From Vibrio coralliilyticus (lineage in GTDB: Bacteria > Pseudomonadota > Gammaproteobacteria > Enterobacterales > Vibrionaceae), in the NCBI RefSeq assembly GCF_024449095.1, contig NZ_CP024627.1:1860001-1924000 (forward strand): a stretch of 64,000 bases of DNA. The letters run 5' to 3'. Positions 1 through 64,000 of this stretch are shown piece after piece. The notes beneath the pieces were generated by a model. The model had not been told where the DNA came from and did no database searches. It was given only the letters and a program-made list of their open reading frames with translations. Position 1 is the stretch's first letter. Every line of letters starts with the position of its first letter. A program made the position numbers and the translations under genes.

Positions 1-1
1 C

Positions 2-520
2 CGAAAATGTCAGGGCTTTTTCGAAGACGAAGAGACAGGTGAACGAGAACACTGTAACTATCGTTTCCGCGCCAAATACTGCGGGGAATGCGGCGCAGAC
101 AATGACATTGCTGCGCGAATTTGTCACGAATGCGACGCCACCTTAGTCGATCCAGACAAGAAGCTTAAAGAGGCGTTAAATTTAAAAGACGCCTTAGTAT
201 TCGAGTGCTTGTCGATGGATTTGAGTGTTCACAAGGATGATAAAGGCAAAAGTAGCCTCAAGGTTTCCTATGTGGGAGAAAACCAAGCTCAAGTGCATGA
301 ATTCTGGTCTTTAACGACCAAGAAACAGAAGCAGACATTCAAAAATATGTTTGTTCGCCCTCACCTAGCGGACAAACATCGTCCTTTTGATGAGACTTCT
401 CCGGCCAAAGTGGTCAATAATCAACATCGTTTCCGCCCACCCCAGTTTGTGATCGCGCGTAAAGCTGGCCGGTTTTGGAAAATGCGCGATAAAATCTTTG
501 AGGATGAGCTGACCAACTAA
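2..520 (+). CDS. C-terminal part of a zinc-ribbon protein, probably a DEAD/DEAH helicase (RadD/YejH-like)
   Basis: The reading frame is open from base 2, so the gene begins before the window and only the last 172 codons are visible. The first 50 residues carry cysteine pairs typical of a zinc ribbon (CxxCG and CHEC, preceded by further single cysteines). A basic and aromatic C-terminal domain follows, ending DELTN. Superfamily 2 helicases of the RadD/YejH type carry a C-terminal zinc-binding region like this, but no helicase motif lies inside the window, so the name is an inference. The first ATG in the visible part (209) is internal and is not the start. The gene is followed by an 81-bp gap and then the PepSY-two-component operon on the same strand. 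Confidence 0.5.
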   Translation, partial: RKCQGFFEDEETGEREHCNYRFRAKYCGECGADNDIAARICHECDATLVDPDKKLKEALNLKDALVFECLSMDLSVHKDDKGKSSLKVSYVGENQAQVHEFWSLTTKKQKQTFKNMFVRPHLADKHRPFDETSPAKVVNNQHRFRPPQFVIARKAGRFWKMRDKIFEDELTN

Positions 521-601
521 GCGGCTCTGTCAATATTATTCACTTTGTATTCAGAAAAGATTTATTATACTCAGCCATAGAATTTCCGAGAAGGTAACAC
601 T

Positions 602-994
602 ATGTATCATAAGCAGTTAGTCTGCGCCCTTGCCGTCACATTTTGTGTTGTGCTTGCTTATCCCTCCTATGCGGACAAGCACCATGATGGGCACGCTCTC
701 GTGCAAGATGTCCATAAAGCCGGGACAGAAATTGAATTCGAAGAAGATCAAGATGAAGTTTATGACGCTGTTCGTAAAGGTTATATTCGTCCCTTTTCCG
801 ATCTTTATGCTGCAGTAGAACAAGACCTTCGCGGACGCATTATCAAAGTCGAACTTGAAGAAGATGATGACATCTGGATTTACGAACTAAAGTTAAATTA
901 CAACAACAACATCATCAAAGTTGAGTACAACGCGAAAACGCTCGAGATGATGCTCATCAAAGGCCGCAATTTCAAACAAGCTCTTAAGAACTAA
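602..994 (+). CDS. Secreted PepSY-domain protein
   Basis: This is a 130-residue protein with a clear signal peptide (hydrophobic stretch to about residue 22, likely cleavage after SYA before DKHH). A PepSY-like domain occupies the second half, with the pattern RPFSDLY ... GRIIKVELEEDD ... VEYNAKT. PepSY proteins of this size are periplasmic, and many are encoded with two-component systems whose sensor they are thought to modulate. Here the gene is 12 bp upstream of the response regulator, so co-transcription is likely. The mature part is rich in Asp, Glu and His, which could allow cation binding (inference). Confidence 0.75.
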   Translation: MYHKQLVCALAVTFCVVLAYPSYADKHHDGHALVQDVHKAGTEIEFEEDQDEVYDAVRKGYIRPFSDLYAAVEQDLRGRIIKVELEEDDDIWIYELKLNYNNNIIKVEYNAKTLEMMLIKGRNFKQALKN

Positions 995-1006
995 AAGAAG
1001 AACACC

Positions 1007-1666
1007 ATGAAAATACTTGTAGTGGAAGATGAACCTCGCCTTGGGGAACAAATCATAGAAGCCCTTGAACAGAACGGTTGGGTACCTGAACTGTCAGCAG
1101 ATGGCATTGATGCACTCTATCGTGCGACGTCCGAAGAATGGGATGCGATTGTACTTGACCTTGGCCTGCCAAAGCTTGATGGTTTGACCGTCCTAAAAGG
1201 TATTCGAGATGAAAACATCAACACACCCGTCATTATTCTGAGTGCGCGTGATACCCTAACTCAGCGCGTTGAAGGTCTTAATGCGGGAGCCGACGACTAC
1301 CAGACTAAGCCGTTCGAAATGGTTGAACTGATCGCTCGCATTCGCGCCCAGCTTCGCCGAGCCTCGGGTAATGCCTCACCGGTTATGCAAGTCGGCAACC
1401 TCAGCTTAGATACACGCTCATCTAAAGTCATGTGGCAAGGCCAAGCCGTTGATCTAACCGCACTCGAATACAAAGTTGTTGCTTACTTTATGCATAACCC
1501 TGAGAAGGTTATTTCTCGTACCGAGTTGGTAGAGCACATCTATAAACAAGACTTTGACCGCGATTCAAATACCATCGAAGTGTTTATTGGCCGCATTCGC
1601 AAAAAAATAGCCCCTAAAGTCATCAAAACAGTACGAGGACTGGGGTATCAGCTTAATGCCGAATAA
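1007..1666 (+). CDS. OmpR/PhoB-family response regulator
   Basis: The protein has 219 residues. An N-terminal receiver domain carries the acidic pocket (ED at 8-9), the phospho-acceptor Asp51 (in VLDLGLP), Ser79 and Lys101 (KPF). A C-terminal OmpR-type winged helix (about 125-218) follows, with the recognition region NTIEVFIGRIRKK and the wing TVRGLGYQL. It is the middle gene of a PepSY-regulator-kinase operon, and its end overlaps the kinase start by 11 bp, which indicates translational coupling. The arrangement resembles Vibrio systems such as CarRS/VprAB or VC1637-1639. Which one it is orthologous to cannot be settled by eye, so no symbol is given. Confidence 0.9.
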   Translation: MKILVVEDEPRLGEQIIEALEQNGWVPELSADGIDALYRATSEEWDAIVLDLGLPKLDGLTVLKGIRDENINTPVIILSARDTLTQRVEGLNAGADDYQTKPFEMVELIARIRAQLRRASGNASPVMQVGNLSLDTRSSKVMWQGQAVDLTALEYKVVAYFMHNPEKVISRTELVEHIYKQDFDRDSNTIEVFIGRIRKKIAPKVIKTVRGLGYQLNAE

Positions 1667-2999
1667 AAAAACGCATTTACTCAAACGGCTCAGTCTAAAG
1701 AGCCGTCTAGTGCTGGCCGCTGTTGTCTGGCTAACAGCCATGATCATCGCGGCAGGTGTTACAGTACCTTCTCAAGTTTACGTCTACATGGAAGATGACG
1801 CTAAAATTCAGCTTGCTACTTACATGGATGAGATCGCGGCTACGATTGAGGCGGATGAGGAAGGCAATGTAACCATCACCACTCCTCTCTCGGACCCAAG
1901 GTTCAACCGCCCATACAGTGGACTTTACTGGTCCGCCAAAACAGATAAAGACTTACTGCGCTCTCGCTCCCTATGGGATAAAGTGCTAACCCCAAAAGGC
2001 AAGCATGATTTGCTGGGTGCACGAGGTGAAAAGCTCATTTACATTGAGTCCACACTGTACTACCCAGATTATGATGGCCCAATTGAAGTCACTATCGGTA
2101 TTGATGAACAACCGATAGAAGACACGGTACGCAGTCTGATGGGCCAACTTTGGGTTATACTCGCCCTACTTTATCTTGGCATCCTGACCCTTATCATTAT
2201 TCAAGTGCAGTGGTCTCTGAGCCCACTCACCAAGATGCACAAAGAGCTCTCTCAACTGCGTTCAGGTAAAAAGACCCAGCTTGAAGAAGATTATCCACGT
2301 GAAGTCGCTCCTGTCGTTTCGGATTTAAATGCCTTGGTTTTCCACTATCAAGAGTTGTTAGAGCGGGCTCGTCACCATGCGGGGAATTTATCCCATGCAC
2401 TGAAGACTCCACTTTCTGTCCTTAAAAATGAGGTCGCCAACAAAGACGAACACACAAAGCAACAGCTTCAACCTTCGCTCGATCAAATTCAAAACCAGAT
2501 TGACTATCACTTAGGCCGAGCTCGAATGGCGGGCTCTAAGAACATTTTATCTGTTAAATCCTACCCTTCTAAACGTGTGGATGCGATCTCAATGGCTTTC
2601 GACAAAGTCTATGCAGAGCGTGATATTACTTTGATCAACGAACTGGACTCAGAGTTAGTTACCGCCGTAGATAAAACCGACTTGGATGAAATGATAGGTA
2701 ATATTTTGGAAAATGCTTACAAGTGGTCTAACAGTATCATTCGCGTTCACTCCGCTCAAAATCACCACAATGCAGAAACCATCGACATCATTGTTGAAGA
2801 TGATGGTAAAGGCATCCCTGATGAAAAACTCGAACAAGTCACCAAACGCGGAGTTCGTTTAGATGAAACGACTCCAGGTACAGGGTTAGGCTTGAACATT
2901 GTCAGTGAAATGGCCCACAGTTATCGCGGTAAATTAACACTAGATCGAAGTTCCATGGGAGGGCTGAAAGCCATATTATCGCTAAAAATCACCCACTAA
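1656..2999 (+). CDS. Sensor histidine kinase, PhoQ-like layout
   Basis: The kinase has 447 residues. TM1 spans about 15-38, a periplasmic loop about 40-162 and TM2 about 163-185. A short HAMP-like linker leads to the H-box SHALKTPL with His247 as phospho-acceptor. The ATP-binding domain has an N-box (GNILENAYKWS), a G1 box (EDDGKGIP) and a G2 box (GTGLGLNIV). The periplasmic loop is acidic, as in cation- or antimicrobial-peptide-sensing kinases, but the signal is unknown. The gene overlaps its regulator by 11 bp. A Rho-independent terminator follows at 3017-3037, so the operon is PepSY-regulator-kinase. Confidence 0.88.
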   Translation: MPNKKTHLLKRLSLKSRLVLAAVVWLTAMIIAAGVTVPSQVYVYMEDDAKIQLATYMDEIAATIEADEEGNVTITTPLSDPRFNRPYSGLYWSAKTDKDLLRSRSLWDKVLTPKGKHDLLGARGEKLIYIESTLYYPDYDGPIEVTIGIDEQPIEDTVRSLMGQLWVILALLYLGILTLIIIQVQWSLSPLTKMHKELSQLRSGKKTQLEEDYPREVAPVVSDLNALVFHYQELLERARHHAGNLSHALKTPLSVLKNEVANKDEHTKQQLQPSLDQIQNQIDYHLGRARMAGSKNILSVKSYPSKRVDAISMAFDKVYAERDITLINELDSELVTAVDKTDLDEMIGNILENAYKWSNSIIRVHSAQNHHNAETIDIIVEDDGKGIPDEKLEQVTKRGVRLDETTPGTGLGLNIVSEMAHSYRGKLTLDRSSMGGLKAILSLKITH

Positions 3000-3016
3000 A
3001 ACGACTAAAAACTCAA

Positions 3017-3037
3017 GAGCAGGCTCCTGCTCTTTTT
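3017..3037 (+). terminator. Rho-independent terminator after the two-component operon
   Basis: GAGCAG pairs with CTGCTC around a four-base loop, followed by five T residues. It lies 17 bp past the kinase stop codon. Confidence 0.8.
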
Positions 3038-3217
3038 CATATCTGAACCGATTTCAGCCGCCACATCTTTATGTACGTTCGCTCTGAACGGCGCCTTTCA
3101 TTTACATCATTTGAGAACAACAGCACTGAGACAAATCATTATTCATGATGATTCAGTTAACATTTTCAGGTGGGCAAACATAATGAGCAAATATTGTTCA
3201 AGAACTATTTTATTCTC

Positions 3218-3961
3218 ATGAAAACAAAGTTAATTATTGCTCTTGTTACCACTCTAAGTACGAGTACAGTTAATGCGGAGGTTGAAGAGACACTTCCTAA
3301 AGACCCTTTTACAGCTCAAACAAAACTGGGCTTTATCTACACTGAAAACACCAGCTCCTCCTTGTCTTACAATACTGCGTTGAATTTAAAATACAGTGAG
3401 AACCAATGGGAACATAAAGGTGGATTTGAAAGTTACTATACAGACGCTGACAACGACGATGATGGTGCCAATCGCTATACGATCAACGCAGGCTCAACCT
3501 ACGATTATACCAAGACGAGCTTCTTAAAAGCTGCCACACGATTTGAGAATGACCTATACGGAACATATCGCAAGCAATGGGTTTTAATGAGTGGTCTCGG
3601 TTTCTATCTGCATAACACAGAGACAGCCAAACTGTCTGTATCACTCGGTCCGGGTTATCGAATATCTGAACGTCAGCCAAACGACAGTGAATTCCCTTCT
3701 TTACGCAACTACGAAGTGATCGCAACCTCGAATATTGATGGCTCAGTATCGTTTTCAGAAACCTTTTCTGTAGGGGCCGCCGTTGACGTCGCGCACGGTG
3801 AAGAAAATACCCATTACAACACCAAAGCCTATATGAAGAATATTCTCATGGGCAGTTTGGCGTTGGTTTTCGATGTGGAATATATCTACAACACCACAGT
3901 GGCAGACGACCAATCTAACGATGAAATCTACTCAACCATGAGCCTCAGTTACGATTTTTAA
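3218..3961 (+). CDS. DUF481-family outer-membrane protein
   Basis: From ATG 3218 the protein has 247 residues and starts with a good signal peptide (MKTKLIIALVTTLSTSTVNA, cleavage before EVEE). Starting at the upstream GTG 3170 would put 16 charged residues in front of it, so 3218 is preferred, although neither start has a strong ribosome binding site. The mature protein is made of alternating amphipathic beta strands rich in Tyr, Thr and Asn and ends in an aromatic residue (SLSYDF). This is typical of outer-membrane barrels of the DUF481/YdiY family, sometimes called salt-induced outer-membrane proteins. Its function is unknown. It stands as a single gene after the two-component operon and could be a target of it (inference). 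Confidence 0.7.
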   Translation: MKTKLIIALVTTLSTSTVNAEVEETLPKDPFTAQTKLGFIYTENTSSSLSYNTALNLKYSENQWEHKGGFESYYTDADNDDDGANRYTINAGSTYDYTKTSFLKAATRFENDLYGTYRKQWVLMSGLGFYLHNTETAKLSVSLGPGYRISERQPNDSEFPSLRNYEVIATSNIDGSVSFSETFSVGAAVDVAHGEENTHYNTKAYMKNILMGSLALVFDVEYIYNTTVADDQSNDEIYSTMSLSYDF

Positions 3962-4060
3962 GGTTATTTCATTTATTAATTAGATTAACGCTCCGTTAGG
4001 TTTGAGTTATGAAACAACATCAAAACTGATAAAAACAAGAGGCGAGACAAGGATGATCGA

Positions 4061-4864
4061 ATGAATAAAGCCCTATTGGTATTAACTATTACCGGCATCA
4101 CTATAGTTGGTGGCAGTCTTGTCACCAGCTACCTACGCGTGACTCAAGATAAACGCATAGACGAACAGGACGTGCTAACCGCGATTCAGAATGACAATCA
4201 GCTCACAACACCTGAGCGTATCGTTCAGACTTCGGAGCTGTTTATCGGAGTCGACTATGAAACCAACACTCTCACTTCTATCAACTCAGAGAAGGAGGAG
4301 TTGGTTAAAAACTTTAATCATGTCGATTGTTTTACCCTACTTGATTACGTGACTTCCCTCGCCTTCTCGGACTCCTTCAACCAGTTCGACCAAAACCTTA
4401 AGCTGGCACGTTATCTCTACGGCAACGTTGATTTCATTACACGTCGCCATTTCTTTTCTGACTGGTTAGACGACAGTGCATTTCATGTCCAGGATGTCAC
4501 CCGTCAGCTAGATGCTAGAGCCGTTACGACGGTCAAGCAAATCAACCAAAAGACCCCAGAGGGTGAACGTTGGATCCCTTCTGTACCCATAAAGTACAAA
4601 GATATCAGTTTTATTCCGCGTGAATTTGTCGATGACGCTTTGATTAGAGAACTAAAAAGTGGCGACCTGATCGGCATTTATAGTCATAAGCGAGGATTAG
4701 ACGTATCCCATACCGGCATTTTCATAGAAAATGGAGACACTCCTCTTTTGAGACATGCTTCATCTAAGGAAGGGAAAGTCGTTGATAGTCCGATGCTGGA
4801 ATATTTAGGCAATAAACCAGGTATTATTGTTTATCGATTCTCTCCAGATACAGCCTCAAGCTAA
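4061..4864 (+). CDS. DUF1460 amidase-like protein with N-terminal membrane anchor
   Basis: The protein has 267 residues. A hydrophobic N-terminal segment (about 4-24) acts as anchor or signal. The rest matches the DUF1460 fold, a papain-like NlpC/P60 relative. Cys90 in HVDCFTLLDYV is the probable nucleophile, and His217 in DVSHTGIF the catalytic histidine. A second histidine (His232, RHASS) is also present. Family members with known structure are periplasmic N-acetylmuramoyl-L-alanine amidase-like or related cell-wall enzymes. The substrate here is unproven. The gene is monocistronic and convergent with the next operon across a shared terminator. Confidence 0.72.
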   Translation: MNKALLVLTITGITIVGGSLVTSYLRVTQDKRIDEQDVLTAIQNDNQLTTPERIVQTSELFIGVDYETNTLTSINSEKEELVKNFNHVDCFTLLDYVTSLAFSDSFNQFDQNLKLARYLYGNVDFITRRHFFSDWLDDSAFHVQDVTRQLDARAVTTVKQINQKTPEGERWIPSVPIKYKDISFIPREFVDDALIRELKSGDLIGIYSHKRGLDVSHTGIFIENGDTPLLRHASSKEGKVVDSPMLEYLGNKPGIIVYRFSPDTASS

Positions 4865-4869
4865 AAAAA

Positions 4870-4894
4870 AACGGCAACGAAAAGTTGCCGTTTT
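4870..4894. terminator. Bidirectional terminator between convergent genes
   Basis: AACGGCAAC pairs with GTTGCCGTT around the loop GAAAA. An A-run precedes the stem and a T-run follows it, so it can serve both the DUF1460 gene (+) and the efflux/regulator operon (-). Confidence 0.85.
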
Positions 4895-4914
4895 GTGCCC
4901 ATTAAAGCCCGTGA

Positions 4915-5367
4915 TTAATAAGTCATATGCAAAACGACTTTGTGCCCCACCAGAGCAGCACTATTTTCACCCAACTTAGCCACTTTCATATGGCCGTCAA
5001 AAGAACCAGGCCTGACAAACAATTGTTCAACCATGCCTTGACGTAAAGGTTCAATATCCAACGGTTCATGCTCTTCTACAGCAAAGAACACACCATCACT
5101 ATCAAGTTCATAACGACCCGAACCTGTGTAACCCACGCGGCTTTTCGGTAAAACCGCGTACACGTCGTAACGGCTGTTCTCTTTTAAGGTAAGCTCAAGA
5201 CGCAATGGCAACGTGTCAGAGAAACTATCATCTGGATCACTTGAAGTCACATGTGCCACCGTGTGGCTTATCATATGACGATTCAGTTGGTTATCGTCAC
5301 TGTAAGACACCGCTGCTCCGACAACCGCACCAGCGATAAGAGGAATGATGGTCAATAACTTATTCAC
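4915..5367 (-). CDS. Small membrane-anchored periplasmic partner of a ToxR-like regulator (pair 1)
   Basis: The protein has 150 residues: one N-terminal membrane segment (about 4-21) and a periplasmic domain rich in beta strands. It starts at a GTG inside the last codons of the upstream regulator gene, an 8-bp overlap (GTGAATAA). No named family is recognised with certainty. Size, topology and gene order match the ToxS/TcpH/VtrC class of small proteins that stabilise or complete the periplasmic sensor domain of a membrane-bound winged-helix regulator. A similarly organised gene lies at 10546-10995. It is the last gene of the MFP-RND-regulator-partner operon. Confidence 0.6.
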   Translation of the reverse strand: MNKLLTIIPLIAGAVVGAAVSYSDDNQLNRHMISHTVAHVTSSDPDDSFSDTLPLRLELTLKENSRYDVYAVLPKSRVGYTGSGRYELDSDGVFFAVEEHEPLDIEPLRQGMVEQLFVRPGSFDGHMKVAKLGENSAALVGHKVVLHMTY

Positions 5368-6052
5368 AACTCACAACTCCACTCTCTGCACTGAAACTCA
5401 AAGATCGACCTTTGCTATCCACTAACAAGGTGAGTTCACCAAAATCATATAGCGTCGCGTTCTGGTAGCTCACTTTCGCTCCGTTGTTTTCGGGCGTGAA
5501 CCAGCAAGAAGCAAACTCTTGCTGTTCGAAAGACGTGTACGCTAATGGCGAATGCGAGTGTTCGACGATCAAGTAACTCGATACAGCACCGAAAGCAAAC
5601 AAACCGACGGCCATTAATTGGGTACGGTACTGCGCAATTCGACTGCCTAACGTCTCTTTAGCTGGCGCCAAAGAAGCGGGCACCTCGACAACCTCAGGGG
5701 CTGCGGCCTCAGCAGGTTCTGGATTAGACTCCGGTTGATACTTTTCAACACGACCAACAAACTCATAACCTGTTCCACGAACCGTGCGGATGATTTCACC
5801 CGCACGATCTTCCAAGGCTCGTCGGCAGTTTGAGATACAGTGCAGCAGGCTACTGCTCTCAACCACAATACCTCGCTTCAACCAAACCTCATGCATCAGT
5901 TCATGTTTGGTTAACGTTTCTCCGACATGATCAATCATGTAAGTCAACAACGCAATTTCATTGATTCCAATTGGATGGCGGACATTGCTTCCCTGACTAT
6001 GGATATACCCCTGTTCAATATCAAGAATATGACTTTCATTAATGATTAACAC
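5360..6052 (-). CDS. ToxR-like transmembrane winged-helix regulator (pair 1)
   Basis: The protein has 230 residues. A cytoplasmic OmpR-type winged helix (about 1-105) contains LTKHELMHEVW, the helix with SSLLHCISNCRRALED and the wing IIRTVRGTGYEF. A Pro/Glu/Ala-rich linker follows, then a single membrane segment (about 143-165) and a short periplasmic domain ending VVSCE. There is no receiver domain, so it belongs to the ToxR/CadC/TcpP/VtrA group that binds DNA from the membrane. It starts 3 bp after the RND pump gene and overlaps its small partner by 8 bp. The likely target is its own efflux operon (inference). Confidence 0.82.
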   Translation of the reverse strand: MLIINESHILDIEQGYIHSQGSNVRHPIGINEIALLTYMIDHVGETLTKHELMHEVWLKRGIVVESSSLLHCISNCRRALEDRAGEIIRTVRGTGYEFVGRVEKYQPESNPEPAEAAAPEVVEVPASLAPAKETLGSRIAQYRTQLMAVGLFAFGAVSSYLIVEHSHSPLAYTSFEQQEFASCWFTPENNGAKVSYQNATLYDFGELTLLVDSKGRSLSFSAESGVVSCE

Positions 6053-6055
6053 GTC

Positions 6056-9000
6056 TTAGCCCTCCACAAGCTGCTTACGCGCCAAGCTTTTTTCGCGGAT
6101 TTTAGCAACAGCGACATAAGTCATAGGCACAAAGAACAAGGAGAAGAAAGTACCAATTGTCAAACCACCCACCAGAACAAGGCCAATATTCACTCGACCT
6201 AATGAACCGGGGCCTTCAGCTAAAGCAAGAGGCAGAGAGCCAATAATCATCGTCAGAGACGTCATCAAGATAGGACGAAGACGAGAACGCGCACTCATCA
6301 ATGCCGCCTCCATAACTTCCATCCCTTCTTTACGCTTAAGGTTGGCAAACTCTACCATCAAAATACCGTGTTTGGTTACTAGGCCTACCAAAGTCAGCAA
6401 ACCAATCTTGGAGTATAGGTTCAAGCTCTGCCCAAATACACTGAGCGTTAATATCGCACCAACTAGACATAGAGGAACGGTGATCAGAATAACCAGTGGG
6501 TCAACGAAGCTTTCAAACTGTGCAGCAAGGATCAGGAAGATAAAGATCAATGCCAGACCAAATAGCATCTGCATACCCGCAGAGGACTCATTAAGCTCTT
6601 TAATGACACCGTCATATTCATAGCTCTGCCCCGCTTTTAGCAACTCTGGCAACTGAGCATCAATGAAGGCTTGAACATCATCTGCGCTGTAACCAGGGAC
6701 TAAGTCCGCCGTAATTTCCGCAGCATCCTTACCACCATATGTTTTGATGTTCGATTCTGCAGTTACTGGTTTGATTGAGACAAACTGAGACAATGGCAAC
6801 CTCTGACCCGATTCAGAGCTCACATAAAGCTTATCTAAGACTTTAAAGTCCCCTAGCGCTTTACGGTTAACCTGAACCTGAATTGGGTAAGTAAAACCAT
6901 CATCGGCTTGTAAATCCGCGGCTTTCACTGAACCTAAGAAAGTTGAAATCGCATTAGTAACGTTAGCGTAGTCAACACCGGATAATACAATCGCATTACG
7001 GTCAATTGACAAATCGAACCTTAACTGGTCACGATGCGTTGAGTTATCAACGTTCGATAGGCCTTCATAGTCTTCAAGCAGCTTCACCACTTTTTCTGCA
7101 GTATTAGACAGTTCATCCAGATCACGGTTGACTGTTGTGATCTGCAGAATCAGATTGTCCGCAACATCAAGGTTATCTGCAGAACGTACTGAAAAAGAGG
7201 TCGTGTAAGCGGAGATAATCTCACTCGCTCTAGCACTCATCTCTGCAATGACTTCATCTGCACTCTTATCGCGCTCTTCCCAAGGCTTCAACAATACATG
7301 GTTAGTTGGAGCGGTTTCGATATAAGCAAGGTTGGCTTCAATCGCATCATTTCCTCCAAAGACTTCATTGATTTGACCAGCATTTTCAAGGTCATATAGA
7401 CGACCAGCGCCAGCAGGTCCATGAGAGGTGACTTCTATAAAGCCAGTATCTTCTGTTGGCAGAAGGACTTTAGGCATGAACCAGACCGCGACAATGGACA
7501 AAGCAATCAAAGCAGCCGTACCTGACATCACCATACGTGGACGTTTAAACCAAGCATTCAAATAAGCCATATACTTATCTGTCATTGCATTGAGCTTAAC
7601 TTCAACCCACTGGAACCATTTAGGTGACACCGTAACAGATCGTAACATGTACGCACTCATCATCGGAGATAAGGTTAAAGCGACAAATCCTGAAATAATG
7701 ACGGCCGCTGCCAGCGTAAAGGCAAACTGTCTAAATAAATCCGCTGTCAAACCAGACATTAAGCCAATTGGAAGGTAAACCACTGCCAATGTTAAAGTCA
7801 TCGCAATAACGGGGAAAACGATCTCTTTACAGCTTTTAAGCGCCGCTTGGAAAGGAGACAGCCCTTCTTCAATATGACGGTAACAGTTTTCAACAACAAC
7901 GATAGCATCATCGACCACCAAGCCGATGGCGAGAATAATGGCAAGAATGGTCAGTACATTAATGCTAAACCCTAGTAAAGCCATCACTGCAAATACGCCA
8001 ATGACACAAACTGGAATAGTGATCAGAGGGATCGCTGCGACGCGTAACGAGCCTAAAAACAGCACCACTATCGCAGATACAAGGACAATTGCTTCGACCA
8101 AAGTCATAAACCCTTGGTCGATAGCCTCTTCGATGAAGTCCGCTTGGTTGTAAACCATCTTCATCTCAATGCCTTCTGGCATTTCCATCCTTGCCATTGC
8201 ATCTTTTACGCGATTCGCCACTGTCACTGGGTTTTCAGTCTTCAAAGGAAGAACCTGCAAAGACATAGCCACATCGCCGTCAACGTGCAGCATACTAGGC
8301 TCTAAACTCTCTTCTCCCATCTGAATATCAGCCACATCGTTAACGCGAATGATGTTGCCATTATCGACACGAATCACTAAGTCACGAACATCTTCGATAG
8401 ACGTGACCTGATTGACAGGGTTGATTGAGAAATCACGAACTTCGCCTTTAATCGTACCAGCAGTAAATGTGGCATTATAAGTACTCAATGTCCCAACCAC
8501 ATCTGACGCACTAACATTCAACGCCGCCATACGCTCAGGCTGCAGCCAGACGCGAATTGCTCGATTAGAGCCACCATATGGACCCCATACACCACCCACA
8601 CCAAGTACGTTCTTAAATTGAGGCGCAAGCTGTTGGCTGATGTAATCAAACATTTCTTGTTTGTCCATCGAGCTACTGCGATTGACAAAGGTAATGATAT
8701 TACTTGGCATCGATGTCTCAGAAGAGTCATCGGTAACCGTTGGCTTGTCAGTCATCGCTGGAGGGAAATCAGAGATACCATCCACTTTGCTTCGCAAGTT
8801 ATTCATCAAACTTGCGTACTCAACATCACTGATCCCATCTTCAAATTGGATTTTGAGAGAACAGCTGCCCTCTTGGCAATCTGTGGTCATGGTTTTAATC
8901 TTATCCAGACCAGTGACAGCAGTGATTAATTCTTCTGCCACATTTTGCGACATAAACTCAGCACTTGCTCCCGTAATCGAAGCACTTACTGACGCAGAAG

Positions 9001-9127
9001 CAGTTTGACGTTCAGGAAAATATTGAATAGCCAGTTTCTGATAAGAAACAATACCCAATAAAACGATCGCTATACTTAAAACAGATGCAAATACTGGGTG
9101 TTTAATACATATCTCAGGAAGCTTCAT
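6056..9127 (-). CDS. RND (HAE1-type) efflux pump inner-membrane subunit
   Basis: The pump has 1023 residues with the two-fold layout of AcrB-type pumps: TM1 near residue 11, a large porter loop, TM2-6 around 335-480, TM7 near 535, a second porter loop and TM8-12 to about 1010. The proton-relay pair Asp406-Asp407 (GLVVDDAIVVVEN) and the TM10 lysine (GLVTKHGILMVEF) are present, so it should be active. It exports small hydrophobic or amphipathic compounds through a periplasmic adaptor and an outer-membrane channel. No channel gene is adjacent, so a TolC-type protein from elsewhere is expected. Its start overlaps the adaptor gene by 14 bp. Confidence 0.93.
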   Translation of the reverse strand: MKLPEICIKHPVFASVLSIAIVLLGIVSYQKLAIQYFPERQTASASVSASITGASAEFMSQNVAEELITAVTGLDKIKTMTTDCQEGSCSLKIQFEDGISDVEYASLMNNLRSKVDGISDFPPAMTDKPTVTDDSSETSMPSNIITFVNRSSSMDKQEMFDYISQQLAPQFKNVLGVGGVWGPYGGSNRAIRVWLQPERMAALNVSASDVVGTLSTYNATFTAGTIKGEVRDFSINPVNQVTSIEDVRDLVIRVDNGNIIRVNDVADIQMGEESLEPSMLHVDGDVAMSLQVLPLKTENPVTVANRVKDAMARMEMPEGIEMKMVYNQADFIEEAIDQGFMTLVEAIVLVSAIVVLFLGSLRVAAIPLITIPVCVIGVFAVMALLGFSINVLTILAIILAIGLVVDDAIVVVENCYRHIEEGLSPFQAALKSCKEIVFPVIAMTLTLAVVYLPIGLMSGLTADLFRQFAFTLAAAVIISGFVALTLSPMMSAYMLRSVTVSPKWFQWVEVKLNAMTDKYMAYLNAWFKRPRMVMSGTAALIALSIVAVWFMPKVLLPTEDTGFIEVTSHGPAGAGRLYDLENAGQINEVFGGNDAIEANLAYIETAPTNHVLLKPWEERDKSADEVIAEMSARASEIISAYTTSFSVRSADNLDVADNLILQITTVNRDLDELSNTAEKVVKLLEDYEGLSNVDNSTHRDQLRFDLSIDRNAIVLSGVDYANVTNAISTFLGSVKAADLQADDGFTYPIQVQVNRKALGDFKVLDKLYVSSESGQRLPLSQFVSIKPVTAESNIKTYGGKDAAEITADLVPGYSADDVQAFIDAQLPELLKAGQSYEYDGVIKELNESSAGMQMLFGLALIFIFLILAAQFESFVDPLVILITVPLCLVGAILTLSVFGQSLNLYSKIGLLTLVGLVTKHGILMVEFANLKRKEGMEVMEAALMSARSRLRPILMTSLTMIIGSLPLALAEGPGSLGRVNIGLVLVGGLTIGTFFSLFFVPMTYVAVAKIREKSLARKQLVEG

Positions 9128-10355
9128 CCGTCACCTCTTCAGTTTTGGTATCCGTTGGTTCCACGACCGCTTGTGATTCTTCTGTCTTAACTTCAGCGGC
9201 CTCTGTTTCTGGAGTTTCAGAACTTACCGGCGTCTCATTTTCCGCTACTGTTTTTTCTTCCTCCACTTGTTTTTCAGGTTGGGCTGGTAGAGTCCGAGAA
9301 GGCAGTGTGAGCTGTGACTTGGTCTGCTTAACCGCTACGCGAGAGCCTGAAGTTAGGTTTTGACGCCCCGTAACAACCACTGTTTCGCCTAGATTCAAGC
9401 CAGACTCGATCACAACATAGCCATTGTTGGTATTTTCACCGAGTGTGATAGGACGCTTGATGGCCTTCTCATTTTCAACAACCCAAACAAAGCGCTCATC
9501 ACCGTCTGTCTCAATTGCCGTTTGAGAAACGACCACTTCTGCATGTTCCTCACTAACGGTCTGGGAGACCTTAGCAAACATGCCAGGGACCAACGCATTA
9601 TCAGGGTTGTCCAGATGCGCGTGAATTTCGACACGACCCGAGCTTTCGTCTACAAGTGGTGCGATGTAATTAACGGTACCAGTGAAAGTCTGGTCTTGGT
9701 AAGCATCCACGGTTAATGACACTGTTTGACCTAGCTTAGCTTTACCAACTTCTGATTGGCTGATGGAGTAATGCACTTCAACCGGATCAAGTTTAATAAG
9801 GCTAACCAGTGCTGTTGCTGCTTCTACACGGCTACCGACAGAATGGGTAAAGTTCGTTAACTGGCCATCAAAGGGCGCAATCAACTGATAATTTTGCATA
9901 TCGGTTTTCTTTTGGCGAAAATCAGCACGCGCTAGGTTGGCCTCCTGCTTTAATTCTTCAACATCCTGCGCAGACATGGAGTCAGGCTGCTTCTTTAAGA
10001 GGGCCAAAACACGATTCAATTTAGACTCGGCGAGTGCCAACGAGCTCTCTGCTTTATCCAGTTCAGCTTTTGCTTGATCATCATCAAGCTGAGCAATCAA
10101 CTCACCTTCCTTAACAACATCACCATCACTGAAGTTCAATGCTTTCAGCTTTTCACCTGCACTGAAAGTCAGCGCGGCTGAGTCTGTAGCTTTAATTTTC
10201 CCGACTTCATTAATTGAAGCCGTACTGGATTGTTCAGCAACAATCTCTACGGTCACCGGAGTGGCTGGAGCTTGCTCTTCTGCTGTCACGTTCACGGCAA
10301 ACACGGAGCTAGCAGTACATAAAATAGACAGTGGCAACGCCTTGTAATTTTTCAT
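9114..10355 (-). CDS. RND periplasmic adaptor (membrane fusion protein) with long acidic tail
   Basis: The protein has 413 residues. A signal peptide (about 1-25) lacks a lipobox, so it is anchored by other means or soluble. Lipoyl halves (EKLKALNFSDGDVVKEGELIAQLDD and later QLIAPFDGQLTNF) flank an alpha-hairpin (about 85-140), and beta-barrel and membrane-proximal domains follow. After about residue 350 comes an unusual tail of some 60 residues made of Glu, Thr, Pro, Val and Ala, predicted disordered. Adaptors of this family normally end soon after the membrane-proximal domain. This is the first gene of the operon and links the RND pump to an outer-membrane channel. Confidence 0.9.
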   Translation of the reverse strand: MKNYKALPLSILCTASSVFAVNVTAEEQAPATPVTVEIVAEQSSTASINEVGKIKATDSAALTFSAGEKLKALNFSDGDVVKEGELIAQLDDDQAKAELDKAESSLALAESKLNRVLALLKKQPDSMSAQDVEELKQEANLARADFRQKKTDMQNYQLIAPFDGQLTNFTHSVGSRVEAATALVSLIKLDPVEVHYSISQSEVGKAKLGQTVSLTVDAYQDQTFTGTVNYIAPLVDESSGRVEIHAHLDNPDNALVPGMFAKVSQTVSEEHAEVVVSQTAIETDGDERFVWVVENEKAIKRPITLGENTNNGYVVIESGLNLGETVVVTGRQNLTSGSRVAVKQTKSQLTLPSRTLPAQPEKQVEEEKTVAENETPVSSETPETEAAEVKTEESQAVVEPTDTKTEEVTDEAS

Positions 10356-10503
10356 GATTTGTCTCTAATTGATGAAACTTGCCGCTTGTTATACCTAAGA
10401 TTTTTCTTGCTAAGTTAGGGCTTTGTCAGGTGAATGATATTTAATCATGAACCATTATAAAAAAACCTCAAAGTCATGTTTTAAAAGGAAAAATAGCATA
10501 AAA

Positions 10504-10529
10504 AAAGCCAGCATCAAGATGCTGGCTTT
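10504..10529 (-). terminator. Terminator of regulator/partner pair 2
   Basis: AAAGCCAGCATC pairs with GATGCTGGCTTT around two bases. Read on the minus strand the stem is followed by a run of seven T. It separates pair 2 from the promoter of the efflux operon. Confidence 0.88.
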
Positions 10530-10545
10530 GCACTGTTTTTGTACA

Positions 10546-10995
10546 TTATTTTTCAGCGGTTACAAACAGGTAAGAATATCTCGGCGCCACCAAGATCGTT
10601 TGCTCTTTACCAATCCGGATCACTTTTAGCTCTTCCATTGAATGCATTCCTCGTTGACTAAACATCGTTTCCATTAAGTTCAGTGTTTTTCCTTCAGGGA
10701 TCACTCGTTCTGCAGAAGTGGGCATCAGCGATAAACCATAAGAGTTAAAATCGTACTGACCCGTCGTATTAAATCCAATCATGTTATCTGTTAAGAAGTA
10801 CAACTCGTATTGGCCAGAGCGCTTTAAATTCAGTGAGGCACGCATCTTAACAAGCTCACTCCCTTCTCGAACAGGCACCACAATTTGCGTATGACTATCA
10901 AAGTTCTGATTCATTGTAGGTGAATTGGCGTATGCCGCCAGTCCACCAATGAGTAGGCCTGCTATCACGCTGAAAAGGGTTATTTTCTTATTCAC
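10546..10995 (-). CDS. Small membrane-anchored periplasmic partner of a ToxR-like regulator (pair 2)
   Basis: The protein has 149 residues when started at GTG 10995 (MNKKITLFSV...). That start sits in the same 8-bp overlap, GTGAATAA, as in pair 1. The longer frame from 11040 would prepend a basic stretch inside the regulator gene and is less likely. One N-terminal membrane segment (about 4-22) is followed by a beta-rich periplasmic domain with patterns shared with pair 1 (hydrophobic strand, KRSGQYELYFLTD versus KENSRYDVYAVLP; then TGQYDFNSYGL versus SGRYELDSDGV). Function by analogy: a ToxS/VtrC-like cofactor of the preceding membrane regulator. Confidence 0.62.
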   Translation of the reverse strand: MNKKITLFSVIAGLLIGGLAAYANSPTMNQNFDSHTQIVVPVREGSELVKMRASLNLKRSGQYELYFLTDNMIGFNTTGQYDFNSYGLSLMPTSAERVIPEGKTLNLMETMFSQRGMHSMEELKVIRIGKEQTILVAPRYSYLFVTAEK

Positions 10996-11647
10996 ACACC
11001 ACCTCCACTTCTTCCGGAAGGTAGCTGACCGACGTCCCATCCTGATCCACCAGTATCACCTGATTTCCTGTTTGAAAGGCACGTACGTTAGCTAAAGTAA
11101 TCGGCTCATCCGTCTGTACGGTGCACCCTAAGTAACGCGTTTCTATATACTCAGCTTCTACCCAAGGTGAGCGAATAGCTGAGATAAGAAGATAGCCCAC
11201 CAGAGCACTCAAACTAAACACCACTAAATAGCGTGCATTCTGCTTCCTCAATACTGATGACGCTACGTCCGCCTCTCCAGAAACGTTCAATGATGTAGAT
11301 TGAGCTGACTCATCACTGTTTTCCTCAGGCTCATAATCTCTGACATCACCATTAAATTGATAACCAACACCACGTATGGTGCTGATAATTTCACTGTTTC
11401 TGTCTTGAAGCGCTTTTCGGCAGCTTGACACACAATGAAGCAAGCTACTTTCTTCGACAATAACCCCTTTCTTGTGCCAGACCTGTTCCAGAAGTTCTGA
11501 CTTAGATAAAGGTTTATGAGGGTGTTCGATCATGTATTGAAGCAACGCAACTTCATTACCGCCAAGCATAGTTTTTTGTCCGGATTCAGCATCTTCCACT
11601 GAGCCCGCAAGCAAGTTGAGAATATGATTATTATTAATTATCAGCAT
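10988..11647 (-). CDS. ToxR-like transmembrane winged-helix regulator (pair 2)
   Basis: The protein has 219 residues and is clearly paralogous to the regulator at 5360-6052. Both open MLIIN..HIL, and both share LLxYMIEH..., the SSLLHC(I/V)S(N/S)CRKAL helix and the wing ISTIRGVGYQF. The winged helix covers about 1-100, a variable acidic linker to about 135 follows, then one membrane segment (about 139-158) and a short periplasmic domain ending VEVVCE. It is encoded with its small partner by an 8-bp overlap and lies directly upstream of the efflux operon in the same orientation, separated by a terminator. It probably controls the pump or cross-talks with pair 1 (inference). Confidence 0.82.
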   Translation of the reverse strand: MLIINNNHILNLLAGSVEDAESGQKTMLGGNEVALLQYMIEHPHKPLSKSELLEQVWHKKGVIVEESSLLHCVSSCRKALQDRNSEIISTIRGVGYQFNGDVRDYEPEENSDESAQSTSLNVSGEADVASSVLRKQNARYLVVFSLSALVGYLLISAIRSPWVEAEYIETRYLGCTVQTDEPITLANVRAFQTGNQVILVDQDGTSVSYLPEEVEVVCE

Positions 11648-11710
11648 CGTAATAGACTGAATATAGGTAATTTATATACCTTAACCATATCTTAAAAATT
11701 ATAAAAAAGA

Positions 11711-11738
11711 AAAACTCAGCTAATTGAAGCTGAGTTTT
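11711..11738. terminator. Inverted repeat, bidirectional terminator
   Basis: AAAACTCAGC pairs with GCTGAGTTTT around eight bases. It lies downstream of the glycosyltransferase gene and upstream of ToxR-like pair 2. Confidence 0.75.
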
Positions 11739-11838
11739 ATTAGAGATTTTGCTAGCGAGATTCCAGTCTAATCGCGTAGAGAGGTACTCCACCTCCCCTT
11801 CATTACGCGCCACTTTAAACGTGGCTATACCCTGAGTC

Positions 11839-12567
11839 TTACTGCTCTTTATAATGGCCAAACTTATTTCCCATCTCTTTATTACGCATTTCACCGAAAA
11901 AGAATCGGCGCACATTGGCTTTGAAGTAAGTCATGCCCACTTTGAAAATACCCTCTTGTTCTAAGCGGTGAGGATCAAAGCCGAACGTCAGATTCAAGAA
12001 GCGGAAGCGCCATGTTTTGCTAGCACGCTTCACGTAATCACAGCCTTCACACAAAACGATTTGCTTATCAAAACCATTCAACTGCTCGTGAACACGTTTG
12101 GTCGAGAAAATACACGCCCCGACCGCTGTGGGAAAAATATACTGGGTCGTAAACAGACCTAAATTAAACAAACCATAACCCAGCTTGTGTACCACAGGCA
12201 GAGCTTTGGCGCCCATATACACACCCGCAACCTCAAGCTGCTTTTCTTCTAACTGGCTGACGGCGTTAGCTAAAAAGTTTGGCGCTAGTCGCACATCGGC
12301 ATCGAGAAATAACAAACGCTCATGCTTTGCCATAGATGCGCCCATATTACGCCCTAGACTCACACCGCGTGTATCCATCTTATGCACGGTCAATACAGGT
12401 AAAGAAGCCTCATACGCGCTCGCCACTTCTCTTGTCGCGTCTTCACTGTCTGAATCGACAAGAATCACTTCAAAATCGCGATGTGTCTGCTTGCTCAAAT
12501 CTTCCATTAGGCGGCCAATTCTCTTCTCTTCATTCAACGCGATAACCACAATACTTACTGGACTCAT
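11839..12567 (-). CDS. Family 2 glycosyltransferase
   Basis: The protein has 242 residues with a GT-A fold. The nucleotide-sugar site includes VVIALNEEKRI and VLVDSDSEDAT, and the DxD-type metal site is LFLDADVRL. A central hydrophobic region (about 125-150) is followed by a basic C-terminal part. Enzymes of this type transfer a sugar to lipid, polysaccharide or polyprenyl carriers at the inner face of the membrane. Donor and acceptor cannot be told. It is a stand-alone gene with no polysaccharide cluster nearby. Confidence 0.82.
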   Translation of the reverse strand: MSPVSIVVIALNEEKRIGRLMEDLSKQTHRDFEVILVDSDSEDATREVASAYEASLPVLTVHKMDTRGVSLGRNMGASMAKHERLLFLDADVRLAPNFLANAVSQLEEKQLEVAGVYMGAKALPVVHKLGYGLFNLGLFTTQYIFPTAVGACIFSTKRVHEQLNGFDKQIVLCEGCDYVKRASKTWRFRFLNLTFGFDPHRLEQEGIFKVGMTYFKANVRRFFFGEMRNKEMGNKFGHYKEQ

Positions 12568-12906
12568 AAAGACTCCTCAGTCGATCTATCATTTACGATA
12601 TGAACAATACTGTGGTGAGACTTAATCACGCGTGAGAAAGACATTCAGATTCGGTTCATTTGAATACTTGTTTGGAGATGACAATTGGCTATCTTGCATT
12701 TGGTCCAATCGACAGTAAGCGACTGAAAATATTTACTCAAAAGATACCTTGTTAAGCGGGTTTTCTATTGCGAGAAAAACCAGAGAGTGATAGTATCCGC
12801 GCTCGCTTGAAGAGTTACTACCAATTACTCGAAAGCGCTTACCACATTCACGCGAGGTCGCATCGCAGAATGTGACGTTATTTTTTCATATTTGAGAGTA
12901 AATACT
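12568..12906 (+). promoter_or_regulatory. Intergenic region with probable structured rplY leader
   Basis: This 339-base gap between two divergent genes contains no open frame. Its right half looks like a structured 5' leader for rplY. GGGTTTTCT pairs partly with AGAAAAACC near 12758-12782. CACATTC (12843-12849) pairs with GAATGTG (12868-12874), followed by a T-rich stretch just before the ribosome binding site GAGAG (about 12893-12897). Gammaproteobacterial L25 leaders are a known class of autoregulatory RNA. Membership of that class here is inference. Confidence 0.35.
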
Positions 12907-13185
12907 ATGAAATTTGAAGCAGTAGTACGTACTGAACTAGGTAAAGGTGCGAGCCGCCGCCTACGTCACGCTGGTCAATTCCCTGCTATCGTTTACGGTG
13001 GTGAGGCTGCGCCAGTATCTATCGTTCTTAACCACGACGACGTTGTTAACCAAATGGACAAGCCTGAATTCTACGAAGGTATCGTTCTAGTGATCGATGG
13101 CGCTGAAGTAAAAGTTAAGCCACAAGACGTTCAACGTCACGCTTTCAAGCCAAAAGTTGAGCACATGGACTTCATCCGCATTTAA
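12907..13185 (+). CDS. rplY: 50S ribosomal protein L25, short form
   Basis: From ATG 12907 the protein has 92 residues. This start is chosen over an in-frame GTG 15 bp upstream because GAGAG lies at the proper distance and the family begins M-[KR]-F. The sequence carries the L25 signature: [19 protein letters not shown] N-terminus, PAIVYGG, and a C-terminal [16 protein letters not shown] strand pair that contacts loop E of 5S rRNA. The length matches the single-domain enterobacterial type without a CTC extension. Codon use is strongly biased, as expected for a ribosomal protein. The gene is monocistronic. Confidence 0.97.
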
Positions 13186-13270
13186 TTCCCTACCAAGGAA
13201 TTAAATAGGATTACATCCAGCCTTTTGCATAAAGAATATCGGCCTTACCAACCGAGACTTCTAAAAATTC

Positions 13271-13301
13271 GAAACCCCGATGCTACCAACATCGGGGTTT
13301 C
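13271..13301. terminator. Strong inverted repeat after rplY
   Basis: GAAACCCCGATG pairs perfectly with CATCGGGGTTTC around seven bases. There is no long T-run, so termination efficiency is uncertain. A second, weaker dyad (TTTAATTCC/GGAATTAAA, 13182-13206) sits at the rplY stop codon. Confidence 0.65.
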
Positions 13302-13560
13302 ACCGTTTTAGTGCCCCAAAAACAATATTTACTCATAATCATAATTCTATGATTACTTTTGTTTTGTGTGGATGTTGGTGCACTACGATTAAAAAACACC
13401 TCGCAGCTCTCTTGTCACCTGTCACGGTTCACGATCGCAACGCATCTGACATTTTCATGAGCTGTGTATTGTTAGGTAATCTGCACCTGTCTTTTTGGCC
13501 AATAGACTCCCTTTCCTACACTTTCGGCTTGAACTGTGCCTCTCTTTGGCTCAAACTAAG
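13302..13560. other. Intergenic stretch without a supported gene
   Basis: An open frame runs through this stretch (13280-13585) but begins inside the rplY terminator, has no ribosome binding site and encodes a composition unlike real proteins, so it is not called. Nothing else is recognised before the LexA box. Confidence 0.5.
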
Positions 13561-13580
13561 CACTGTGTATTTAAACAGTA
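13561..13580 (+). promoter_or_regulatory. LexA (SOS) box of umuDC
   Basis: CACTGTGTATTTAAACAGTA matches the gammaproteobacterial SOS box: CTGT, eight AT-rich bases, ACAG, with TA on the right flank. It lies nine bases before the umuD start, so LexA should block transcription of umuDC until DNA damage. Confidence 0.9.
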
Positions 13581-13589
13581 CTTAGTTGT

Positions 13590-13991
13590 ATGCATGTAAT
13601 CCCAATCTACGCAAGCGCAGGTGTATCAGGTTTTGAGTCACCTGCCGCTGAATACGCTCAACTTGGTTGTGACCTGAATGAATTCCTTATAGATCACCCA
13701 AGCTCAACTTTTATCGGTCAAGCTAAAGGCGATTCGATGCAGGGGGTTGGTATTTTTGATAATGATATTTTGATTGTAGACCGCTACCCTACCGCTCAAC
13801 ATCTAGACATAATCGTTGCAAACATAAATGGTGAGTTTGTATGCAAGCAATTCGACTTAACCAAGCGATTACTACTTTCTGCCAATCCAAAGTATCGTCC
13901 TGTTCCGATTATGGAATATGACACATTTTCGATAGAAGGCGTCGTTATACGCTCCATTCGCTGCTTTAGGCCTTGTTACTTGTTGGACTAA
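13590..13991 (+). CDS. umuD: UmuD-type translesion synthesis accessory protein
   Basis: The protein has 133 residues of the LexA/UmuD S24 peptidase family. The self-cleavage site is Ala10-Gly11 (ASAGVSGF), the nucleophile Ser49 (KGDSMQGVG) and the general base Lys86 (GEFVCKQF). RecA-stimulated cleavage would yield UmuD', which joins UmuC in DNA polymerase V. The segment before the cleavage site is only ten residues, about 14 shorter than in E. coli UmuD. The gene follows a LexA box and is one base from umuC. The start has little Shine-Dalgarno complementarity. Confidence 0.93.
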   Translation: MHVIPIYASAGVSGFESPAAEYAQLGCDLNEFLIDHPSSTFIGQAKGDSMQGVGIFDNDILIVDRYPTAQHLDIIVANINGEFVCKQFDLTKRLLLSANPKYRPVPIMEYDTFSIEGVVIRSIRCFRPCYLLD

Positions 13992-13992
13992 T

Positions 13993-15252
13993 ATGTTTGC
14001 TCTCGTTGACTCTAATAGCTTCTATTGCTCTGCAGAGCAAGTGTTTCGGCCAGAATGGAGAGGAAAACCTGTCGTTGTTCTATCAAACAATGATGGTGTG
14101 ATTGTGGCGGCAAACCGACAAGCAAAAATAGCAGGTATTCCTAAATTTACGCCCTATTTCAAAGTTAAAAACCTTTGTGAGCAAAAAGGGGTCATTGTTT
14201 GCTCATCTAATTATGAGCTTTACGCTGATTTATCATCAAAGATGATGGACGTAATAGGACGCTTTGCACCTCAACAGTATGTTTACTCAATCGATGAGTC
14301 GTTCCTTTCATTTGAGCGTGTTTACCCTGCAATTCCTGACTTAAAAGAGCATGGCTTAAAACTGCGTAAAGCTGTTTGGAAAGAGTGCCGTTTACCTGTT
14401 TGCGTTGGTATTGCACCTACCCTCACCCTTTCAAAAATCGCGAACCACTGCGCTAAAAACATTCGTGATCATCAGGGAGTGTGCGTGTTGGGAAATCAGC
14501 AAGATATAGACAAGGTTCTGTCTTTATTCGAAGTTTCTGACGTCTGGGGTATTGGCAGGCGCTTAACTACTCACTTTAAACACTTAGGCATTACTACTGC
14601 CCTGCAGTTAAAGAATTACCCTGTTGGTCTTGCTCGTAAAAATTTTAACGTTGAAGTCGAACGAACAGTGAGAGAATTAAATGGTGAAAGCTGTAAAGTA
14701 TGGGATAACGTTCAGCAAGATAAAAAACAGATTTACTCAACTCGCTCTGTGGGTGAACGAATCAAGACACTTGATGAATTGACTCAGGCACTAAGCCAAC
14801 ATGCAAACATCGCTTCCCGTAAAGCACGTAACCAAAAGTCACTTTGTAAAGTGGTGCTTTGTTTCGCTGCAAGTAGCTCTTATGATGAAAAAACATTTTC
14901 ATATAGAGCCATACACCGCTTCGCTTACCCGACTTCTGACGTGAATCAGATAACTAAAGCTTGTGTTGCCATGGCTAAAGAAATCTATAAGCCTGGTGTG
15001 CCTTACTATAAAATTGGGGTGGGTTTGCTTGATTTGGTTGATGGTAGATATACTCAACCTGACCTTTTCAACCCTGAACCAAATAACGATAAGCTTATGT
15101 CTGTGTTTGATAACATCAATGACCGATACGGAAGAGATACTGTTTTTCTTGGCGCTCAGGGAATACAGAAAAAATGGGCGATGCGTCGAGATTTGCTCAC
15201 TAGACAATACACAACGAACTGGCAACACATACCTATTATTGCGTGTAAGTAA
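13993..15252 (+). CDS. umuC: DNA polymerase V catalytic subunit UmuC
   Basis: The protein has 419 residues of the Y family of polymerases. Catalytic acidic residues are Asp6 (LVDSNSFYCS) and Asp101-Glu102 (YSIDESFLSF). The helix-hairpin-helix region is near DVWGIGRRL. A little-finger domain and C-terminal extension carry the beta-clamp motif QPDLF near residue 355. Length and motif order match intact UmuC. It is translated one base after umuD and is expected to be LexA-controlled with it. Confidence 0.95.
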   Translation: MFALVDSNSFYCSAEQVFRPEWRGKPVVVLSNNDGVIVAANRQAKIAGIPKFTPYFKVKNLCEQKGVIVCSSNYELYADLSSKMMDVIGRFAPQQYVYSIDESFLSFERVYPAIPDLKEHGLKLRKAVWKECRLPVCVGIAPTLTLSKIANHCAKNIRDHQGVCVLGNQQDIDKVLSLFEVSDVWGIGRRLTTHFKHLGITTALQLKNYPVGLARKNFNVEVERTVRELNGESCKVWDNVQQDKKQIYSTRSVGERIKTLDELTQALSQHANIASRKARNQKSLCKVVLCFAASSSYDEKTFSYRAIHRFAYPTSDVNQITKACVAMAKEIYKPGVPYYKIGVGLLDLVDGRYTQPDLFNPEPNNDKLMSVFDNINDRYGRDTVFLGAQGIQKKWAMRRDLLTRQYTTNWQHIPIIACK

Positions 15253-15450
15253 TACTCTATATGTTGTAGAACGTCTATCCTACAAGATAGCCATGACTTA
15301 ACTCACGCATTCACTTACATCATTGTTGTCCAGAAATGAGCCTATACGTGACGAGCTCAACCCACATTATGCATATCAGAACGCTCAAAGTACGTATGTG
15401 CCCTTACAACTTAAAGGGGAACTTTTCGTTACGCGTCCCCCCTTGCTGAC
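15253..15450. other. Region between umuC and the trpS leader peptide
   Basis: There is no coding frame here. It contains a small hairpin (TTGTAG/CTACAA near 15263-15285) soon after umuC. Just before the leader peptide AAGGGG (about 15414-15419) can pair with CCCCTT (about 15439-15444). The promoter of the trpS transcript must lie here or in umuC, but no clear -35/-10 pair was recognised. Confidence 0.35.
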
Positions 15451-15510
15451 ATGAACTTTCTATTGAAAGTGGGGGTTCAACGATTTGTTTTTATGGATGT
15501 TTATTGGTAG
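15451..15510 (+). CDS. Candidate regulatory leader peptide ending Tyr-Trp-stop, upstream of trpS
   Basis: This 19-codon frame reads MNFLLKVGVQRFVFMDVYW. Its only Trp codon is the last sense codon, directly before TAG. A second in-frame ATG (15493) would give the pentapeptide MDVYW with the same ending. The frame sits in the 421-base leader of a tryptophanyl-tRNA synthetase gene and is followed after one base by a hairpin. The position suggests a ribosome-stalling sensor of tryptophan or charged tRNA-Trp. No good Shine-Dalgarno precedes either ATG, and translation is not proven. Confidence 0.5.
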   Translation: MNFLLKVGVQRFVFMDVYW

Positions 15511-15511
15511 C

Positions 15512-15581
15512 TTGTTCGAATGAACAATATTTCTGCACTCACTTCATCTTTCTTCTGGTGGCGCTCTAATTAGAGCGGCAC
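15512..15581 (+). promoter_or_regulatory. Two leader hairpins downstream of the leader peptide
   Basis: Hairpin 1: TTGTTC (15512-15517) pairs with GAACAA (15522-15527). A ribosome paused at the Trp or stop codon would cover it. Hairpin 2: GTGGCGCTCT (15558-15567) pairs with AGAGCGGCAC (15572-15581) around AATT with one G-G mismatch. No T-run follows hairpin 2, so it looks structural rather than a simple terminator. Confidence 0.5.
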
Positions 15582-15600
15582 TGAATTCTTACATTCTTTA

Positions 15601-15671
15601 GCTGCTGGAAGGTAGCTAAGTATGTCACTTCTTTTATCTCCAGTAGCAACCTATTTAACTAGGAGATAAAA
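15601..15671 (+). promoter_or_regulatory. Shine-Dalgarno-sequestering stem of trpS with competing helix
   Basis: TTTTATCTCC (15632-15641) pairs perfectly over 10 bp with GGAGATAAAA (15662-15671). This buries the trpS ribosome binding site GGAG, which lies eight bases before the ATG. A competing helix is possible: GCTGCTGG (15601-15608) with CCAGTAGC (15640-15647), eight pairs with one G-U. It would take the two C residues that lock the GGAG. These mutually exclusive pairings are what a translational switch needs. Confidence 0.6.
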
Positions 15672-15673
15672 TC

Positions 15674-16696
15674 ATGCTGAAAAAGCAATCAACTGAAATA
15701 CGAGAAGTTATCTTAACCGGAGATAGAGCGACCGGCCCATTGCACCTCGGACATTATGTCGGGTCTTTAAAACAACGTGTCGACCTACAGAACACTCATG
15801 AGCAAACCATTCTTGTTGCGGATATACAAGGCCTTACTGATAACGCTCATAACCCGAAAAAGGTATCTTCGAATATCCTAAATGTAGTTGCAGATTACTT
15901 AGCAGTCGGTATAGACCCGTCTAAAACGACCATTTGTCTACAGTCACAACTACCAGCTCTTGCCGAATTAACTATGTATTACAGTAATCTCGTTACTATC
16001 AGCCGGCTAGAGCGGAACCCAACGGTCAAAAGTGAAATTCAAAACAAAGGATTTGAACGTTCTATTCCAGCAGGTTTTCTGACCTACCCTATATCTCAAG
16101 CTGCTGATATCACAGCTTTTAATGCCTCTCTAGTTCCCGTTGGCGATGACCAGATACCCATGCTAGAACAAACCAATGAGATAGTGAGGAAAATAAACTC
16201 ATTAGCTGGAAAAGATGTCTTAAATGAATGCCGTCCTTTACTCAGTAACGTTCCCCGTTTACCTAGTACAGATGGTAAAAATAAGATGTCTAAGACGATG
16301 GGCAATACCATTAATCTCGGTGCCAGTGAAAAAGAAATCTCTGTAGCGGTCAAATCCATGTATACCGACTCCAATCACCTGAGAATAGAAGAGCCAGGGT
16401 CCATCGAAGGCAATGTCGTGTTTACCTACCTTGATGCTTTCCATCCAGATAAGGATTATATCAGCCAACTCAAAGAACATTATCAACGCGGCGGGCTGGG
16501 TGATGGCACAACAAAAAAAATACTAGAAGAATGCTTACAAGAGCTACTTAAGCCCATCAGAGAAAGAAGACAGATGTTTCTTAATGATCGCGCCCAATTA
16601 ATTGATGTTTTGAGGAAAGGAAGCCAAACATCTAGAGAGAAAACAGAGACCGTTCTTTTTGATATTAAAGGGAGCTTTGGACTAAATATTTTCTGA
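15674..16696 (+). CDS. trpS: Tryptophanyl-tRNA synthetase, probably a second, regulated copy
   Basis: The enzyme has 340 residues of class Ic. The HIGH motif is PLHLGHYVGS (residues 22-31) and KMSKT (204-208) serves as KMSKS. The Trp-pocket region and the Rossmann fold segment ILVADIQGLTDNA are present. It charges tRNA-Trp. Vibrio genomes carry a housekeeping trpS elsewhere, near damX, so this is probably an additional copy. Such copies can confer tolerance to TrpRS inhibitors such as indolmycin in other bacteria. It stands alone after umuDC. Its long structured leader with a Trp-ending peptide suggests induction by tryptophan starvation or inhibitor (inference). Confidence 0.88.
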   Translation: MLKKQSTEIREVILTGDRATGPLHLGHYVGSLKQRVDLQNTHEQTILVADIQGLTDNAHNPKKVSSNILNVVADYLAVGIDPSKTTICLQSQLPALAELTMYYSNLVTISRLERNPTVKSEIQNKGFERSIPAGFLTYPISQAADITAFNASLVPVGDDQIPMLEQTNEIVRKINSLAGKDVLNECRPLLSNVPRLPSTDGKNKMSKTMGNTINLGASEKEISVAVKSMYTDSNHLRIEEPGSIEGNVVFTYLDAFHPDKDYISQLKEHYQRGGLGDGTTKKILEECLQELLKPIRERRQMFLNDRAQLIDVLRKGSQTSREKTETVLFDIKGSFGLNIF

Positions 16697-16719
16697 ACTG
16701 ATGTATTAATTCAGACCTG

Positions 16720-16759
16720 ATCTGACAGTTACTCCCTTTTCGACTCGTTCCTGTCAGAT
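16720..16759. terminator. Inverted repeat after trpS
   Basis: ATCTGACAG pairs with CTGTCAGAT around a 22-base T/C-rich loop. It may act as terminator or mRNA end-stabiliser. There is no classical T-run. Confidence 0.5.
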
Positions 16760-17061
16760 TAGATCTGAGCCATTTCCTTTTCACATAGTTTTACTCGCCA
16801 TTCATCATTGTTCTAAAGAACCATTTTGCTATAAATCAGCACTAAAGTAGCTTCGCCAGTAATGTAATCCACGAGTGATATGGGCTAAAGGCTAATACCC
16901 TTGTTTATTAAGTTGATAGAATAGATGTCTCCGCATCGCCCTAATTGTTACAGTGACAAGAAATTAATATTAAACATAATTCATATGTGATTCATATCCT
17001 ATCCTTTTAAATCATTTACTTTAAAGTTGGCTCACCTTTGTCAACTCACTCAATTTGCTTA
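16760..17061. other. Intergenic region without recognised feature
   Basis: About 300 AT-rich bases lie before the next gene. No gene, tRNA or clear repeat was found. The promoter of the 17062 operon presumably lies near its right end. Confidence 0.4.
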
Positions 17062-18621
17062 ATGAAACGGACACTACCTTGGGTCGTGCTGCATGGCTTT
17101 GCCATGCTGTGTGTTCTGATGAATCTTTTAACAGGCTTTCGCATTGCAACAGTAAGCCATCCGCAATGGCTTTTCTTCTCAGTGTGGCTTCCTCAAGGGC
17201 AATTGCATTCCATCCACATCTATTCCGGTATTGCGTTAAGTGCTTTGGCGCTCTCATATTGTATTTATCGTTGGAGGCTCGGGCCGAGTGTTAAATCGAG
17301 CCAGCTTCGAGGGATAAACGCATTTAACAAACGCTTCATTAAAGTGAGCTACGTGCTCTTCCCTGCATTAATTGTGACTGGGTGGCTGCTACTTAGCGGT
17401 TACGCAGGTGATGCAAGCAAGCTTCACTTTTATCTTGCACACGGGGCACTACTTTACGTATTTCTGCACGCTGGCGGTTACTTTCTCCAATATGGTGTGG
17501 CGGCATTTCTCACTATCTTTTCAACTCGAATAACCAAGCATGAAATATTGCAAATATTAGCAGTATTAACGCTTACCCTTCTCCCTTGGGCGGGCATCTT
17601 TCTGACTTCCTCTTTAGTACTGACGGCCGCCCCCCTTTCTTCAGAGCAAGTTATCAACATTGATGGCATCGCCGAAGAGCCCATTTGGCAAAATACACCA
17701 TCGACCTATGTAGAAACCTATGGTGGAGAAGGGTTTGAAAATGGCCATACTCGCATCAGCATCAAAGCAATCCACAACCAGCAGGATATTTTCTTCCACA
17801 TCACTTGGGATGATCCAACCGAAAGTCTGGATCACCTCCCTCTGGTTAAAACAGACAAAGGTTGGCAAGTCCAAGAAGACGGCTTTTATCGCTTCGACGA
17901 AAAGCGATTCTATGAAGACAAACTTGCAATCATGATCTCCAATACATGCAACCTAGGCGCCGATGGAACCGCTCACCTTGGGCCTAAGCCTCTAGAGGGC
18001 AAACCTGCCAATTGGCACGGCAAAGGTTATCACTATTCGCCAGATAACAGCCTTCGTGATTTATGGCATTGGAAGGCTGTACGAACCAATGGCATGTATC
18101 AGGCGGATGACAATTCGTTCACCACTCCTCAGCAAGTTGACCCAGCTAAGAGGCGCTATACCGCTGGCTATATCACTGACGGCAAAGAGTCTGGGGCTTA
18201 CGTCATGAATTGGCAGTGGTATTCACCTAATGGCGTCACCCCGAAACGACTGCCTAATACAGACCTAACCGGCTCTTTTTCGTCTATCAACCAATCTACG
18301 AATCACGGTCCTTACCTGAGCTGGCACGACACTAAGGTTTACTCACATAACATTGACCAATCTCCCCTCAAGACGTCCCTTCCTTCGGTATTACACAACT
18401 CCAATCAGTTTGAAGGTGACCGAGGTGATGTCCGTGCATTTGGGCAGTGGAACAACGGAGCATGGTCACTCGAAATCGCTCGAAAATTAGATACAGGATC
18501 AGCGCAGGATATTGCAATACGTGATGGTGTATGTCTTTGGGTTGCCGCTTTTGACCATTCCCAAATAGCACACACGCGACATGCTCAAGGCATACGTTTA
18601 GCACTTGAGGTAACACAATGA
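17062..18621 (+). CDS. Cytochrome b561-like membrane domain fused to an ethylbenzene-dehydrogenase-type haem domain
   Basis: From ATG 17062 the protein has 519 residues. A TTG 24 bp upstream is also in frame but has no advantage. Residues about 1-195 hold four to five membrane helices with histidines placed as in di-haem b-type cytochromes (VVLHGF, HIYSGIAL, HFYLAHGALLYVFLHAGG). Residues about 200-519 form a periplasmic domain (INIDGIAEEPIW, FHITWDDP, WVAAFDHSQ) of the EB_dh type, which binds haem b in the gamma subunits of ethylbenzene and DMSO-reductase-like enzymes. There is no CxxCH motif. The fusion could pass electrons across the membrane. Overlap ATGA joins it to the next gene. Confidence 0.7.
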   Translation: MKRTLPWVVLHGFAMLCVLMNLLTGFRIATVSHPQWLFFSVWLPQGQLHSIHIYSGIALSALALSYCIYRWRLGPSVKSSQLRGINAFNKRFIKVSYVLFPALIVTGWLLLSGYAGDASKLHFYLAHGALLYVFLHAGGYFLQYGVAAFLTIFSTRITKHEILQILAVLTLTLLPWAGIFLTSSLVLTAAPLSSEQVINIDGIAEEPIWQNTPSTYVETYGGEGFENGHTRISIKAIHNQQDIFFHITWDDPTESLDHLPLVKTDKGWQVQEDGFYRFDEKRFYEDKLAIMISNTCNLGADGTAHLGPKPLEGKPANWHGKGYHYSPDNSLRDLWHWKAVRTNGMYQADDNSFTTPQQVDPAKRRYTAGYITDGKESGAYVMNWQWYSPNGVTPKRLPNTDLTGSFSSINQSTNHGPYLSWHDTKVYSHNIDQSPLKTSLPSVLHNSNQFEGDRGDVRAFGQWNNGAWSLEIARKLDTGSAQDIAIRDGVCLWVAAFDHSQIAHTRHAQGIRLALEVTQ

Positions 18622-19235
18622 TTAAACGACTGTCGATACTCGCTACTTTGATTGCAAGCTTAGTAGTCATCGCTTACTTCAACCCTATTGAGCAAGAAGA
18701 ACCACAACCATCACGATGGCAAAAGATAACTATGGGAGGTCAACCCATCGATATCTGGAGTGGGCCTTGGAGCTGCGTGTTGGATAAGAAAACGGGATTA
18801 CTCTGGGAAGTGAAAACAGACTCTGAAAACATCCATGATTCGTATTGGTCGTACTCATGGTTTGATGGCACGCGAGGTGTCCCAGATCGCGGCGATTGTT
18901 TCTTTGACGATGGTCGCTGCGACAGTTTCGACCATGTCACTCGAACCAACGCCGAATCCTTGTGTGGCCGCAGTGATTGGCGAGTCCCCACAACGGACGA
19001 GCTCTCCACACTGATTAACCTCTCGGTTCCAAATGGGCAGGCCAAAATCAGTGGCGGATTTTTTCCTAGGGTGCGCAAAGGTGATTACTGGACAGCAGAC
19101 CATTCAATTCCTTTAAGCGGCTTTTACTCTCGATTGGGCGAAGGGGCAAACGCCGTTGACTTTCGTGATGGGCAAGTGAAAACCCTTCCCTATCGAAATG
19201 CCGCCTTTTTAATCTTGGTCACTCAAGCCCAATAG
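18618..19235 (+). CDS. DUF1566 (Lcl-type) exported protein
   Basis: The protein has 205 residues. An N-terminal hydrophobic anchor (about 5-22) is followed by a Lcl/DUF1566 domain, recognised by VLDKKTGLLWEVK, the cysteine-linked loop GDCFFDDGRCDSF, CGRSDWRVPTTDELSTL, DYWTADHS and a final hydrophobic strand. The fold resembles C-type-lectin or formylglycine-generating-enzyme domains and is usually exported. Its role is unknown. ATG overlaps the stop of the cytochrome fusion gene (ATGA), so the two are translationally coupled. Possibly it is a periplasmic partner of that redox protein. Confidence 0.72.
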   Translation: MIKRLSILATLIASLVVIAYFNPIEQEEPQPSRWQKITMGGQPIDIWSGPWSCVLDKKTGLLWEVKTDSENIHDSYWSYSWFDGTRGVPDRGDCFFDDGRCDSFDHVTRTNAESLCGRSDWRVPTTDELSTLINLSVPNGQAKISGGFFPRVRKGDYWTADHSIPLSGFYSRLGEGANAVDFRDGQVKTLPYRNAAFLILVTQAQ

Positions 19236-19291
19236 TCGAATTTTCATGGTCAGTTTAGACCGACTCTAACCCATAAACTATGGACTTTATA

Positions 19292-21653
19292 ATGATTCGA
19301 AGGATTGCAACACTGTCACTTTTAGCCGTAGCCGGGCTCACCGGCCTGAATGCGGGAGCCGCGACACAATATCATCGAGTAGTCTGGGACGGTGACCCTG
19401 CGCGAGAAGCGGTCATTGGATTCTCTCCTAACGGCGAGAGTGAACAACCCTATGTGCAATATGGAACGTCAACCGATGAAGCCACATGGCTAACCAAACA
19501 ACCTAGCTACGATCATGTATTTGCTGGCGACTTACTCAGCTATTTTGTCCGATTGGATAACCTGACGCCGGATTCCCCCGTTTACTATCGTGTCTGTGAC
19601 CAACAAGGTTGTGGTGAGCGCTTTTGGTTCCGCACCGCTCCTATAGACAATAGTGAGTTTGTCATGATCGCTGGGGGCGATACTCGCACAGGGTGGACCA
19701 ACCGAAGAATGGGGAATCAGCTAGTAGCGAAGGTTCGCCCCTTATTCATTCTTCACGGCGGCGATTACACCAGCCAAAACAGCGCGTCGCAAATGGCTCA
19801 GTACTTAGAAGATTGGGCATTGACCTTTTCCAGTGACCAGATAGATGGCAAAGCGTACAAACGTACCTACCCATTCATTCCAACCCACGGCAACCACGAA
19901 GATTACGATTACTCAACGCTGTGTAAAGTGTTTGGAGTCGATGCTGACGGTAATGGCGAGTGTAATCCTTTCGATACCTACAACGTTGTTAACATTTCGC
20001 CATTACTTCGCGTCTACACGCTGAACAGCCAATTTCGCAAAAGTGGCTGGTCAAGCTATGCCTCCCAAATGAACGAATGGCTAGAACAAGATTTGGCCAC
20101 TCATGGCGAAGAGAACATCTGGCGCGTGGCACAATACCACAGACCAATGTTTCCTCACGTTTCATCCAAGTCTGATAGCCCAGATCTGTTTAGCTGGTGG
20201 GCAGAGTTGTTTTACCAGCACAGTATGAATCTCGTTGTCGAATCAGATAGTCACTTAACCAAAGCGACCCGAGAACTAAAACCGGACGGTAACAACTTTG
20301 TTAGTTCGCCAACCGGAGGAACAGTGTACATCGGTGAAGGCAGTTGGGGGGCAGCAGCCCGCTCTGCTAATGACCCTAAAAGCTGGACGCTAGATGCAGC
20401 AAGTATTCAGCAAGTAAAAGTCATTCAAGTGTTGAAAGACTCCATGACCGTCCGAACTGCGCAGTTTGATGCTTCAGCTTCAACGCTGACAAGAGAGGAG
20501 AGAGAAGCGGATAGCCTCCGTTTACCAGAGAACGTGAATTGGTGGTCACTCAACGAAGTCGGAGAAACGATGGAATTGGTTCAATCCGCGGATCGTCTCT
20601 CGATACTTAAAAATCAAGATCCTGATACCTCCCCTTCGTTCATTCGCTTACCCGCTACACAAGATGTTTTTGTCGCACAATCACAGCCAGAGACTAATTT
20701 TGACGGACACGAAGATGGCTTGCTCGCCGATGCATCTGATTCTACCTACGGCCGAACTATGAGCCTAATGGCCTTTGACGTTTCATCCATTCCAACTTGT
20801 GTCGATATAGCCGGTGTTAAGCTTGAATTGCAAGTCACCAACAAATCTTATGGAGAGTATGGCGTTCATGTCGCTGCAGAGGAGTGGAAAGACTCATCGG
20901 CGACCTGGAATTCAGTGGATGGTGAACAAATCGCCGGAAGAACACTGACCCACTTCATACCATCATCAACGGGAACGGTCGATGTTGATCTAACCGACAG
21001 CCACCTACTCGACTTATGGGATCATGATGGCAATTTTGGCCTAGTCATCGCGTCAGCCGGTACGACAGATGGCCTTGACTTTGATTCAAGCGAAACAGGT
21101 ACACCACCAGCACTAGTCGTGAGCTACAACGAACGCAAAGACTGTGAGACACCTGTTAACTCATTATCGTTACCAACCATCGACGATACCTTTATCGCCT
21201 CCAGCAAAGCTTCTGAAAACTTCAACAATCATGCAGACGGCTTACTTGCTGACTTGCTTGATACCAAATATGGAAAAACCAATGCGCTGATGAAGTTTGA
21301 TGTCTCTGCATTACCTGAAGGCGTTGAATTCGATTCAGTGATATTGGCATTACACGTGACCAATGCTTCGACTGGCAATTTTGGAATTGTATCGCGTCAA
21401 TCAAAATTGGAATGAGCAGACGGCGACCTGGCAATCGATTTACGATAATGGCGGTTCTGGCGACTACCTAACCACCTTCTCACCAAAAGAGACTGGTGTT
21501 TACCGTATCGATTTGACCAACTCGGGCTTACTTCAATCTTGGCTTAACGGAGAAAACACTGGGCTTATCATTGTACCCAAGAGCCTGAATGGTCTTGATA
21601 TCAGCTCCCGCGAACTGGGAATGGGCCCCGTTTTAACAGTCACTTATCATTAG
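19292..21653 (+). pseudogene. Secreted purple-acid-phosphatase-like phosphoesterase with two DNRLRE-type domains, frameshifted
   Basis: A signal peptide begins at ATG 19292 (an ATG 12 bp earlier is also in frame). An Fn3-like domain is followed by a calcineurin-type metallophosphoesterase with motifs GGDTRTG, HGGDYT, THGNHEDYD, QYHRPMF and ESDSHLT. Two similar C-terminal beta domains of the DNRLRE type follow (about 455-620 and 625 onward). The first frame stops at 21415 in the middle of the second repeat. Reading shifts by one base near 21383 (GGAATTG, one base too many) and continues as LYRVNQNW to 21653, matching repeat one. It is either a sequencing error or a recent frameshift. The catalytic domain is unaffected. 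Confidence 0.75.
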
Positions 21654-21672
21654 CGACTACGAATAGCTCGGT

Positions 21673-21708
21673 TTCAATCTGGGCAAAAGTTTCAACGCCC
21701 AGATTGAA
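21673..21708. terminator. Bidirectional terminator between convergent genes
   Basis: TTCAATCTGGGC pairs perfectly with GCCCAGATTGAA around 12 bases, between the phosphoesterase and the flavoprotein gene. Confidence 0.75.
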
Positions 21709-21719
21709 CGCTTTCACAG

Positions 21720-22292
21720 TTATTGTACGCTGACGTCTTTCTCACGAATTTGCTGGCTGTTGATATGCGCTGCCGCTTTTCTAGCAGCCGATTCTATATG
21801 CGTAAGATCAGCTTCCGTTTGAATAGAGAGATATTGGTGGCCTCTGAAATCTAAATCAAAATACCGAGCGGTCATCACAAATGGTTCAATAAAACACGAT
21901 GGACACGTAGATTGATAGCCCGTAGAAATGACCGACATGCTTTTTCCTGCCCATCGCCGACCTAAAAGCTTGTCGTTCTCCGTCAAGTCCGACAACCTGT
22001 CAAAAACCACTTTCATCTGAGCTGACATCGAATACCAGTACACAGGGGACGCCCAAACTATATGGTCTGCATCCACCAATGTACGCATCAACTCAAGAAA
22101 ATCATCGGATTCGTTCTGATGTTTGTAGTCGTAATATGTGATGTCATAATCTGACAAGTCAAACACACGACCCCCAGAAACCGCAGCAACAGCTTCAGCG
22201 AATTGATGTGTATTGCCATCTGCCTTTGACGAGCCAAGTACAATCGCGATTCGCATATCTCGATCTAATTTTACATGCTCTAAATTGCCCAT
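21720..22292 (-). CDS. Flavodoxin-like NAD(P)H-dependent oxidoreductase
   Basis: From ATG 22292 the protein has 190 residues. That ATG shares one base with the stop of the preceding VOC gene (TAATG), and GGGAGG lies just upstream, so it is preferred to a TTG 12 bases earlier. Motifs of the FMN-reductase family are the phosphate loop LGSSKADGNTH and the flavin-contacting WASPVYWYSMSAQMKVVFDR. The motif CPSC near the middle resembles iron-sulfur-flavoprotein relatives but has too few cysteines for a full cluster. It probably reduces FMN or quinones in the cytoplasm. It forms a two-gene operon with the VOC protein. Confidence 0.8.
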   Translation of the reverse strand: MGNLEHVKLDRDMRIAIVLGSSKADGNTHQFAEAVAAVSGGRVFDLSDYDITYYDYKHQNESDDFLELMRTLVDADHIVWASPVYWYSMSAQMKVVFDRLSDLTENDKLLGRRWAGKSMSVISTGYQSTCPSCFIEPFVMTARYFDLDFRGHQYLSIQTEADLTHIESAARKAAAHINSQQIREKDVSVQ

Positions 22293-22690
22293 TACGCCTC
22301 CCAAACCTGACGCTGCAATACAACGCGGTAACCATCGATGTCTTCAAAAGTACATCCAACGTTTTCCCAATAAGGATTGAATGAGATCACTTTCTGAAAA
22401 CCCGCACCGAGCATATTCTGACAGCAACGCTTCCAATCACTTTCGTCAGGTACGTAAAACACCAGTAAGTTATCTTGACTTGGTGCAGGCGCAACATGGC
22501 TGCCGTAGTGGTGTGTAAATTCTAAATGATAGGGATGAGCTGGATGACCGATGATGGTTCCGCTAAAACCTTCATGGTCGGTAAAGCTGCTCAGCAATTC
22601 AAAGCCTAAGCCGTTGATATACATATTGGTGAGAGTATCTAATTCGTTCGTTGGTCGAGCGACACGCAATGTTGAGTTCCTTGGGATCAT
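22292..22690 (-). CDS. VOC (glyoxalase/dioxygenase superfamily) protein, YycE-like
   Basis: The protein has 132 residues with two betaalphabetabetabeta modules. Metal-ligand-like positions are seen at ARPTNEL, HLEFTHHYG and the final Glu/Asp-containing strands (GCTFEDIDGYRVVLQ). The layout resembles Bacillus YycE-type VOC proteins, whose substrate is unknown. It is the first gene of a tight operon with the flavoprotein oxidoreductase (shared TAATG). Confidence 0.75.
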   Translation of the reverse strand: MIPRNSTLRVARPTNELDTLTNMYINGLGFELLSSFTDHEGFSGTIIGHPAHPYHLEFTHHYGSHVAPAPSQDNLLVFYVPDESDWKRCCQNMLGAGFQKVISFNPYWENVGCTFEDIDGYRVVLQRQVWEA

Positions 22691-22945
22691 AGTTGCTCCT
22701 TATCAAAATCCTGTGCTCAGCGATGACCCATCTCTGGGCCTCCTTTAAACTAAGAAAACGCAGGATAAAACCTCAACCTAACTTGAGATCAAGAACCAAT
22801 TTCTTAGATGCACCTTGTTTACGAAAGAGTCCAAATTGCTCACTCGGCCTCTAAAGGCTCTGTGTCACTTTTCCATTCCCTGCAATCCCGAAATGCACTA
22901 TGCTAAGGCCGCCCATAACAATGGGTACTTAATACATATATTTAT

Positions 22946-23078
22946 TCTCAGGGCGGGGCGAAATTCCCCACCGGCGGTATATCTTTAACAAGATGAGCCC
23001 GCGAGCGCTCGATTCGTCGAGGTCAGCAGATCTGGTGAGATGCCAGAGCCGACGGTTATAGTCCGGATGAGAGAGAAT
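22946..23078 (+). ncRNA. FMN riboswitch (RFN element)
   Basis: Hallmark RFN blocks occur in order: CAGGGCGGGGCGAAATTCCC, ACCGGCGGT, GAGCCCGCGAGCGC, GATCTGGTGAGATGCCAGAGCC, CCGACGGTTATAGTCCGGATG and GAGAGA. The element precedes ribB and should turn the gene off when FMN binds. Confidence 0.97.
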
Positions 23079-23083
23079 TGATG

Positions 23084-23120
23084 CACACCAGATGTTTCAT
23101 TACGAAACGCTGGTGCATTT
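23084..23120 (+). terminator. Expression-platform hairpin of the FMN riboswitch
   Basis: CACCAG pairs with CTGGTG, and the inner GTTTC pairs with GAAAC. A short T-run (CATTTTG) follows. It lies 6 bases after the RFN element and 55 bases before ribB, so it may act as the regulated terminator. Confidence 0.7.
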
Positions 23121-23175
23121 TGCGTTGTCTTCTATCACATATTGCCCTGATTCTGGTAAACAATAAGGAAACACC

Positions 23176-23835
23176 ATGAATCAGACATCTTTACTTGCCG
23201 AATTTGGCACTCCTATCGACCGCGTCAACGCGGCTCTTGATGCTCTAAAGCACGGACAAGGCGTTTTATTACTTGATGATGAAAACAGAGAAAATGAAGG
23301 TGACTTAATTTACTCTGCTGAACATCTCACACCCCAGCAAATGGCACTAATGATTCGAGAATGCAGCGGGATTGTCTGCCTGTGCTTAACGGATGACAAA
23401 GCCACTCAACTCGATTTACCGCCTATGGTTAGCCGTAACGACAGTGCGAATCAGACGGCATTCACAGTTTCAATTGAAGCTAAAAAAGGCGTTACCACCG
23501 GCGTCTCAGCCCATGACCGCGTCACCACTATCCAGACCGCTATTGCGCCAGATGCAAAGCCGCAGGATTTGGCGCGCCCTGGGCATGTATTTCCCTTACG
23601 TGCACGCTCTGGTGGCGTTTTAAGTCGCCGCGGCCACACAGAAGGAACGGTCGACTTAATGACTCTAGCGGGCTTAGCTCCTTCTGGCGTTCTATGTGAA
23701 GTAACAAACCCTGATGGCACCATGGCTCGCGCTCCACAGATTGTTGAGTTCGCACGAGAGCATGGGATGCCGGTATTAACGATCGAAGACATCGTCGCCT
23801 ATCGACTACAAAACACCAGCGCTTTAGCCAGTTGA
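23176..23835 (+). CDS. ribB: 3,4-dihydroxy-2-butanone 4-phosphate synthase
   Basis: The enzyme has 219 residues, the usual length of stand-alone RibB. Active-site signature [16 protein letters not shown], the loop [29 protein letters not shown] and [10 protein letters not shown] are all present. It converts ribulose 5-phosphate into the four-carbon precursor of riboflavin. The ribosome binding site is AAGGAAAC. FMN riboswitch control matches E. coli ribB. A truncated ribE follows directly with its own Shine-Dalgarno. Confidence 0.97.
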
Positions 23836-23853
23836 TCGTAAGGAGTAACGCCT

Positions 23854-24003
23854 ATGTTTACAGGAATTGTCTCCTCCATCGCGACGATCCAACGGATTGA
23901 CGATCGCGGAGGAATTCGAACCTTTGAGCAGTTTCTCGCTGCGCAAGGCAGCAGTCTCAATGCTCTGACTCATACAACAGCACGTCCTCTGCAACGACCT
24001 TAA
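23854..24003 (+). pseudogene. ribE: Internally deleted riboflavin synthase (ribE) remnant
   Basis: A good ribosome binding site (AAGGAG) leads to ATG 23854. The 49-residue product begins MFTGIVSSIATIQRI, the unmistakable N-terminus of riboflavin synthase alpha chain. After RTFE it runs into QFLAAQGSSLNAL, which resembles the C-terminal helix of the family (VERxLAA). About 150-170 central residues, including all catalytic parts, are missing, apparently by an in-frame deletion. An intact riboflavin synthase must be encoded elsewhere. It could still be translated as a small non-functional peptide. Confidence 0.82.
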
Positions 24004-24273
24004 GCTTTATGCCGCGTCATCGCTTAGCAACGGCGCGGCATTATTACTGATTTATCAAGAGTCTTACCCTGCTCTTTTAAGTTACACCACTCTTTAGCAG
24101 TAGATCATAACCTGCAAGAAAAGGCACAACATTGGAGGAGACAATCTATTTAGACAAAGGTGAAGTCTAGAAATCAGACACTATGATACAGATCACTTAT
24201 GAATATTGAGTTTTCTATAATAATTAGCTTTCAATATTAATCTCAATTCATATAACACCAAGGAAGGATTCAA

Positions 24274-25239
24274 ATGAATAAGGGAATCATAGTCGCAGCT
24301 TGCCTTGCCAGCCTATCCGCGTGCAGTAGCTCAAACCAACTGACTGTTTTTGACGGACTAACCTACACCGCCAAAAACGAAGGAGGGATTAACGACCCGA
24401 TACGTTTTTATCCTCTGCAAACGACTCAAATAAGCCTAGATGGCCAGCTCACTTATCAGATTGGAGATTTGTGCTATTCAGACAGAAACCGCTCGCCAAT
24501 GACTTCAAACTGTTTTAACCAATCATCAGGTAGTAACCCAGTCAACGCAACGGTAATTCAACATGAGTATAAATCGGATAGCGAAGATCCAATCGCGATT
24601 TCAACCCTCGCCTTTAACCTCAACCAGGCCCTCACAAACGCTACATTAAATTTAGCCACATGTAACGAAGAAGAATGCCAAAAAGCGCTCACTTCAAGTA
24701 GTAAGAGCATCAATAAAGCCGCCAATACTCTTCAGAAAGAATTGAATAGAACAAACGTAAGAGTCTACAACTGGAGTGATACTAGCAAGCATTCCGCCGA
24801 CAGCGGTTCGGAAAGCCTAAAAGCTTCAGGAGAATCCGCTACTCAGGGGATCACTATCGTTAATGGTTACAGCATCAATGAACTCAAGATCTCATGTATC
24901 AACAGCAAAGCGATTACTGCAAGCAAATCGGATCATTTGAAAGTCGTCACTAAAACCATTGCCGCTGATTCTATTTCTTTCATCAACACCCAATCAAAAA
25001 TATCAGAACTTGCCGCGACGTTGGATGCCAAAGAAATTGCGCAAGATTTAAAAGGGTTTTCGAAAGAGTTGCTCGCTTTAGAACTTTCATTAAAGTCCGC
25101 CAGTACAATTTCTAGCATGGGAATGCTACATAAAACAGGTACTGTCGTAGGTCCAGCAAACAACTCCAAAGCTTCGACTTACCTTGCAGTGCTAACCGAT
25201 CTGGAAGATTTAAGGGAACATTTTCCAGAGTGCGAATAA
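24274..25239 (+). CDS. Lipoprotein of unknown function
   Basis: The protein has 321 residues. The signal peptide ends in the lipobox LSAC with Cys17, followed by SSSN, so outer-membrane sorting is likely (no Asp at +2). The rest is rich in Ser, Asn, Thr and Ala with long predicted helices (about 125-160 and 225-300) and four to six cysteines that may form disulfides (DLCYSDR ... SNCFN; ATCNEEECQ). No family was recognised. The ribosome binding site is AAGGAAGG. It is monocistronic and ends at a strong terminator. Confidence 0.72.
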   Translation: MNKGIIVAACLASLSACSSSNQLTVFDGLTYTAKNEGGINDPIRFYPLQTTQISLDGQLTYQIGDLCYSDRNRSPMTSNCFNQSSGSNPVNATVIQHEYKSDSEDPIAISTLAFNLNQALTNATLNLATCNEEECQKALTSSSKSINKAANTLQKELNRTNVRVYNWSDTSKHSADSGSESLKASGESATQGITIVNGYSINELKISCINSKAITASKSDHLKVVTKTIAADSISFINTQSKISELAATLDAKEIAQDLKGFSKELLALELSLKSASTISSMGMLHKTGTVVGPANNSKASTYLAVLTDLEDLREHFPECE

Positions 25240-25246
25240 TGATACC

Positions 25247-25279
25247 AGTGATCTGTCAGTTCTAAATTGACAGATCACT
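25247..25279. terminator. Terminator between convergent genes
   Basis: AGTGATCTGTCA pairs perfectly over 12 bp with TGACAGATCACT. It lies between the lipoprotein gene and the periplasmic binding protein gene and overlaps the last codons of the latter. Confidence 0.75.
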
Positions 25280-26033
25280 CCCCAATCGATGACATGTAAG
25301 CCTCATAATCTTGACCATGAGTAAGATAAATTTGTTTTAGTTCACCAGACTGGATAAGTTGTGGCATATGGGTATCAAACATCTCAATGAGTGTGTTTGA
25401 TGACTCGGTGTTAGAAAATACGACGTAAAGTTTCTCCCCTTTCTTGGCAACTTCAGTAACAAACGCGTCTGTCGCTAACAATTCTGAACTAGCCATGCTT
25501 GATGGATAATCTATTAGAGCGCTCACTCTGCCCTTTTTTAGAAGTTTCATCCCTTGCTCGGCGCTGTCTACCTCTACCAATTCAAGCGGAATATCTTTAA
25601 GAAAGCCCTTCTCAAAACCATAACCCCGAACCCAAGCGATCTTCTTATTTACCAGTGATGAAAGCTGCTGCTCTTCCCAATCAAGCGAGCCTCGAGCAAA
25701 TACAACAATTACATCCTCTTCCACACTAAGGTGCCATTGTGGATATAGAAACGCATCCGCGTTTGGATAAAAGTAATCGCCCAAATAAGCGCTGGCTTCC
25801 TGTTTTCGGACAAGATGCTTGGCTCGTTTCCATGGCAATACTTCTAGGGTAAGGGAAACATTCAAAGGTTGGAAAACGGCTTTAACGATCTCCCAGTAAA
25901 GGCCTGTGCCGTCGCTATTGGTGTATCCAAGCCATTCCTGACTAACTATTTTAATTCGTTTACTATCACTGGCGTAGGAAACTGAAGTAACCATCAGTAG
26001 TACCACACTAACAAGCCAAGACTTCAACCTCAT
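25275..26033 (-). CDS. Orphan periplasmic solute-binding protein (SBP family 3-like)
   Basis: The protein has 252 residues. A signal peptide ends about residue 21 (SYA before SDSKR). A type II periplasmic-binding fold follows with EWLGYTNSDGTGLYWEIVKAVF and the hinge-adjacent LLKKGRVSALIDYPSSM, as in amino-acid binding proteins of the family-3 group. There are no ABC permease or ATPase genes nearby. Many Vibrio paralogues of this sort are orphans with unknown ligands. Ligand is unassigned. Confidence 0.7.
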   Translation of the reverse strand: MRLKSWLVSVVLLMVTSVSYASDSKRIKIVSQEWLGYTNSDGTGLYWEIVKAVFQPLNVSLTLEVLPWKRAKHLVRKQEASAYLGDYFYPNADAFLYPQWHLSVEEDVIVVFARGSLDWEEQQLSSLVNKKIAWVRGYGFEKGFLKDIPLELVEVDSAEQGMKLLKKGRVSALIDYPSSMASSELLATDAFVTEVAKKGEKLYVVFSNTESSNTLIEMFDTHMPQLIQSGELKQIYLTHGQDYEAYMSSIGE

Positions 26034-26109
26034 TCGCAGACCTTACCTTTATCAATCCTTTTAAATAGAGTCTAGTCCAGCAGATATAACAGAGGCTTGC
26101 GAATTTGGC

Positions 26110-27018
26110 TCACCCGCGTGCAGCAAGGTCTTTGCTGAATGCCTCTAATAAAAAGTCGATAAAGACCTTTTTACGCTTCGGCATGAGTTGCCTATCTGCG
26201 TAGACCAAACTCACAAGCACTTCTGGCATTTTATATTCAGGAAGCAGTTGAATAAGTCGCCCGCTGGCAAAGTGCTCCCGGCAAATGAATTCAGGTAATA
26301 CTGCGATGCCAAGCCCGTCCAGACAGGCTTTCAGACAGGCGGTAATGGTGTTGACTCGTAATCGGTGTGGCAGGTCAATTTGCAAGGAGTCTCCGTCTTC
26401 TGGAATCAGATGCCACTTAGGCAACCTCACCGCGCGGTTAAATACCTCAACCATTTGATGCGGTGGAATTAAGTCACGATGAGACTCAATTCCTCCGTGC
26501 TCCTCAAGGTACTCTGGGCTGGCAACCAATACACGCTGTGATTTCGTCAGTGGACGAGAAACCAAAGCAGAGTCTTCTAATTCACCAATTTGCGCGTACA
26601 AATCAATGCCTTCAGCGATGATGTCCACTTCTCGATTCGACAGTTCGAGGTTAATGGTGACGCTGGGGTATTCTTTGAGAAAAGCGTTGATGTATGAGCC
26701 CATGATTTGATGACCCAGCTCAACTGGTAACACCACATTTAATGGTCCGCGAATCAAATCCTGATTGGCAGACACTTCAAGCTCAGCCTGATTCATAATC
26801 TCCAGCATTTGCAGGCTGGATTGATAAAACCGCTCACCTTCCGGTGTTAACACTAAACTTCTCGTTGAACGCGTGATCAAGCGCACACCTAGATGCTTTT
26901 CCAGCTCAACTAACTTTCGGCTCACAGTTGACTTGGTCATATTCAGTGCATCCGCTGCATGAGTAAAACTCCCACAATCAACAACTTGTGCGAAAACAGC
27001 AATCGCATTCAAATCCAT
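26110..27018 (-). CDS. LysR-family regulator, divergent to emrAB
   Basis: The protein has 302 residues. An N-terminal HTH (FTHAADALNMTKSTVSRKLVELEKHLG) is followed by a linker helix and a two-lobe effector domain (about 90-295). The HTH variant with TKSTVSRK and the effector region resemble the DsdA/AaeR-like regulators that often flank efflux genes. It is divergently transcribed from emrA across a 114-bp gap with a candidate operator at 27101-27113. It probably controls emrAB and itself. Confidence 0.88.
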   Translation of the reverse strand: MDLNAIAVFAQVVDCGSFTHAADALNMTKSTVSRKLVELEKHLGVRLITRSTRSLVLTPEGERFYQSSLQMLEIMNQAELEVSANQDLIRGPLNVVLPVELGHQIMGSYINAFLKEYPSVTINLELSNREVDIIAEGIDLYAQIGELEDSALVSRPLTKSQRVLVASPEYLEEHGGIESHRDLIPPHQMVEVFNRAVRLPKWHLIPEDGDSLQIDLPHRLRVNTITACLKACLDGLGIAVLPEFICREHFASGRLIQLLPEYKMPEVLVSLVYADRQLMPKRKKVFIDFLLEAFSKDLAARG

Positions 27019-27100
27019 CTCATCACCTCACGCCTTCATTAGTTAAATTTTTGCAACAGTGTTTCTCTTTTTTCCTATCTTATCAATCAATCTAAATCAT

Positions 27101-27113
27101 TTACAATTTGTAA
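27101..27113. promoter_or_regulatory. Candidate LysR operator in the lysR-emrA gap
   Basis: TTACAATTTGTAA is a 13-bp perfect dyad (TTACAA-T-TTGTAA) lying between the divergent LysR gene and emrA, 19 bp before the emrA ATG. It fits the size and symmetry of LysR recognition sites. Confidence 0.35.
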
Positions 27114-27132
27114 CATCCGCCGAAGACGAAAA

Positions 27133-28206
27133 ATGAATACGAGAAAAATAATGACGAATACACATACCGAGACTAAGCCAGCAAAATCCAGAAAAGCCCC
27201 TCTTATAGCGACAGCCATTATGCTGTCACTAGGATTACTGGGCGGTGGGTACTGGTTTGGATACGGTCAGTACTTCGAATCCACCGACAACGCCTACCTT
27301 CAGGGAGAGATCACCACGATTAGCCCTAAAGTGGCTGGCTACATTGAACACTCTTTTGTCAATGACAACCAAAAAGTCAAAAAAGGCGATCTGTTAGTCC
27401 AAATTGACGACCGTGACTACCGCACTGCTCTCGAACAAGCGAAAGCACACCTCACCGTCACACAGTCCAGCGTAGAGAATTTAAAAGCACAGCAAACCTT
27501 GCAACAAAGCCAAATCCATCAAGCAGAAAGCCGCGTCGATTCAGCAAAAGCGGAATATGATCGCGCTGTTCAGCAAGTACAACGTTCACGCAGCCTTCTT
27601 AAACGCAACTACGCTTCGCAAGATGAAGTCGACAACATGCTGGCTCAACAAAAAGTCACTCAGGCCGAGCTGGATGAAGCGAAAGCGAGTCTGGTTGCTG
27701 CTCACGATCAGCTCACGGTCATCGATAGTGACATTAAACAAGCTCAGGCATCCATTGTTGAGTCTCAAACAGCCGTCGAGCAAGCTCAGCTCAACCTCGA
27801 CTACACCAAAATCTATGCGCCGGTAGATGGTATCGTGGGCAAGCGCAGTGTGCGTGAAGGTCTGTTGGTTCAAGCTGGTACACCATTAATGAGCTTGGTG
27901 CCGACGAGTGACGTCTGGATAGAAGCTAACTTCAAAGAGACTCAGTTGAGCGGCATTCATCAGGGACAAAAAGTTGAGATCGAGCTGGATGCCTTTCCAG
28001 GCCAACCATTAGAAGGTGTCGTAGACAGCTTTTCACCTGCCACTGGCGCTAAATTTGCGCTATTGCCTCCGGAGAACGCGACAGGTAACTTCACCAAGAT
28101 TGTTCAGCGCGTACCAGTTAAAATCACCATCCCCGACCAACAAGCATTGAAAGGCCGATTACTACCGGGGTTATCAGTTGTGGCAACCATTGATACCAGA
28201 GGTTAA
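27133..28206 (+). CDS. emrA: EmrA/HlyD-type membrane fusion protein
   Basis: The protein has 357 residues. A cytoplasmic stub and one membrane segment (about 24-46) precede the lipoyl half with STDNAYLQGEITTISPKVAGYI. A long alpha-helical hairpin (about 95-215, coiled coil with many Gln/Ala) follows, then the second lipoyl half (YAPVDGIVGKRSV) and a beta-barrel. It links the MFS pump to a TolC-like channel. ATG 27133 is used; an in-frame ATG at 27151 is equally possible. The gene is 3 bp upstream of emrB. Confidence 0.9.
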   Translation: MNTRKIMTNTHTETKPAKSRKAPLIATAIMLSLGLLGGGYWFGYGQYFESTDNAYLQGEITTISPKVAGYIEHSFVNDNQKVKKGDLLVQIDDRDYRTALEQAKAHLTVTQSSVENLKAQQTLQQSQIHQAESRVDSAKAEYDRAVQQVQRSRSLLKRNYASQDEVDNMLAQQKVTQAELDEAKASLVAAHDQLTVIDSDIKQAQASIVESQTAVEQAQLNLDYTKIYAPVDGIVGKRSVREGLLVQAGTPLMSLVPTSDVWIEANFKETQLSGIHQGQKVEIELDAFPGQPLEGVVDSFSPATGAKFALLPPENATGNFTKIVQRVPVKITIPDQQALKGRLLPGLSVVATIDTRG

Positions 28207-28209
28207 TCC

Positions 28210-29760
28210 ATGTCGGAAGCAACCTTAAACTCACCTGCCGTTCAAGAGAATGAAGTGTCAACACGCCACTGGATCGCTTTATTTGGTGGCTTGATCGGCG
28301 CCTTCATGGCTATTCTCGACATTCAGATCACCAACTCATCGCTGAAAGACATACAAGGTGCGTTGTCTGCGACTCTGGATGAGAGCTCATGGATTTCGAC
28401 ATCCTATTTAGTCGCGGAGATGACTGCTATCCCACTCAGTGGCTGGTTGTCTAAAGCCCTAGGCAAGCGTCGTTACCTGACTTGGACAACAGCAATCTTC
28501 ACACTGTCATCACTGCTTTGCTCTTTTTCATGGAACATGACCTCGATGATCGTATTCCGTGCAATGCAAGGGTTTAGTGGCGGTGCATTAATTCCTCTCG
28601 CCTTCTCTCTGGTTATTCAGCTACTGCCGATTAACAAGCGAGCCGTCGGTATGGCGTTGTTCGGTGTTACCGCTACGTTTGCTCCGTCCATCGGCCCAAC
28701 GTTTGGTGGCTGGCTGACAGAAAATCTTTCCTGGCATTACATCTTTTATATCAACATTCCACCAGCGCTTCTGGTGATTACAATGATTCGCTATGGTTTG
28801 GATGACGAGAAGCTAAATCTAAATACCCTCAAAAAAGCCGATTGGTTCGGCATTGCGACTATGGCGTTAGGCTTGGGTTGTCTCGAAGTAGTATTGGAAG
28901 AAGGAAACCGTGAAGAGTGGTTCAGCTCCAGCTTTATCATTACGCTAAGCATTATCTCTGCCGTGAGTTTAGTGTACTTCGTTATCAATGAGTTGCAGCA
29001 TAAGAAACCGCTAGTGAACTTGAGATTGCTGCGTGACGGGCAGTTTGCCATGTCGTGTATTGCTTATCTGATTTTGGGTATGGCTTTGCTAGGTTCAATC
29101 TATGTGCTGCCTCTGTACCTAACTCAGATCCAGCAATACAACGCGATGGAGATTGGTGAAGTCCTGATGTGGATGGGCTTTCCTCAGCTCTTGATCTTTC
29201 CGCTGGTTCCGAAGCTGACTCAAATCATCAAACCTAAGTACTTAGTTACCTTTGGCTTCGCGATGTTCGGCTTGAGTTGCTATGTTAATACTCACATGAC
29301 GATAGATTTTGGTGGTCACCAGTTGATTCTGTCGATGATTCTACGTGCTATTGGCAGCCCGTTCATTATGGTGCCGTTATCTCTGGTCGCGATGAAAAAC
29401 ATCAGCAAGCTAGACACTCCAGATGCCTCAACACTGACCAATGTTATGCGTAACCTTGGCGGTGCTTTTAGTATTGCTATCATTGCGACCTTGCTCGACA
29501 ACAAGACCCGTGAACACCTCGCACATATTAAAGAATCTCTGCCGTCGGTGAGTACATTAGGTTGGGACACGCTGCACCAGCAGCAAGCCTTCTTTATGCA
29601 ATCTGGAAGTGACGCCGCAACAGCCATGATGCAAGCTGAAGCCAGTTTACTCAGTACCATGCAACGCGACGCCGCGATCATGGCCTACAACGATGTCTTC
29701 TTGATGATGACCGCTTTTCTGGCGTTAGCAGCGGTACTCATTCTTAATATGAAGAACTAA
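28210..29760 (+). CDS. emrB: EmrB-type DHA2 major facilitator drug exporter
   Basis: The transporter has 516 residues and about 14 membrane helices, as expected for the DHA2 family. Motif A-like WLSKALGKRRYLT, motif C-like GVTATFAPSIGPTFGGW and the N-terminal FMAILDIQITNSSLKDI are typical of EmrB. It should export hydrophobic compounds in exchange for protons, together with EmrA. The LysR gene upstream is the probable regulator. The final helix ends LILNMKN. Confidence 0.92.
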   Translation: MSEATLNSPAVQENEVSTRHWIALFGGLIGAFMAILDIQITNSSLKDIQGALSATLDESSWISTSYLVAEMTAIPLSGWLSKALGKRRYLTWTTAIFTLSSLLCSFSWNMTSMIVFRAMQGFSGGALIPLAFSLVIQLLPINKRAVGMALFGVTATFAPSIGPTFGGWLTENLSWHYIFYINIPPALLVITMIRYGLDDEKLNLNTLKKADWFGIATMALGLGCLEVVLEEGNREEWFSSSFIITLSIISAVSLVYFVINELQHKKPLVNLRLLRDGQFAMSCIAYLILGMALLGSIYVLPLYLTQIQQYNAMEIGEVLMWMGFPQLLIFPLVPKLTQIIKPKYLVTFGFAMFGLSCYVNTHMTIDFGGHQLILSMILRAIGSPFIMVPLSLVAMKNISKLDTPDASTLTNVMRNLGGAFSIAIIATLLDNKTREHLAHIKESLPSVSTLGWDTLHQQQAFFMQSGSDAATAMMQAEASLLSTMQRDAAIMAYNDVFLMMTAFLALAAVLILNMKN

Positions 29761-29793
29761 ATTCATAGCGAAGGTACAAATCTGGGCACGACG

Positions 29794-30129
29794 TTACCAA
29801 GTCACTTCACGCCCATTTTCCACCACGAAGCCTGAACTTAGAATCGTTGTCATAACCAATACGTTTTTGGGCTCGACAGAAAAACTTTCTGATAAGGCTT
29901 TTGCCAACCCCAGCTGTAGCGCGCTCACTGACTTTTCTGACCAGACTGACGGCAAACAAAGATTCGCAATGATTGAGTACGACTTCCCCTCTTGCCACTC
30001 AGCCCGAACAAAATTAATGGTCATATCTGTGGTAGGCTGCTCAGACAAACTGCCCCAGCGCTCAATAACTTCACCGGTCTCTGCTTTGCAAACCAAATCC
30101 GACGAGATTGTACAGTGTGCTATTGGCAT
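29794..30129 (-). CDS. Tautomerase/MIF-superfamily protein
   Basis: From ATG 30129 the protein has 111 residues and begins MPIAHCTI. After removal of Met, Pro would be N-terminal, the catalytic residue of tautomerases. The start is preferred over an upstream in-frame codon at 30171, which lies inside the preceding gene. The tautomerase fold is suggested by the strand after Pro and LAKALSESFSVEPKNVLVMTT. The substrate is unknown. The start is one base past the DUF4345 stop, so the two form an operon. Confidence 0.72.
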   Translation of the reverse strand: MPIAHCTISSDLVCKAETGEVIERWGSLSEQPTTDMTINFVRAEWQEGKSYSIIANLCLPSVWSEKSVSALQLGLAKALSESFSVEPKNVLVMTTILSSGFVVENGREVTW

Positions 30130-30130
30130 A

Positions 30131-30514
30131 TCAGTCCCCTGTTTTTTCCGATTTAAACAGATATAGGGCAAGCAGCGACACTCCCACCTCTAACATGAGA
30201 TAGAAATGCATTGTACTGTTTGTTTCACCATCGCTTACCAAGCCGATGATTCTCCCTGTCGCCATACTCCCATTGACAAAAATCACGGCCAACAAGCCTG
30301 TACTGTGTGTTGACGTTTTTTGTGAAAGTAGGAATAGGACAAGTGCGACACCGACAGACATACCCCCATAGGTTGCCCGCATATCAACCAGCATGGATGC
30401 AGAAGTCGCATATCCACCAGTCGCATGGCTAAGCATACTGTTCGGAGCAATAGCGAACGCCAGACCATAGAAAAAGAATACGACAGAAGTCAGTAGAATA
30501 AGGCCTTTTGACAT
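30131..30514 (-). CDS. DUF4345 membrane protein
   Basis: The protein has 127 residues with four predicted membrane helices (about 5-22, 45-65, 72-90, 103-121). The pattern GLAFAIAPNSML ... DMRATYGGMSVGVALVLFLLS ... GRIIGLVSDG is characteristic of DUF4345, a small inner-membrane family of unknown function. It is first in a two-gene operon with the tautomerase. Confidence 0.78.
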   Translation of the reverse strand: MSKGLILLTSVVFFFYGLAFAIAPNSMLSHATGGYATSASMLVDMRATYGGMSVGVALVLFLLSQKTSTHSTGLLAVIFVNGSMATGRIIGLVSDGETNSTMHFYLMLEVGVSLLALYLFKSEKTGD

Positions 30515-30658
30515 TGGGAAGATTCCTCTACCTGTAGATCACTAGTTTGGCTTAACCTGAGCGAGCTTGAGATATGAGTGTAGCTCACCGTTTTTGTATT
30601 CGATGATGGAAGAGGTAACAAAGCCTTAGCTTGATTCATAGTTCCCCCTCTCAAGTCG

Positions 30659-31054
30659 CTAACAAAGATGATGATTCACTCGTTTGAATTCTTCTATCGC
30701 TCGCTTATCTGCCTCAATCGAAACTGAATCTGATTCAAGCTTTTCCCAACTTACGCTCTCTGCTTCCAATGCTTTAATCTCACCTTGCCACTCACTAACT
30801 ACGTAATAATGCAAAAGCTGTAACTCAGAGGTGGGATGGTAAAGAGAACACAAGTAATGATACTTATTGGCGGTAAGATCCAATTCTTCTTTTAGCTCAC
30901 GGCACAGGGCATGTGGCTGAGTTTCGCCATCTTCTATATGTCCACCGGGAATACAGGTCAAGCCAGGGTCACTCGCTTTATGTATCGATCTCTTTTCAAG
31001 AAGTATCTGGTTGTTATCTACTAAAAGAAATGACACACATTCAAAAGGCTGCAT
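30659..31054 (-). CDS. Nudix hydrolase
   Basis: The protein has 131 residues with a complete Nudix box: GGHIEDGETQ, then seven residues, then RELKEELDL (GX5EX7REUXEE). The fold and length fit small MutT-like nucleotide pyrophosphatases. The true substrate (oxidised dNTP, sugar nucleotide or other) cannot be told. It is a single gene. The upstream deformylase gene ends 36 bp before its start on the same strand. Confidence 0.88.
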   Translation of the reverse strand: MQPFECVSFLLVDNNQILLEKRSIHKASDPGLTCIPGGHIEDGETQPHALCRELKEELDLTANKYHYLCSLYHPTSELQLLHYYVVSEWQGEIKALEAESVSWEKLESDSVSIEADKRAIEEFKRVNHHLC

Positions 31055-31089
31055 TAATTACACTCCCTGTATTTATCATTTTGTCATGT

Positions 31090-31596
31090 TTAGCTTGCCA
31101 TTGTTTTGATGTGTTTTTTTACTTTTTTCAATGCCATACGCTGCTTTAATGGAGAAAGATAGTCGATAAACAGATTACCTGCCAAGTGATCGATTTCATG
31201 CTGCATGACAATCGCAAGAAAATCATCACTTTCAATCCTCACAGGTTCGCCGTGTCTATCTAGAGCTTCAACGACAACGGATGTGTAACGCTCAACATCA
31301 GCATAATAATCCGGGACGGATAAACACCCTTCTTGTCCCATCGCTCGATTCTTACCCTCTACTACTTCTGGATTCACTAATATCAGTGGCTGATCTCGGC
31401 TCTCCGACAGATCAATAATCACGATAGCCTCACGGTGGCCCACTTGAGTTGCCGCCAAACCAATTCCATTACTTGTCGCGTAGAGCGTTTCCAGCATGTC
31501 ATCGATTAGGGTCTGAACGGATTGAATGTCCGATACTTTTTCAGCTTTTATCTTTAGCTTTGGGTCTGGTGCGGTAAGAATCTTTAAAACAGCCAT
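31090..31596 (-). CDS. def: Peptide deformylase, additional copy
   Basis: The enzyme has 168 residues. Motif 1 is GIGLAATQVG, motif 2 EGCLSVP (Cys ligand) and motif 3 QHEIDHL (two His ligands and the catalytic Glu). It removes the formyl group from nascent proteins. The housekeeping def in Vibrio is paired with fmt, and this one is not, so it is probably a second copy. It starts MAVLKILTAPDPKLK. The ribosome binding site is AAGGAACC. Confidence 0.92.
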   Translation of the reverse strand: MAVLKILTAPDPKLKIKAEKVSDIQSVQTLIDDMLETLYATSNGIGLAATQVGHREAIVIIDLSESRDQPLILVNPEVVEGKNRAMGQEGCLSVPDYYADVERYTSVVVEALDRHGEPVRIESDDFLAIVMQHEIDHLAGNLFIDYLSPLKQRMALKKVKKHIKTMAS

Positions 31597-31680
31597 TAGG
31601 TTCCTTATATGAAAATTAAATTGCGTAAATAACCTATCACTTAGGCTATATAAGTCACTGTAAATAATGAATATATACGG

Positions 31681-31711
31681 AAACGCTCAAAGTTATTAGC
31701 TTTGAGCGTTT
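31681..31711. terminator. Inverted repeat between GNAT and deformylase genes
   Basis: AAACGCTCAAAG pairs perfectly with CTTTGAGCGTTT around seven bases. It serves as terminator of the GNAT gene on the minus strand. Confidence 0.75.
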
Positions 31712-31744
31712 CTTCTAACAGATTGAGTGACGACAAACCGAGAC

Positions 31745-32176
31745 TTAGAGCGTCATATGCAAAATTGGAAATGGTTTTCCCATATCATCAACAGGCGAGC
31801 GCGACTCAACATGGAACCCCATGTGTTTATAAAAGTCGACCGCCATTGGGTTTTGCTCATTCACATCTACTTTGTTTACACCGAGATGTTCAATGGCATA
31901 TTGCAATAATGCTTTCCCTATTCCCTTGCCTCTCGCGGCGTCTAACACAAATAGCATTTCTACTTTTGCTTCATGAACACCCACAAAGCCGAGAATATTG
32001 CCGGTTTCGTTTTTTATACACTTCAGTGTGACGGCCGGAAAAGCTTGTTCAATGATAATAGGTTTAAAAAACTCAATATCTTCTTCTGTTATGAAGTCAT
32101 GAGTCGCTCGGACTGAGTTTTCCCAAACATCCAGCATCTCTGCGAAATTTTCAGGAAGCACATTTTCTACATTCAT
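31745..32176 (-). CDS. GNAT acetyltransferase, YjaB-like
   Basis: The protein has 143 residues. The acetyl-CoA site is DAARGKGIGKALL, and the C-terminal pattern VNEQNPMAVDFYKHMGF plus SPVDDMGKPFPILH matches E. coli YjaB closely. The N-terminal SVRATHDFI is also shared. Substrate unknown. It is monocistronic. Confidence 0.85.
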   Translation of the reverse strand: MNVENVLPENFAEMLDVWENSVRATHDFITEEDIEFFKPIIIEQAFPAVTLKCIKNETGNILGFVGVHEAKVEMLFVLDAARGKGIGKALLQYAIEHLGVNKVDVNEQNPMAVDFYKHMGFHVESRSPVDDMGKPFPILHMTL

Positions 32177-32281
32177 AATGAGTCACTTAATTCGTAAGTT
32201 TTATCCATGTGCAGCCGCGAATGCGGATCCTAGCAACCGAAAGGAACAATGTATAGATTGAAGAAAAGAAATAACAGGATG

Positions 32282-32673
32282 CTAACGATTCGCTTCCAAG
32301 TTCAACCCAAGTTCACTTTGCTTACGTTTACTCAAACCTGACGCCACCAACCGATAAGACTCGCGCAAGTAGTACTCTAGTTCTTCATCGAGTTCACCCG
32401 ACGTTTCTACTTGCTGAATCCATTTCATTCCTCGTTCGCAAAATAAGGCGCAGGAATATACCCGTCATGCTCGCTGAGAAAATCAAAATTTAGCGGGGAG
32501 GTTTTAAACGTAAAGGCGGGTTTGTCCGATTTGCCCCAACCGCCTACGGCAAATACCTTTCCTCCCACCTTCCAAACATGAGAATCCCCCCATTGCACGA
32601 TATGGGTAGTCGCGGGAAGCTCAGAACAAAACTGATTAAACTGCTCGTAAGTCATACTTATCTCTTCAGTCAC
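32282..32673 (-). pseudogene. MmcQ/YjbR-family protein, frameshifted
   Basis: The first frame (32673 down to 32425) encodes a MmcQ/YjbR N-terminus (FCSELPATTHIVQWGDSHVWKVGGKVFAV) and stops after PYFANEE. The family continues with a RGxKW motif. One base off, the sequence reads RGMKWIQQVE and then a helix ending KRKQSELGLN with a stop at 32282, completing a normal-length protein of about 120 residues. A one-base deletion near 32430, or a sequencing error, explains this. The start may be ATG 32673 or 32655. Family members are DNA-binding-fold proteins of unknown role. Confidence 0.78.
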
Positions 32674-32861
32674 TTATAGATTGAGGTTAACGAGAGCTTA
32701 GCGCATCAAGAACAAATCGTGATCGTTGCTCAACGCTACCTGTCGGTACTTCCGTTAAGGTGTAGCCAAACAATTGAGACTTAGCGAAAAACTAATGGTA
32801 CAGCAATGATGTGATATTAAGAAAGAAGTGAGATTTGAGAAGAGCTACCTTGAAGAGTTTA

Positions 32862-32883
32862 GGCGGGATAATTCTATCCCGCC
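32862..32883 (-). terminator. Hairpin after the LamB-like porin gene
   Basis: GGCGGGATA pairs perfectly with TATCCCGCC around ATTC, 32 bases after the porin stop codon on the minus strand. There is no long T-run. Confidence 0.65.
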
Positions 32884-32914
32884 CAGCAAGAAAAATCAGT
32901 CGATTACGAAGCGC

Positions 32915-34117
32915 TTACCACCAAGCTTCTACCTGCATACCGACACTGATTTCTGTGTCCTTACCTGTACCAAAAGCATTATCATTTTCTGCATCATTCA
33001 GATAAGTAGCAAATACGCGAATCTCAGGTCGAGACCAAAAACCCGCTTTAGGTACCCAAGCCTGTGCAACAGTAAACTTACTACCTGCACTATCTATGTT
33101 ATTAATCTTTTCTGAGAAACCACCAATTTCTAGAATGGTACGCATTCTATCTGTCCATTTGTATAGCGGACGAACTACCACGCTGAGTGTGGAATCATCC
33201 GTCGCAGTACCATCCACATCTGTGGCTGCGGCATAACGGATAGAGTGACCAAATTCAATTTTGTCTCCAACAGAAATAACACCCCAGTTGATCAGGCGGT
33301 AACCTTTCGCATCGTTGTTTGCAGCGTCACGCACCAGACCATTACCATGACCAAATGTCGTCATTTGCTCCGCGTAACCAGAGTTCGCTAACTGTAGGAT
33401 TGTTTTGTTGAAACCATTGTCCAGTGATTGTTGAAGGCTTGCCGTAAACATCAGGCTGTTGTCGGCATCCAGTGATTGACCACTACGTTCGTTACCCGCG
33501 TGATAATCCAAGCCCACTTCCAGATCTGCATTTTCCCACATTGGGATACCAGCGTATCGAACATCGGCAATAACAGCCGTCGTTTCCTGACCATCATCTA
33601 AGTCACCAGCCACAGTATCTTGTAGAAGCGCAACGGACAGCTTACCCGGCCCCATATTAATGTGTTCAACACCACCACCGATACCGCTGACGTCCCAGTA
33701 GTAGTTATCTACGATATGAACGTCGTGACGTTGGTAGTAACGCTCACCCGCCCAGATAGTAATGTCTTTATCTTCAAATAAACCTGTTGCCTGAACGTTC
33801 AACTGTGCTAACTCAACACTGCGATCTTTGGAGTTTTCATCTTGCCCTTCCCAGTATTTAAGCATCGAGTCAACCACAAAGGAGACTTCGTCTTCTGCAT
33901 AGACTTCTTTTTTCAGGCCAAACTCACCATACAGATCATCTTCGTTACCAAGACGACCGACCTTGTTCACTTCCCATTTGCTGTTAGAACCGCCCTCATT
34001 ACTTAGCCCGACTCCACCACGCATGTAGCCGTAAAATTCGACGGGAGAAGTGGCGGCTAATGTGCTGGTTGATAGAATGGCAACAGAAAGTGCACTGGCA
34101 ATAGGTAATAGTTTCAT
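32915..34117 (-). CDS. LamB-family maltoporin-like outer-membrane channel
   Basis: The porin has 400 residues. A signal peptide ends after residue 21 (TLA before ATSPVEF). The mature start VEFYGYMRGGVGLS is typical of LamB/ScrY sugar porins. Aromatic slide residues, ERYYQRHDVHIVDNYYWD, and the terminal strand ending in Trp fit an 18-stranded barrel. It should pass oligosaccharides. No sugar-use genes are adjacent, so the sugar is unknown. A striking tandem dyad at 34180-34207 in its upstream region may be the operator of a specific regulator. Confidence 0.88.
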   Translation of the reverse strand: MKLLPIASALSVAILSTSTLAATSPVEFYGYMRGGVGLSNEGGSNSKWEVNKVGRLGNEDDLYGEFGLKKEVYAEDEVSFVVDSMLKYWEGQDENSKDRSVELAQLNVQATGLFEDKDITIWAGERYYQRHDVHIVDNYYWDVSGIGGGVEHINMGPGKLSVALLQDTVAGDLDDGQETTAVIADVRYAGIPMWENADLEVGLDYHAGNERSGQSLDADNSLMFTASLQQSLDNGFNKTILQLANSGYAEQMTTFGHGNGLVRDAANNDAKGYRLINWGVISVGDKIEFGHSIRYAAATDVDGTATDDSTLSVVVRPLYKWTDRMRTILEIGGFSEKINNIDSAGSKFTVAQAWVPKAGFWSRPEIRVFATYLNDAENDNAFGTGKDTEISVGMQVEAWW

Positions 34118-34179
34118 AATTCTTTCCTTGTAGCGTAAAGCTCAATTGATTCACTCAAGTTTGTATATTTTATGATTTA

Positions 34180-34207
34180 TGGGAACAATCCCATGGGACC
34201 GATCCCA
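34180..34207. promoter_or_regulatory. Tandem 14-bp dyads upstream of the porin gene
   Basis: Two adjacent copies, TGGGAACAATCCCA and TGGGACCGATCCCA, each a palindrome with TGGGA/TCCCA arms, abut exactly, 63 bp before the porin ATG. The arrangement looks like a double operator for a dimeric regulator, for example of the LacI type. Confidence 0.55.
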
Positions 34208-34433
34208 TCCTGGAGTGATAATTTAATCAAGGAAAGCAATCAGCACGATTATTGTGATCGGCATAACTATTAGTCTTATTAATAAGTGAGCTAGTTATCG
34301 GTTTGACAATAGAGCGGCTGAATAAGAAAACCGCTCAATTTCATTCAAAGAGAAATAGAGGACAATGGAGAAAACAAGTAGAAAAACCAATTAAGCATTG
34401 ATTTTAAATAGAAAAGTTTAAAGCAAGTGAATA

Positions 34434-34952
34434 CTATTTGTGCTCAACAAAAATAAGCCGGTTCGTGTCAAACCCTTTCTCTTTGGCCATAGCAACAAAC
34501 TTGTTGATGACATCTTGCTCTACTGAAGCGGTGCGAGCTAACAACCATAGGTAATTATTATTAGGCCCAGACACAAAGGCGTAATCGTAATTTTCTTTCT
34601 CAAGCTCAAAAACAATGTATGAGCCATAAAATGGCCCAAAGAATGACACTTTTAGATAGCCTTGAGCTGCGCTTCGAACAAAATACGCCTTGCCTTCCGC
34701 TTCTTTCCATTCGCTAAGCTCTTCGGAAAAACCGCGGTTAATCACTTTAATACCCCCATCATGCTTTAAGCGATACTCTGCGGTAACTTGGCTAAGCCCT
34801 TTCTCGAAAGAATGATCGAGCCTTGCAATCTCATACCATTTTCCCAAATACCTATCGATATTAAAGCCTTGGACAGGTTTCACATCTTTCGGCATTCCTA
34901 AACAGCCGCTGATAAAAAGTACCGCTAGCAAAAAAATTACTCTGTTCATCAT
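34434..34952 (-). CDS. blc: Bacterial lipocalin (Blc/VlpA-like) lipoprotein
   Basis: The protein has 172 residues. The lipobox ISGC gives lipidated Cys17. The lipocalin signature is YLGKWYEIARLDHSFEKGL, then VINRGF and YAFVSGPNNNYLWLLAR. It would sit at the inner face of the outer membrane and bind fatty acids or lysophospholipids. Vibrio lipocalin genes of this kind are often carried on integron cassettes. Here it lies upstream of an integron integrase in the expected cassette orientation but without a recognisable attC. Confidence 0.92.
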   Translation of the reverse strand: MMNRVIFLLAVLFISGCLGMPKDVKPVQGFNIDRYLGKWYEIARLDHSFEKGLSQVTAEYRLKHDGGIKVINRGFSEELSEWKEAEGKAYFVRSAAQGYLKVSFFGPFYGSYIVFELEKENYDYAFVSGPNNNYLWLLARTASVEQDVINKFVAMAKEKGFDTNRLIFVEHK

Positions 34953-35048
34953 ATCTCGCAGTCGTTTATAACCTTGTTGTAAAAATCACAAACCTTTTAG
35001 TGCCAATAAAGGATCACTTAGATATGAAAGGGAATAGGATTAAAAAGT

Positions 35049-35474
35049 TCACATGATACATTCTTGTGACAATTTGGCTTGTTCAACCCCATTCTCAATC
35101 AAAGCGATAGCATCTTCACTATTCACAGACGACAACAATTGATCTACTAGTTCAGAAGCGGTGGTTTCAGAGGAAGTTTCAACCAAACAGCTGTATGCAT
35201 TTGCAATATGCTCCTTAGCTTGGGTCAAAGCTTCTGGATTATCAAAATCAACGCTGATGGCCTCCTCTATAGATGTCGCCATTTCTTTAGCAGACTCAGT
35301 TGCAGCGCCAAGCTGATCAAGGTTTAACTTATCCAAGTCAATTGACTCCACTTGCTGCTGAATATCATCCACCGCTTTATTGGCGGCTTCTTGCGCTTGA
35401 TCGATGGCTTTCGTTGCATCATCACAACCAATTAGAGCCCCTAGCATCACAATTAAGCTCACTGTTTTCTTCAT
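35049..35474 (-). CDS. Small helical lipoprotein of unknown function
   Basis: The protein has 141 residues. The signal peptide ends at the lipobox LIGC (Cys17) followed by Asp-Asp, which in the Lol rule would favour retention in the inner membrane. The mature part is almost fully helical, acidic and rich in Ala, with repeated coiled-coil-like stretches (QAQEAANKAVDDIQQQVES). Two cysteines near residues 94 and 139 may form a disulfide. No family is recognised. Confidence 0.68.
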   Translation of the reverse strand: MKKTVSLIVMLGALIGCDDATKAIDQAQEAANKAVDDIQQQVESIDLDKLNLDQLGAATESAKEMATSIEEAISVDFDNPEALTQAKEHIANAYSCLVETSSETTASELVDQLLSSVNSEDAIALIENGVEQAKLSQECIM

Positions 35475-35602
35475 GAATAACCTTTTTAGCCTTGTATGTT
35501 GTTAGACAATCTTAAAACAACATGAATCTCGAGCAAACAGGAATAAGGTAACGGATTGTTGATGAGCTTTTCTCCAAGTAATGCGTTTAATCCATGGTCG
35601 GA

Positions 35603-35938
35603 TTAAGCCTTCTTAACAAATTGCGCCGTTACCATCATTTCCCCTGCTCCATCGACTTTACAGTCCAGTTGATGATCCTTGCCATCGACAATACGTCGAA
35701 TCACTGCTTTCGTACCAATTTTTAAGACCAGTGAGCTTCCCTTCACCTTAAGGTCTTTCGCTAATGTCACCTTATCCCCTTCAGCAAGGAGTGTTCCATT
35801 GGCATCTTTCACATTCAAAGTTTCATCTTCCAATACTTCGGCTGGATTCCACTCATAAGCACACTCAGGACAAATCAGATGATCTTGGTCTTGATAAACA
35901 TACTCAGATTGGCAATTAGGACATGGGGGAAATGACAT
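35603..35938 (-). CDS. yjdM: YjdM (PhnA) zinc-ribbon protein
   Basis: The protein has 111 residues. A zinc ribbon ([21 protein letters not shown]) is followed by the YjdM/PhnA beta domain with [21 protein letters not shown] and the C-terminal CKVDG. The family was once linked to phosphonate use, but its role is unknown and it is not part of the C-P lyase system. It is monocistronic. Confidence 0.93.
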
Positions 35939-36083
35939 ATTAAAAGACTTCTCTACAATTATTTTTCAATATGATACTGCGAGTTTTAGCTCTAAGCGAG
36001 CCATTACCTTTAACAACGAAAAGGCTTTTTAAGCACCCAAAAAGGGGAGACTTAACACATTGATAGTCTCTGAGATGCTTATT

Positions 36084-36482
36084 TTACAAGCCAGGCCAGA
36101 ATAGCTCTACTCTAATACCACTTGGGTCGTAACACATAAGATGTTTGGCAGGGCCGGATTTAACAAGCTCAGGACCAAACTCAACCTCAATCCCTGATTT
36201 GAGGAACTGCTCTCGTAATTGTTCTAATTGCCCTTCACTTTCAACAAGCAAGGCTAAATGATGTAAGCCGACATTCGTTTTTCGGTCAAACGGAGTAGGG
36301 TTAGCAACCTGGGAGGACCATAGCGTCAGCATGATATTGCCATCACTAACAAATATGGCTGGATAATCGGGGTTCCTCTTTACTTCATTCCAACCTAAGT
36401 GCTCAATAAAAAACTGAGCACTGGCTTCTAAGTCAGATACGGTTAATCCTACGTGATGTATACCTTTTGTTAATGCTGCCAT
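36084..36482 (-). CDS. VOC-family (glyoxalase-like) protein
   Basis: The protein has 132 residues of VOC fold. It begins GIHHVGLTVSDLEAS with metal-ligand His, then GLHHLALLVES and the final Glu in GIRVELFWPG. These positions match glyoxalase I and related metalloenzymes. Substrate is not assigned. It stands alone on the minus strand. Confidence 0.86.
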   Translation of the reverse strand: MAALTKGIHHVGLTVSDLEASAQFFIEHLGWNEVKRNPDYPAIFVSDGNIMLTLWSSQVANPTPFDRKTNVGLHHLALLVESEGQLEQLREQFLKSGIEVEFGPELVKSGPAKHLMCYDPSGIRVELFWPGL

Positions 36483-36603
36483 TTCATTTCCTTATTATGT
36501 AAGTTATTGATGAGAAATCATAAAACAACAAAAATTTGCAACAACACACATATTTAAATCAAGTCATTCAATATTTTCGAACAAAGAAATAAACGCTAGC
36601 TAG

Positions 36604-36628
36604 TAAAAAGAGCGCCAACAGGCGCTCT
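36604..36628 (-). terminator. Rho-independent terminator of the 36648 gene
   Basis: On the minus strand AGAGCGCC pairs with GGCGCTCT around four bases, followed by TTTTT. Confidence 0.85.
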
Positions 36629-36647
36629 CCATTTAAGTGAAAAGCCC

Positions 36648-37166
36648 TTAGGCAACTTCTGTCTCTTCTTGGTTCCGCTCATCTACTGGCTCAATCTCAG
36701 CATCTCTTAGCTTTTGAATGAGCACAGGCAGATCATTACGATAAAAGCTGGCATTGTAGCCTTGAGCAGCAGATGGTAGAGACTGAACAAACTGACACAA
36801 TGGCTCGCATGTCACAGTGACGTCATCACTATTATTAGGGACGAGCAACACCTTTTCATTAACCGTCAATAACACGCTTTCTAATGACTGTTCGTAATGT
36901 TCTACATTTTCAGGCGTTATCGGCTGAAAAACAAAAAAATAGTTCGGCAATCGAATCATCGTGCTCTCATCCTGCTTGGACAAGGCTCCAGAAAACATCC
37001 ATTGCTGAGCTTCTGACTTGAATCGCTTTTTCATTTTTTCGACACGCACGGTCAGTGCTTTTTTCGCATCTTGTGCTTCCTTTTTCCGTTTAGCTTCAAA
37101 ATAGAAGTACAAGGCAAAGAGGGTTAATAAAACAAAAAGGAGCGTAATAAGAATAAAAAAAGGCAT
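36648..37166 (-). CDS. Membrane-anchored protein of unknown function
   Basis: The protein has 172 residues. One N-terminal membrane segment (about 4-24) is followed by a basic, helical stretch and a mixed alpha/beta domain that should face the cytoplasm, because Lys and Arg follow the helix directly. The C-terminus is acidic. No family recognised. It is the gene nearest the integron integrase on its 5' side and is transcribed away from it. Confidence 0.6.
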   Translation of the reverse strand: MPFFILITLLFVLLTLFALYFYFEAKRKKEAQDAKKALTVRVEKMKKRFKSEAQQWMFSGALSKQDESTMIRLPNYFFVFQPITPENVEHYEQSLESVLLTVNEKVLLVPNNSDDVTVTCEPLCQFVQSLPSAAQGYNASFYRNDLPVLIQKLRDAEIEPVDERNQEETEVA

Positions 37167-37446
37167 GATAATTAGCTTAAAACTAGGTACTGAGTATCTG
37201 AAAAATAAAAAGAATTATATAGAATGATTACACTTGGAATCAAAGGTTATTACTCAATTGGTAACATAAAGAGGATATACATAGATAACCAGTATCCAAC
37301 CACTTCATTTCTTCATGAACAGCTCTACATGTAAACGTCACTTCAAGTACAACATTTTTAACCTTCACAATAAGCCAAAAATCACACTTTTCTGTTCACG
37401 GAAGTCGCTATAAAGGTACAGGTCTAAACGAACCGAGGATGATTCA

Positions 37447-38409
37447 ATGCCTGAGAAAAGCCCGTTTCTTAGAGAGGTATGTGAGTATATGAGGTTAAGT
37501 GGCTACAGTATTCGTACTGAGAAGTCGTATCTGTACTGGATTCGTTCGTTTATTTTCTTTCACGATAAACGACACCCTCAAGATATGGGCGCGTATGAAG
37601 TAACTCAATTCCTATCCTACCTCGCGAACTCTCGTAATGTGGCCATAAATACACAAAAGGTGGCACTTAACGCGCTGGTTTTCCTCTATCAGAGCTATTT
37701 AAAAATTGATTTAGGGGATTTGGGGTTTAGCTTAGCCAGTAAGCAGAGACAGTTACCGATTGTATTGACGCCGAGTGAAATTAAGCAAATCCTTTCTTAT
37801 CTAGATGGAAAAGAAAAACTGATTATTGAATTACTTTATGGAAGTGGGTTAAGAATCTCAGAGTGTCTAAGGCTTCGGGTACAAGATATCGATTTAAACA
37901 ACTTGTCTATTACCGTGAGGGATGGAAAAGGCAAGAAAGACCGTCAGACATTACTCAGCCATCAGTGTGTTAGTCAGTTACACCAACAAATAGATGCAGC
38001 TAAAAAGTTACAGCTAGCTGACAACCAGCATGGTATTGGCCCATCTTTACCAAATGCACTGCATAGAAAGTATCCTAACGCGTTTCAACAACTCGGCTGG
38101 ATGTTTATCTTCCCCTCACCTTCTATTTCTCACAACCCACACAATCACCGCCCTTCTAGGCACCACCTTCACAGCAGTGTCGTTAGAAAAACCTTGAGTC
38201 GAGCTGTAGCTAAAGCCGATATCAACAAAAAGGTATCATGCCACACATTTCGCCATAGCTTTGCGACACACCTACTGCAGGCTGGCAGAGACATTCGCAG
38301 TGTTCAAGAGCTGTTGGGTCATAACGACGTTAAGACGACACAGATCTACACCCATGTGATAGGCCAGCACTACGCGGGCACAATAAGCCCATTAGATCAC
38401 CTCAACTAG
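37447..38409 (+). CDS. intI: Integron integrase, Vibrio chromosomal-integron type
   Basis: This is a 320-residue tyrosine recombinase, the length of Vibrio IntIA. Catalytic residues are all present: Arg136 (GSGLRISE), His266 and Arg269 (HTFRHSFATH), His292 (LLGHNDV) and nucleophile Tyr301 (QIYTHV). The extra block that separates IntI from XerC/XerD lies at about 201-222 (LPNALHRKYPNAFQQLGW). It should recombine attI with attC sites. Cassettes would lie to the left, on the minus strand. No attC or clear attI was recognised there, and no LexA box precedes the gene. Confidence 0.95.
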   Translation: MPEKSPFLREVCEYMRLSGYSIRTEKSYLYWIRSFIFFHDKRHPQDMGAYEVTQFLSYLANSRNVAINTQKVALNALVFLYQSYLKIDLGDLGFSLASKQRQLPIVLTPSEIKQILSYLDGKEKLIIELLYGSGLRISECLRLRVQDIDLNNLSITVRDGKGKKDRQTLLSHQCVSQLHQQIDAAKKLQLADNQHGIGPSLPNALHRKYPNAFQQLGWMFIFPSPSISHNPHNHRPSRHHLHSSVVRKTLSRAVAKADINKKVSCHTFRHSFATHLLQAGRDIRSVQELLGHNDVKTTQIYTHVIGQHYAGTISPLDHLN

Positions 38410-38414
38410 TTCGC

Positions 38415-38804
38415 TCATAATACGTTTAGAGCAAACCGAGCGCTACGTGCTTCCGACAGAGAGCATCCGGTTTGCTCCATCAATTCATTTAAGGTGATAG
38501 CAGAGTTAGAACGCAATAAGTACTCAAGCTGTGCAGCAAGAGACTCACAAGGCGGTGCATGGAAATCAATAAACGCTTCTAGTTTGTTCAACACAAACTC
38601 TAAATTCGATGCATGCTGATATAAAAAATTGACCAGATCACGTAATGCTTCAGGTTCGCCAATCAGTTGCCAATCTCTAGACCGACGAATGCGCTTTAGC
38701 TCACAGTGATGTTGTTTGGCGATGACACGTAACTGTTTGTTCTGTTCACTACCAATCCGACGAATCAGCGAAGGGAGGGGAATAATCAGCTTATCGGTAG
38801 GCAT
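38415..38804 (-). CDS. RRF_GI-like small basic protein
   Basis: The protein has 129 residues. The N-terminal half is basic (KQHHCELKRIRRSRDWQLIGEP) and the C-terminal half helical, ending in a possible helix-turn-helix (ITLNELMEQTGCSLSEARSARF). The sequence resembles the small family labelled 'ribosome recycling factor family' (RRF_GI) in Vibrio genomes. That name is not supported by any RRF motif visible here. It is convergent with the integrase, five bases apart. Confidence 0.5.
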   Translation of the reverse strand: MPTDKLIIPLPSLIRRIGSEQNKQLRVIAKQHHCELKRIRRSRDWQLIGEPEALRDLVNFLYQHASNLEFVLNKLEAFIDFHAPPCESLAAQLEYLLRSNSAITLNELMEQTGCSLSEARSARFALNVL

Positions 38805-38853
38805 CTAGTATCTCAATTGGATAACACTGGGGCACTGTAACCTACTCTGATAT

Positions 38854-40626
38854 TTATGCCGAGGCTTTATTAGCACTCACATTAAACAAAGAGAAAAATT
38901 CTTTACCAGACAGGGGTTGAGAAAACAGATAACCTTGATATTCATCACATCGCTCCTGACGAAGAACCTCCAGTTGATCTTCATCCTCTATTCCTTCTGC
39001 GACCACTTTAATGTTTAAACTGTGCCCCATCTGCACTATCGTTCTCAGCAACATTCTGTCGGAATCGTGAATTGCACAATCATCAACAAAACACTTATCA
39101 ATTTTTAATACATCAACCGGAAGTTGCTTCAGATACTTCAAGCACGAGTATTCCACACCGAAATCATCAATCGCAATTGAGATCCCCAACGCTCGCAGTT
39201 GTCCACAAATATCCGTCACACTCTCAGGATCTTTCATCAATGTGGACTCCGTGATCTCAATCTGCAATAAGTGGGAAGGCAGTTGCACTTCTCTAAGAAT
39301 TTCACAGATCACTTTAAACAAATCGGTGTGAGCAAACTGTACATTGGACACATTTACCGACACACAGATATCAATCCCCTCATCATGCCAAGCTTTAATT
39401 TGCTTACAGGCTTCACGTAAAATCCAGTGCCCTAAGGGAACTATCTGCGCTGTTTTCTCAGCAACCGGAATAAATTCCGCTGGCGTTATCGCCCCTAACT
39501 GTGGGTGTTTCCATCGAATCAGAGCTTCCGCACCAACCACTTCCGACGTGGTCGTAGAAACTTTCGGCTGATAACAAAGCACAAATTGATCTTTGGCTAA
39601 CGCTTCTTTAATTTCTGTTTCTATCTGATGCTGGCGAATCGTCTCATTCAGCAAGGCTTCATCAAACCAGCACACTGTACCCGCTCCTTCCGAGCGCGCT
39701 TTGTACAATGCAAAATCGGCATTTTTAATCCAAACATCGGTACTTTCAGAGGCGTCTCTCGCAAAAGCGACGCCAATGCAAAACCCAAGCCTATGACTGG
39801 TATTATCTATGTTAAATAAGGTTTTTTTGTGCCTCACAAGAATCTCGACTACTTCATCAAGCACCAGTTCCACCCCAGTGGACTCAACCATAAGAACAAA
39901 CTCATCTCCCCCCAACCGATACAGTTTTCCATAGCCACCAACTAATTGCTTAATATGATTAGCAAACGCCACCAACAACACATCACCATGACGATACCCC
40001 AAACGGTCATTCACATTCTTAAACCCTTCAAGACCAATATGCAGCAAGCCAAAATGGTCAGCATTGCTGGCATTGACTTGTTTAATATCACTGTAAAAAG
40101 CGTGCAAGTTTGGCAGTTTAGTTAGATAGTCAGTGACACTCTCTTTCTTGTAGGTAAGTGCTTGTTCTCGTGCTTTAACATAGAAATATGACATCACGGT
40201 CAATGCAATGGTAATAGCACTGACTTCGGTAGCCACTTCGACGAATAACTCGAAGTCAGTGGTCGTTAATTGGTAAAGATATCCATTGATGAGCGCCGCT
40301 CCCACCGCGATCGGCCACAAAGAACCTGGGAACAATACGATGTAGCACAAAGGAATGAGCATTAAACTATCTCGGATGGAAGCTACATCAAACGGTTCAA
40401 TCAGACCGCCGACTAAGAACATAGCCACACCAGAGAATGAAAATAAATGTCGAAGTGTTAAATCAGACGAGATTAAAGACAGTATCATTAGTATCGGGAA
40501 TAAGAAGAAGATCCTCGACCAAGTGTGATCCTGATTGACTAGGCTATAAGACACAACCCCTACAGCACAAAGAAAAGCAAGGTTGGCAATAATTTGAAAC
40601 CACTCTGTACTGTTATTCTTATGCAC
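38854..40626 (-). CDS. Membrane GGDEF-EAL protein (c-di-GMP turnover)
   Basis: The protein has 590 residues. Five or six N-terminal membrane helices (about 10-150) form a putative sensor. The GGDEF domain (about 160-322) has an intact GGDEF at 239-243. The EAL domain (about 335-580) has EAL at 367-369, EITES, the DDFG metal motif, LKIDKCFVDD, VAEGIE and a QGYLFSQP end. Both catalytic sites look complete, so it could make and degrade c-di-GMP. It stands alone. The sensed signal is unknown. Confidence 0.93.
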   Translation of the reverse strand: MHKNNSTEWFQIIANLAFLCAVGVVSYSLVNQDHTWSRIFFLFPILMILSLISSDLTLRHLFSFSGVAMFLVGGLIEPFDVASIRDSLMLIPLCYIVLFPGSLWPIAVGAALINGYLYQLTTTDFELFVEVATEVSAITIALTVMSYFYVKAREQALTYKKESVTDYLTKLPNLHAFYSDIKQVNASNADHFGLLHIGLEGFKNVNDRLGYRHGDVLLVAFANHIKQLVGGYGKLYRLGGDEFVLMVESTGVELVLDEVVEILVRHKKTLFNIDNTSHRLGFCIGVAFARDASESTDVWIKNADFALYKARSEGAGTVCWFDEALLNETIRQHQIETEIKEALAKDQFVLCYQPKVSTTTSEVVGAEALIRWKHPQLGAITPAEFIPVAEKTAQIVPLGHWILREACKQIKAWHDEGIDICVSVNVSNVQFAHTDLFKVICEILREVQLPSHLLQIEITESTLMKDPESVTDICGQLRALGISIAIDDFGVEYSCLKYLKQLPVDVLKIDKCFVDDCAIHDSDRMLLRTIVQMGHSLNIKVVAEGIEDEDQLEVLRQERCDEYQGYLFSQPLSGKEFFSLFNVSANKASA

Positions 40627-40710
40627 ACCGCTTCCTTACTGCATTAGCAACGTTAACTACCTCACCTCTTAAAATTAGTAATAAAATGTTTTCTTGCCCA
40701 CTTTAGGCGT

Positions 40711-40736
40711 AAAAAAACCTCTCATAAGAGAGGTTT
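40711..40736 (-). terminator. Terminator of the coiled-coil protein gene
   Basis: On the minus strand AAACCTCTC pairs with GAGAGGTTT around four bases and is followed by seven T. Confidence 0.88.
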
Positions 40737-40759
40737 CATATCAAGTTCGTTAGACTTGA

Positions 40760-41491
40760 CTATAAGCCTAGCTCGTCAGTCAACGCTTTCATCTGCTTGA
40801 GATCCATTTGATGTACCCTGATCATCTGATTGACCTGACTTAAACGAGAGTTGGCTTCATCTTGCTTGTCACATGAGTCAGATTTTGCTTCCCAAGAAGT
40901 TCCCGCCAGATACAAATCACAGTCTTTTTTGAGTTGCTTGATTTTAGGCTCCAGCTCTTCCCGCTCTTTTTCTAATGCTTCCAGTTCCTGCTTAACTTTG
41001 AGCTCTTGTTGGAATAACTCTCGTGACCGCTCAAACATCGTGGCTTGCATATCAGCCTGTCGATTCAGTTGATTATTCTCTCGGTTCGCTTCAGCAATCT
41101 TCTGCTTCTGCTGATTGAGTTGCTCTTCAAGAGATAAATTGACTTTCTCAAGCTCCGACACTTCAGAACGTAGCGCTGCCAGAGCCGCTTCATGCTCTTG
41201 TTGCTGCTCATCAATGGCTTGCTGAAGTTTAACGGCAATTTCATCATCGACTTTCGCAACCTTAACTTCGACTTGGTTCACGAGTTGTTTCTTATCTTCA
41301 ACCAGTGACTGATACTTTTCTTCCAGCCCATCATATGCTTTTTGCCATTTATCAGCCGTAACAACGGCTCCGGCAAGGCCGCCTAACGCTAGCCCTATGA
41401 CACCTGCAATGACAATATACAAATAGCTGCGCTTGTCCCGTTCTTCGATGACCACAACATCATCATTCTCAACTTCAGACTCGTTGTTCAA
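40760..41491 (-). CDS. Single-pass membrane protein with long coiled coil
   Basis: The protein has 243 residues. An acidic cytoplasmic tail (1-21) leads to a membrane segment with glycine zipper (YIVIAGVIGLALGGLAGAVV, about 25-45). A continuous coiled coil of Gln, Glu, Lys and Leu (about 52-200) follows, with a Cys pair (DCDLYL ... SDSCDK) near 190-207. The coiled coil is predicted periplasmic. No family name recognised. It is encoded 18 bp after a 52-residue membrane protein, probably in one operon. Confidence 0.65.
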   Translation of the reverse strand: MNNESEVENDDVVVIEERDKRSYLYIVIAGVIGLALGGLAGAVVTADKWQKAYDGLEEKYQSLVEDKKQLVNQVEVKVAKVDDEIAVKLQQAIDEQQQEHEAALAALRSEVSELEKVNLSLEEQLNQQKQKIAEANRENNQLNRQADMQATMFERSRELFQQELKVKQELEALEKEREELEPKIKQLKKDCDLYLAGTSWEAKSDSCDKQDEANSRLSQVNQMIRVHQMDLKQMKALTDELGL

Positions 41492-41509
41492 TTCTTTGCT
41501 CCTACAGAT

Positions 41510-41668
41510 TTAGCGCATGAGTTCCGTAACCACTAATGTCGTGGTATAAACTAAAAAGCCAGAGACCAGTGTTATGACGACGTATTTTTGCAGTTTTTCA
41601 TTGGTTCTATATCGTATCAGCACAAACGCTAACGCCACCAAAAAAACTATAGCAATCAATCTTGTCAT
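41510..41668 (-). CDS. 52-residue two-helix membrane protein
   Basis: A short frame with a strong ribosome binding site (AAGGAGAGGG, six bases before ATG) encodes MTRLIAIVFLVALAFVLIRY, a short basic loop, and a second hydrophobic helix ending TLVVTELMR. Both helices are of membrane length. It lies immediately upstream of the coiled-coil membrane protein gene, suggesting a two-gene operon and perhaps a complex. No family is recognised. Confidence 0.7.
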   Translation of the reverse strand: MTRLIAIVFLVALAFVLIRYRTNEKLQKYVVITLVSGFLVYTTTLVVTELMR

Positions 41669-41950
41669 ACCCTCTCCTTAGCCAGACTCTGCGAGAACCT
41701 CAATAGCCTGTTAACTCATTCATTTATACCATTTTTTAAGAGCGTTGGGTCAGAGTTCAGTTTGTTTTACACCCATTTGATTCAATTATATACATTCCCA
41801 TTCCAGTTTCGTTATGTGATATCAAGCTAATCGTAACAAAACACAACCTTTTCAGTCTAAACGGCTAAGACTAGGCTTTAACAGAATTAAATTTGGGCCT
41901 GCATCAAATATAAGGTATAACGAACTATCTCGAAAGTTTGAGGCAAAATA

Positions 41951-42289
41951 ATGAAACCATATAAGTTAGAAAATAAGAAACGCCGTATCCAGAAGAAGCT
42001 ATTTTTGGGTGAGTTCGCGATGCTTGGCTTTGAAATCAGCTGTGAAACAACGATCACTGACTTTGATAGCTACGACGCGTTTGTTGACGAGTTCATTGAT
42101 TACATCGATGCACTTGGATTGAGTTTTGGTGGAGGTGGCCTAGAGTTGTTTGAAGGCTTTATTTGTCACTCAGAAAGATATCAAAGCGTAACAGAAGAGC
42201 AGCAAGCCAAAGTTGCTGCATGGCTTGATGCGCGAGCTGATGTGAAATCAGTGCAGGTGAGCGAGCTGGTTGACGCGAACTACTTCTAA
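41951..42289 (+). CDS. YggL (DUF469) family protein
   Basis: The protein has 112 residues. The family pattern is clear: RRIQKKLFLGEFAMLGFEIS, DEFIDYIDALGLSFGGGG and WLDARADVKSVQVSELVDANY. YggL proteins bind the 50S ribosomal subunit, but their function is unsettled. It is monocistronic, with a terminator at 42299-42320. Confidence 0.9.
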   Translation: MKPYKLENKKRRIQKKLFLGEFAMLGFEISCETTITDFDSYDAFVDEFIDYIDALGLSFGGGGLELFEGFICHSERYQSVTEEQQAKVAAWLDARADVKSVQVSELVDANYF

Positions 42290-42298
42290 GCTTTGCAG

Positions 42299-42320
42299 TA
42301 GCGCCCTACTCAGGGCGCTA
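42299..42320. terminator. Terminator between convergent genes
   Basis: TAGCGCCCT pairs with AGGGCGCTA around ACTC. A short T-stretch follows. Confidence 0.75.
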
Positions 42321-42334
42321 TTACTATGTCATAT

Positions 42335-42577
42335 CTATTTCACTTCCAAACCTAGATTGTATTGCGCCAAGCATCGGGTGACATAACTCACTTTCAAAAA
42401 CGCAGCTATTACGATGGTACTGATATGCGCCGCAATTTGAGCATTCAGGCTGAAGGCGTTAGCGTATGGATAAGAAATCATCACGCTGACCACCAGTGCG
42501 AGAAAAGTGACAACCAGTCCAATATTTGAAACAGTCAAAAGTGTTTTAAATGCGGTGCGAGTTGGTTGAGCAAACAT
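42335..42577 (-). CDS. Small two-helix membrane protein
   Basis: The protein has 80 residues with two membrane helices (about 13-35 and 47-66) and Tyr/Asn-rich connecting loop. The ribosome binding site is AGGTCCC-like and weak. No family recognised. Convergent with the YggL gene. The strength of hydrophobic periodicity and separate terminator support a real gene. Confidence 0.55.
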   Translation of the reverse strand: MFAQPTRTAFKTLLTVSNIGLVVTFLALVVSVMISYPYANAFSLNAQIAAHISTIVIAAFLKVSYVTRCLAQYNLGLEVK

Positions 42578-43026
42578 AGGGACCTCACTAGATTATTTTG
42601 TTTTTCTCTCTACATAGCATTCTTCCTGCCAACTTTAAAAATCCTATATAATCAATAAAATAAAAATGCCATCAAGTTAATAGGAGTCAATAAGACACAA
42701 CAATAACAAAGTCAAAAAGACACTAAATAGTCATTTCATTTAAACTCAATTTAAAACCCTCAACACACTCCATCCAATAGTTTTTCAATCAAATAAAACT
42801 CAATAATTTTAATTAGTTAAAATTTCATATATATCAATTAGTATAAATACTCGAAATGCTATTGATATGCCAATTAATTTATATGTAGTATGGCTTCTTC
42901 AGAGCAACGAGATCTAACTTTTCTCATGCTTTGATATTCATCGAGAGCTTAAGTTAGTCCGCAGTCAACTTGTTGTAAGTCTCATTCCGCCATGAATTCC
43001 TACTTCATTAGTGAGGAGAGACCTCC
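42578..43026. other. AT-rich intergenic region upstream of the beta-propeller gene
   Basis: About 450 bases, very rich in A and T between 42640 and 42900, with several A- and T-tracts. No gene, RNA or repeat recognised. It looks like a silenced-promoter (H-NS type) region preceding the secreted protein gene. Confidence 0.4.
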
Positions 43027-44580
43027 ATGCGATATTTAGCTTTATTCGCTGCCTTATTTTCATTAATTACAAATGCATCACCCAATTTTCCTGATTTATC
43101 CGATTATCAAAAAATCGACAAAGTAGCAGGAACAACATCACTTTCGCGTAACGTCGGCGTCATCGGAAACCAAATTATTTTTAAAGATTTTGGCGTTTGG
43201 AAGTTTGGTCCAAAGCTTCCGGTTACCGGCAGTGGGAGTACCGATAAGTACGTCTACAACACAGACCGCTTTATTGCTATCGGTTCCAGCTCTGAGCAAA
43301 AAATTTGGCTGTACGAGCGCGAGAACGCATTCAAACCGAACTGGACGCTATCTAGCACAATTGAATTGCCGGACGACGTTGATCCACAACTTTCTCAATT
43401 TGGTGAGTCTGTTTACCTCGATGACCAGCTACTCACAATTTCCGATCCCACGCAAGGGAGCATTTACGTATACCTCAGAAACTCTGGGGAATGGCAACTG
43501 GTCGATAAACTAGACGTCAATAGCTTACCCGACCCTTCTCTTCGTTCTTTAGGCTTTACTGTTCGCCGTTATGCAAATGAGTTGTACATCAGTGAATCTT
43601 CGGCAGAGCGTATCTTTATTTTCCGAAGTAGAGATCTTAATACCTGGCACCTAGATGATATCATTGAGTCACCAGATAAAACCCCAACTCGATCCAGTGA
43701 GTTTGGTTTCGCCTTTGACGTGAATAAACACTTTTTAGTCGTAAGTAGCTACACAACATCGTACGTGCATGTCTTCATGAGACGTCACCCGTACGAGTCT
43801 TGGAGCCTACAGCAAACGATCAAGCAAGCGGATATCGATACCGAAACAGGTTATTTCGGCCATGATGTGGAGCTAGATCGTACCACCTTCATGATCGGTG
43901 ATGACGCACTAGGTAAAGTTTATCGTTTCGATATCCAAAAAGGTAAAGAGTTATCTTGGCAACTAGCTGACATCTTTCAGACTGGGAACGGAAGCAGTCG
44001 ATATGGCTCCAGTTTTGGATTTGAATCGGGCACTTTATTGATTGGTGATATTAGTAATTCGCACCTATTTACGCGCCCTACTTCAAAAGTGAACATTGAA
44101 GGATATGTGTATTCTCAGGATGGTATCCCCGTTCAAAACGCAGACGTAAGGGGTTACTTCTCCATCGCTAAAACAGATGCTAATGGCGCATACACTTTAC
44201 CTGTACCAAGAGGTTGGAGTGGCAGCCTTTACGCGGAAAAATTTGCTGGGAGGATGACTTACACCAGTCAAACCATTGATCTCAGTCGCACATATCAAGA
44301 TGTCACACTCGAAGACTTTACTATTTCAGAGCCGATTATGTTTTCTACCACCATTTACATCTCGGGACGCTGCCGCGATACTGAAATGTACATAGAGGAA
44401 ATTCCTAGAGGAGATCAAGATAATGTCTCTAGTCGATTTATTCAATTTGATCTTCGCTATGGTACGAGCGGCACTTTAACGCCTGTCTCTGAAATCTGTG
44501 ACGTTACTCCCGCGCAAATTGAGTATGACTTCGTGGATGACAATGCAAGATATAGCGTCAATGCACGACACAAAGAATAA
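43027..44580 (+). CDS. Secreted beta-propeller-like protein with carboxypeptidase-regulatory-like domain
   Basis: The protein has 517 residues. The signal peptide ends near residue 17-18 (TNA before SPNF). Seven or so repeats of about 45-50 residues (FGxSVxLDD... LLTISDP... IYVYLRNSGEWQLV) resemble FG-GAP-like propeller blades. A transthyretin-like Carboxypeptidase_reg domain follows (GYVYSQDGIPVQNADVRGY ... TDANGAYTLPVP, about 358-420), then a C-terminal beta domain with two cysteines. It is probably secreted or surface-bound. No partner gene. AT-rich upstream DNA suggests horizontal origin. Confidence 0.65.
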   Translation: MRYLALFAALFSLITNASPNFPDLSDYQKIDKVAGTTSLSRNVGVIGNQIIFKDFGVWKFGPKLPVTGSGSTDKYVYNTDRFIAIGSSSEQKIWLYERENAFKPNWTLSSTIELPDDVDPQLSQFGESVYLDDQLLTISDPTQGSIYVYLRNSGEWQLVDKLDVNSLPDPSLRSLGFTVRRYANELYISESSAERIFIFRSRDLNTWHLDDIIESPDKTPTRSSEFGFAFDVNKHFLVVSSYTTSYVHVFMRRHPYESWSLQQTIKQADIDTETGYFGHDVELDRTTFMIGDDALGKVYRFDIQKGKELSWQLADIFQTGNGSSRYGSSFGFESGTLLIGDISNSHLFTRPTSKVNIEGYVYSQDGIPVQNADVRGYFSIAKTDANGAYTLPVPRGWSGSLYAEKFAGRMTYTSQTIDLSRTYQDVTLEDFTISEPIMFSTTIYISGRCRDTEMYIEEIPRGDQDNVSSRFIQFDLRYGTSGTLTPVSEICDVTPAQIEYDFVDDNARYSVNARHKE

Positions 44581-44590
44581 TCCTTTAACT

Positions 44591-44615
44591 GAGCCTCTAA
44601 ATTTATTAGAGGCTC
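44591..44615 (+). terminator. Hairpin after the beta-propeller gene
   Basis: GAGCCTCTAA pairs with TTAGAGGCTC around ATTTA. Confidence 0.7.
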
Positions 44616-44765
44616 TTCCATACCTCACATTTCCAATCGTTTCCCCACCTTGTAGAACATGCAAAATAATTATTGAATTACACAAAAATAATGATAGAGT
44701 TCACACGTTGACAGCAACCAGTGCTATCAACCAACTTTTGCTTAATTTACGAGCAATCGTTCCAA

Positions 44766-44975
44766 TGAAGACTGCAGGAGAGTGGTTATTTACCAAGTTT
44801 TAACATTTGGACAAAATAACCTACCGAAGAAGTAAATCTTTCAGGTGCTGTGAAAACAGCGAGGACTGTAGTTGGAGGAACCTCTGGAGAGAACCGTTAA
44901 ATCGGTCGCCGAAGGAGCAAGCTTCATACTATCAATGTGTGTAGTGAAACTCTCAGGCAAAAGGACAGAGGAGTG
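44766..44975 (+). ncRNA. Tandem glycine riboswitch
   Basis: Two aptamers lie in series. The first runs from GACTGCAGGAGAGTGG to about 44863 with CCGAAGAAG and CTTTCAGGTGCTGTG. The second runs from ACTGTAGTTGGAGG with CTCTGGAGAGAACC, CGCCGAAGGAGCAAGC and CTCTCAGGCAAAAGGACAGAGG. The second copy is almost base-identical to the V. cholerae element upstream of the same kind of symporter gene. In the platform, GAGTGAAA (about 44971-44978) can pair with TTTCACTC (45043-45050). Confidence 0.96.
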
Positions 44976-45087
44976 AAAAGAACAACCTAGCTATGATCGC
45001 TTTTCTGCCTGTAGCGTTTGTTGAGACTTGTCGTCTCTACCCTTTCACTCTTCTCCTTAGTAATGCTTTATCAATTAAGGGGAAATC

Positions 45088-46461
45088 ATGGATAACCTTC
45101 AATCTTTACTTAAAACTATCGACGGCTTTGTCTGGGGCCCACCACTGCTTATCCTGTTAGTGGGGACCGGTGTCTACTTTACTTTTCGCTTAGGCTTACT
45201 TCAGTTTCGACACCTACCGACTGCACTGAAAATGGTTTTCAGCAAAGATGATTCTAAAAAACCAGGTGATGTTTCAAGCTTCGCCGCTCTTTGTACCGCG
45301 CTTTCTGCCACCATTGGTACAGGTAATATTGTTGGTGTTGCAACCGCAATAAAACTTGGTGGTCCGGGTGCACTATTCTGGATGTGGCTTGCTGCTCTGT
45401 TCGGAATGGCGACCAAATACGCAGAATGCTTATTAGCCGTTAAATACCGCAAGGTAGATGACAAAGGCCAGATGGTTGGCGGACCAATGTACTACCTCCA
45501 ATATGGAGTGGGTTCACGTACGCTCGCTTCACTATTCGCCTTCTTCGCTTTGGGTGTTGCCTGCTTCGGTATTGGTACTTTCCCTCAGGTAAACGCAATT
45601 CTAGACGCCAGCCAGATCTCTTTTGGCGTGCCGCGCGAAGCATCCGCTGTGGTACTAACGTTACTAGTGGCGTTTGTCACGCTGGGTGGTATTCAGTCAA
45701 TTGCTAAAGTTGCAGGCAAAGTCGTTCCAACGATGGCGCTGTTCTACGTATTGGCTTGTTTGAGCGTGATTGTCATCAACAGCGATCAACTGTTCAATGC
45801 TATCGAGCTGGTTCTGGTGTCTGCTTTCACACAAACGGCGGCAACAGGTGGCTTCCTTGGTGCGAGCATCATGCTAGCCATCCAATCGGGTATTGCTCGT
45901 GGTGTCTTCTCTAACGAATCTGGTCTTGGTAGTGCTCCCATGGCAGCAGCGGCTGCGAAAACCGATTCGTGTGTGAGACAAGGTCTGATTTCGATGACAG
46001 GTACCTTTTTCGATACCATCATCATTTGTACGATGACAGGCCTTGCACTGATCCTGACTGGAGCCTGGCAAAGTGACTTTGCCGGTGCAGCGATGACGAC
46101 TCACGCTTTTGCTGTTGGCCTGAATGCCGAAACGCTTGGCCCTATTCTGGTCTCTGTTGGCTTGATCTTCTTCGCCTTCACAACCATTCTGGGTTGGAAC
46201 TACTATGGTGAGCGCTGTGTCGTATTCTTGTTCGGTACCAAAGCCGTTCTGCCATACAAGGTTATCTTCCTTGCTTTGGTGGCATCAGGCGCTTTCCTAC
46301 ACCTAGATATGATTTGGATTATCGCTGATATCGTTAACGGCTTGATGGCGGTGCCTAACCTGATCGGTTTGATCTTGCTCCGCCATGTCGTGATTGAAGA
46401 GACAAAAGCGTATTTCTCAGCCGCTGTCGATAACTTAAAGCAACCTCAGATGCAGAGCTAA
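45088..46461 (+). CDS. Sodium:alanine/glycine symporter (AgcS family)
   Basis: The transporter has 457 residues and about 11 membrane helices. The AgcS signature GTGNIVGVATAIKLGGPGA is present, with FSNESGLGSAPMAAAAAKT and the conserved NYYGERC near the end. It imports glycine or alanine with sodium. The tandem glycine riboswitch directly upstream implies control by glycine, either to take up glycine as a carbon source or to manage its level. A strong terminator follows. Confidence 0.95.
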   Translation: MDNLQSLLKTIDGFVWGPPLLILLVGTGVYFTFRLGLLQFRHLPTALKMVFSKDDSKKPGDVSSFAALCTALSATIGTGNIVGVATAIKLGGPGALFWMWLAALFGMATKYAECLLAVKYRKVDDKGQMVGGPMYYLQYGVGSRTLASLFAFFALGVACFGIGTFPQVNAILDASQISFGVPREASAVVLTLLVAFVTLGGIQSIAKVAGKVVPTMALFYVLACLSVIVINSDQLFNAIELVLVSAFTQTAATGGFLGASIMLAIQSGIARGVFSNESGLGSAPMAAAAAKTDSCVRQGLISMTGTFFDTIIICTMTGLALILTGAWQSDFAGAAMTTHAFAVGLNAETLGPILVSVGLIFFAFTTILGWNYYGERCVVFLFGTKAVLPYKVIFLALVASGAFLHLDMIWIIADIVNGLMAVPNLIGLILLRHVVIEETKAYFSAAVDNLKQPQMQS

Positions 46462-46470
46462 CCAATAAAA

Positions 46471-46499
46471 AAAACAGCGGCTTAAGCCGCTGTTTTTTT
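46471..46499. terminator. Bidirectional terminator after the AgcS gene
   Basis: AACAGCGGCTT and AAGCCGCTGTT form a perfect palindrome flanked by A- and T-runs. The T-run overlaps the end of the convergent LysE gene. Confidence 0.92.
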
Positions 46500-47124
46500 A
46501 TTCTTCCACTATAAGTTTAACACCTAGACCCACGAGAACCACTCCCGTTGTTGCTTCCATCCGGCGCATAAACTTAGGACTTTTCAGCAAGTTCTTCGCT
46601 GAGTTTAAAGTACCTGCCAAGCCACATTGCCAAATCATGGCAATCACAAAGTGGATAGCCGCCATCATACTGGATTGCAAAAATGCCGAGCCCTCAGGAT
46701 TTATAAACTGCGGCAAGAACGCGAGATAGAAAACTGCTGTTTTCGGGTTGAGAATATTTGACAGAAAGCCTTCTCGGAGAGAGCGTTTCATATCCAGATT
46801 ATGCGTATGAGACTCCATATTCGACAGAGCCACATCACCTCTCCAGACCTCTCTTAAAGTAGTCGCCCCCAGCCATATAAGATAAGCGGCACCAACCATC
46901 TTTACTGCATTAAACAGTTCTGCCGACTGAGCCAAAATGGCGGAGATACCAATTGCAGAAAACGTCGCGTGGACAAACAGACCTAAACAAATACCTAGAC
47001 TGGTGGCAACGCCATCTTTCACTCCACCTCGGGAAGAATTGCGTAGCACCAGCACAGTGTCCAGACCCGGTGTTAGCGTTAAAATGGTAATGGCGATCAG
47101 AAACGCTTCCATATTGTTAATCAC
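46498..47124 (-). CDS. LysE/RhtB-family amino-acid exporter
   Basis: The protein has 208 residues and six membrane helices. The N-terminal TPGLDTVLVLRNSSRGGVKDG with SLGICLGL is the family signature, and the second conserved block is FLSNILNPKTAVFYLAFLPQF. Such proteins export amino acids such as threonine, homoserine or lysine. Substrate unknown. ATG 47124 is used; the next Met (codon 5) is possible. Confidence 0.9.
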   Translation of the reverse strand: MINNMEAFLIAITILTLTPGLDTVLVLRNSSRGGVKDGVATSLGICLGLFVHATFSAIGISAILAQSAELFNAVKMVGAAYLIWLGATTLREVWRGDVALSNMESHTHNLDMKRSLREGFLSNILNPKTAVFYLAFLPQFINPEGSAFLQSSMMAAIHFVIAMIWQCGLAGTLNSAKNLLKSPKFMRRMEATTGVVLVGLGVKLIVEE

Positions 47125-47378
47125 ATCTACTCCTTTCTATGCCTCTTCTCGAATTCATCGAGGTCATTTGATAACCCTCTTCTATCATCAAAACGTCAGT
47201 GAATAAACAACGAAACGGAATTCTTTTCCGACACGCCAATAACATTTAAATCACTAAATGCTAGAAATAGTGTGATTTAACTGAGACCCCATTCAAAGGA
47301 TACAACCGGATAGTACTTGGTCTGACTAAGCGAGGTTGATACACTTTCCTTCTCCTAAATAGTCACGGAAGGCGACCC

Positions 47379-48863
47379 ATGAGCGCATTCGAAAAACTCA
47401 AAGCACATTCTAAAAAAATCTCTCATTTCAACCACCTTGCTTCTATTTGTGGTTGGGACCAAGCCGCGGTTATGCCTAGCGGCGGTAACCAAGCTCGCTC
47501 TGAAGCCATGGCGGAACTCTCGGTTCATATTCACGGCCTTCATACTCAACCTCAACTGGCAGACTGGTTTGCAGAAGCCGAAGGTGAATCACTCAATACA
47601 GATGACAAGGCGACACTTCGCGAGTTGAAACGCCAGTGGCAGCAAGCCAATCTTCTCCCAGAAGAATTGGTGCAAGCTAAATCCCTTGCAGGTTCCAAAT
47701 GTGAACATGCATGGCGTACACAGCGTGGTGACAATGACTGGGTTGGGTTCGAGAAGAACTGGGCTGAGGTAGTGAAACTTTCTCAGGAAGAAGCGCAAAT
47801 CCGAGCAGAAGCAAACGGACTCACTCCATACGATGCCATGTTGGATATCTACGAGCCCGGCACCAGCTCCGCTTCCCTAGACACCTTGTTTAGCAATGTG
47901 AAAAGTTGGTTGCCAGAACTTATCGATGAAGTGATTGAAAAGCAGTCTTCTGAGCAGTTTATTCAACCAAAAGGTAAATTCGCGACAGATAAGCAGAAAG
48001 CACTCGGTCTCGAAGTGATGAAGCTACTGCAGTTCGACTTTGAACATGGTCGTTTGGATGAGAGTGTACACCCATTCTGTGGCGGTGTGCCATCGGATGT
48101 ACGAATTACAACTCGCTACGATGAAAACGAGTTTGTTCAGTCGCTGATGGGGATTGTGCACGAAACGGGTCACGCTCGTTATGAACAGGGACTACCAAAA
48201 TCTCTTGCTGGATTACCTTCTGGTGAGGCTCGCTCTATGGGTATTCACGAGTCACAATCGCTATTTTTTGAAATGCAGGTCGGGCGCAGCGACGCCTTTA
48301 TCGCTCATCTGGCAGGTTTTGCGGCCAAGCATTTCGATGGCCATAACCCAGCGCTATTCTCGCAGGAAAATTTCCACAAGCTCTACACTCGCGTGAAAAA
48401 AGACTTCATTCGTGTTGATGCCGACGAGCTTACCTATCCTGCTCACGTTATTCTGCGCTACGAGATTGAGCGCGATCTGATTAACGGTAAGATCAAACAC
48501 ACTGACGTTCCTGAACTGTGGAATGAAAAAATGCAGGCTTACCTTGGACTGTCGACCAAAGACAACTTTAAGAACGGTTGTATGCAAGACATCCACTGGA
48601 CCGACGGCGCATTCGGCTACTTCCCATCTTACACATTAGGGGCAATGTATGCCGCGCAGTTTATGGCGGCAATGAAGCAAACAGTTGATGTCGATGCGGC
48701 CATTCAAGCTGGCGATTTAACGCCAATCTTTAGCTGGCTATCAGACAATATCTGGAGCAAGGGAAGCTTACTCACAACAGATGAGTTAGTGAAGCAAGCA
48801 ACAGGCGACACTCTCAACGCGCAATTCTTTAAAGATCATCTCAAGAATCGCTACTTAGGCTAA
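47379..48863 (+). CDS. M32 carboxypeptidase (Taq family)
   Basis: The enzyme has 494 residues, the family length. The zinc motif is HETGH (His261, Glu262, His265) in GIVHETGHARYEQG, with the downstream MGIHESQSLFFE glutamate and HPFCGG, DVRITTRY. It removes C-terminal residues (not Pro) from peptides in the cytoplasm. A separate promoter and its own terminator make it monocistronic. Confidence 0.95.
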   Translation: MSAFEKLKAHSKKISHFNHLASICGWDQAAVMPSGGNQARSEAMAELSVHIHGLHTQPQLADWFAEAEGESLNTDDKATLRELKRQWQQANLLPEELVQAKSLAGSKCEHAWRTQRGDNDWVGFEKNWAEVVKLSQEEAQIRAEANGLTPYDAMLDIYEPGTSSASLDTLFSNVKSWLPELIDEVIEKQSSEQFIQPKGKFATDKQKALGLEVMKLLQFDFEHGRLDESVHPFCGGVPSDVRITTRYDENEFVQSLMGIVHETGHARYEQGLPKSLAGLPSGEARSMGIHESQSLFFEMQVGRSDAFIAHLAGFAAKHFDGHNPALFSQENFHKLYTRVKKDFIRVDADELTYPAHVILRYEIERDLINGKIKHTDVPELWNEKMQAYLGLSTKDNFKNGCMQDIHWTDGAFGYFPSYTLGAMYAAQFMAAMKQTVDVDAAIQAGDLTPIFSWLSDNIWSKGSLLTTDELVKQATGDTLNAQFFKDHLKNRYLG

Positions 48864-48871
48864 ACGCGAAG

Positions 48872-48895
48872 GCTGGTGAATTCACCAGCTTTTTT
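48872..48895 (+). terminator. Terminator of the M32 carboxypeptidase gene
   Basis: GCTGGTGAATTCACCAGC is a perfect 18-bp palindrome followed by six T. Confidence 0.9.
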
Positions 48896-49451
48896 ATTTC
48901 TCAACCTGCCAAAAGTCTGAAACCCCAGCAACGCCGTGCGCACCGTAGCTTTGTGCATGTTCTACGTTATGGGTACTTTGCCCACCGAGGGCAAAGGTTG
49001 GCATGTTCGCCAGTTTGGATAGCTCCGCAAAGTGCTGCCAACCAATCGGAGTGGCATCAGGATGAGAGTTCGTCGCTTCCACTGGCGAAATAGTAATGAA
49101 GTCACACCCTGCTTGATTCGCCAGCTCAATCTCCTGCTCATTGTGACACGATGCCGCCAAAAATTGCGCGCCGCTGTGACGAATCGACTGAATCAAAGCC
49201 TTATCTGAGAGGTCTTTCGAGGTAAGGTGCACGCCATGAAAAGGAGCTAAGTCCGTGCCATCGTAGGAAGCAGAATTGACCAAAACAATCCCTTTCACAT
49301 AGGGACCAATTACTTGCTTTAGAGACGATAAACTGTACGACTTGGCTCTCAGTTGGCACAAACTGTCAACGCTTTGCAAAGCAAGTAATTGCGCCAACTT
49401 ATCTAGGCTTTTAGCATCGCTTGTGATGGCGTACTTTGCAGGTAAAAACAT
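48894..49451 (-). CDS. ThiE/TenI-like thiamine-phosphate-synthase-family protein
   Basis: From ATG 49451 the protein has 185 residues, preceded by GAGG at a good distance. The open frame extends 66 codons upstream, but that part is basic, low-complexity and unlike the family. The barrel motifs CQLRAKSYSL, GVHLTSKDL, FLAASCHNEQEIELANQAGCDFITISPV and PTFALGG match ThiE/TenI, with the substrate-binding Arg and Lys. The usual phosphate/pyrimidine residues are partly missing, so it may be a non-synthetic homologue like the domain fused to some MutT proteins. Not linked to other thiamine genes. Confidence 0.75.
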   Translation of the reverse strand: MFLPAKYAITSDAKSLDKLAQLLALQSVDSLCQLRAKSYSLSSLKQVIGPYVKGIVLVNSASYDGTDLAPFHGVHLTSKDLSDKALIQSIRHSGAQFLAASCHNEQEIELANQAGCDFITISPVEATNSHPDATPIGWQHFAELSKLANMPTFALGGQSTHNVEHAQSYGAHGVAGVSDFWQVEK

Positions 49452-49598
49452 TAGCGCCTCTTTTCTCTTCGACAAATTCTGCGAAACAGCCGAAATGTTA
49501 CTACTTGAGCGCGAGATTTTCACTACCATCGTCATCTGAGCAAAAATAGCGACGCACAGCATCGCTATTTTACTAGCCCTATAGTTCACTGCTTTGGA

Positions 49599-49625
49599 AG
49601 CCAAGGTCTTGACCTTGGCTTTTTT
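49599..49625. terminator. Perfect hairpin with T-run
   Basis: AGCCAAGGTC pairs with GACCTTGGCT around two bases; TTTTT follows on the plus strand and A-runs lie on the other side. It ends the minus-strand DUF3726 operon or blocks readthrough. Confidence 0.75.
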
Positions 49626-49629
49626 AGTA

Positions 49630-50361
49630 TTAGGCAAGCTCTCCGGCACCTTGCCTTGAACGTTCGCTATTCTCGACCAGAAACACTGTCGCGGTCTGCT
49701 TTAGTAATTCCCATTCTTCGTCTTCAACGAAAATGCCCTCTCGCCATGAGGACTGCTGTGCATCGACGAGCTCCTTAGCATCAACATACACCTTGTAGCC
49801 TTGCGAACTAGCACTGACATCAAAATCACTTACCGCCAATTCAATCGTCATCGAGTGATAACTTTCTATCGAACCACGGCTCTCTTCTGAGAAATACAGT
49901 TCCGGTGCAATATTGCCTTGATTCAAGACGTACAATACATTTTTGGGGCTGGTGCCGTTAGTCCAGCGGGCACGACACGCGATACCTTTGGCTGCCAGCT
50001 TCACTAACTCGCTGTACGCCAACCAACGGTTATGGCACTGCTTGAGCTCAATTGTAATGGTTTTAGATTGGACCATTTTCTCCAGCGCAAAATCCAACAC
50101 GGCAGGTAAGTGACAAGCCACACTGCTATTGTGCAAATCCACCTCTAGACTCTCATCAGAACGTTGCGAAATCAACACCGCGCAGTCAGAGTCTAAGCCA
50201 AGAAAACGACTGGCGTTATTAAAGTGACGGACACCATGCAATCCGGCCATTTGTAAATCAGCCACCATATTGGCAATAACATCCGCTTCACCACACAAAC
50301 GACGTGTGCCTAAGAACGCTTTATTGACTGCTGCTACCAGCTCATTGTGTGACACGATCAT
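49630..50361 (-). CDS. DUF3726-family protein
   Basis: The protein has 243 residues. The N-terminal part SHNELVAAVNKAFLGTRRLCGEADVIANMVADLQMAGLHG is typical of DUF3726, a small family of unknown function found beside catabolic genes. The C-terminal part has an alpha/beta pattern without catalytic motifs that can be named. Its start overlaps the end of the preceding 582-residue gene by four bases (ATGA type), so the two are coupled. Confidence 0.65.
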   Translation of the reverse strand: MIVSHNELVAAVNKAFLGTRRLCGEADVIANMVADLQMAGLHGVRHFNNASRFLGLDSDCAVLISQRSDESLEVDLHNSSVACHLPAVLDFALEKMVQSKTITIELKQCHNRWLAYSELVKLAAKGIACRARWTNGTSPKNVLYVLNQGNIAPELYFSEESRGSIESYHSMTIELAVSDFDVSASSQGYKVYVDAKELVDAQQSSWREGIFVEDEEWELLKQTATVFLVENSERSRQGAGELA

Positions 50362-52106
50362 AATGCGTTTCCCCCTTGAACCTTGTTCGACTGACGACTC
50401 TGGATCTCACTTTCGGTTGGCATTAAAGGGAAAATCCAATTGTCGTTGTACTCTTCTGAGCCGATTTCATCTAACAAAGGCGCACCTTGAAAGAAGGTCA
50501 CTCGTACCCAGCGGTCTGAGCGAGGATCAAATTTCGTCGCACCAAAGAAAGCCAACTTACAGCGCAGTAAGTGCATAGGCAGTGCATCTTGGCGTAACAC
50601 ATTCATCTGAATATCACCCATCTGCCGATGGCCCAAGGTCCAGACTCGACGCGCAATTGAGCGATACTGAGGGTATTGTAATAGAAACTGAGCCAGTGAC
50701 ATCTCACTCGGCTGCTGAGAGGCTGCGTTAAACAGGCGGTTGACCTGACGACCGATATCAAGCGGCAGCTCTCGGTCTTCACCGGATTCCTCTCCACGAA
50801 CCCCAAGTCTCGGTTCTTCTTTATCCTCAGAGCGATACCAGAACCAATAGTTGTTCTCTGCCAACGAGTAATCGGCGTCAATCGCCCAGCGATATTTATC
50901 GTTTAACACATCAAGCAAATCACCAACACTTTTCCCACTAGCAACAGACAAAGTTTCATCGGTGTTCATCTGATCTTCAAAACGGTTAACCAGTTCGGGA
51001 TAAAGTTCGATCAAACAAGAAGTGACAATCTCTTGAGTTTCCAAACTGTAGGTCGTCAAACCCTCCATCACACCCTGCCAGTTGGGCTGCTGTGAGGTGA
51101 TGTTCGCCAGCTCTTTATGAATAAGAGTCAGCTCAGCAATCGCCTGTTGATTCAACGCATCCTGATGCGCATTGATGGTCACGACCTGCTCTAAATGTTT
51201 GATGGCTTTATTCAATAACTGACTCAAAGGCCCATGCATCTCTGAATCGCATGGCTTTGCTAAAACCTTCGCTAAAGCACTTTCACGTGCTGTCATCCAT
51301 TGATCAACGATGCATGGGTGATTAATCAAATAAGGCGCCATTCCCAGCCCAGTGGCATTACCAACACCAAGATAGCGTTGCAGTCCTCGGTCTAGCTCAA
51401 CTGCATTATTGCCACCTTGCTGACGTGCAAGGTAATGCACCCAATCGAGACTGAACTCACGTAGCAGGTACACAGCACACATCTGTGCACTGAAGGACAG
51501 ACTGAAGTCCGGATTGTTCTCCAGTAGCTTGAAGTCCGCAATCCCAAACTTACCGTTGCCATACACGGCTGTTGTTCTGAGGATATAACCCACCTGTGCC
51601 AGCTCTTCGCCTTGTGGTTGAAGGCCTTTAGCCAGCGCCGAGACAATATGTTCGAACACTCGTACACTTTTATTTGCTCTTGCCAACACCAGCACATTGT
51701 TTGGATTGCGACCTGCTTCCTGAAGCGGAACATTGGCACGCAACTGCTCAAGCAAACTCACATCAACATCACCGTAAACCAAGGCAAATGTGACATCCCA
51801 CCTTTCCGCGATGACTCTGTCATTGCGCTCTTCGTCTGCAATCTGATCACAAAACACCACGAGATGATAAACATGGTGTGGGGTGTTAAGTCGATAAATG
51901 ACATGGCCAAACCCTTGCGGACAAAGTTGCCAATCATGACGGCTCACCTGCCATTGTTGTCTAGCCATTTTGCGAATCAGACTGCGTACAAAACTGATTC
52001 GATTTTGGTGCATAGCTCCTAGCCTTTCTGGCGCCATGACCACCCCTGCATTGCGCAGCGATGTTTCAGTGTAAGTAGAACGATGTGCATCCATTTTGCT
52101 CACCAC
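50358..52106 (-). CDS. Unknown 582-residue protein coupled to DUF3726
   Basis: The protein has 582 residues, no signal peptide and no membrane helix. The sequence is soluble and mixed, with segments such as SLRNAGVVMAPERLGAMHQNR, WQLCPQGFGHVIYRLNTPHH, GNGKFGIADF and a C-terminal region with WVRVTFFQGAP. No known domain is recognised. It is bound by overlap to the DUF3726 gene and follows the BCCT transporter gene in the same direction (81-bp gap). This linkage suggests an enzyme of the same pathway. An ATG at codon 5 is a possible alternative start. Confidence 0.6.
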   Translation of the reverse strand: MVSKMDAHRSTYTETSLRNAGVVMAPERLGAMHQNRISFVRSLIRKMARQQWQVSRHDWQLCPQGFGHVIYRLNTPHHVYHLVVFCDQIADEERNDRVIAERWDVTFALVYGDVDVSLLEQLRANVPLQEAGRNPNNVLVLARANKSVRVFEHIVSALAKGLQPQGEELAQVGYILRTTAVYGNGKFGIADFKLLENNPDFSLSFSAQMCAVYLLREFSLDWVHYLARQQGGNNAVELDRGLQRYLGVGNATGLGMAPYLINHPCIVDQWMTARESALAKVLAKPCDSEMHGPLSQLLNKAIKHLEQVVTINAHQDALNQQAIAELTLIHKELANITSQQPNWQGVMEGLTTYSLETQEIVTSCLIELYPELVNRFEDQMNTDETLSVASGKSVGDLLDVLNDKYRWAIDADYSLAENNYWFWYRSEDKEEPRLGVRGEESGEDRELPLDIGRQVNRLFNAASQQPSEMSLAQFLLQYPQYRSIARRVWTLGHRQMGDIQMNVLRQDALPMHLLRCKLAFFGATKFDPRSDRWVRVTFFQGAPLLDEIGSEEYNDNWIFPLMPTESEIQSRQSNKVQGGNAL

Positions 52107-52187
52107 CTGTTGTTATTGTAAGAATGGTTGGAGTGTGCGGATAGCGTCCGCACACTGTTCACGTTATTAGTCGTTAATAAGTAGTCA

Positions 52188-53837
52188 CTAGTACCCTTGT
52201 GCCTTCGCCATCTTGATTGCGATTTGTGGCGCATTCCAAAGTGATGGCAGCAATATCAATGATACCGGAACCGCAGTGATGACGATAAAAGACTGCAATG
52301 CGGAAATTCCACCAGAGCCCAGTGAAATCAGAATCAGCGCCGTCACACCCATGGCGACACCCCAGAATGTACGCACGATGGCATTAGGCTCAGTTTCTCC
52401 ACTGATCACCACGCTGATGGTGTACGTCATAGAGTCACCGGTTGTAACGATGAAGATCGTCGTGAGGATAAGGAACAGCACCGACACCACCATAGGTAAC
52501 GGTAGTTGTTGAGTAACCGCCAATAGCGCACCTGGCAGGTTGAAACCTTCGAAGGCTTTACTGACACTGCCCGGCTCGGCAATTTCAAATGCCAGACCAG
52601 AACCACCAACAATAGTGAACCAGAAACAAGTCGCCAGTGGTGCCACAATGCTAATGGTCGAGATTAACTGGCGGATACTGCGACCGCGAGAAATGCGCGC
52701 AATAAAGATCGCCATCATAGGTCCATAGCCAAGGAACCATCCCCAGAAAAAGACCGTCCACCAGCTAAGCCAGCCTTCATCCCCACGATAAGTCGCCATT
52801 GGGATGAAGTTATCGAGCATGCTGCCCACACCCTGAATGTAGCCGTTGAAGATAAAGTTCGTTGGGCCAAATAGAAGAATGTAGATCATCAGAGCGATAG
52901 CCAAAATTACGTTGTAACGGCTAAGCATCTGCATTCCACGATTCAAACCACTCAGAGCGGACAAAGTATAAAATGCGATGGCAAACAGAATAATGATCAG
53001 TTGAGTGGTAAAGCCGTCGGGAATATCAAACAATGCGTTTAACGCGTAGCTAACCTGTAGACCTAGAAAGCCAATGGGACCTATCGTCCCTGCAGCAACC
53101 GCGATGATGCAACACGCATCAATGATCGCACCCGTATGACCTTTTAATGCACGTTCACCAAGAACCGGATAGAGAAGAATACGAGGTTTCAGCGGCAGAC
53201 CTTTATCGTAATGAAGATGCATCACCACAATAGCTGTCAGGCTGCCAACAATGGCCCATGCAAGGAATCCCCAGTGCATAAAGGATTGCGACAGTGAGTT
53301 AACGGCTAACTGTTGAGGGTTATCTTGTGGGCCGTAGAGTGGTGGTGGGCTAACGTAATGGGCGATTGGCTCTGCCGCAGCCCAGAACACACCACCACCA
53401 GCGAGTAAGGTACAGAAGATGATCGCAGTCCAGAACACACCACCACCAGCGAGTAAGGTACAGAAGATGATCGCAGTCCAGCGGAAAGTATCCATTTCGG
53501 GTTTGGTTGTGCCACCGAGTATCACCTTACCTGTTCGCCCTGCAGCGAGCCCAAGGCCAATAAGAAAGGTGAGAAGCAGTAGCAACTGCCAGTATGGACC
53601 AAACACTTTCACTGACCAGCCAAATCCTGCATTGACCAGATTAGACAGCAGTTCGCCATCATAGAGCGCTAAAGCAACAAACAGAGCGATGAACCCACCG
53701 CTATACCAGAAAGCGGGATTGCTCAGCCCAAGCTTGTCAGGCGAATTTTCATTGGCAGACGTATTGTGCTTAGCTTGTGATTTGTCAGATGCCATGTTCA
53801 TTGCGGCAGCTTTCATGCTATTGGTTAAATCAGACAT
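52188..53837 (-). CDS. BCCT-family betaine/choline/carnitine-type transporter with internal 16-residue duplication
   Basis: The protein has 549 residues and about 12 membrane helices. The family signature is seen in GWFLGYGPMMAIFIARISRGRSIRQL and the Trp-rich WWTVFFWGW box. The long hydrophilic N-terminus (about 40 residues) is usual. Near residues 120-152 the stretch WTAIIFCTLLAGGGVF occurs twice in a row, an exact DNA duplication (see 53382-53477). This lengthens a membrane helix by 16 residues and may alter function or reflect an assembly error. It probably imports the substrate of the surrounding pathway. Confidence 0.88.
   Translation of the reverse strand: MSDLTNSMKAAAMNMASDKSQAKHNTSANENSPDKLGLSNPAFWYSGGFIALFVALALYDGELLSNLVNAGFGWSVKVFGPYWQLLLLLTFLIGLGLAAGRTGKVILGGTTKPEMDTFRWTAIIFCTLLAGGGVFWTAIIFCTLLAGGGVFWAAAEPIAHYVSPPPLYGPQDNPQQLAVNSLSQSFMHWGFLAWAIVGSLTAIVVMHLHYDKGLPLKPRILLYPVLGERALKGHTGAIIDACCIIAVAAGTIGPIGFLGLQVSYALNALFDIPDGFTTQLIIILFAIAFYTLSALSGLNRGMQMLSRYNVILAIALMIYILLFGPTNFIFNGYIQGVGSMLDNFIPMATYRGDEGWLSWWTVFFWGWFLGYGPMMAIFIARISRGRSIRQLISTISIVAPLATCFWFTIVGGSGLAFEIAEPGSVSKAFEGFNLPGALLAVTQQLPLPMVVSVLFLILTTIFIVTTGDSMTYTISVVISGETEPNAIVRTFWGVAMGVTALILISLGSGGISALQSFIVITAVPVSLILLPSLWNAPQIAIKMAKAQGY
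53382..53477. repeat. Exact 48-bp tandem duplication inside the BCCT gene
   Basis: Two consecutive identical 48-bp units (53382-53429 and 53430-53477) begin CCAGAACACACCACCACC. The length is a multiple of three, so the frame is kept and 16 residues are repeated. A further CCAG follows the second unit, consistent with replication slippage. Confidence 0.95.
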
Positions 53838-53951
53838 ATGCTGACTCCAGAAGTTTTTCGGTAGTGGCCATCAGGCCAGCTACACGAGTGTATTCAACGA
53901 CCCACCTTGTTTTAGTTGTTGTGGTGGGCTGCTCCATGTTTGGGTTAAGGT

Positions 53952-54947
53952 TTATGAAATAGGCTCAAGTCCTTCTTTCAAGAAGTTAAACCAGTTATCA
54001 CCCAGTATTTGTCCCGCCTCCGACTCACTGAATCCATGGCGAATTAATCCGTTGTAGATGTTCTCCATCCCTTTGCTTCCACTAAACCACGGCAACGCAT
54101 CTGGCCAGCCCGAATTGCTTGCGGAACCTTCGCCATAATCCATCGCTTTAGACCAGCGTCCATTGCGCATCCACTCCAACACTTGTTGTGGTTGGTTAAG
54201 GCATAGATCGCTACCAATGCCAAGGTGTTCAACACCAAACAGTTCAGCCGTCTTAGCCACCATCTCGCAGAAGTCTTCTAGTGAACATTGGCTGCCGTTT
54301 GGCAAGTGAAATGGGTAGAGACTGAAGCCAATTAGGCCACCACGCTCCGTCAGCGCTTTAATCACCGTGTTGGATTTGTTACGAAGCGCATCGTGAGCAA
54401 AGCTCGGATTCGCATGGCTAATGCAAATCGGGCGAGAAGAAAGGTCAATCGCTTCCAGCGTCGAACGTTCTGCGCTATGGGACATATCGATGATCATCCC
54501 CACTCGGTTCATTTCCGCGATGGCTTGCTTACCAAAGCGAGTAATGCCCGTATCGTTCGCCTCGTAACACCCGGTCGCAAGCAAGCTTTGGTTGTTGTAG
54601 GTTAGCTGCATAATCAGCAGACCTTGGCGGCGCATCACCTCAATCAGACCAATCTCATCGTCAATTGGCGAGCAGTTTTGCGCACCAAAGAAGATGCCGA
54701 CCTTGCCTTGTTGCTTAGCGGTTTCCACATCGGCCATTGAGTAAATAGGCATGATGAGATCGGAGTTTTGCTCAAAACGTAAATTCCACTCAGCAAATCG
54801 GCTCAGGGTTTCACGTGCATTTTCGTGATAAACAATGGTCGCATGTACTGCGGTGATTCCACTGGTCTTGAGAGTTTGGAAATACTCTCTGTCCCAGTTG
54901 CAGTACTGAAGTCCATCAATGATGATTCGTTGTTGGTACATAACCAT
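53952..54947 (-). CDS. Renal-dipeptidase-family (M19-like) hydrolase
   Basis: The enzyme has 331 residues of the membrane-dipeptidase/amidohydrolase barrel. Metal-site motifs are ICISHANPSF, the GSDLC region near the end and MIIDMSHSAE. The typical HxD at the N-terminus is replaced by IDGLQYCNWDR, as in the P. aeruginosa PA5396 subgroup found in the glycine-betaine catabolism region. Substrate unknown; the usual peptide-cleavage role is not assured. It lies between the BCCT and the aldehyde dehydrogenase genes. Confidence 0.75.
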   Translation of the reverse strand: MVMYQQRIIIDGLQYCNWDREYFQTLKTSGITAVHATIVYHENARETLSRFAEWNLRFEQNSDLIMPIYSMADVETAKQQGKVGIFFGAQNCSPIDDEIGLIEVMRRQGLLIMQLTYNNQSLLATGCYEANDTGITRFGKQAIAEMNRVGMIIDMSHSAERSTLEAIDLSSRPICISHANPSFAHDALRNKSNTVIKALTERGGLIGFSLYPFHLPNGSQCSLEDFCEMVAKTAELFGVEHLGIGSDLCLNQPQQVLEWMRNGRWSKAMDYGEGSASNSGWPDALPWFSGSKGMENIYNGLIRHGFSESEAGQILGDNWFNFLKEGLEPIS

Positions 54948-55007
54948 TCCTCAATAATTCTTAGAACCGCTCTATGTCGGGCAGCGCAGCGGCTGCCCAA
55001 TGCAGAC

Positions 55008-56468
55008 TTAGTACGGGCGTTGATAAGCCGTTTTCACTACGGTGTAGAACTCTTTGGCGTATTGACCCTGCTCACGAGGACCAAAGCTAGACTCTTTACG
55101 GCCACCAAATGGAACGTGGTAGTCGGTCCCTGCGGTTGGTAGGTTAACCATCACACAGCCGGTTTGAGCTTGTTGTTTGAAGATGGCACTCGTGCGCAGG
55201 CTTTGCGTCACGATCCCGCCAGTCAGACCAAAGCGAGTATCGTTGGTGACGGCAATCGCTTCATCCAAGTCAGCAACTCGAATCACGCTCGCCATTGGCG
55301 CAAACACTTCTTCCTGATTCACTTCCCAGCTGTTTTGCGTGTTGAGGAATAAGGTTGGCGACATGTAGTAGCCATCGTGTTTGAGGTTCAAACGCTCGCC
55401 ACCAAACGCTAGCTCAGCACCGCTTTGACGTGCTTTCTCAATCCACTCGAAGTTTGCCTCTAGCTGATTGCCATCGACGACAGGGCCCATAAAGATGCCC
55501 TCTTCCAACGCATGGCCTACCTTAAGTTCGCTCATGCGTTTGATCAGCGCTTCTACGTAAGCGTCATGGATCCCGTCCATCACCACTAAACGTGAAGACG
55601 CTGTACACTTCTGACCCGCGCCGGAGAATGAACCCGCGATGGTTGCTTCGACTGCAATTTGAATGTCTGCATCATCGGCAACCACTAGGGCGTTTTTGCT
55701 GCCCATTTCAAGCTGGCAGCGAACAAAGTTTGGTGCTGTTGCCGCTGCCACTTTGCGCCCTGTATCGACGGAGCCAGTAAAGCTCACGCCATTCACGTCT
55801 GTCGAATTAATCAGTGTGTTACCGACTTGAGAGCCGCTACCCAATACCAAGTTAAATGTGCCTGCCGGCAGCCCTTGGCGATGAATAATTTCAGTCAGTG
55901 CCACGGCACTGGCTGGCGTCAAGTTGGCAGGTTTCCAAACAACGCTGTTACCAAATGCCAGCGCTGGCGCTATCTTCCAAGCAGCGGTTGCAGTCGGGAA
56001 GTTCCAAGGAGAAATAATGGCGATAACACCTACGGCTTCGCGAGTCACTTCAACAGAGACCCCAGGACGGACGGAGGCAGCGTTATCGCCAATCTGACGC
56101 AACACTTCAGCAGCGAAATATTGGAAAAACTGGCCTGCACGGTAGATTTCACCGCGACCTTCAGCAAACGGCTTGCCTTCTTCACTAGATAGTAACTTTC
56201 CTAGCTCATCACAACGGGCAATCAGTTCATCACCAATCGCTTGCAGTACCGCCTGTTTGCGCTCGATGGGTGTTTTTTCCCACTCAGGTTGAGCCTGCTT
56301 GGCCGCCTGAATAGCTTGTTGAACCTGAGCTTCGCTTGCCTGAGCAAAATCACCCAGATTCTCGCTGATGTCGGATGGGTTAATGTTGGCAACGGTATTG
56401 ATGCCTGGCTGCCATTCGCCGCCAATGTAGAGCGATTTTTCGGCCTGAACCTTGTTTAATGATGTCAT
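55008..56468 (-). CDS. Aldehyde dehydrogenase, 2-oxoglutarate-semialdehyde-dehydrogenase-like
   Basis: The enzyme has 486 residues. Catalytic Cys288 (GAGQKCTASSR), Glu254 (QLEMGSKNAL) and Asn156 (SPWNFP) are intact. The context around Cys and the N-terminal YIGGEWQ resemble 2-oxoglutarate semialdehyde dehydrogenases. It should oxidise an aldehyde intermediate to an acid with NAD(P)+. It is encoded in the minus-strand run after RidA. Confidence 0.88.
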   Translation of the reverse strand: MTSLNKVQAEKSLYIGGEWQPGINTVANINPSDISENLGDFAQASEAQVQQAIQAAKQAQPEWEKTPIERKQAVLQAIGDELIARCDELGKLLSSEEGKPFAEGRGEIYRAGQFFQYFAAEVLRQIGDNAASVRPGVSVEVTREAVGVIAIISPWNFPTATAAWKIAPALAFGNSVVWKPANLTPASAVALTEIIHRQGLPAGTFNLVLGSGSQVGNTLINSTDVNGVSFTGSVDTGRKVAAATAPNFVRCQLEMGSKNALVVADDADIQIAVEATIAGSFSGAGQKCTASSRLVVMDGIHDAYVEALIKRMSELKVGHALEEGIFMGPVVDGNQLEANFEWIEKARQSGAELAFGGERLNLKHDGYYMSPTLFLNTQNSWEVNQEEVFAPMASVIRVADLDEAIAVTNDTRFGLTGGIVTQSLRTSAIFKQQAQTGCVMVNLPTAGTDYHVPFGGRKESSFGPREQGQYAKEFYTVVKTAYQRPY

Positions 56469-56532
56469 GATTGCTTCCTTTGTTCTTGCTGACGGCTTTA
56501 CTCGCCATCAGGCTGTTATTCGTAATAAGGGG

Positions 56533-56931
56533 TTACTGGGCTTGGTTCGCAGAAGCGTAAACGACAAACTCCACCAACATCTCTTCTCTTGCTAGGCCAG
56601 CAACGACCATGGCAGCGCGATTTGGGTACGGCGCGTCAAAGTACTCGGCGTAAACTTGGTTAACCGTTTTGAGGTATTCACGGTCAGTCACGTAAATCAG
56701 CACTTGCAGAACAGAGTCCAGTGACTCGCCTGCGCATTCTAGGGTGTGCACTAAGTTGTTAAATGTCTGACGGGTTTGCGCTTCAATACCCCCTTCCACG
56801 ACAGCACCAGTGGCATCAATCGGGATTTGCGCGGTGTAGAGAGTGCCATTGTTAACAATCGCCCATTCGAGAGGAGCCTTTGAGGCGAACAGTGATGTTT
56901 TGACTGGGTGTTTTTGAGTTTGAGTATTCAC
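56533..56931 (-). CDS. RidA-family (YjgF) protein
   Basis: The protein has 132 residues. Key family elements are VQVLIYVTDREYLKTVNQVYAEYF, PYPNRAAMVVAGLAREEMLVEFVVYA with the Arg that contacts the carboxylate and the C-terminal Glu. RidA proteins hydrolyse reactive 2-imino acids. Here it belongs to a catabolic operon, which suggests an imine intermediate, for example from amine oxidation or dehydration. It is divergent from the LysR gene. Confidence 0.9.
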   Translation of the reverse strand: MNTQTQKHPVKTSLFASKAPLEWAIVNNGTLYTAQIPIDATGAVVEGGIEAQTRQTFNNLVHTLECAGESLDSVLQVLIYVTDREYLKTVNQVYAEYFDAPYPNRAAMVVAGLAREEMLVEFVVYASANQAQ

Positions 56932-56949
56932 GTGTTTTCAACCTTTTGT

Positions 56950-56962
56950 AAACAAATTGTTT
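56950..56962. promoter_or_regulatory. Candidate dyad operator in ridA-lysR gap
   Basis: AAACAAATTGTTT is a 13-bp dyad (AAACAA-A-TTGTTT) 19 bases upstream of the ridA start, in the divergent promoter region. Confidence 0.3.
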
Positions 56963-57086
56963 CGTAATGGTTAAATCTTGCACTTTGACAGACGATAAAT
57001 CTAACGGTAAATTTCTTACATTCGATAAAAAAAACTTATCACCTTACTGAGACTATGGTGAATAAAGGGATGGCAAGGAGTCCGAG

Positions 57087-57983
57087 TTGAGCATCAAATT
57101 TCAACAATTAAAGCATTTTGTGATGGTGGTCGAAGAAGGCGGTTTTCGCGCGGCGTCACATCGCGCCAACCGTTCTCAGGCCGCATTATCCACATCAATA
57201 AAAGAGCTGGAAAAGATATTGGGACAAGCATTATTCGAAGCGGGTAATAAAGCCAAATTAACCCCATTTGGCGAAATCTGTTTGCCGAAGATCATTCAGT
57301 TTCTCAATATCTACACAGCACTAGACAATGATTTGCGTGCTGCCGCAGCCGGCCAGCAAGGGCGGGTAAAAATCGCCAGTGTGCCTTCTGTTGCCGCTAA
57401 ACTCATTCCGAGCGTTTTAGGGGCATTCTGCGAGCAACACCCAAACGTAGAAGTCAGTTTGATTGATGACAATGCCGCAGGGGTCGAAGCGAGATTACTC
57501 TCTGGCGAGGTTGATTTAGCACTGGGAAACCCGTCTCATCTCGATGATAACAACATGACGTTCACGCCTTTATTGTCGGACCCGATTGGTGTGGTGTGTT
57601 TGAGTGATAATCCGATTGCGACTAGCCGAGAAGGTATTGAGTGGCAAACACTGCTCAAGCAGCCGTTTATTCGTAACGGGACCTGCACTTTGCTCGATCC
57701 AACGCCTGCTCGCGCTCTAAGTCAGCAAGCCCTTTACTCGGTAGAGAACATTACCTCGCTGTTTTCCGTATTAGAACTAGGCATCGGTGTCACAACCCTG
57801 CCGAAATTGGCCTTCCCTACCAATGAAACCCGATTGGTGTGGATACCGCTTATCGACCCGCCATTGGAAAGACAAATCGGTATCTTCACGCTCAGCGACC
57901 GAACCATTTCTCCGCAGGCACAAGCGTTTCACGATTTATGTGTGGAGTACTTAAGCTATCAGGATGAGGACAGTCAGGATTGA
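57087..57983 (+). CDS. LysR-family regulator of the catabolic locus
   Basis: The protein has 298 residues. The HTH is GGFRAASHRANRSQAALSTSIKELEKILG. The effector domain (about 90-290) includes GRVKIASVPSVAAKLIPSVL. The start codon is TTG (GAGTTGAGC) with AAGGAG upstream. It divides two minus-strand gene groups and is divergent from ridA, so its probable targets are the ridA-ALDH-dipeptidase-BCCT genes. Confidence 0.88.
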   Translation: MSIKFQQLKHFVMVVEEGGFRAASHRANRSQAALSTSIKELEKILGQALFEAGNKAKLTPFGEICLPKIIQFLNIYTALDNDLRAAAAGQQGRVKIASVPSVAAKLIPSVLGAFCEQHPNVEVSLIDDNAAGVEARLLSGEVDLALGNPSHLDDNNMTFTPLLSDPIGVVCLSDNPIATSREGIEWQTLLKQPFIRNGTCTLLDPTPARALSQQALYSVENITSLFSVLELGIGVTTLPKLAFPTNETRLVWIPLIDPPLERQIGIFTLSDRTISPQAQAFHDLCVEYLSYQDEDSQD

Positions 57984-57999
57984 TTGTTTGGTCGATAAA

Positions 58000-58024
58000 A
58001 ACAACCCCGCCAAAATGAGCGGGG
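58000..58024 (-). terminator. Terminator after the alpha/beta hydrolase gene
   Basis: On the minus strand CCCCGC pairs with GCGGGG, followed by TTGTTTTTAT. Confidence 0.75.
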
Positions 58025-58030
58025 TCATGA

Positions 58031-58753
58031 CTAAAGCCATTGTGGCTGATTGAGTGTCAGCCAGTCGGATATGCGCCGTGCTACGGCGTCTGGCTGCTCC
58101 ATGCTGGAGAGGTGACCGCAGCTTGGTAATACGTGCAACGTCACATCTGGGATGTGCTTAGCCATCAGTAAGTGATTGTCGATAGGACACAGCAAATCAT
58201 CTTTGCCGGTAATGACGAGGGTTGGAACCGAGATGCCTGCTAGAAGTGGCCGAGCATCAGGCCTTGTCGCCAACGCATCAGCATGTGCTTGAAAAGCTTC
58301 AAGGCCAACATTGAGCGCCATTTGCTCAATTCTCGCCGTCAGCTCCACCTCGTTAACACGACTTGGATGGATCAACACCGACATCAACACCTCAGGCGTA
58401 ATCTGGTCGAACTCACCATTTAACGCCCTGTTAACCAGTACATAGCGTTTCTCTGAAACTTCCGGTTTTTCATCCGCCGAGTTGGTATCCATCAGAATCA
58501 AACCTTTGACTCGCTCCGGCGCCTGACGATATACCTCAAAGGCTAAAACACCTCCCATAGATAAGCCACCAAGCACAAACTCTTGTGGGGCTTTAGCCAA
58601 CACATCAGCCGCTAGTTGTTCCATGGTAGGCAAGGCACCCAGTGAAACGCACTCAGGCGCTACCCATTGAGGCAGTGCCTGATTCACATCTTCAAACAGT
58701 GCACCATCACACAGTAATCCGGGTAACCAGATCAAAGGTAGTGGTTGTGTCAT
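58031..58753 (-). CDS. Alpha/beta hydrolase
   Basis: From ATG 58753 the protein has 240 residues, with ribosome binding site AAGGAG seven bases upstream; a longer frame starts inside the cupin gene and is rejected. The catalytic triad is Ser in GGLSMGGV, an Asp near TGKDDLLCP and His in SCGHLSSMEQP. The oxyanion side is LPGLLCDGALF. It may open a lactone or hydrolyse an ester. It is the last gene of the cluster cupin-hydrolase. Confidence 0.85.
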   Translation of the reverse strand: MTQPLPLIWLPGLLCDGALFEDVNQALPQWVAPECVSLGALPTMEQLAADVLAKAPQEFVLGGLSMGGVLAFEVYRQAPERVKGLILMDTNSADEKPEVSEKRYVLVNRALNGEFDQITPEVLMSVLIHPSRVNEVELTARIEQMALNVGLEAFQAHADALATRPDARPLLAGISVPTLVITGKDDLLCPIDNHLLMAKHIPDVTLHVLPSCGHLSSMEQPDAVARRISDWLTLNQPQWL

Positions 58754-58763
58754 GTTGCACTCC

Positions 58764-59759
58764 TTAAAGTTTAGCTGGCTTGTCAGAGCCAAGTACACAG
58801 TATGTGAAGCTGTTACCACGCAAGTTCATCAGTGAGTATGAGGCACCTTCCGGTACACTAAAAACATCACCTCGAGTAAGGATAAGGCTGGCTTGTTCGC
58901 CTTGATGGTTCACAACCACTTCGGTGTCACCATCAAAGTTAATCAATACTTGCTTTTCATCACGGCTATGCTGAGGAATGGAGCCCCCCTCTGTGAGTTC
59001 ATACGCCATGATGCTAACCTCATCTTCACTTTTCACCTGAAAATCGTAATCAGCCAGCGGATGACCAGTTAGCGCGTATTGTTTGACGTTCGGCGCGGAA
59101 AAATCATTCTCAATCGGGCGGTAGTCTTTCTTTAGCGCCACAAATGGTTTCATCTGCTCAGCGGTGTAGTTATCAAAGGAAGCCATTTCCTCTTTAGTCA
59201 GCAACGGCATCAACTCTGATTCTTGCGGGACAGGGTCACCGTCAACAGTATCAACTAATGTGCCATCCGCTTTTAAATACAAGCCATAGCCCTGGCTGTC
59301 TTTGATCACATTAGGATGCCAAACCACACCACCGCCTGAATCATCACCACCCAGTACGGAATACATGAAACCATAATCACGACCGACAACTTCAAAACCA
59401 CGGAAAAGATTGGTCGGAATTGAAATCACATCACCATAAGACAGTACCGCTTCATGTTCACCCTCATTTCCCCAATAGAAGCGGAATTGTCCCTTGAATA
59501 CAACGAACAGCTCAGCGGTTCGATGAGAATGAAGCGAATTCTTAATACCCGGAGGCTGGCCCGCTGCACCAATATTGAAGCCCGCCGTTTCGCGGATGTG
59601 GACATGCTGACGGCTGCTTTCAGCGACGCCTGCACCTATGATGCAGAAGTTGTCTTTTAGGTCACTGCCCGGAGTACGTGCATCGATAAATGCACTGGTT
59701 CCCGGTATCAGCTCCATGTAACGAACAAGATTGTCGTTAATTCGATTTTGTAGAGTCAT
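58764..59759 (-). CDS. Bicupin protein
   Basis: The protein has 331 residues with two cupin domains. The first (about 60-150) has metal-ligand-like NSLHSHRTAELFVVFKG. The second (about 235-320) has SIPQHSRDEKQVLINFDG and lacks some ligands. The C-terminal part carries GDVFSVPEGASYSLMN. Bicupins include dioxygenases and isomerases; no specific activity can be assigned. It is between the SDR and hydrolase genes. Confidence 0.78.
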   Translation of the reverse strand: MTLQNRINDNLVRYMELIPGTSAFIDARTPGSDLKDNFCIIGAGVAESSRQHVHIRETAGFNIGAAGQPPGIKNSLHSHRTAELFVVFKGQFRFYWGNEGEHEAVLSYGDVISIPTNLFRGFEVVGRDYGFMYSVLGGDDSGGGVVWHPNVIKDSQGYGLYLKADGTLVDTVDGDPVPQESELMPLLTKEEMASFDNYTAEQMKPFVALKKDYRPIENDFSAPNVKQYALTGHPLADYDFQVKSEDEVSIMAYELTEGGSIPQHSRDEKQVLINFDGDTEVVVNHQGEQASLILTRGDVFSVPEGASYSLMNLRGNSFTYCVLGSDKPAKL

Positions 59760-59806
59760 AGATAATCCTAGTAGTTGTTCTTTTCTTGGGTATCAAATCA
59801 CCGCAA

Positions 59807-60541
59807 TCAGGCACCAAGAGGTCTGCCACCATCGACAGCAATTGTATTGCCCGTTGAGAACGTCAGTACTTCCGCGGCGGCGTAGACTGCACTCGCCACC
59901 TCTTCATCACTGGCAAGACGTTTCAGTGGTGTCGACTGCTCCTGCTGATTGCGCCAGCTATCATCGAGCCCTTTAACAAACTCGGTATCCACCAGCCCCG
60001 GAGCAACTGCAAGGACGCGAATATCCGGTGAAAGTGCTCTTGCCAATGAGCGAGTCATATTCTCTGCGGCGGATTTACTCGCACAGTAAGCAATATTGCT
60101 ACCCATCGCGGTTTGCGCGGCGATGGAAGTAATGTTCACCACGCAACCTTTGGCCTCACGCAGTAAAGATTCACAGGCGCGAACCATGGCAAACGGCGCG
60201 CGAACATTGACTTGGAAAATTTGGTCAAACAGCTCGTCGTTCAAACCACTCAAATCTGAATGCGCAACAAACTTTGTCATACCAGCGCAATTAACCAGTA
60301 AATCCAGTTGACCGTTAATTTCATCGACCTGACTGGCTAACGAATCTATCGCTTGCGAATCCGACACATTGAGCTGAAAAGCTAAATGGCCATCACCGGA
60401 TAAATCAGACAGTACTTTGTGCGCCGACTGTTGATTGCTGTTGTACGTTAAGACAACTCGGTAGCCGGAATCGGCCAGCTTGTGACATATGGCGGCCCCT
60501 AGACCGCCACTGCCGCCTGTAACTAAGGCAAGTTTCGACAT
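59807..60541 (-). CDS. Short-chain dehydrogenase/reductase
   Basis: From ATG 60541 the protein has 244 residues. GAGG lies at a good distance and the start is two bases after the HisD-like stop. The NAD(P) motif TGGSGGLG, the motif VNCAG, catalytic Ser-Tyr-Lys (ITSIAAQ ... YCASKSA) and GLVDTEFVKG are intact. The upstream extension of the frame belongs to the preceding gene. It oxidises or reduces an alcohol/ketone of the pathway, possibly in sequence with the HisD-like enzyme. Confidence 0.87.
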   Translation of the reverse strand: MSKLALVTGGSGGLGAAICHKLADSGYRVVLTYNSNQQSAHKVLSDLSGDGHLAFQLNVSDSQAIDSLASQVDEINGQLDLLVNCAGMTKFVAHSDLSGLNDELFDQIFQVNVRAPFAMVRACESLLREAKGCVVNITSIAAQTAMGSNIAYCASKSAAENMTRSLARALSPDIRVLAVAPGLVDTEFVKGLDDSWRNQQEQSTPLKRLASDEEVASAVYAAAEVLTFSTGNTIAVDGGRPLGA

Positions 60542-60543
60542 AA

Positions 60544-61836
60544 TTAGGCCTCTTCTACTTTGCCTTTGTAACGGCGTACACGAATATCCGCCTGTTCTTT
60601 GTGCCCAGCAAAACCTTCCAGTGCACACAAGCGAGAACAGTATTCGCCCACCTTCAAAGATGCCGCTTCAGTGACACGTTGATACGTACAAGTTTTGATG
60701 AATTTACCTACCCACAGACCACCGGTGTAGCGAGCTGCTTTCTTTGTCGGAAGCGTATGGTTAGTACCAATACATTTGTCACCGTAAGAAACGTTGGTCT
60801 CACGACCTAAGAACAGCGCACCATAGTTAGACATGTTGTCGAGGAAATACTTTGGATCTTCCGTCATCACCTGAACGTGTTCTGAGGCGATGTCATCTGC
60901 AACTTCAACCATTTCTTCATAGCTGTCACACACGATCACCTGACCGTAATCTGCCCACGCTTTACCCGCAACTTCCGCCGTCGGCAGGATTGTCAGCTGA
61001 CGCTCAATCTCTTTGATCGTTTCCTCGGCAAACGTCTCGCTGTTTGTTAGAAGAACAGCCGGAGAGTTGTAGCCATGCTCAGCCTGACCCAATAAGTCTG
61101 CTGCTGCCAGTTCTGGGTCACAGCCCTTTTCATCAGCAATAACCAGCGTTTCCGTTGGACCAGCAAACAAATCGATACCCACGCGACCAAACAACTGACG
61201 CTTGGCTTCAGCAACAAACGCGTTACCTGGGCCAACAATCATATCGACAGGGGCAATGGTTTCAGTACCCAACGCCATTGCACCTACCGCCTGAACGCCA
61301 CCAAAACAGTAAATCTCATCAGCGCCAGCCATCGCCATCGCCGCGACGATGGCCACATTTGGTTGGCCATTAAATGGCGGGGCACAAGCAATCACTCGTT
61401 TTACGCCTGCCACTTTTGCAGTGAGTACACTCATGTGAGCAGACGCAACTAGCGGGTACTTACCGCCTGGGATGTAACAACCTACGCTATTAACCGGAAT
61501 ATTCTTATGACCTAGAACCACCCCCGGCATGGTTTCAACTTCAACATCTTTCATTGAATCACGCTGAATTTGAGCAAAGTTACGTACTTGCTCCTGAGCG
61601 AATTCAATATCGTGGCGAGTTGACTCATCTAACGCATCAACACATGCCTGAATCTGATCTGGTGTTAAACGAAACTGCTCTGGTGACCAGTTATCAAATT
61701 TTTCTGAAAGCTCGCGTACGGCGCTGTCACCTTTCGATTCAATATCAGCAAGAATGTTCTCTACGATCTGACGCACTTTCGCGTCGTTTGATGCTGATGC
61801 TTCTTCAGTGATTCCGTTCTTTAAAATGCGTGCCAT
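60544..61836 (-). CDS. HisD-like dehydrogenase, HpsN-type (sulfopropanediol dehydrogenase-like)
   Basis: The enzyme has 430 residues. It has the histidinol-dehydrogenase barrel: [40 protein letters not shown], the zinc-ligand stretch [18 protein letters not shown] and [17 protein letters not shown]. It lacks a histidine-biosynthesis context, and the details match the HpsN group that oxidises 2,3-dihydroxypropane-1-sulfonate and similar alcohols to acids with two NAD+. The exact substrate is unknown. Its start is divergent to the aldolase gene. Confidence 0.82.
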
Positions 61837-61868
61837 GCGATTTTCTCCTTGAGGGTTTAGACTGACAA

Positions 61869-61900
61869 TTGCTTATTTGTAATTTTGGATACGAATGCAA
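61869..61900. promoter_or_regulatory. Possible operator dyad upstream of the HisD-like gene
   Basis: TTGC-TT-ATTTGTA and TACGAAT-GCAA are imperfect inverted arms around eight bases, 33 bp before the HisD-like start. It could be a LacI or LysR site; weak evidence. Confidence 0.25.
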
Positions 61901-62125
61901 TATTAGATTAAACACAATTTTAACAACTTTCAAGATAATCGTACGCAAGCCCAAAAAACTCTCTAATTACTTGTTTTAATAAGATTAAAGGACAGTACAA
62001 AGCGTCATGGACACACTCAATCGATGATTCAATAATCAAAAACGTTATTTAAATCACATAAAATTCACTGATCATTTACATTTGTTCGTGCTAACTTTTG
62101 CATACCTTTGCAATGGAGTTTTTCT

Positions 62126-62875
62126 ATGACTAATTTCAAATATATGCTGGCCCAGCCTGCCTTACTCGGAACCTTTGTTAAAACCCCTCACCCCCACATT
62201 ATTGAAGTGCTGGCACTGTCTGAATTGTCCTTCATCATTCTCGATGCCGAACACGCTCCGTTTGACCGTCAGTCTCTCGACCTGTGTGTCCTTGCTGCTC
62301 GTGCCAATCAATTACCCTGTCTGGTTCGGGTTCAAAACAGCCAGCCGGCCACCATTCTTAATGCTTTGGATTGTGGTGCGACAGGTGTTCAGATCCCACA
62401 TGTCTGCAATGCAGAACAGGCAGAGAAAATCGTTAAGACATGCCACTACGGTAAAGGGGGACGCGGCTATGCGGGCTCCAGCCGCGCTGCAAGCTACGCA
62501 ACCAAACCTATGGCTCAACACCTAGCTGACAGTAAAGCGAATACTGTGGTCGTGGCTCAGATAGAAGATCCCGAAGGTGTCGACAATGTGGAAGCCATCG
62601 CTCAAGTTGATGGTATTGATGCCCTGTTTATTGGTCAGGTCGACCTCACCGTGGCGTATGGCGCTAAAAGCGTAAATGACGATCAGGTGCGACAAGCAAG
62701 CATCAAAATTATTGAAGCCGCCAAAGCCTGTGGCAAACCCGTCGGTATGTTCGTTGCCACAGCGCAGCAAGCAAAAGACTGGAGCGAGCTTGGTGTTAAT
62801 TTCTTTGGCGTCGGGTCAGAGCACAAAATGATCATCGATGGCTTCAGGCAAGAAAGAAGTGTGATGAATTCCTGA
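62126..62875 (+). CDS. HpcH/HpaI-family class II aldolase
   Basis: From ATG 62126 the protein has 249 residues, with TGGAG eight bases upstream; an upstream TTG in the same frame is less likely. Family landmarks are LDAEHAPFD (catalytic acid), CLVRVQ (Arg), DCGATGVQIPHV, VAQIEDPEG (metal Glu) and IGQVDL (metal Asp). Such enzymes split 2-keto-3-deoxy acids or 2,4-dihydroxy acids to pyruvate and an aldehyde. It is divergent from the HisD-like gene and adjacent to the LacI regulator. Confidence 0.88.
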   Translation: MTNFKYMLAQPALLGTFVKTPHPHIIEVLALSELSFIILDAEHAPFDRQSLDLCVLAARANQLPCLVRVQNSQPATILNALDCGATGVQIPHVCNAEQAEKIVKTCHYGKGGRGYAGSSRAASYATKPMAQHLADSKANTVVVAQIEDPEGVDNVEAIAQVDGIDALFIGQVDLTVAYGAKSVNDDQVRQASIKIIEAAKACGKPVGMFVATAQQAKDWSELGVNFFGVGSEHKMIIDGFRQERSVMNS

Positions 62876-62987
62876 GTTTTATCCGATATTTAATCTCTAT
62901 CAATGCTCAACGCTAGACAGGGAAATCCCCTACCCCATACACTCTGTCAGATAAAGGGTCAGCAAACCCACGGAAAGGAGTATCACC

Positions 62988-63983
62988 ATTAAAGCGAAAG
63001 TAACTTCGATAGACGTCGCGAAAATGCTCGGCGTCTCTCAGTCGACCGTATCACGAGCGTTCAGCCCGACCGCTAGCATCAGCGAGAAGAAACGTAAGAT
63101 GGTGATGGATGCCGCCGCTAAGCTCGGTTATACACCCAACGCCATTGCTCGTAGCCTGATCTCAAATCGTTCTGGCCTTGTCGCTATTGCGTTAGACAGT
63201 GAGTCAAACCCGATGTATGACCTGCAATCACGTGCACTAGCGATGGAAATCCAGAAACGTGGCGGCCAGGTGGTTCTGTGTCCAATTGACAAAGACGACC
63301 TTGATCTGGCGATTTCCCGTGCGATTGAGTATCAGGTTGATGGCCTGATCATCGCCACCAGCCGTCTGACTTCACGCGCTTTTGCCCAGTGCGAAAAATT
63401 TGGTGTTCACCTGAGTCTTATCAACCGTTATACCAATGGCATCAATGCTAACTGTGCCGGTGTCGATAACCGCCAGGCAGGCCAAGATGCAGCCGAGTAT
63501 CTGGTGAAAAAAGGCTACAAACAACTGGCGTATGTCAGTGGCGATTCAGGTTCAATGACCAGCGAAGAGCGCTGGCTTGGCTTCTCATCAAAGCTCAAAG
63601 AGTTAGGTGTTCCAACCCCTGTATTTATTCAAGCAAAATACTGCTTTGATGCAGGGATGGAGGCCGCAGCAGAGATTCAGGCACATACGGTGAAACCGGA
63701 AGCGATCTTCTGTGCCAATGACATCATCGCTCTTGGGTTGATGGATGGACTAAGAAAAGCAGGCGCTTCAATACCGGAAGATTATGCGGTGATGGGCGTC
63801 GATAACATCCCTATGGCTGGCTGGCCCGCTTACGACTTAACCACCGTCGCTCAGCCTGTCGATAAAATAGTACGTCGCGCAGTCGAAGATTTGATGGCGC
63901 GTATCAATGACAATGCCGATGCTTCGGGTGAGTATCTTCTGGAGCAAGGCAGGCTAATTGAACGTAGCAGTACCACCCGATAA
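62988..63983 (+). CDS. LacI-family regulator with apparent ATT start codon
   Basis: The complete helix-turn-helix (VTSIDVAKMLGVSQSTVSRAF) requires a start before 63024. The Shine-Dalgarno GGAAAGGAG (62972-62980) lies seven bases before ATT AAA GCG AAA, where a normal M-K start would be. No ATG, GTG or TTG occurs in frame between this and an upstream stop at 62952. The product is 331 residues with a periplasmic-binding-type effector domain (SGLVAIALDSESNPMYD ... YVSGDSGSMTSEERW). It probably controls the adjacent aldolase and HisD-like genes. Low expression is expected with AUU initiation. Confidence 0.82.
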   Translation: MKAKVTSIDVAKMLGVSQSTVSRAFSPTASISEKKRKMVMDAAAKLGYTPNAIARSLISNRSGLVAIALDSESNPMYDLQSRALAMEIQKRGGQVVLCPIDKDDLDLAISRAIEYQVDGLIIATSRLTSRAFAQCEKFGVHLSLINRYTNGINANCAGVDNRQAGQDAAEYLVKKGYKQLAYVSGDSGSMTSEERWLGFSSKLKELGVPTPVFIQAKYCFDAGMEAAAEIQAHTVKPEAIFCANDIIALGLMDGLRKAGASIPEDYAVMGVDNIPMAGWPAYDLTTVAQPVDKIVRRAVEDLMARINDNADASGEYLLEQGRLIERSSTTR

Positions 63984-64000
63984 TAAATTCATCACATCTT

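Follow-up and report, generated by a model that had tools for sequence, protein, structure and literature searches.

The window, by which we mean the whole stretch of 64 000 nucleotides of Vibrio coralliilyticus DNA analysed here, carries a second gene for tryptophanyl-tRNA synthetase (TrpRS), here called trpS2. The question raised by this locus is which signal, read by which upstream element, would switch such a gene on. The original prediction proposed a leader with a Trp-ending peptide and a stem that hides the ribosome-binding site. The reading that we favour, with a probability of roughly 0.7, is that the trpS2 leader is a ribosome-mediated attenuator with tandem Trp codons, which acts mainly on translation and induces the gene when the charging of Trp-tRNA falls. 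The main structural claims of the original prediction hold, but the real system extends further, is better conserved and tells more than the description given there.

The second TrpRS gene

The trpS2 gene (15674-16696, forward strand) encodes a TrpRS II-like protein of 340 amino acids, which matches the TIGR00233 (trpS) model with 227.4 bits against a cut-off of 176.75. The nearest solved structures, 1yi8 and 2a4m, are annotated as TrpRS and TrpRS II and come from Deinococcus radiodurans. A housekeeping trpS is located elsewhere in the genome (G000:C1:3048379-3049353) and shares an identity of only 27-28% with trpS2, which bears out the earlier description of this trpS as a second copy. Judged by sequence, trpS2 is a second, divergent and auxiliary TrpRS beside the housekeeping enzyme. 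Residue 52 (15827-15829) is a glutamine in the trpS2 product and a histidine, within the DLHAIT motif, in the housekeeping TrpRS. This histidine presumably matters for indolmycin, and its replacement in trpS2 may be relevant to inhibitor resistance. We also note that two ORFs just 5' of the leader (13590-15252) resemble umuD and umuC by eye, and that the window contains an FMN riboswitch (RF00050, 122.2 bits; 22940-23082) and a glycine riboswitch (RF00504, 72.7 bits; 44874-44978).

The leader peptide

The trpS2 gene is preceded by a short ORF in which two Trp codons, those of the regulated amino acid, stand side by side. It encodes the 17-residue peptide MNNISALTSSFFWWRSN (15520-15573, forward strand, including the stop codon), in which the two adjacent control codons TGG TGG (15556-15561) do not vary in either alignment, A1 or A2. 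When the homologous loci were searched for a short ORF with TGGTGG 5' of trpS2, 148 of 159 had one; this set of loci is redundant because several species occur twice. For comparison, a tandem-Trp ORF is present in 67 of 2050 random 330-nt stretches drawn from the loci of named genera (Vibrio, Alteromonas, Planctobacterium, Paraglaciecola, Glaciecola, Shewanella, Pseudoalteromonas, Colwellia, Psychrosphaera and Motilimonas); the remaining loci are from further genomes within this family and order. Eleven loci have no such leader (L013, L041, L074, L104, L108, L140, L142 and L158-L161). Two of these, L013 and L041, are one genome counted twice, with unrelated upstream sequence near a contig end, and L074 belongs to the Clostridiaceae.

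Removal of near-identical sequences left 101 non-redundant leaders. Each peptide contains exactly two Trp residues and is 15-29 residues long, the length depending on the start codon chosen. In 79 of the 101, 15 nt separate the first letter of the first Trp codon from that of the stop codon, and the distance from the stop to trpS2 ranges from 91 to 123 nt. The WW pair is constant in this set because the leaders were picked by TGGTGG (the unselected figure is the 148 of 159 given above), and besides it no residue is constant; those that follow it vary by group (RSN, CSI, HSL, LPA, QP or CCS). That only WW is constant indicates sensing of Trp-tRNA rather than a nascent-chain arrest motif. We therefore rejected an arrest of the tnaC type, in which the nascent leader peptide would bind free tryptophan: a short Trp peptide in front of a Trp-related gene would suit it, but the variability of the peptide outside WW, both across the 101 leaders and in the residues following WW, makes it highly improbable.

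The original prediction had given the role of sensor to another frame. A 19-codon frame ending Tyr-Trp-stop, MNFLLKVGVQRFVFMDVYW, does exist at 15451-15510, but it has no counterpart among the other 158 loci, so that the homologues lack this peptide with its terminal Trp codon, which the original prediction had named as grounds for refutation, whereas the WW ORF represented by MNNISALTSSFFWWRSN is retained in 148 of the 159. The expectation of a Trp-codon leader before trpS was thus correct and the peptide named for it was the wrong one. Frames ending Tyr-Trp-stop occur within 400 nt 5' of trpS2 in five of the 159 loci, the window included; the peptides of the other four (L022 and L053, which are identical in sequence, L126 and L127) are unlike that of the window and are probably due to chance.

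Predicted promoter and transcript start

A candidate promoter lies at 15485-15513 on the forward strand. It consists of a -35 box, TTGTTT (15485-15490), which is a weak match, a 17-nt spacer and an extended -10 box, TGGTAGCTT (15505-15513), in which the hexamer TAGCTT has TGG before it and whose spacing to the leader AUG is conserved. Upstream conservation starts at the TTG about 35 nt 5' of the AUG, and the TTG of the -35 box is kept in at least 80% of 49 Vibrio/Alteromonas-like leaders, being looser in other groups. Among the 97 leaders with enough upstream sequence for this comparison, the -10 hexamer of the best promoter ends 6 nt before the AUG in 62 and 7 nt before it in 16, and the mean promoter score is 7.85 compared with 6.87 in shuffled sequence. 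A generic promoter scanner reported no promoter at 15485-15513.

The constant distance between the -10 box and the AUG suggests that transcription starts at or beside the leader AUG, at about 15520 in the window. This would account for the lack of a good Shine-Dalgarno sequence in the leader, and the frame at 15451-15510 would then sit in the promoter, outside the RNA. The Tyr-Trp peptide, although present as an open frame, is unconserved, ends within the predicted promoter and would lie 5' of the transcript. We rejected it as the sensor and assign it a very small probability.

Alternative helices of the leader RNA

The leader region folds better than expected by chance (z = -3.56 and -3.39). 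The hairpin that was originally placed just after the Tyr-Trp frame corresponds to a small palindrome, TTGTTCGAATGAACAA (15512-15527), which is paired in the predicted folds and straddles the AUG of the real leader (15520). Additional hairpins follow it, as had been described, all on the forward strand. Stem 1 (strands 1:2; 15558-15581) pairs 15558-15567 with 15572-15581, overlaps the Trp, Arg and Ser codons and encloses the stop codon. Helix 2:3 (15574-15606) pairs AGCGGC (15574-15579) with GCUGCU (15601-15606) and has an extension, GAAU:AUUC, between 15583-15586 and 15593-15596. Stem 2 (3:3'; 15591-15625) pairs 15591-15606 with 15611-15625. The sequestering stem 3 (4:5; 15632-15671), which belongs to the minimum free energy fold of the window, is the perfect 10-bp stem TTTTATCTCC/GGAGATAAAA (15632-15641 with 15662-15671) noted originally; it buries the GGAG of the trpS2 Shine-Dalgarno sequence, AGGAG (15661-15665). 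The helix that was proposed to compete with this stem is also present but is longer than the eight pairs first counted: this anti-sequestering helix, 3:4 (15601-15647), joins GCUGCUGGAAGGUA to UAUCUCCAGUAGC by 13 pairs (15601-15614 with 15635-15647), with A15609 bulged. In the predicted structures the Shine-Dalgarno sequence thus lies in a stem and an alternative helix would free it, as in a translational attenuator. Strand 3 is common to 2:3, 3:3' and 3:4, which are predicted to be mutually exclusive, 2:3 being the one whose support is weak.

Conservation was assessed in alignment A2, which comprises 65 of the 101 leaders, each taken from immediately upstream of the Trp codons through the trpS2 start codon. 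The 36 leaders outside A2, mostly more divergent, were assessed by duplex energies only, a test in which the strand 4 picked automatically was plainly incorrect in at least two leaders (L033 and L151). Stem 1 has 98.4% of its cells paired and double changes in two of nine pairs; the corresponding values for stem 2 are 84.0% and eight of 15 pairs. The seven core pairs of stem 3 are 94.3% paired in the 65 sequences, with double changes in one pair, and the predicted burial of the Shine-Dalgarno sequence in a conserved stem is thereby upheld. When all 101 leaders are considered, the stem hiding this sequence is better than shuffles (z < -2) in 61, among them none of the eight f25 leaders and one of the six f19 leaders.

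Helix 3:4 is 96.4% paired in A2, with double changes in seven of its 13 pairs. Its doubly changed cells number 46, compared with 10.3 (s.d. 2.5) in shuffles and 0-23 in slid versions; the competing helix noted originally thus shows both conservation and compensatory changes. Unguided, RNAalifold picks stem 1 together with 3:4. The helix is better than shuffled partners (z < -2) in 97 of the 101 leaders, and the native duplex has an energy of -19.2 kcal/mol, compared with -12.7 kcal/mol when partners are swapped between groups. Helix 2:3 has 95.8% of its cells paired and only two doubly changed cells in the 65 sequences, and it is stronger than shuffled sequence (z < -1.5) in just seven of 101 leaders. 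G15578, however, faces a G in stem 1 and pairs in 2:3, and it is kept in 64 of the 65 sequences though stem 1 needs no such base, which supports 2:3.

These patterns bear on whether the output could be transcriptional. In a classical attenuator of the trpL type, stem 2 would be the terminator, 2:3 the antiterminator and the stem hiding the Shine-Dalgarno sequence secondary. The strand order 1-2-3-3' is indeed that of trpL, and a T-rich tail follows stem 2 in L143 and L150. However, an intrinsic terminator scan of 15240-15700 in the window found none, and A2, with its 65 leaders, shows conservation of both 3:4 and 4:5 and covariation in 3:4, none of which a terminator needs. We consider this alternative unlikely for the leader as a whole and prefer a mainly translational output. 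In L143 and L150, which belong to family f19 and are the sole other loci scanned, stem 2 is terminator-like, and the output may therefore be transcriptional there.

Folding energetics and the proposed switch

In the equilibrium folds of the complete RNA, stem 2 plus stem 3 is favoured, and the Shine-Dalgarno sequence is shut at every ribosome position: its computed accessibility (unpaired) is 0.08 with a ribosome stalled on Trp and 0.05 with one at the stop codon. Over the 101 leaders the values are 0.192 on the first Trp and 0.145 at the stop, the former being the higher in 79. These accessibilities rule out simple thermodynamic switching by ribosome position, and a switch would therefore need kinetically controlled folding.

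Folding of the partially emerged RNA gives a different picture at each length. With the strands out to 3 present, the mean probability of 2:3 is 0.97 when a ribosome sits on Trp, 0.04 when there is none and 0.00 when it is at the stop. Once strand 3' has emerged stem 2 dominates (0.90-0.98), and when strand 4 has emerged and strand 5 has not yet, 3:4 dominates (0.76-0.98). The barriers between these structures, given as direct-path estimates averaged over 65 sequences, are 4.7 kcal/mol from 2:3 to 3:4, 9.0 kcal/mol from 2:3 to stem 2, 14.6 kcal/mol (median 17.3 kcal/mol) from stem 2 to 3:4 and 19.5 kcal/mol from 3:4 to stem 2 plus stem 3, the OFF state; these two end states lie 0.4 kcal/mol apart. 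The first of these barriers is below the third in 54 of the 65 sequences. In this model, opening of the Shine-Dalgarno sequence by a stalled leader ribosome is plausible by a kinetic route.

The same calculations contain one result which, taken alone, would imply the opposite sign. Since 2:3 and 3:4 compete for one strand, starvation might leave 2:3 together with 4:5 and so close trpS2, with ample Trp-tRNA giving 1:2 plus 3:4 and an open gene; static 2:3 + 4:5 is in fact computed to be more stable than 2:3 + 3b:4 in 53 of the 65 sequences. Against this, the full RNA prefers stem 2 plus 4:5, the OFF state, when it carries no ribosome or a ribosome at the stop, 2:3 gives way to 3:4 over a low barrier, and a TrpRS that is shut off through a shortage of Trp-tRNA makes little sense. 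We regard the reversed response as quite improbable, and consider induction of trpS2 upon falling Trp charging to be the likely one on the modelled folding.

If the direction of the response, its kinetic route by way of 2:3, the start of the transcript and the trigger in the cell are as we infer them, the switch would work as follows. The mRNA would start at or beside the AUG of the 17-residue leader with its two adjacent Trp codons. When there is enough Trp-tRNA, the ribosome would reach the stop codon and cover stem 1 or let it re-form; strand 3 would close at once on strand 3' as stem 2, strand 4 would pair with the Shine-Dalgarno sequence as stem 3 and trpS2 would stay untranslated. When Trp-tRNA is scarce, through starvation or because the housekeeping TrpRS is inhibited or failing, the ribosome would wait on the Trp codons and cover strand 1, and strand 2 would capture strand 3, with 2:3 delaying stem 2 until strand 4 arrives. 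On emerging, strand 4 would form the 13-bp pairing with strand 3, leaving the Shine-Dalgarno sequence free and allowing the spare TrpRS to be made. The switch would be set during transcription and locked afterwards.

Distribution, auxiliary status and mobility

We searched for a housekeeping trpS (E <= 1e-60) in the 66 trpS2 genomes with upstream regions read and found it in 59. The leader is present in 58 of these 59, the exception (G001) having both synthetases and no leader, and in none of the seven genomes in which a housekeeping trpS was not found (G021, G559, G470, G343, G629, G572 and G322). Four of the seven belong to a single family, and the completeness of G559 is only 79%, which leaves at most four independent cases. 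Outside the order, the trpS2-type gene is the only TrpRS found in Acinetobacter baumannii NZ_CP104448.1 and in G750, and neither has a leader. Aeromonas caviae NZ_AP026896.1, in contrast, carries the leader as well as the housekeeping gene. This co-occurrence indicates that the leader goes with auxiliary status. In L142 (G470, where a housekeeping trpS was not found) a possible relic leader with a single Trp, MLSFINLNLSVLIGWRAYFKRR, can be seen by eye.

The distribution of trpS2 is patchy. At a threshold of E <= 1e-80, 130 of the 296 genomes sampled from the family have it, as do 65 of 394 from the order (the family and order samples overlap) and two of 321 from the class, one of the latter being that of the window itself. 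Neighbouring genes are hardly shared: in a survey of 43 named loci, covering up to 3 kb per side and in some cases less, the commonest neighbour family occurs in four, and gene neighbourhood was rejected as a functional clue. A covariance model of the leader gave matches in 33 of the 394 genomes, of which 32 adjoin trpS2 and one is at a contig end; as 65 genomes of this sample have trpS2, many divergent leaders were missed by the model. In Vibrio pacinii (L073) and V. hepatarius HF70 (L076) the trpS2 match is partial (residues 10-222 and 1-163, respectively), with a WW leader still upstream.

In a plasmid collection, trpS2 has matches (E <= 1e-60) in 91 records, of which some are clearly chromosomes. 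The upstream sequence was read in five records from this collection, and the WW leader is present in those from Escherichia coli (pB379_2), Salmonella, Klebsiella and Aeromonas, but not in that from Acinetobacter. We note that enterobacterial records L162, L163 and L164 contain trpS2 together with a WW leader, and that the enterobacterial records include an IncFIB plasmid of E. coli in which IS26 lies about 1.1 kb upstream.

These observations allow a broader reading, which we put forward tentatively and hold to be somewhat less probable than not. The leader may be a kinetically locked two-state switch, built around a strand with three partners and a WW pair read by the ribosome on a leaderless mRNA, that drives a spare TrpRS; gene and switch may travel together as a self-contained unit, in keeping with the scarcity of shared neighbours and the enterobacterial plasmid records, that gives its hosts an inducible second TrpRS, the switch being missing from genomes whose sole TrpRS is the spare. 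If so, such a mobile unit could counter natural TrpRS inhibitors in new hosts, and should the trpS2 product resist them, it would be a mobile, self-regulated trait of medical interest. The attenuation that we favour would by itself explain the silent second TrpRS reserve of many marine and enteric gammaproteobacteria, deployed only when the first enzyme fails. Being compact and strongly conserved, the leader would also serve as a model of kinetic switching by RNA in which no terminator takes part, and its presence would predict the auxiliary status of a TrpRS copy from DNA alone.

Comparison with known systems

The leader was not assigned to a known Rfam family. RF00513 (Trp_leader) gave no match in 15440-15700 up to E = 1, and no T-box was found in the window or, up to E = 1, in the leader. 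The sole RF00513 match of the genome is at G000:C1:1226979-1227081, so that two different Trp-codon leaders coexist in it.

The E. coli trpL leader has tandem Trp codons over strand 1, as here, but the trpS2 leader is without a terminator in the window and has two further strands, 4 and 5, which hide the Shine-Dalgarno sequence. In the translational attenuation of ermC and cat, a ribosome stalled in a leader ORF causes refolding that releases a Shine-Dalgarno sequence; the signal there is a drug-bound ribosome, whereas that of the trpS2 leader would be tRNA charging read through the WW codons. The pheST attenuator responds to Phe, controls a housekeeping enzyme and uses a classical terminator, unlike the trpS2 leader. 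For Streptomyces, Vecchione and Sello reportedly described in 2010 an auxiliary TrpRS gene that confers antibiotic resistance and is regulated by ribosome-mediated attenuation of transcription (cited in PMC4787780).

The open-access literature, which mostly excludes subscription journals, yielded in its accessible portions no description of a Trp leader before trpS in Vibrio, Alteromonas or Aeromonas and no gammaproteobacterial trpS leader that sequesters a Shine-Dalgarno sequence. A survey of cis-regulatory RNAs (PMC3766115), searched by term, likewise makes no mention of trpS in its main text. The pheST attenuator, named elsewhere as a gammaproteobacterial synthetase example (PMC1262725), resembles the present case in being leader-peptide attenuation of an aminoacyl-tRNA synthetase gene. 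The transcript of Sinorhizobium meliloti trpL is described as starting directly with the ATG of its Trp leader ORF (PMC7298713), as is predicted here for trpS2, but that leader controls trpE(G) by termination.

The closest parallels are found in Streptomyces. Attenuators before Streptomyces trpS genes, S. avermitilis trpS2 among them, were predicted in 2005 (PMC1262725), and auxiliary TrpRS has been reviewed (PMC9437257). The trpL2-trpS region of S. lividans is described as having a leaderless leader with one Trp (MMTRTCTQLWRAA) and two hairpins without a U-rich run (PMC8079986). The Streptomyces auxiliary trpS leaders resemble that of Vibrio in placing a short Trp-codon leader before trpS. 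They differ in phylum and in RNA, the effect described is on transcription, the S. lividans leader has one Trp where that of Vibrio has two, and a bistable set of helices sequestering the Shine-Dalgarno sequence is unmentioned in the available portions of PMC1262725 and PMC8079986. Control of an auxiliary trpS by a leader is thus already known from Streptomyces, and what appears to be new is the gammaproteobacterial form, in which the Shine-Dalgarno sequence is sequestered.
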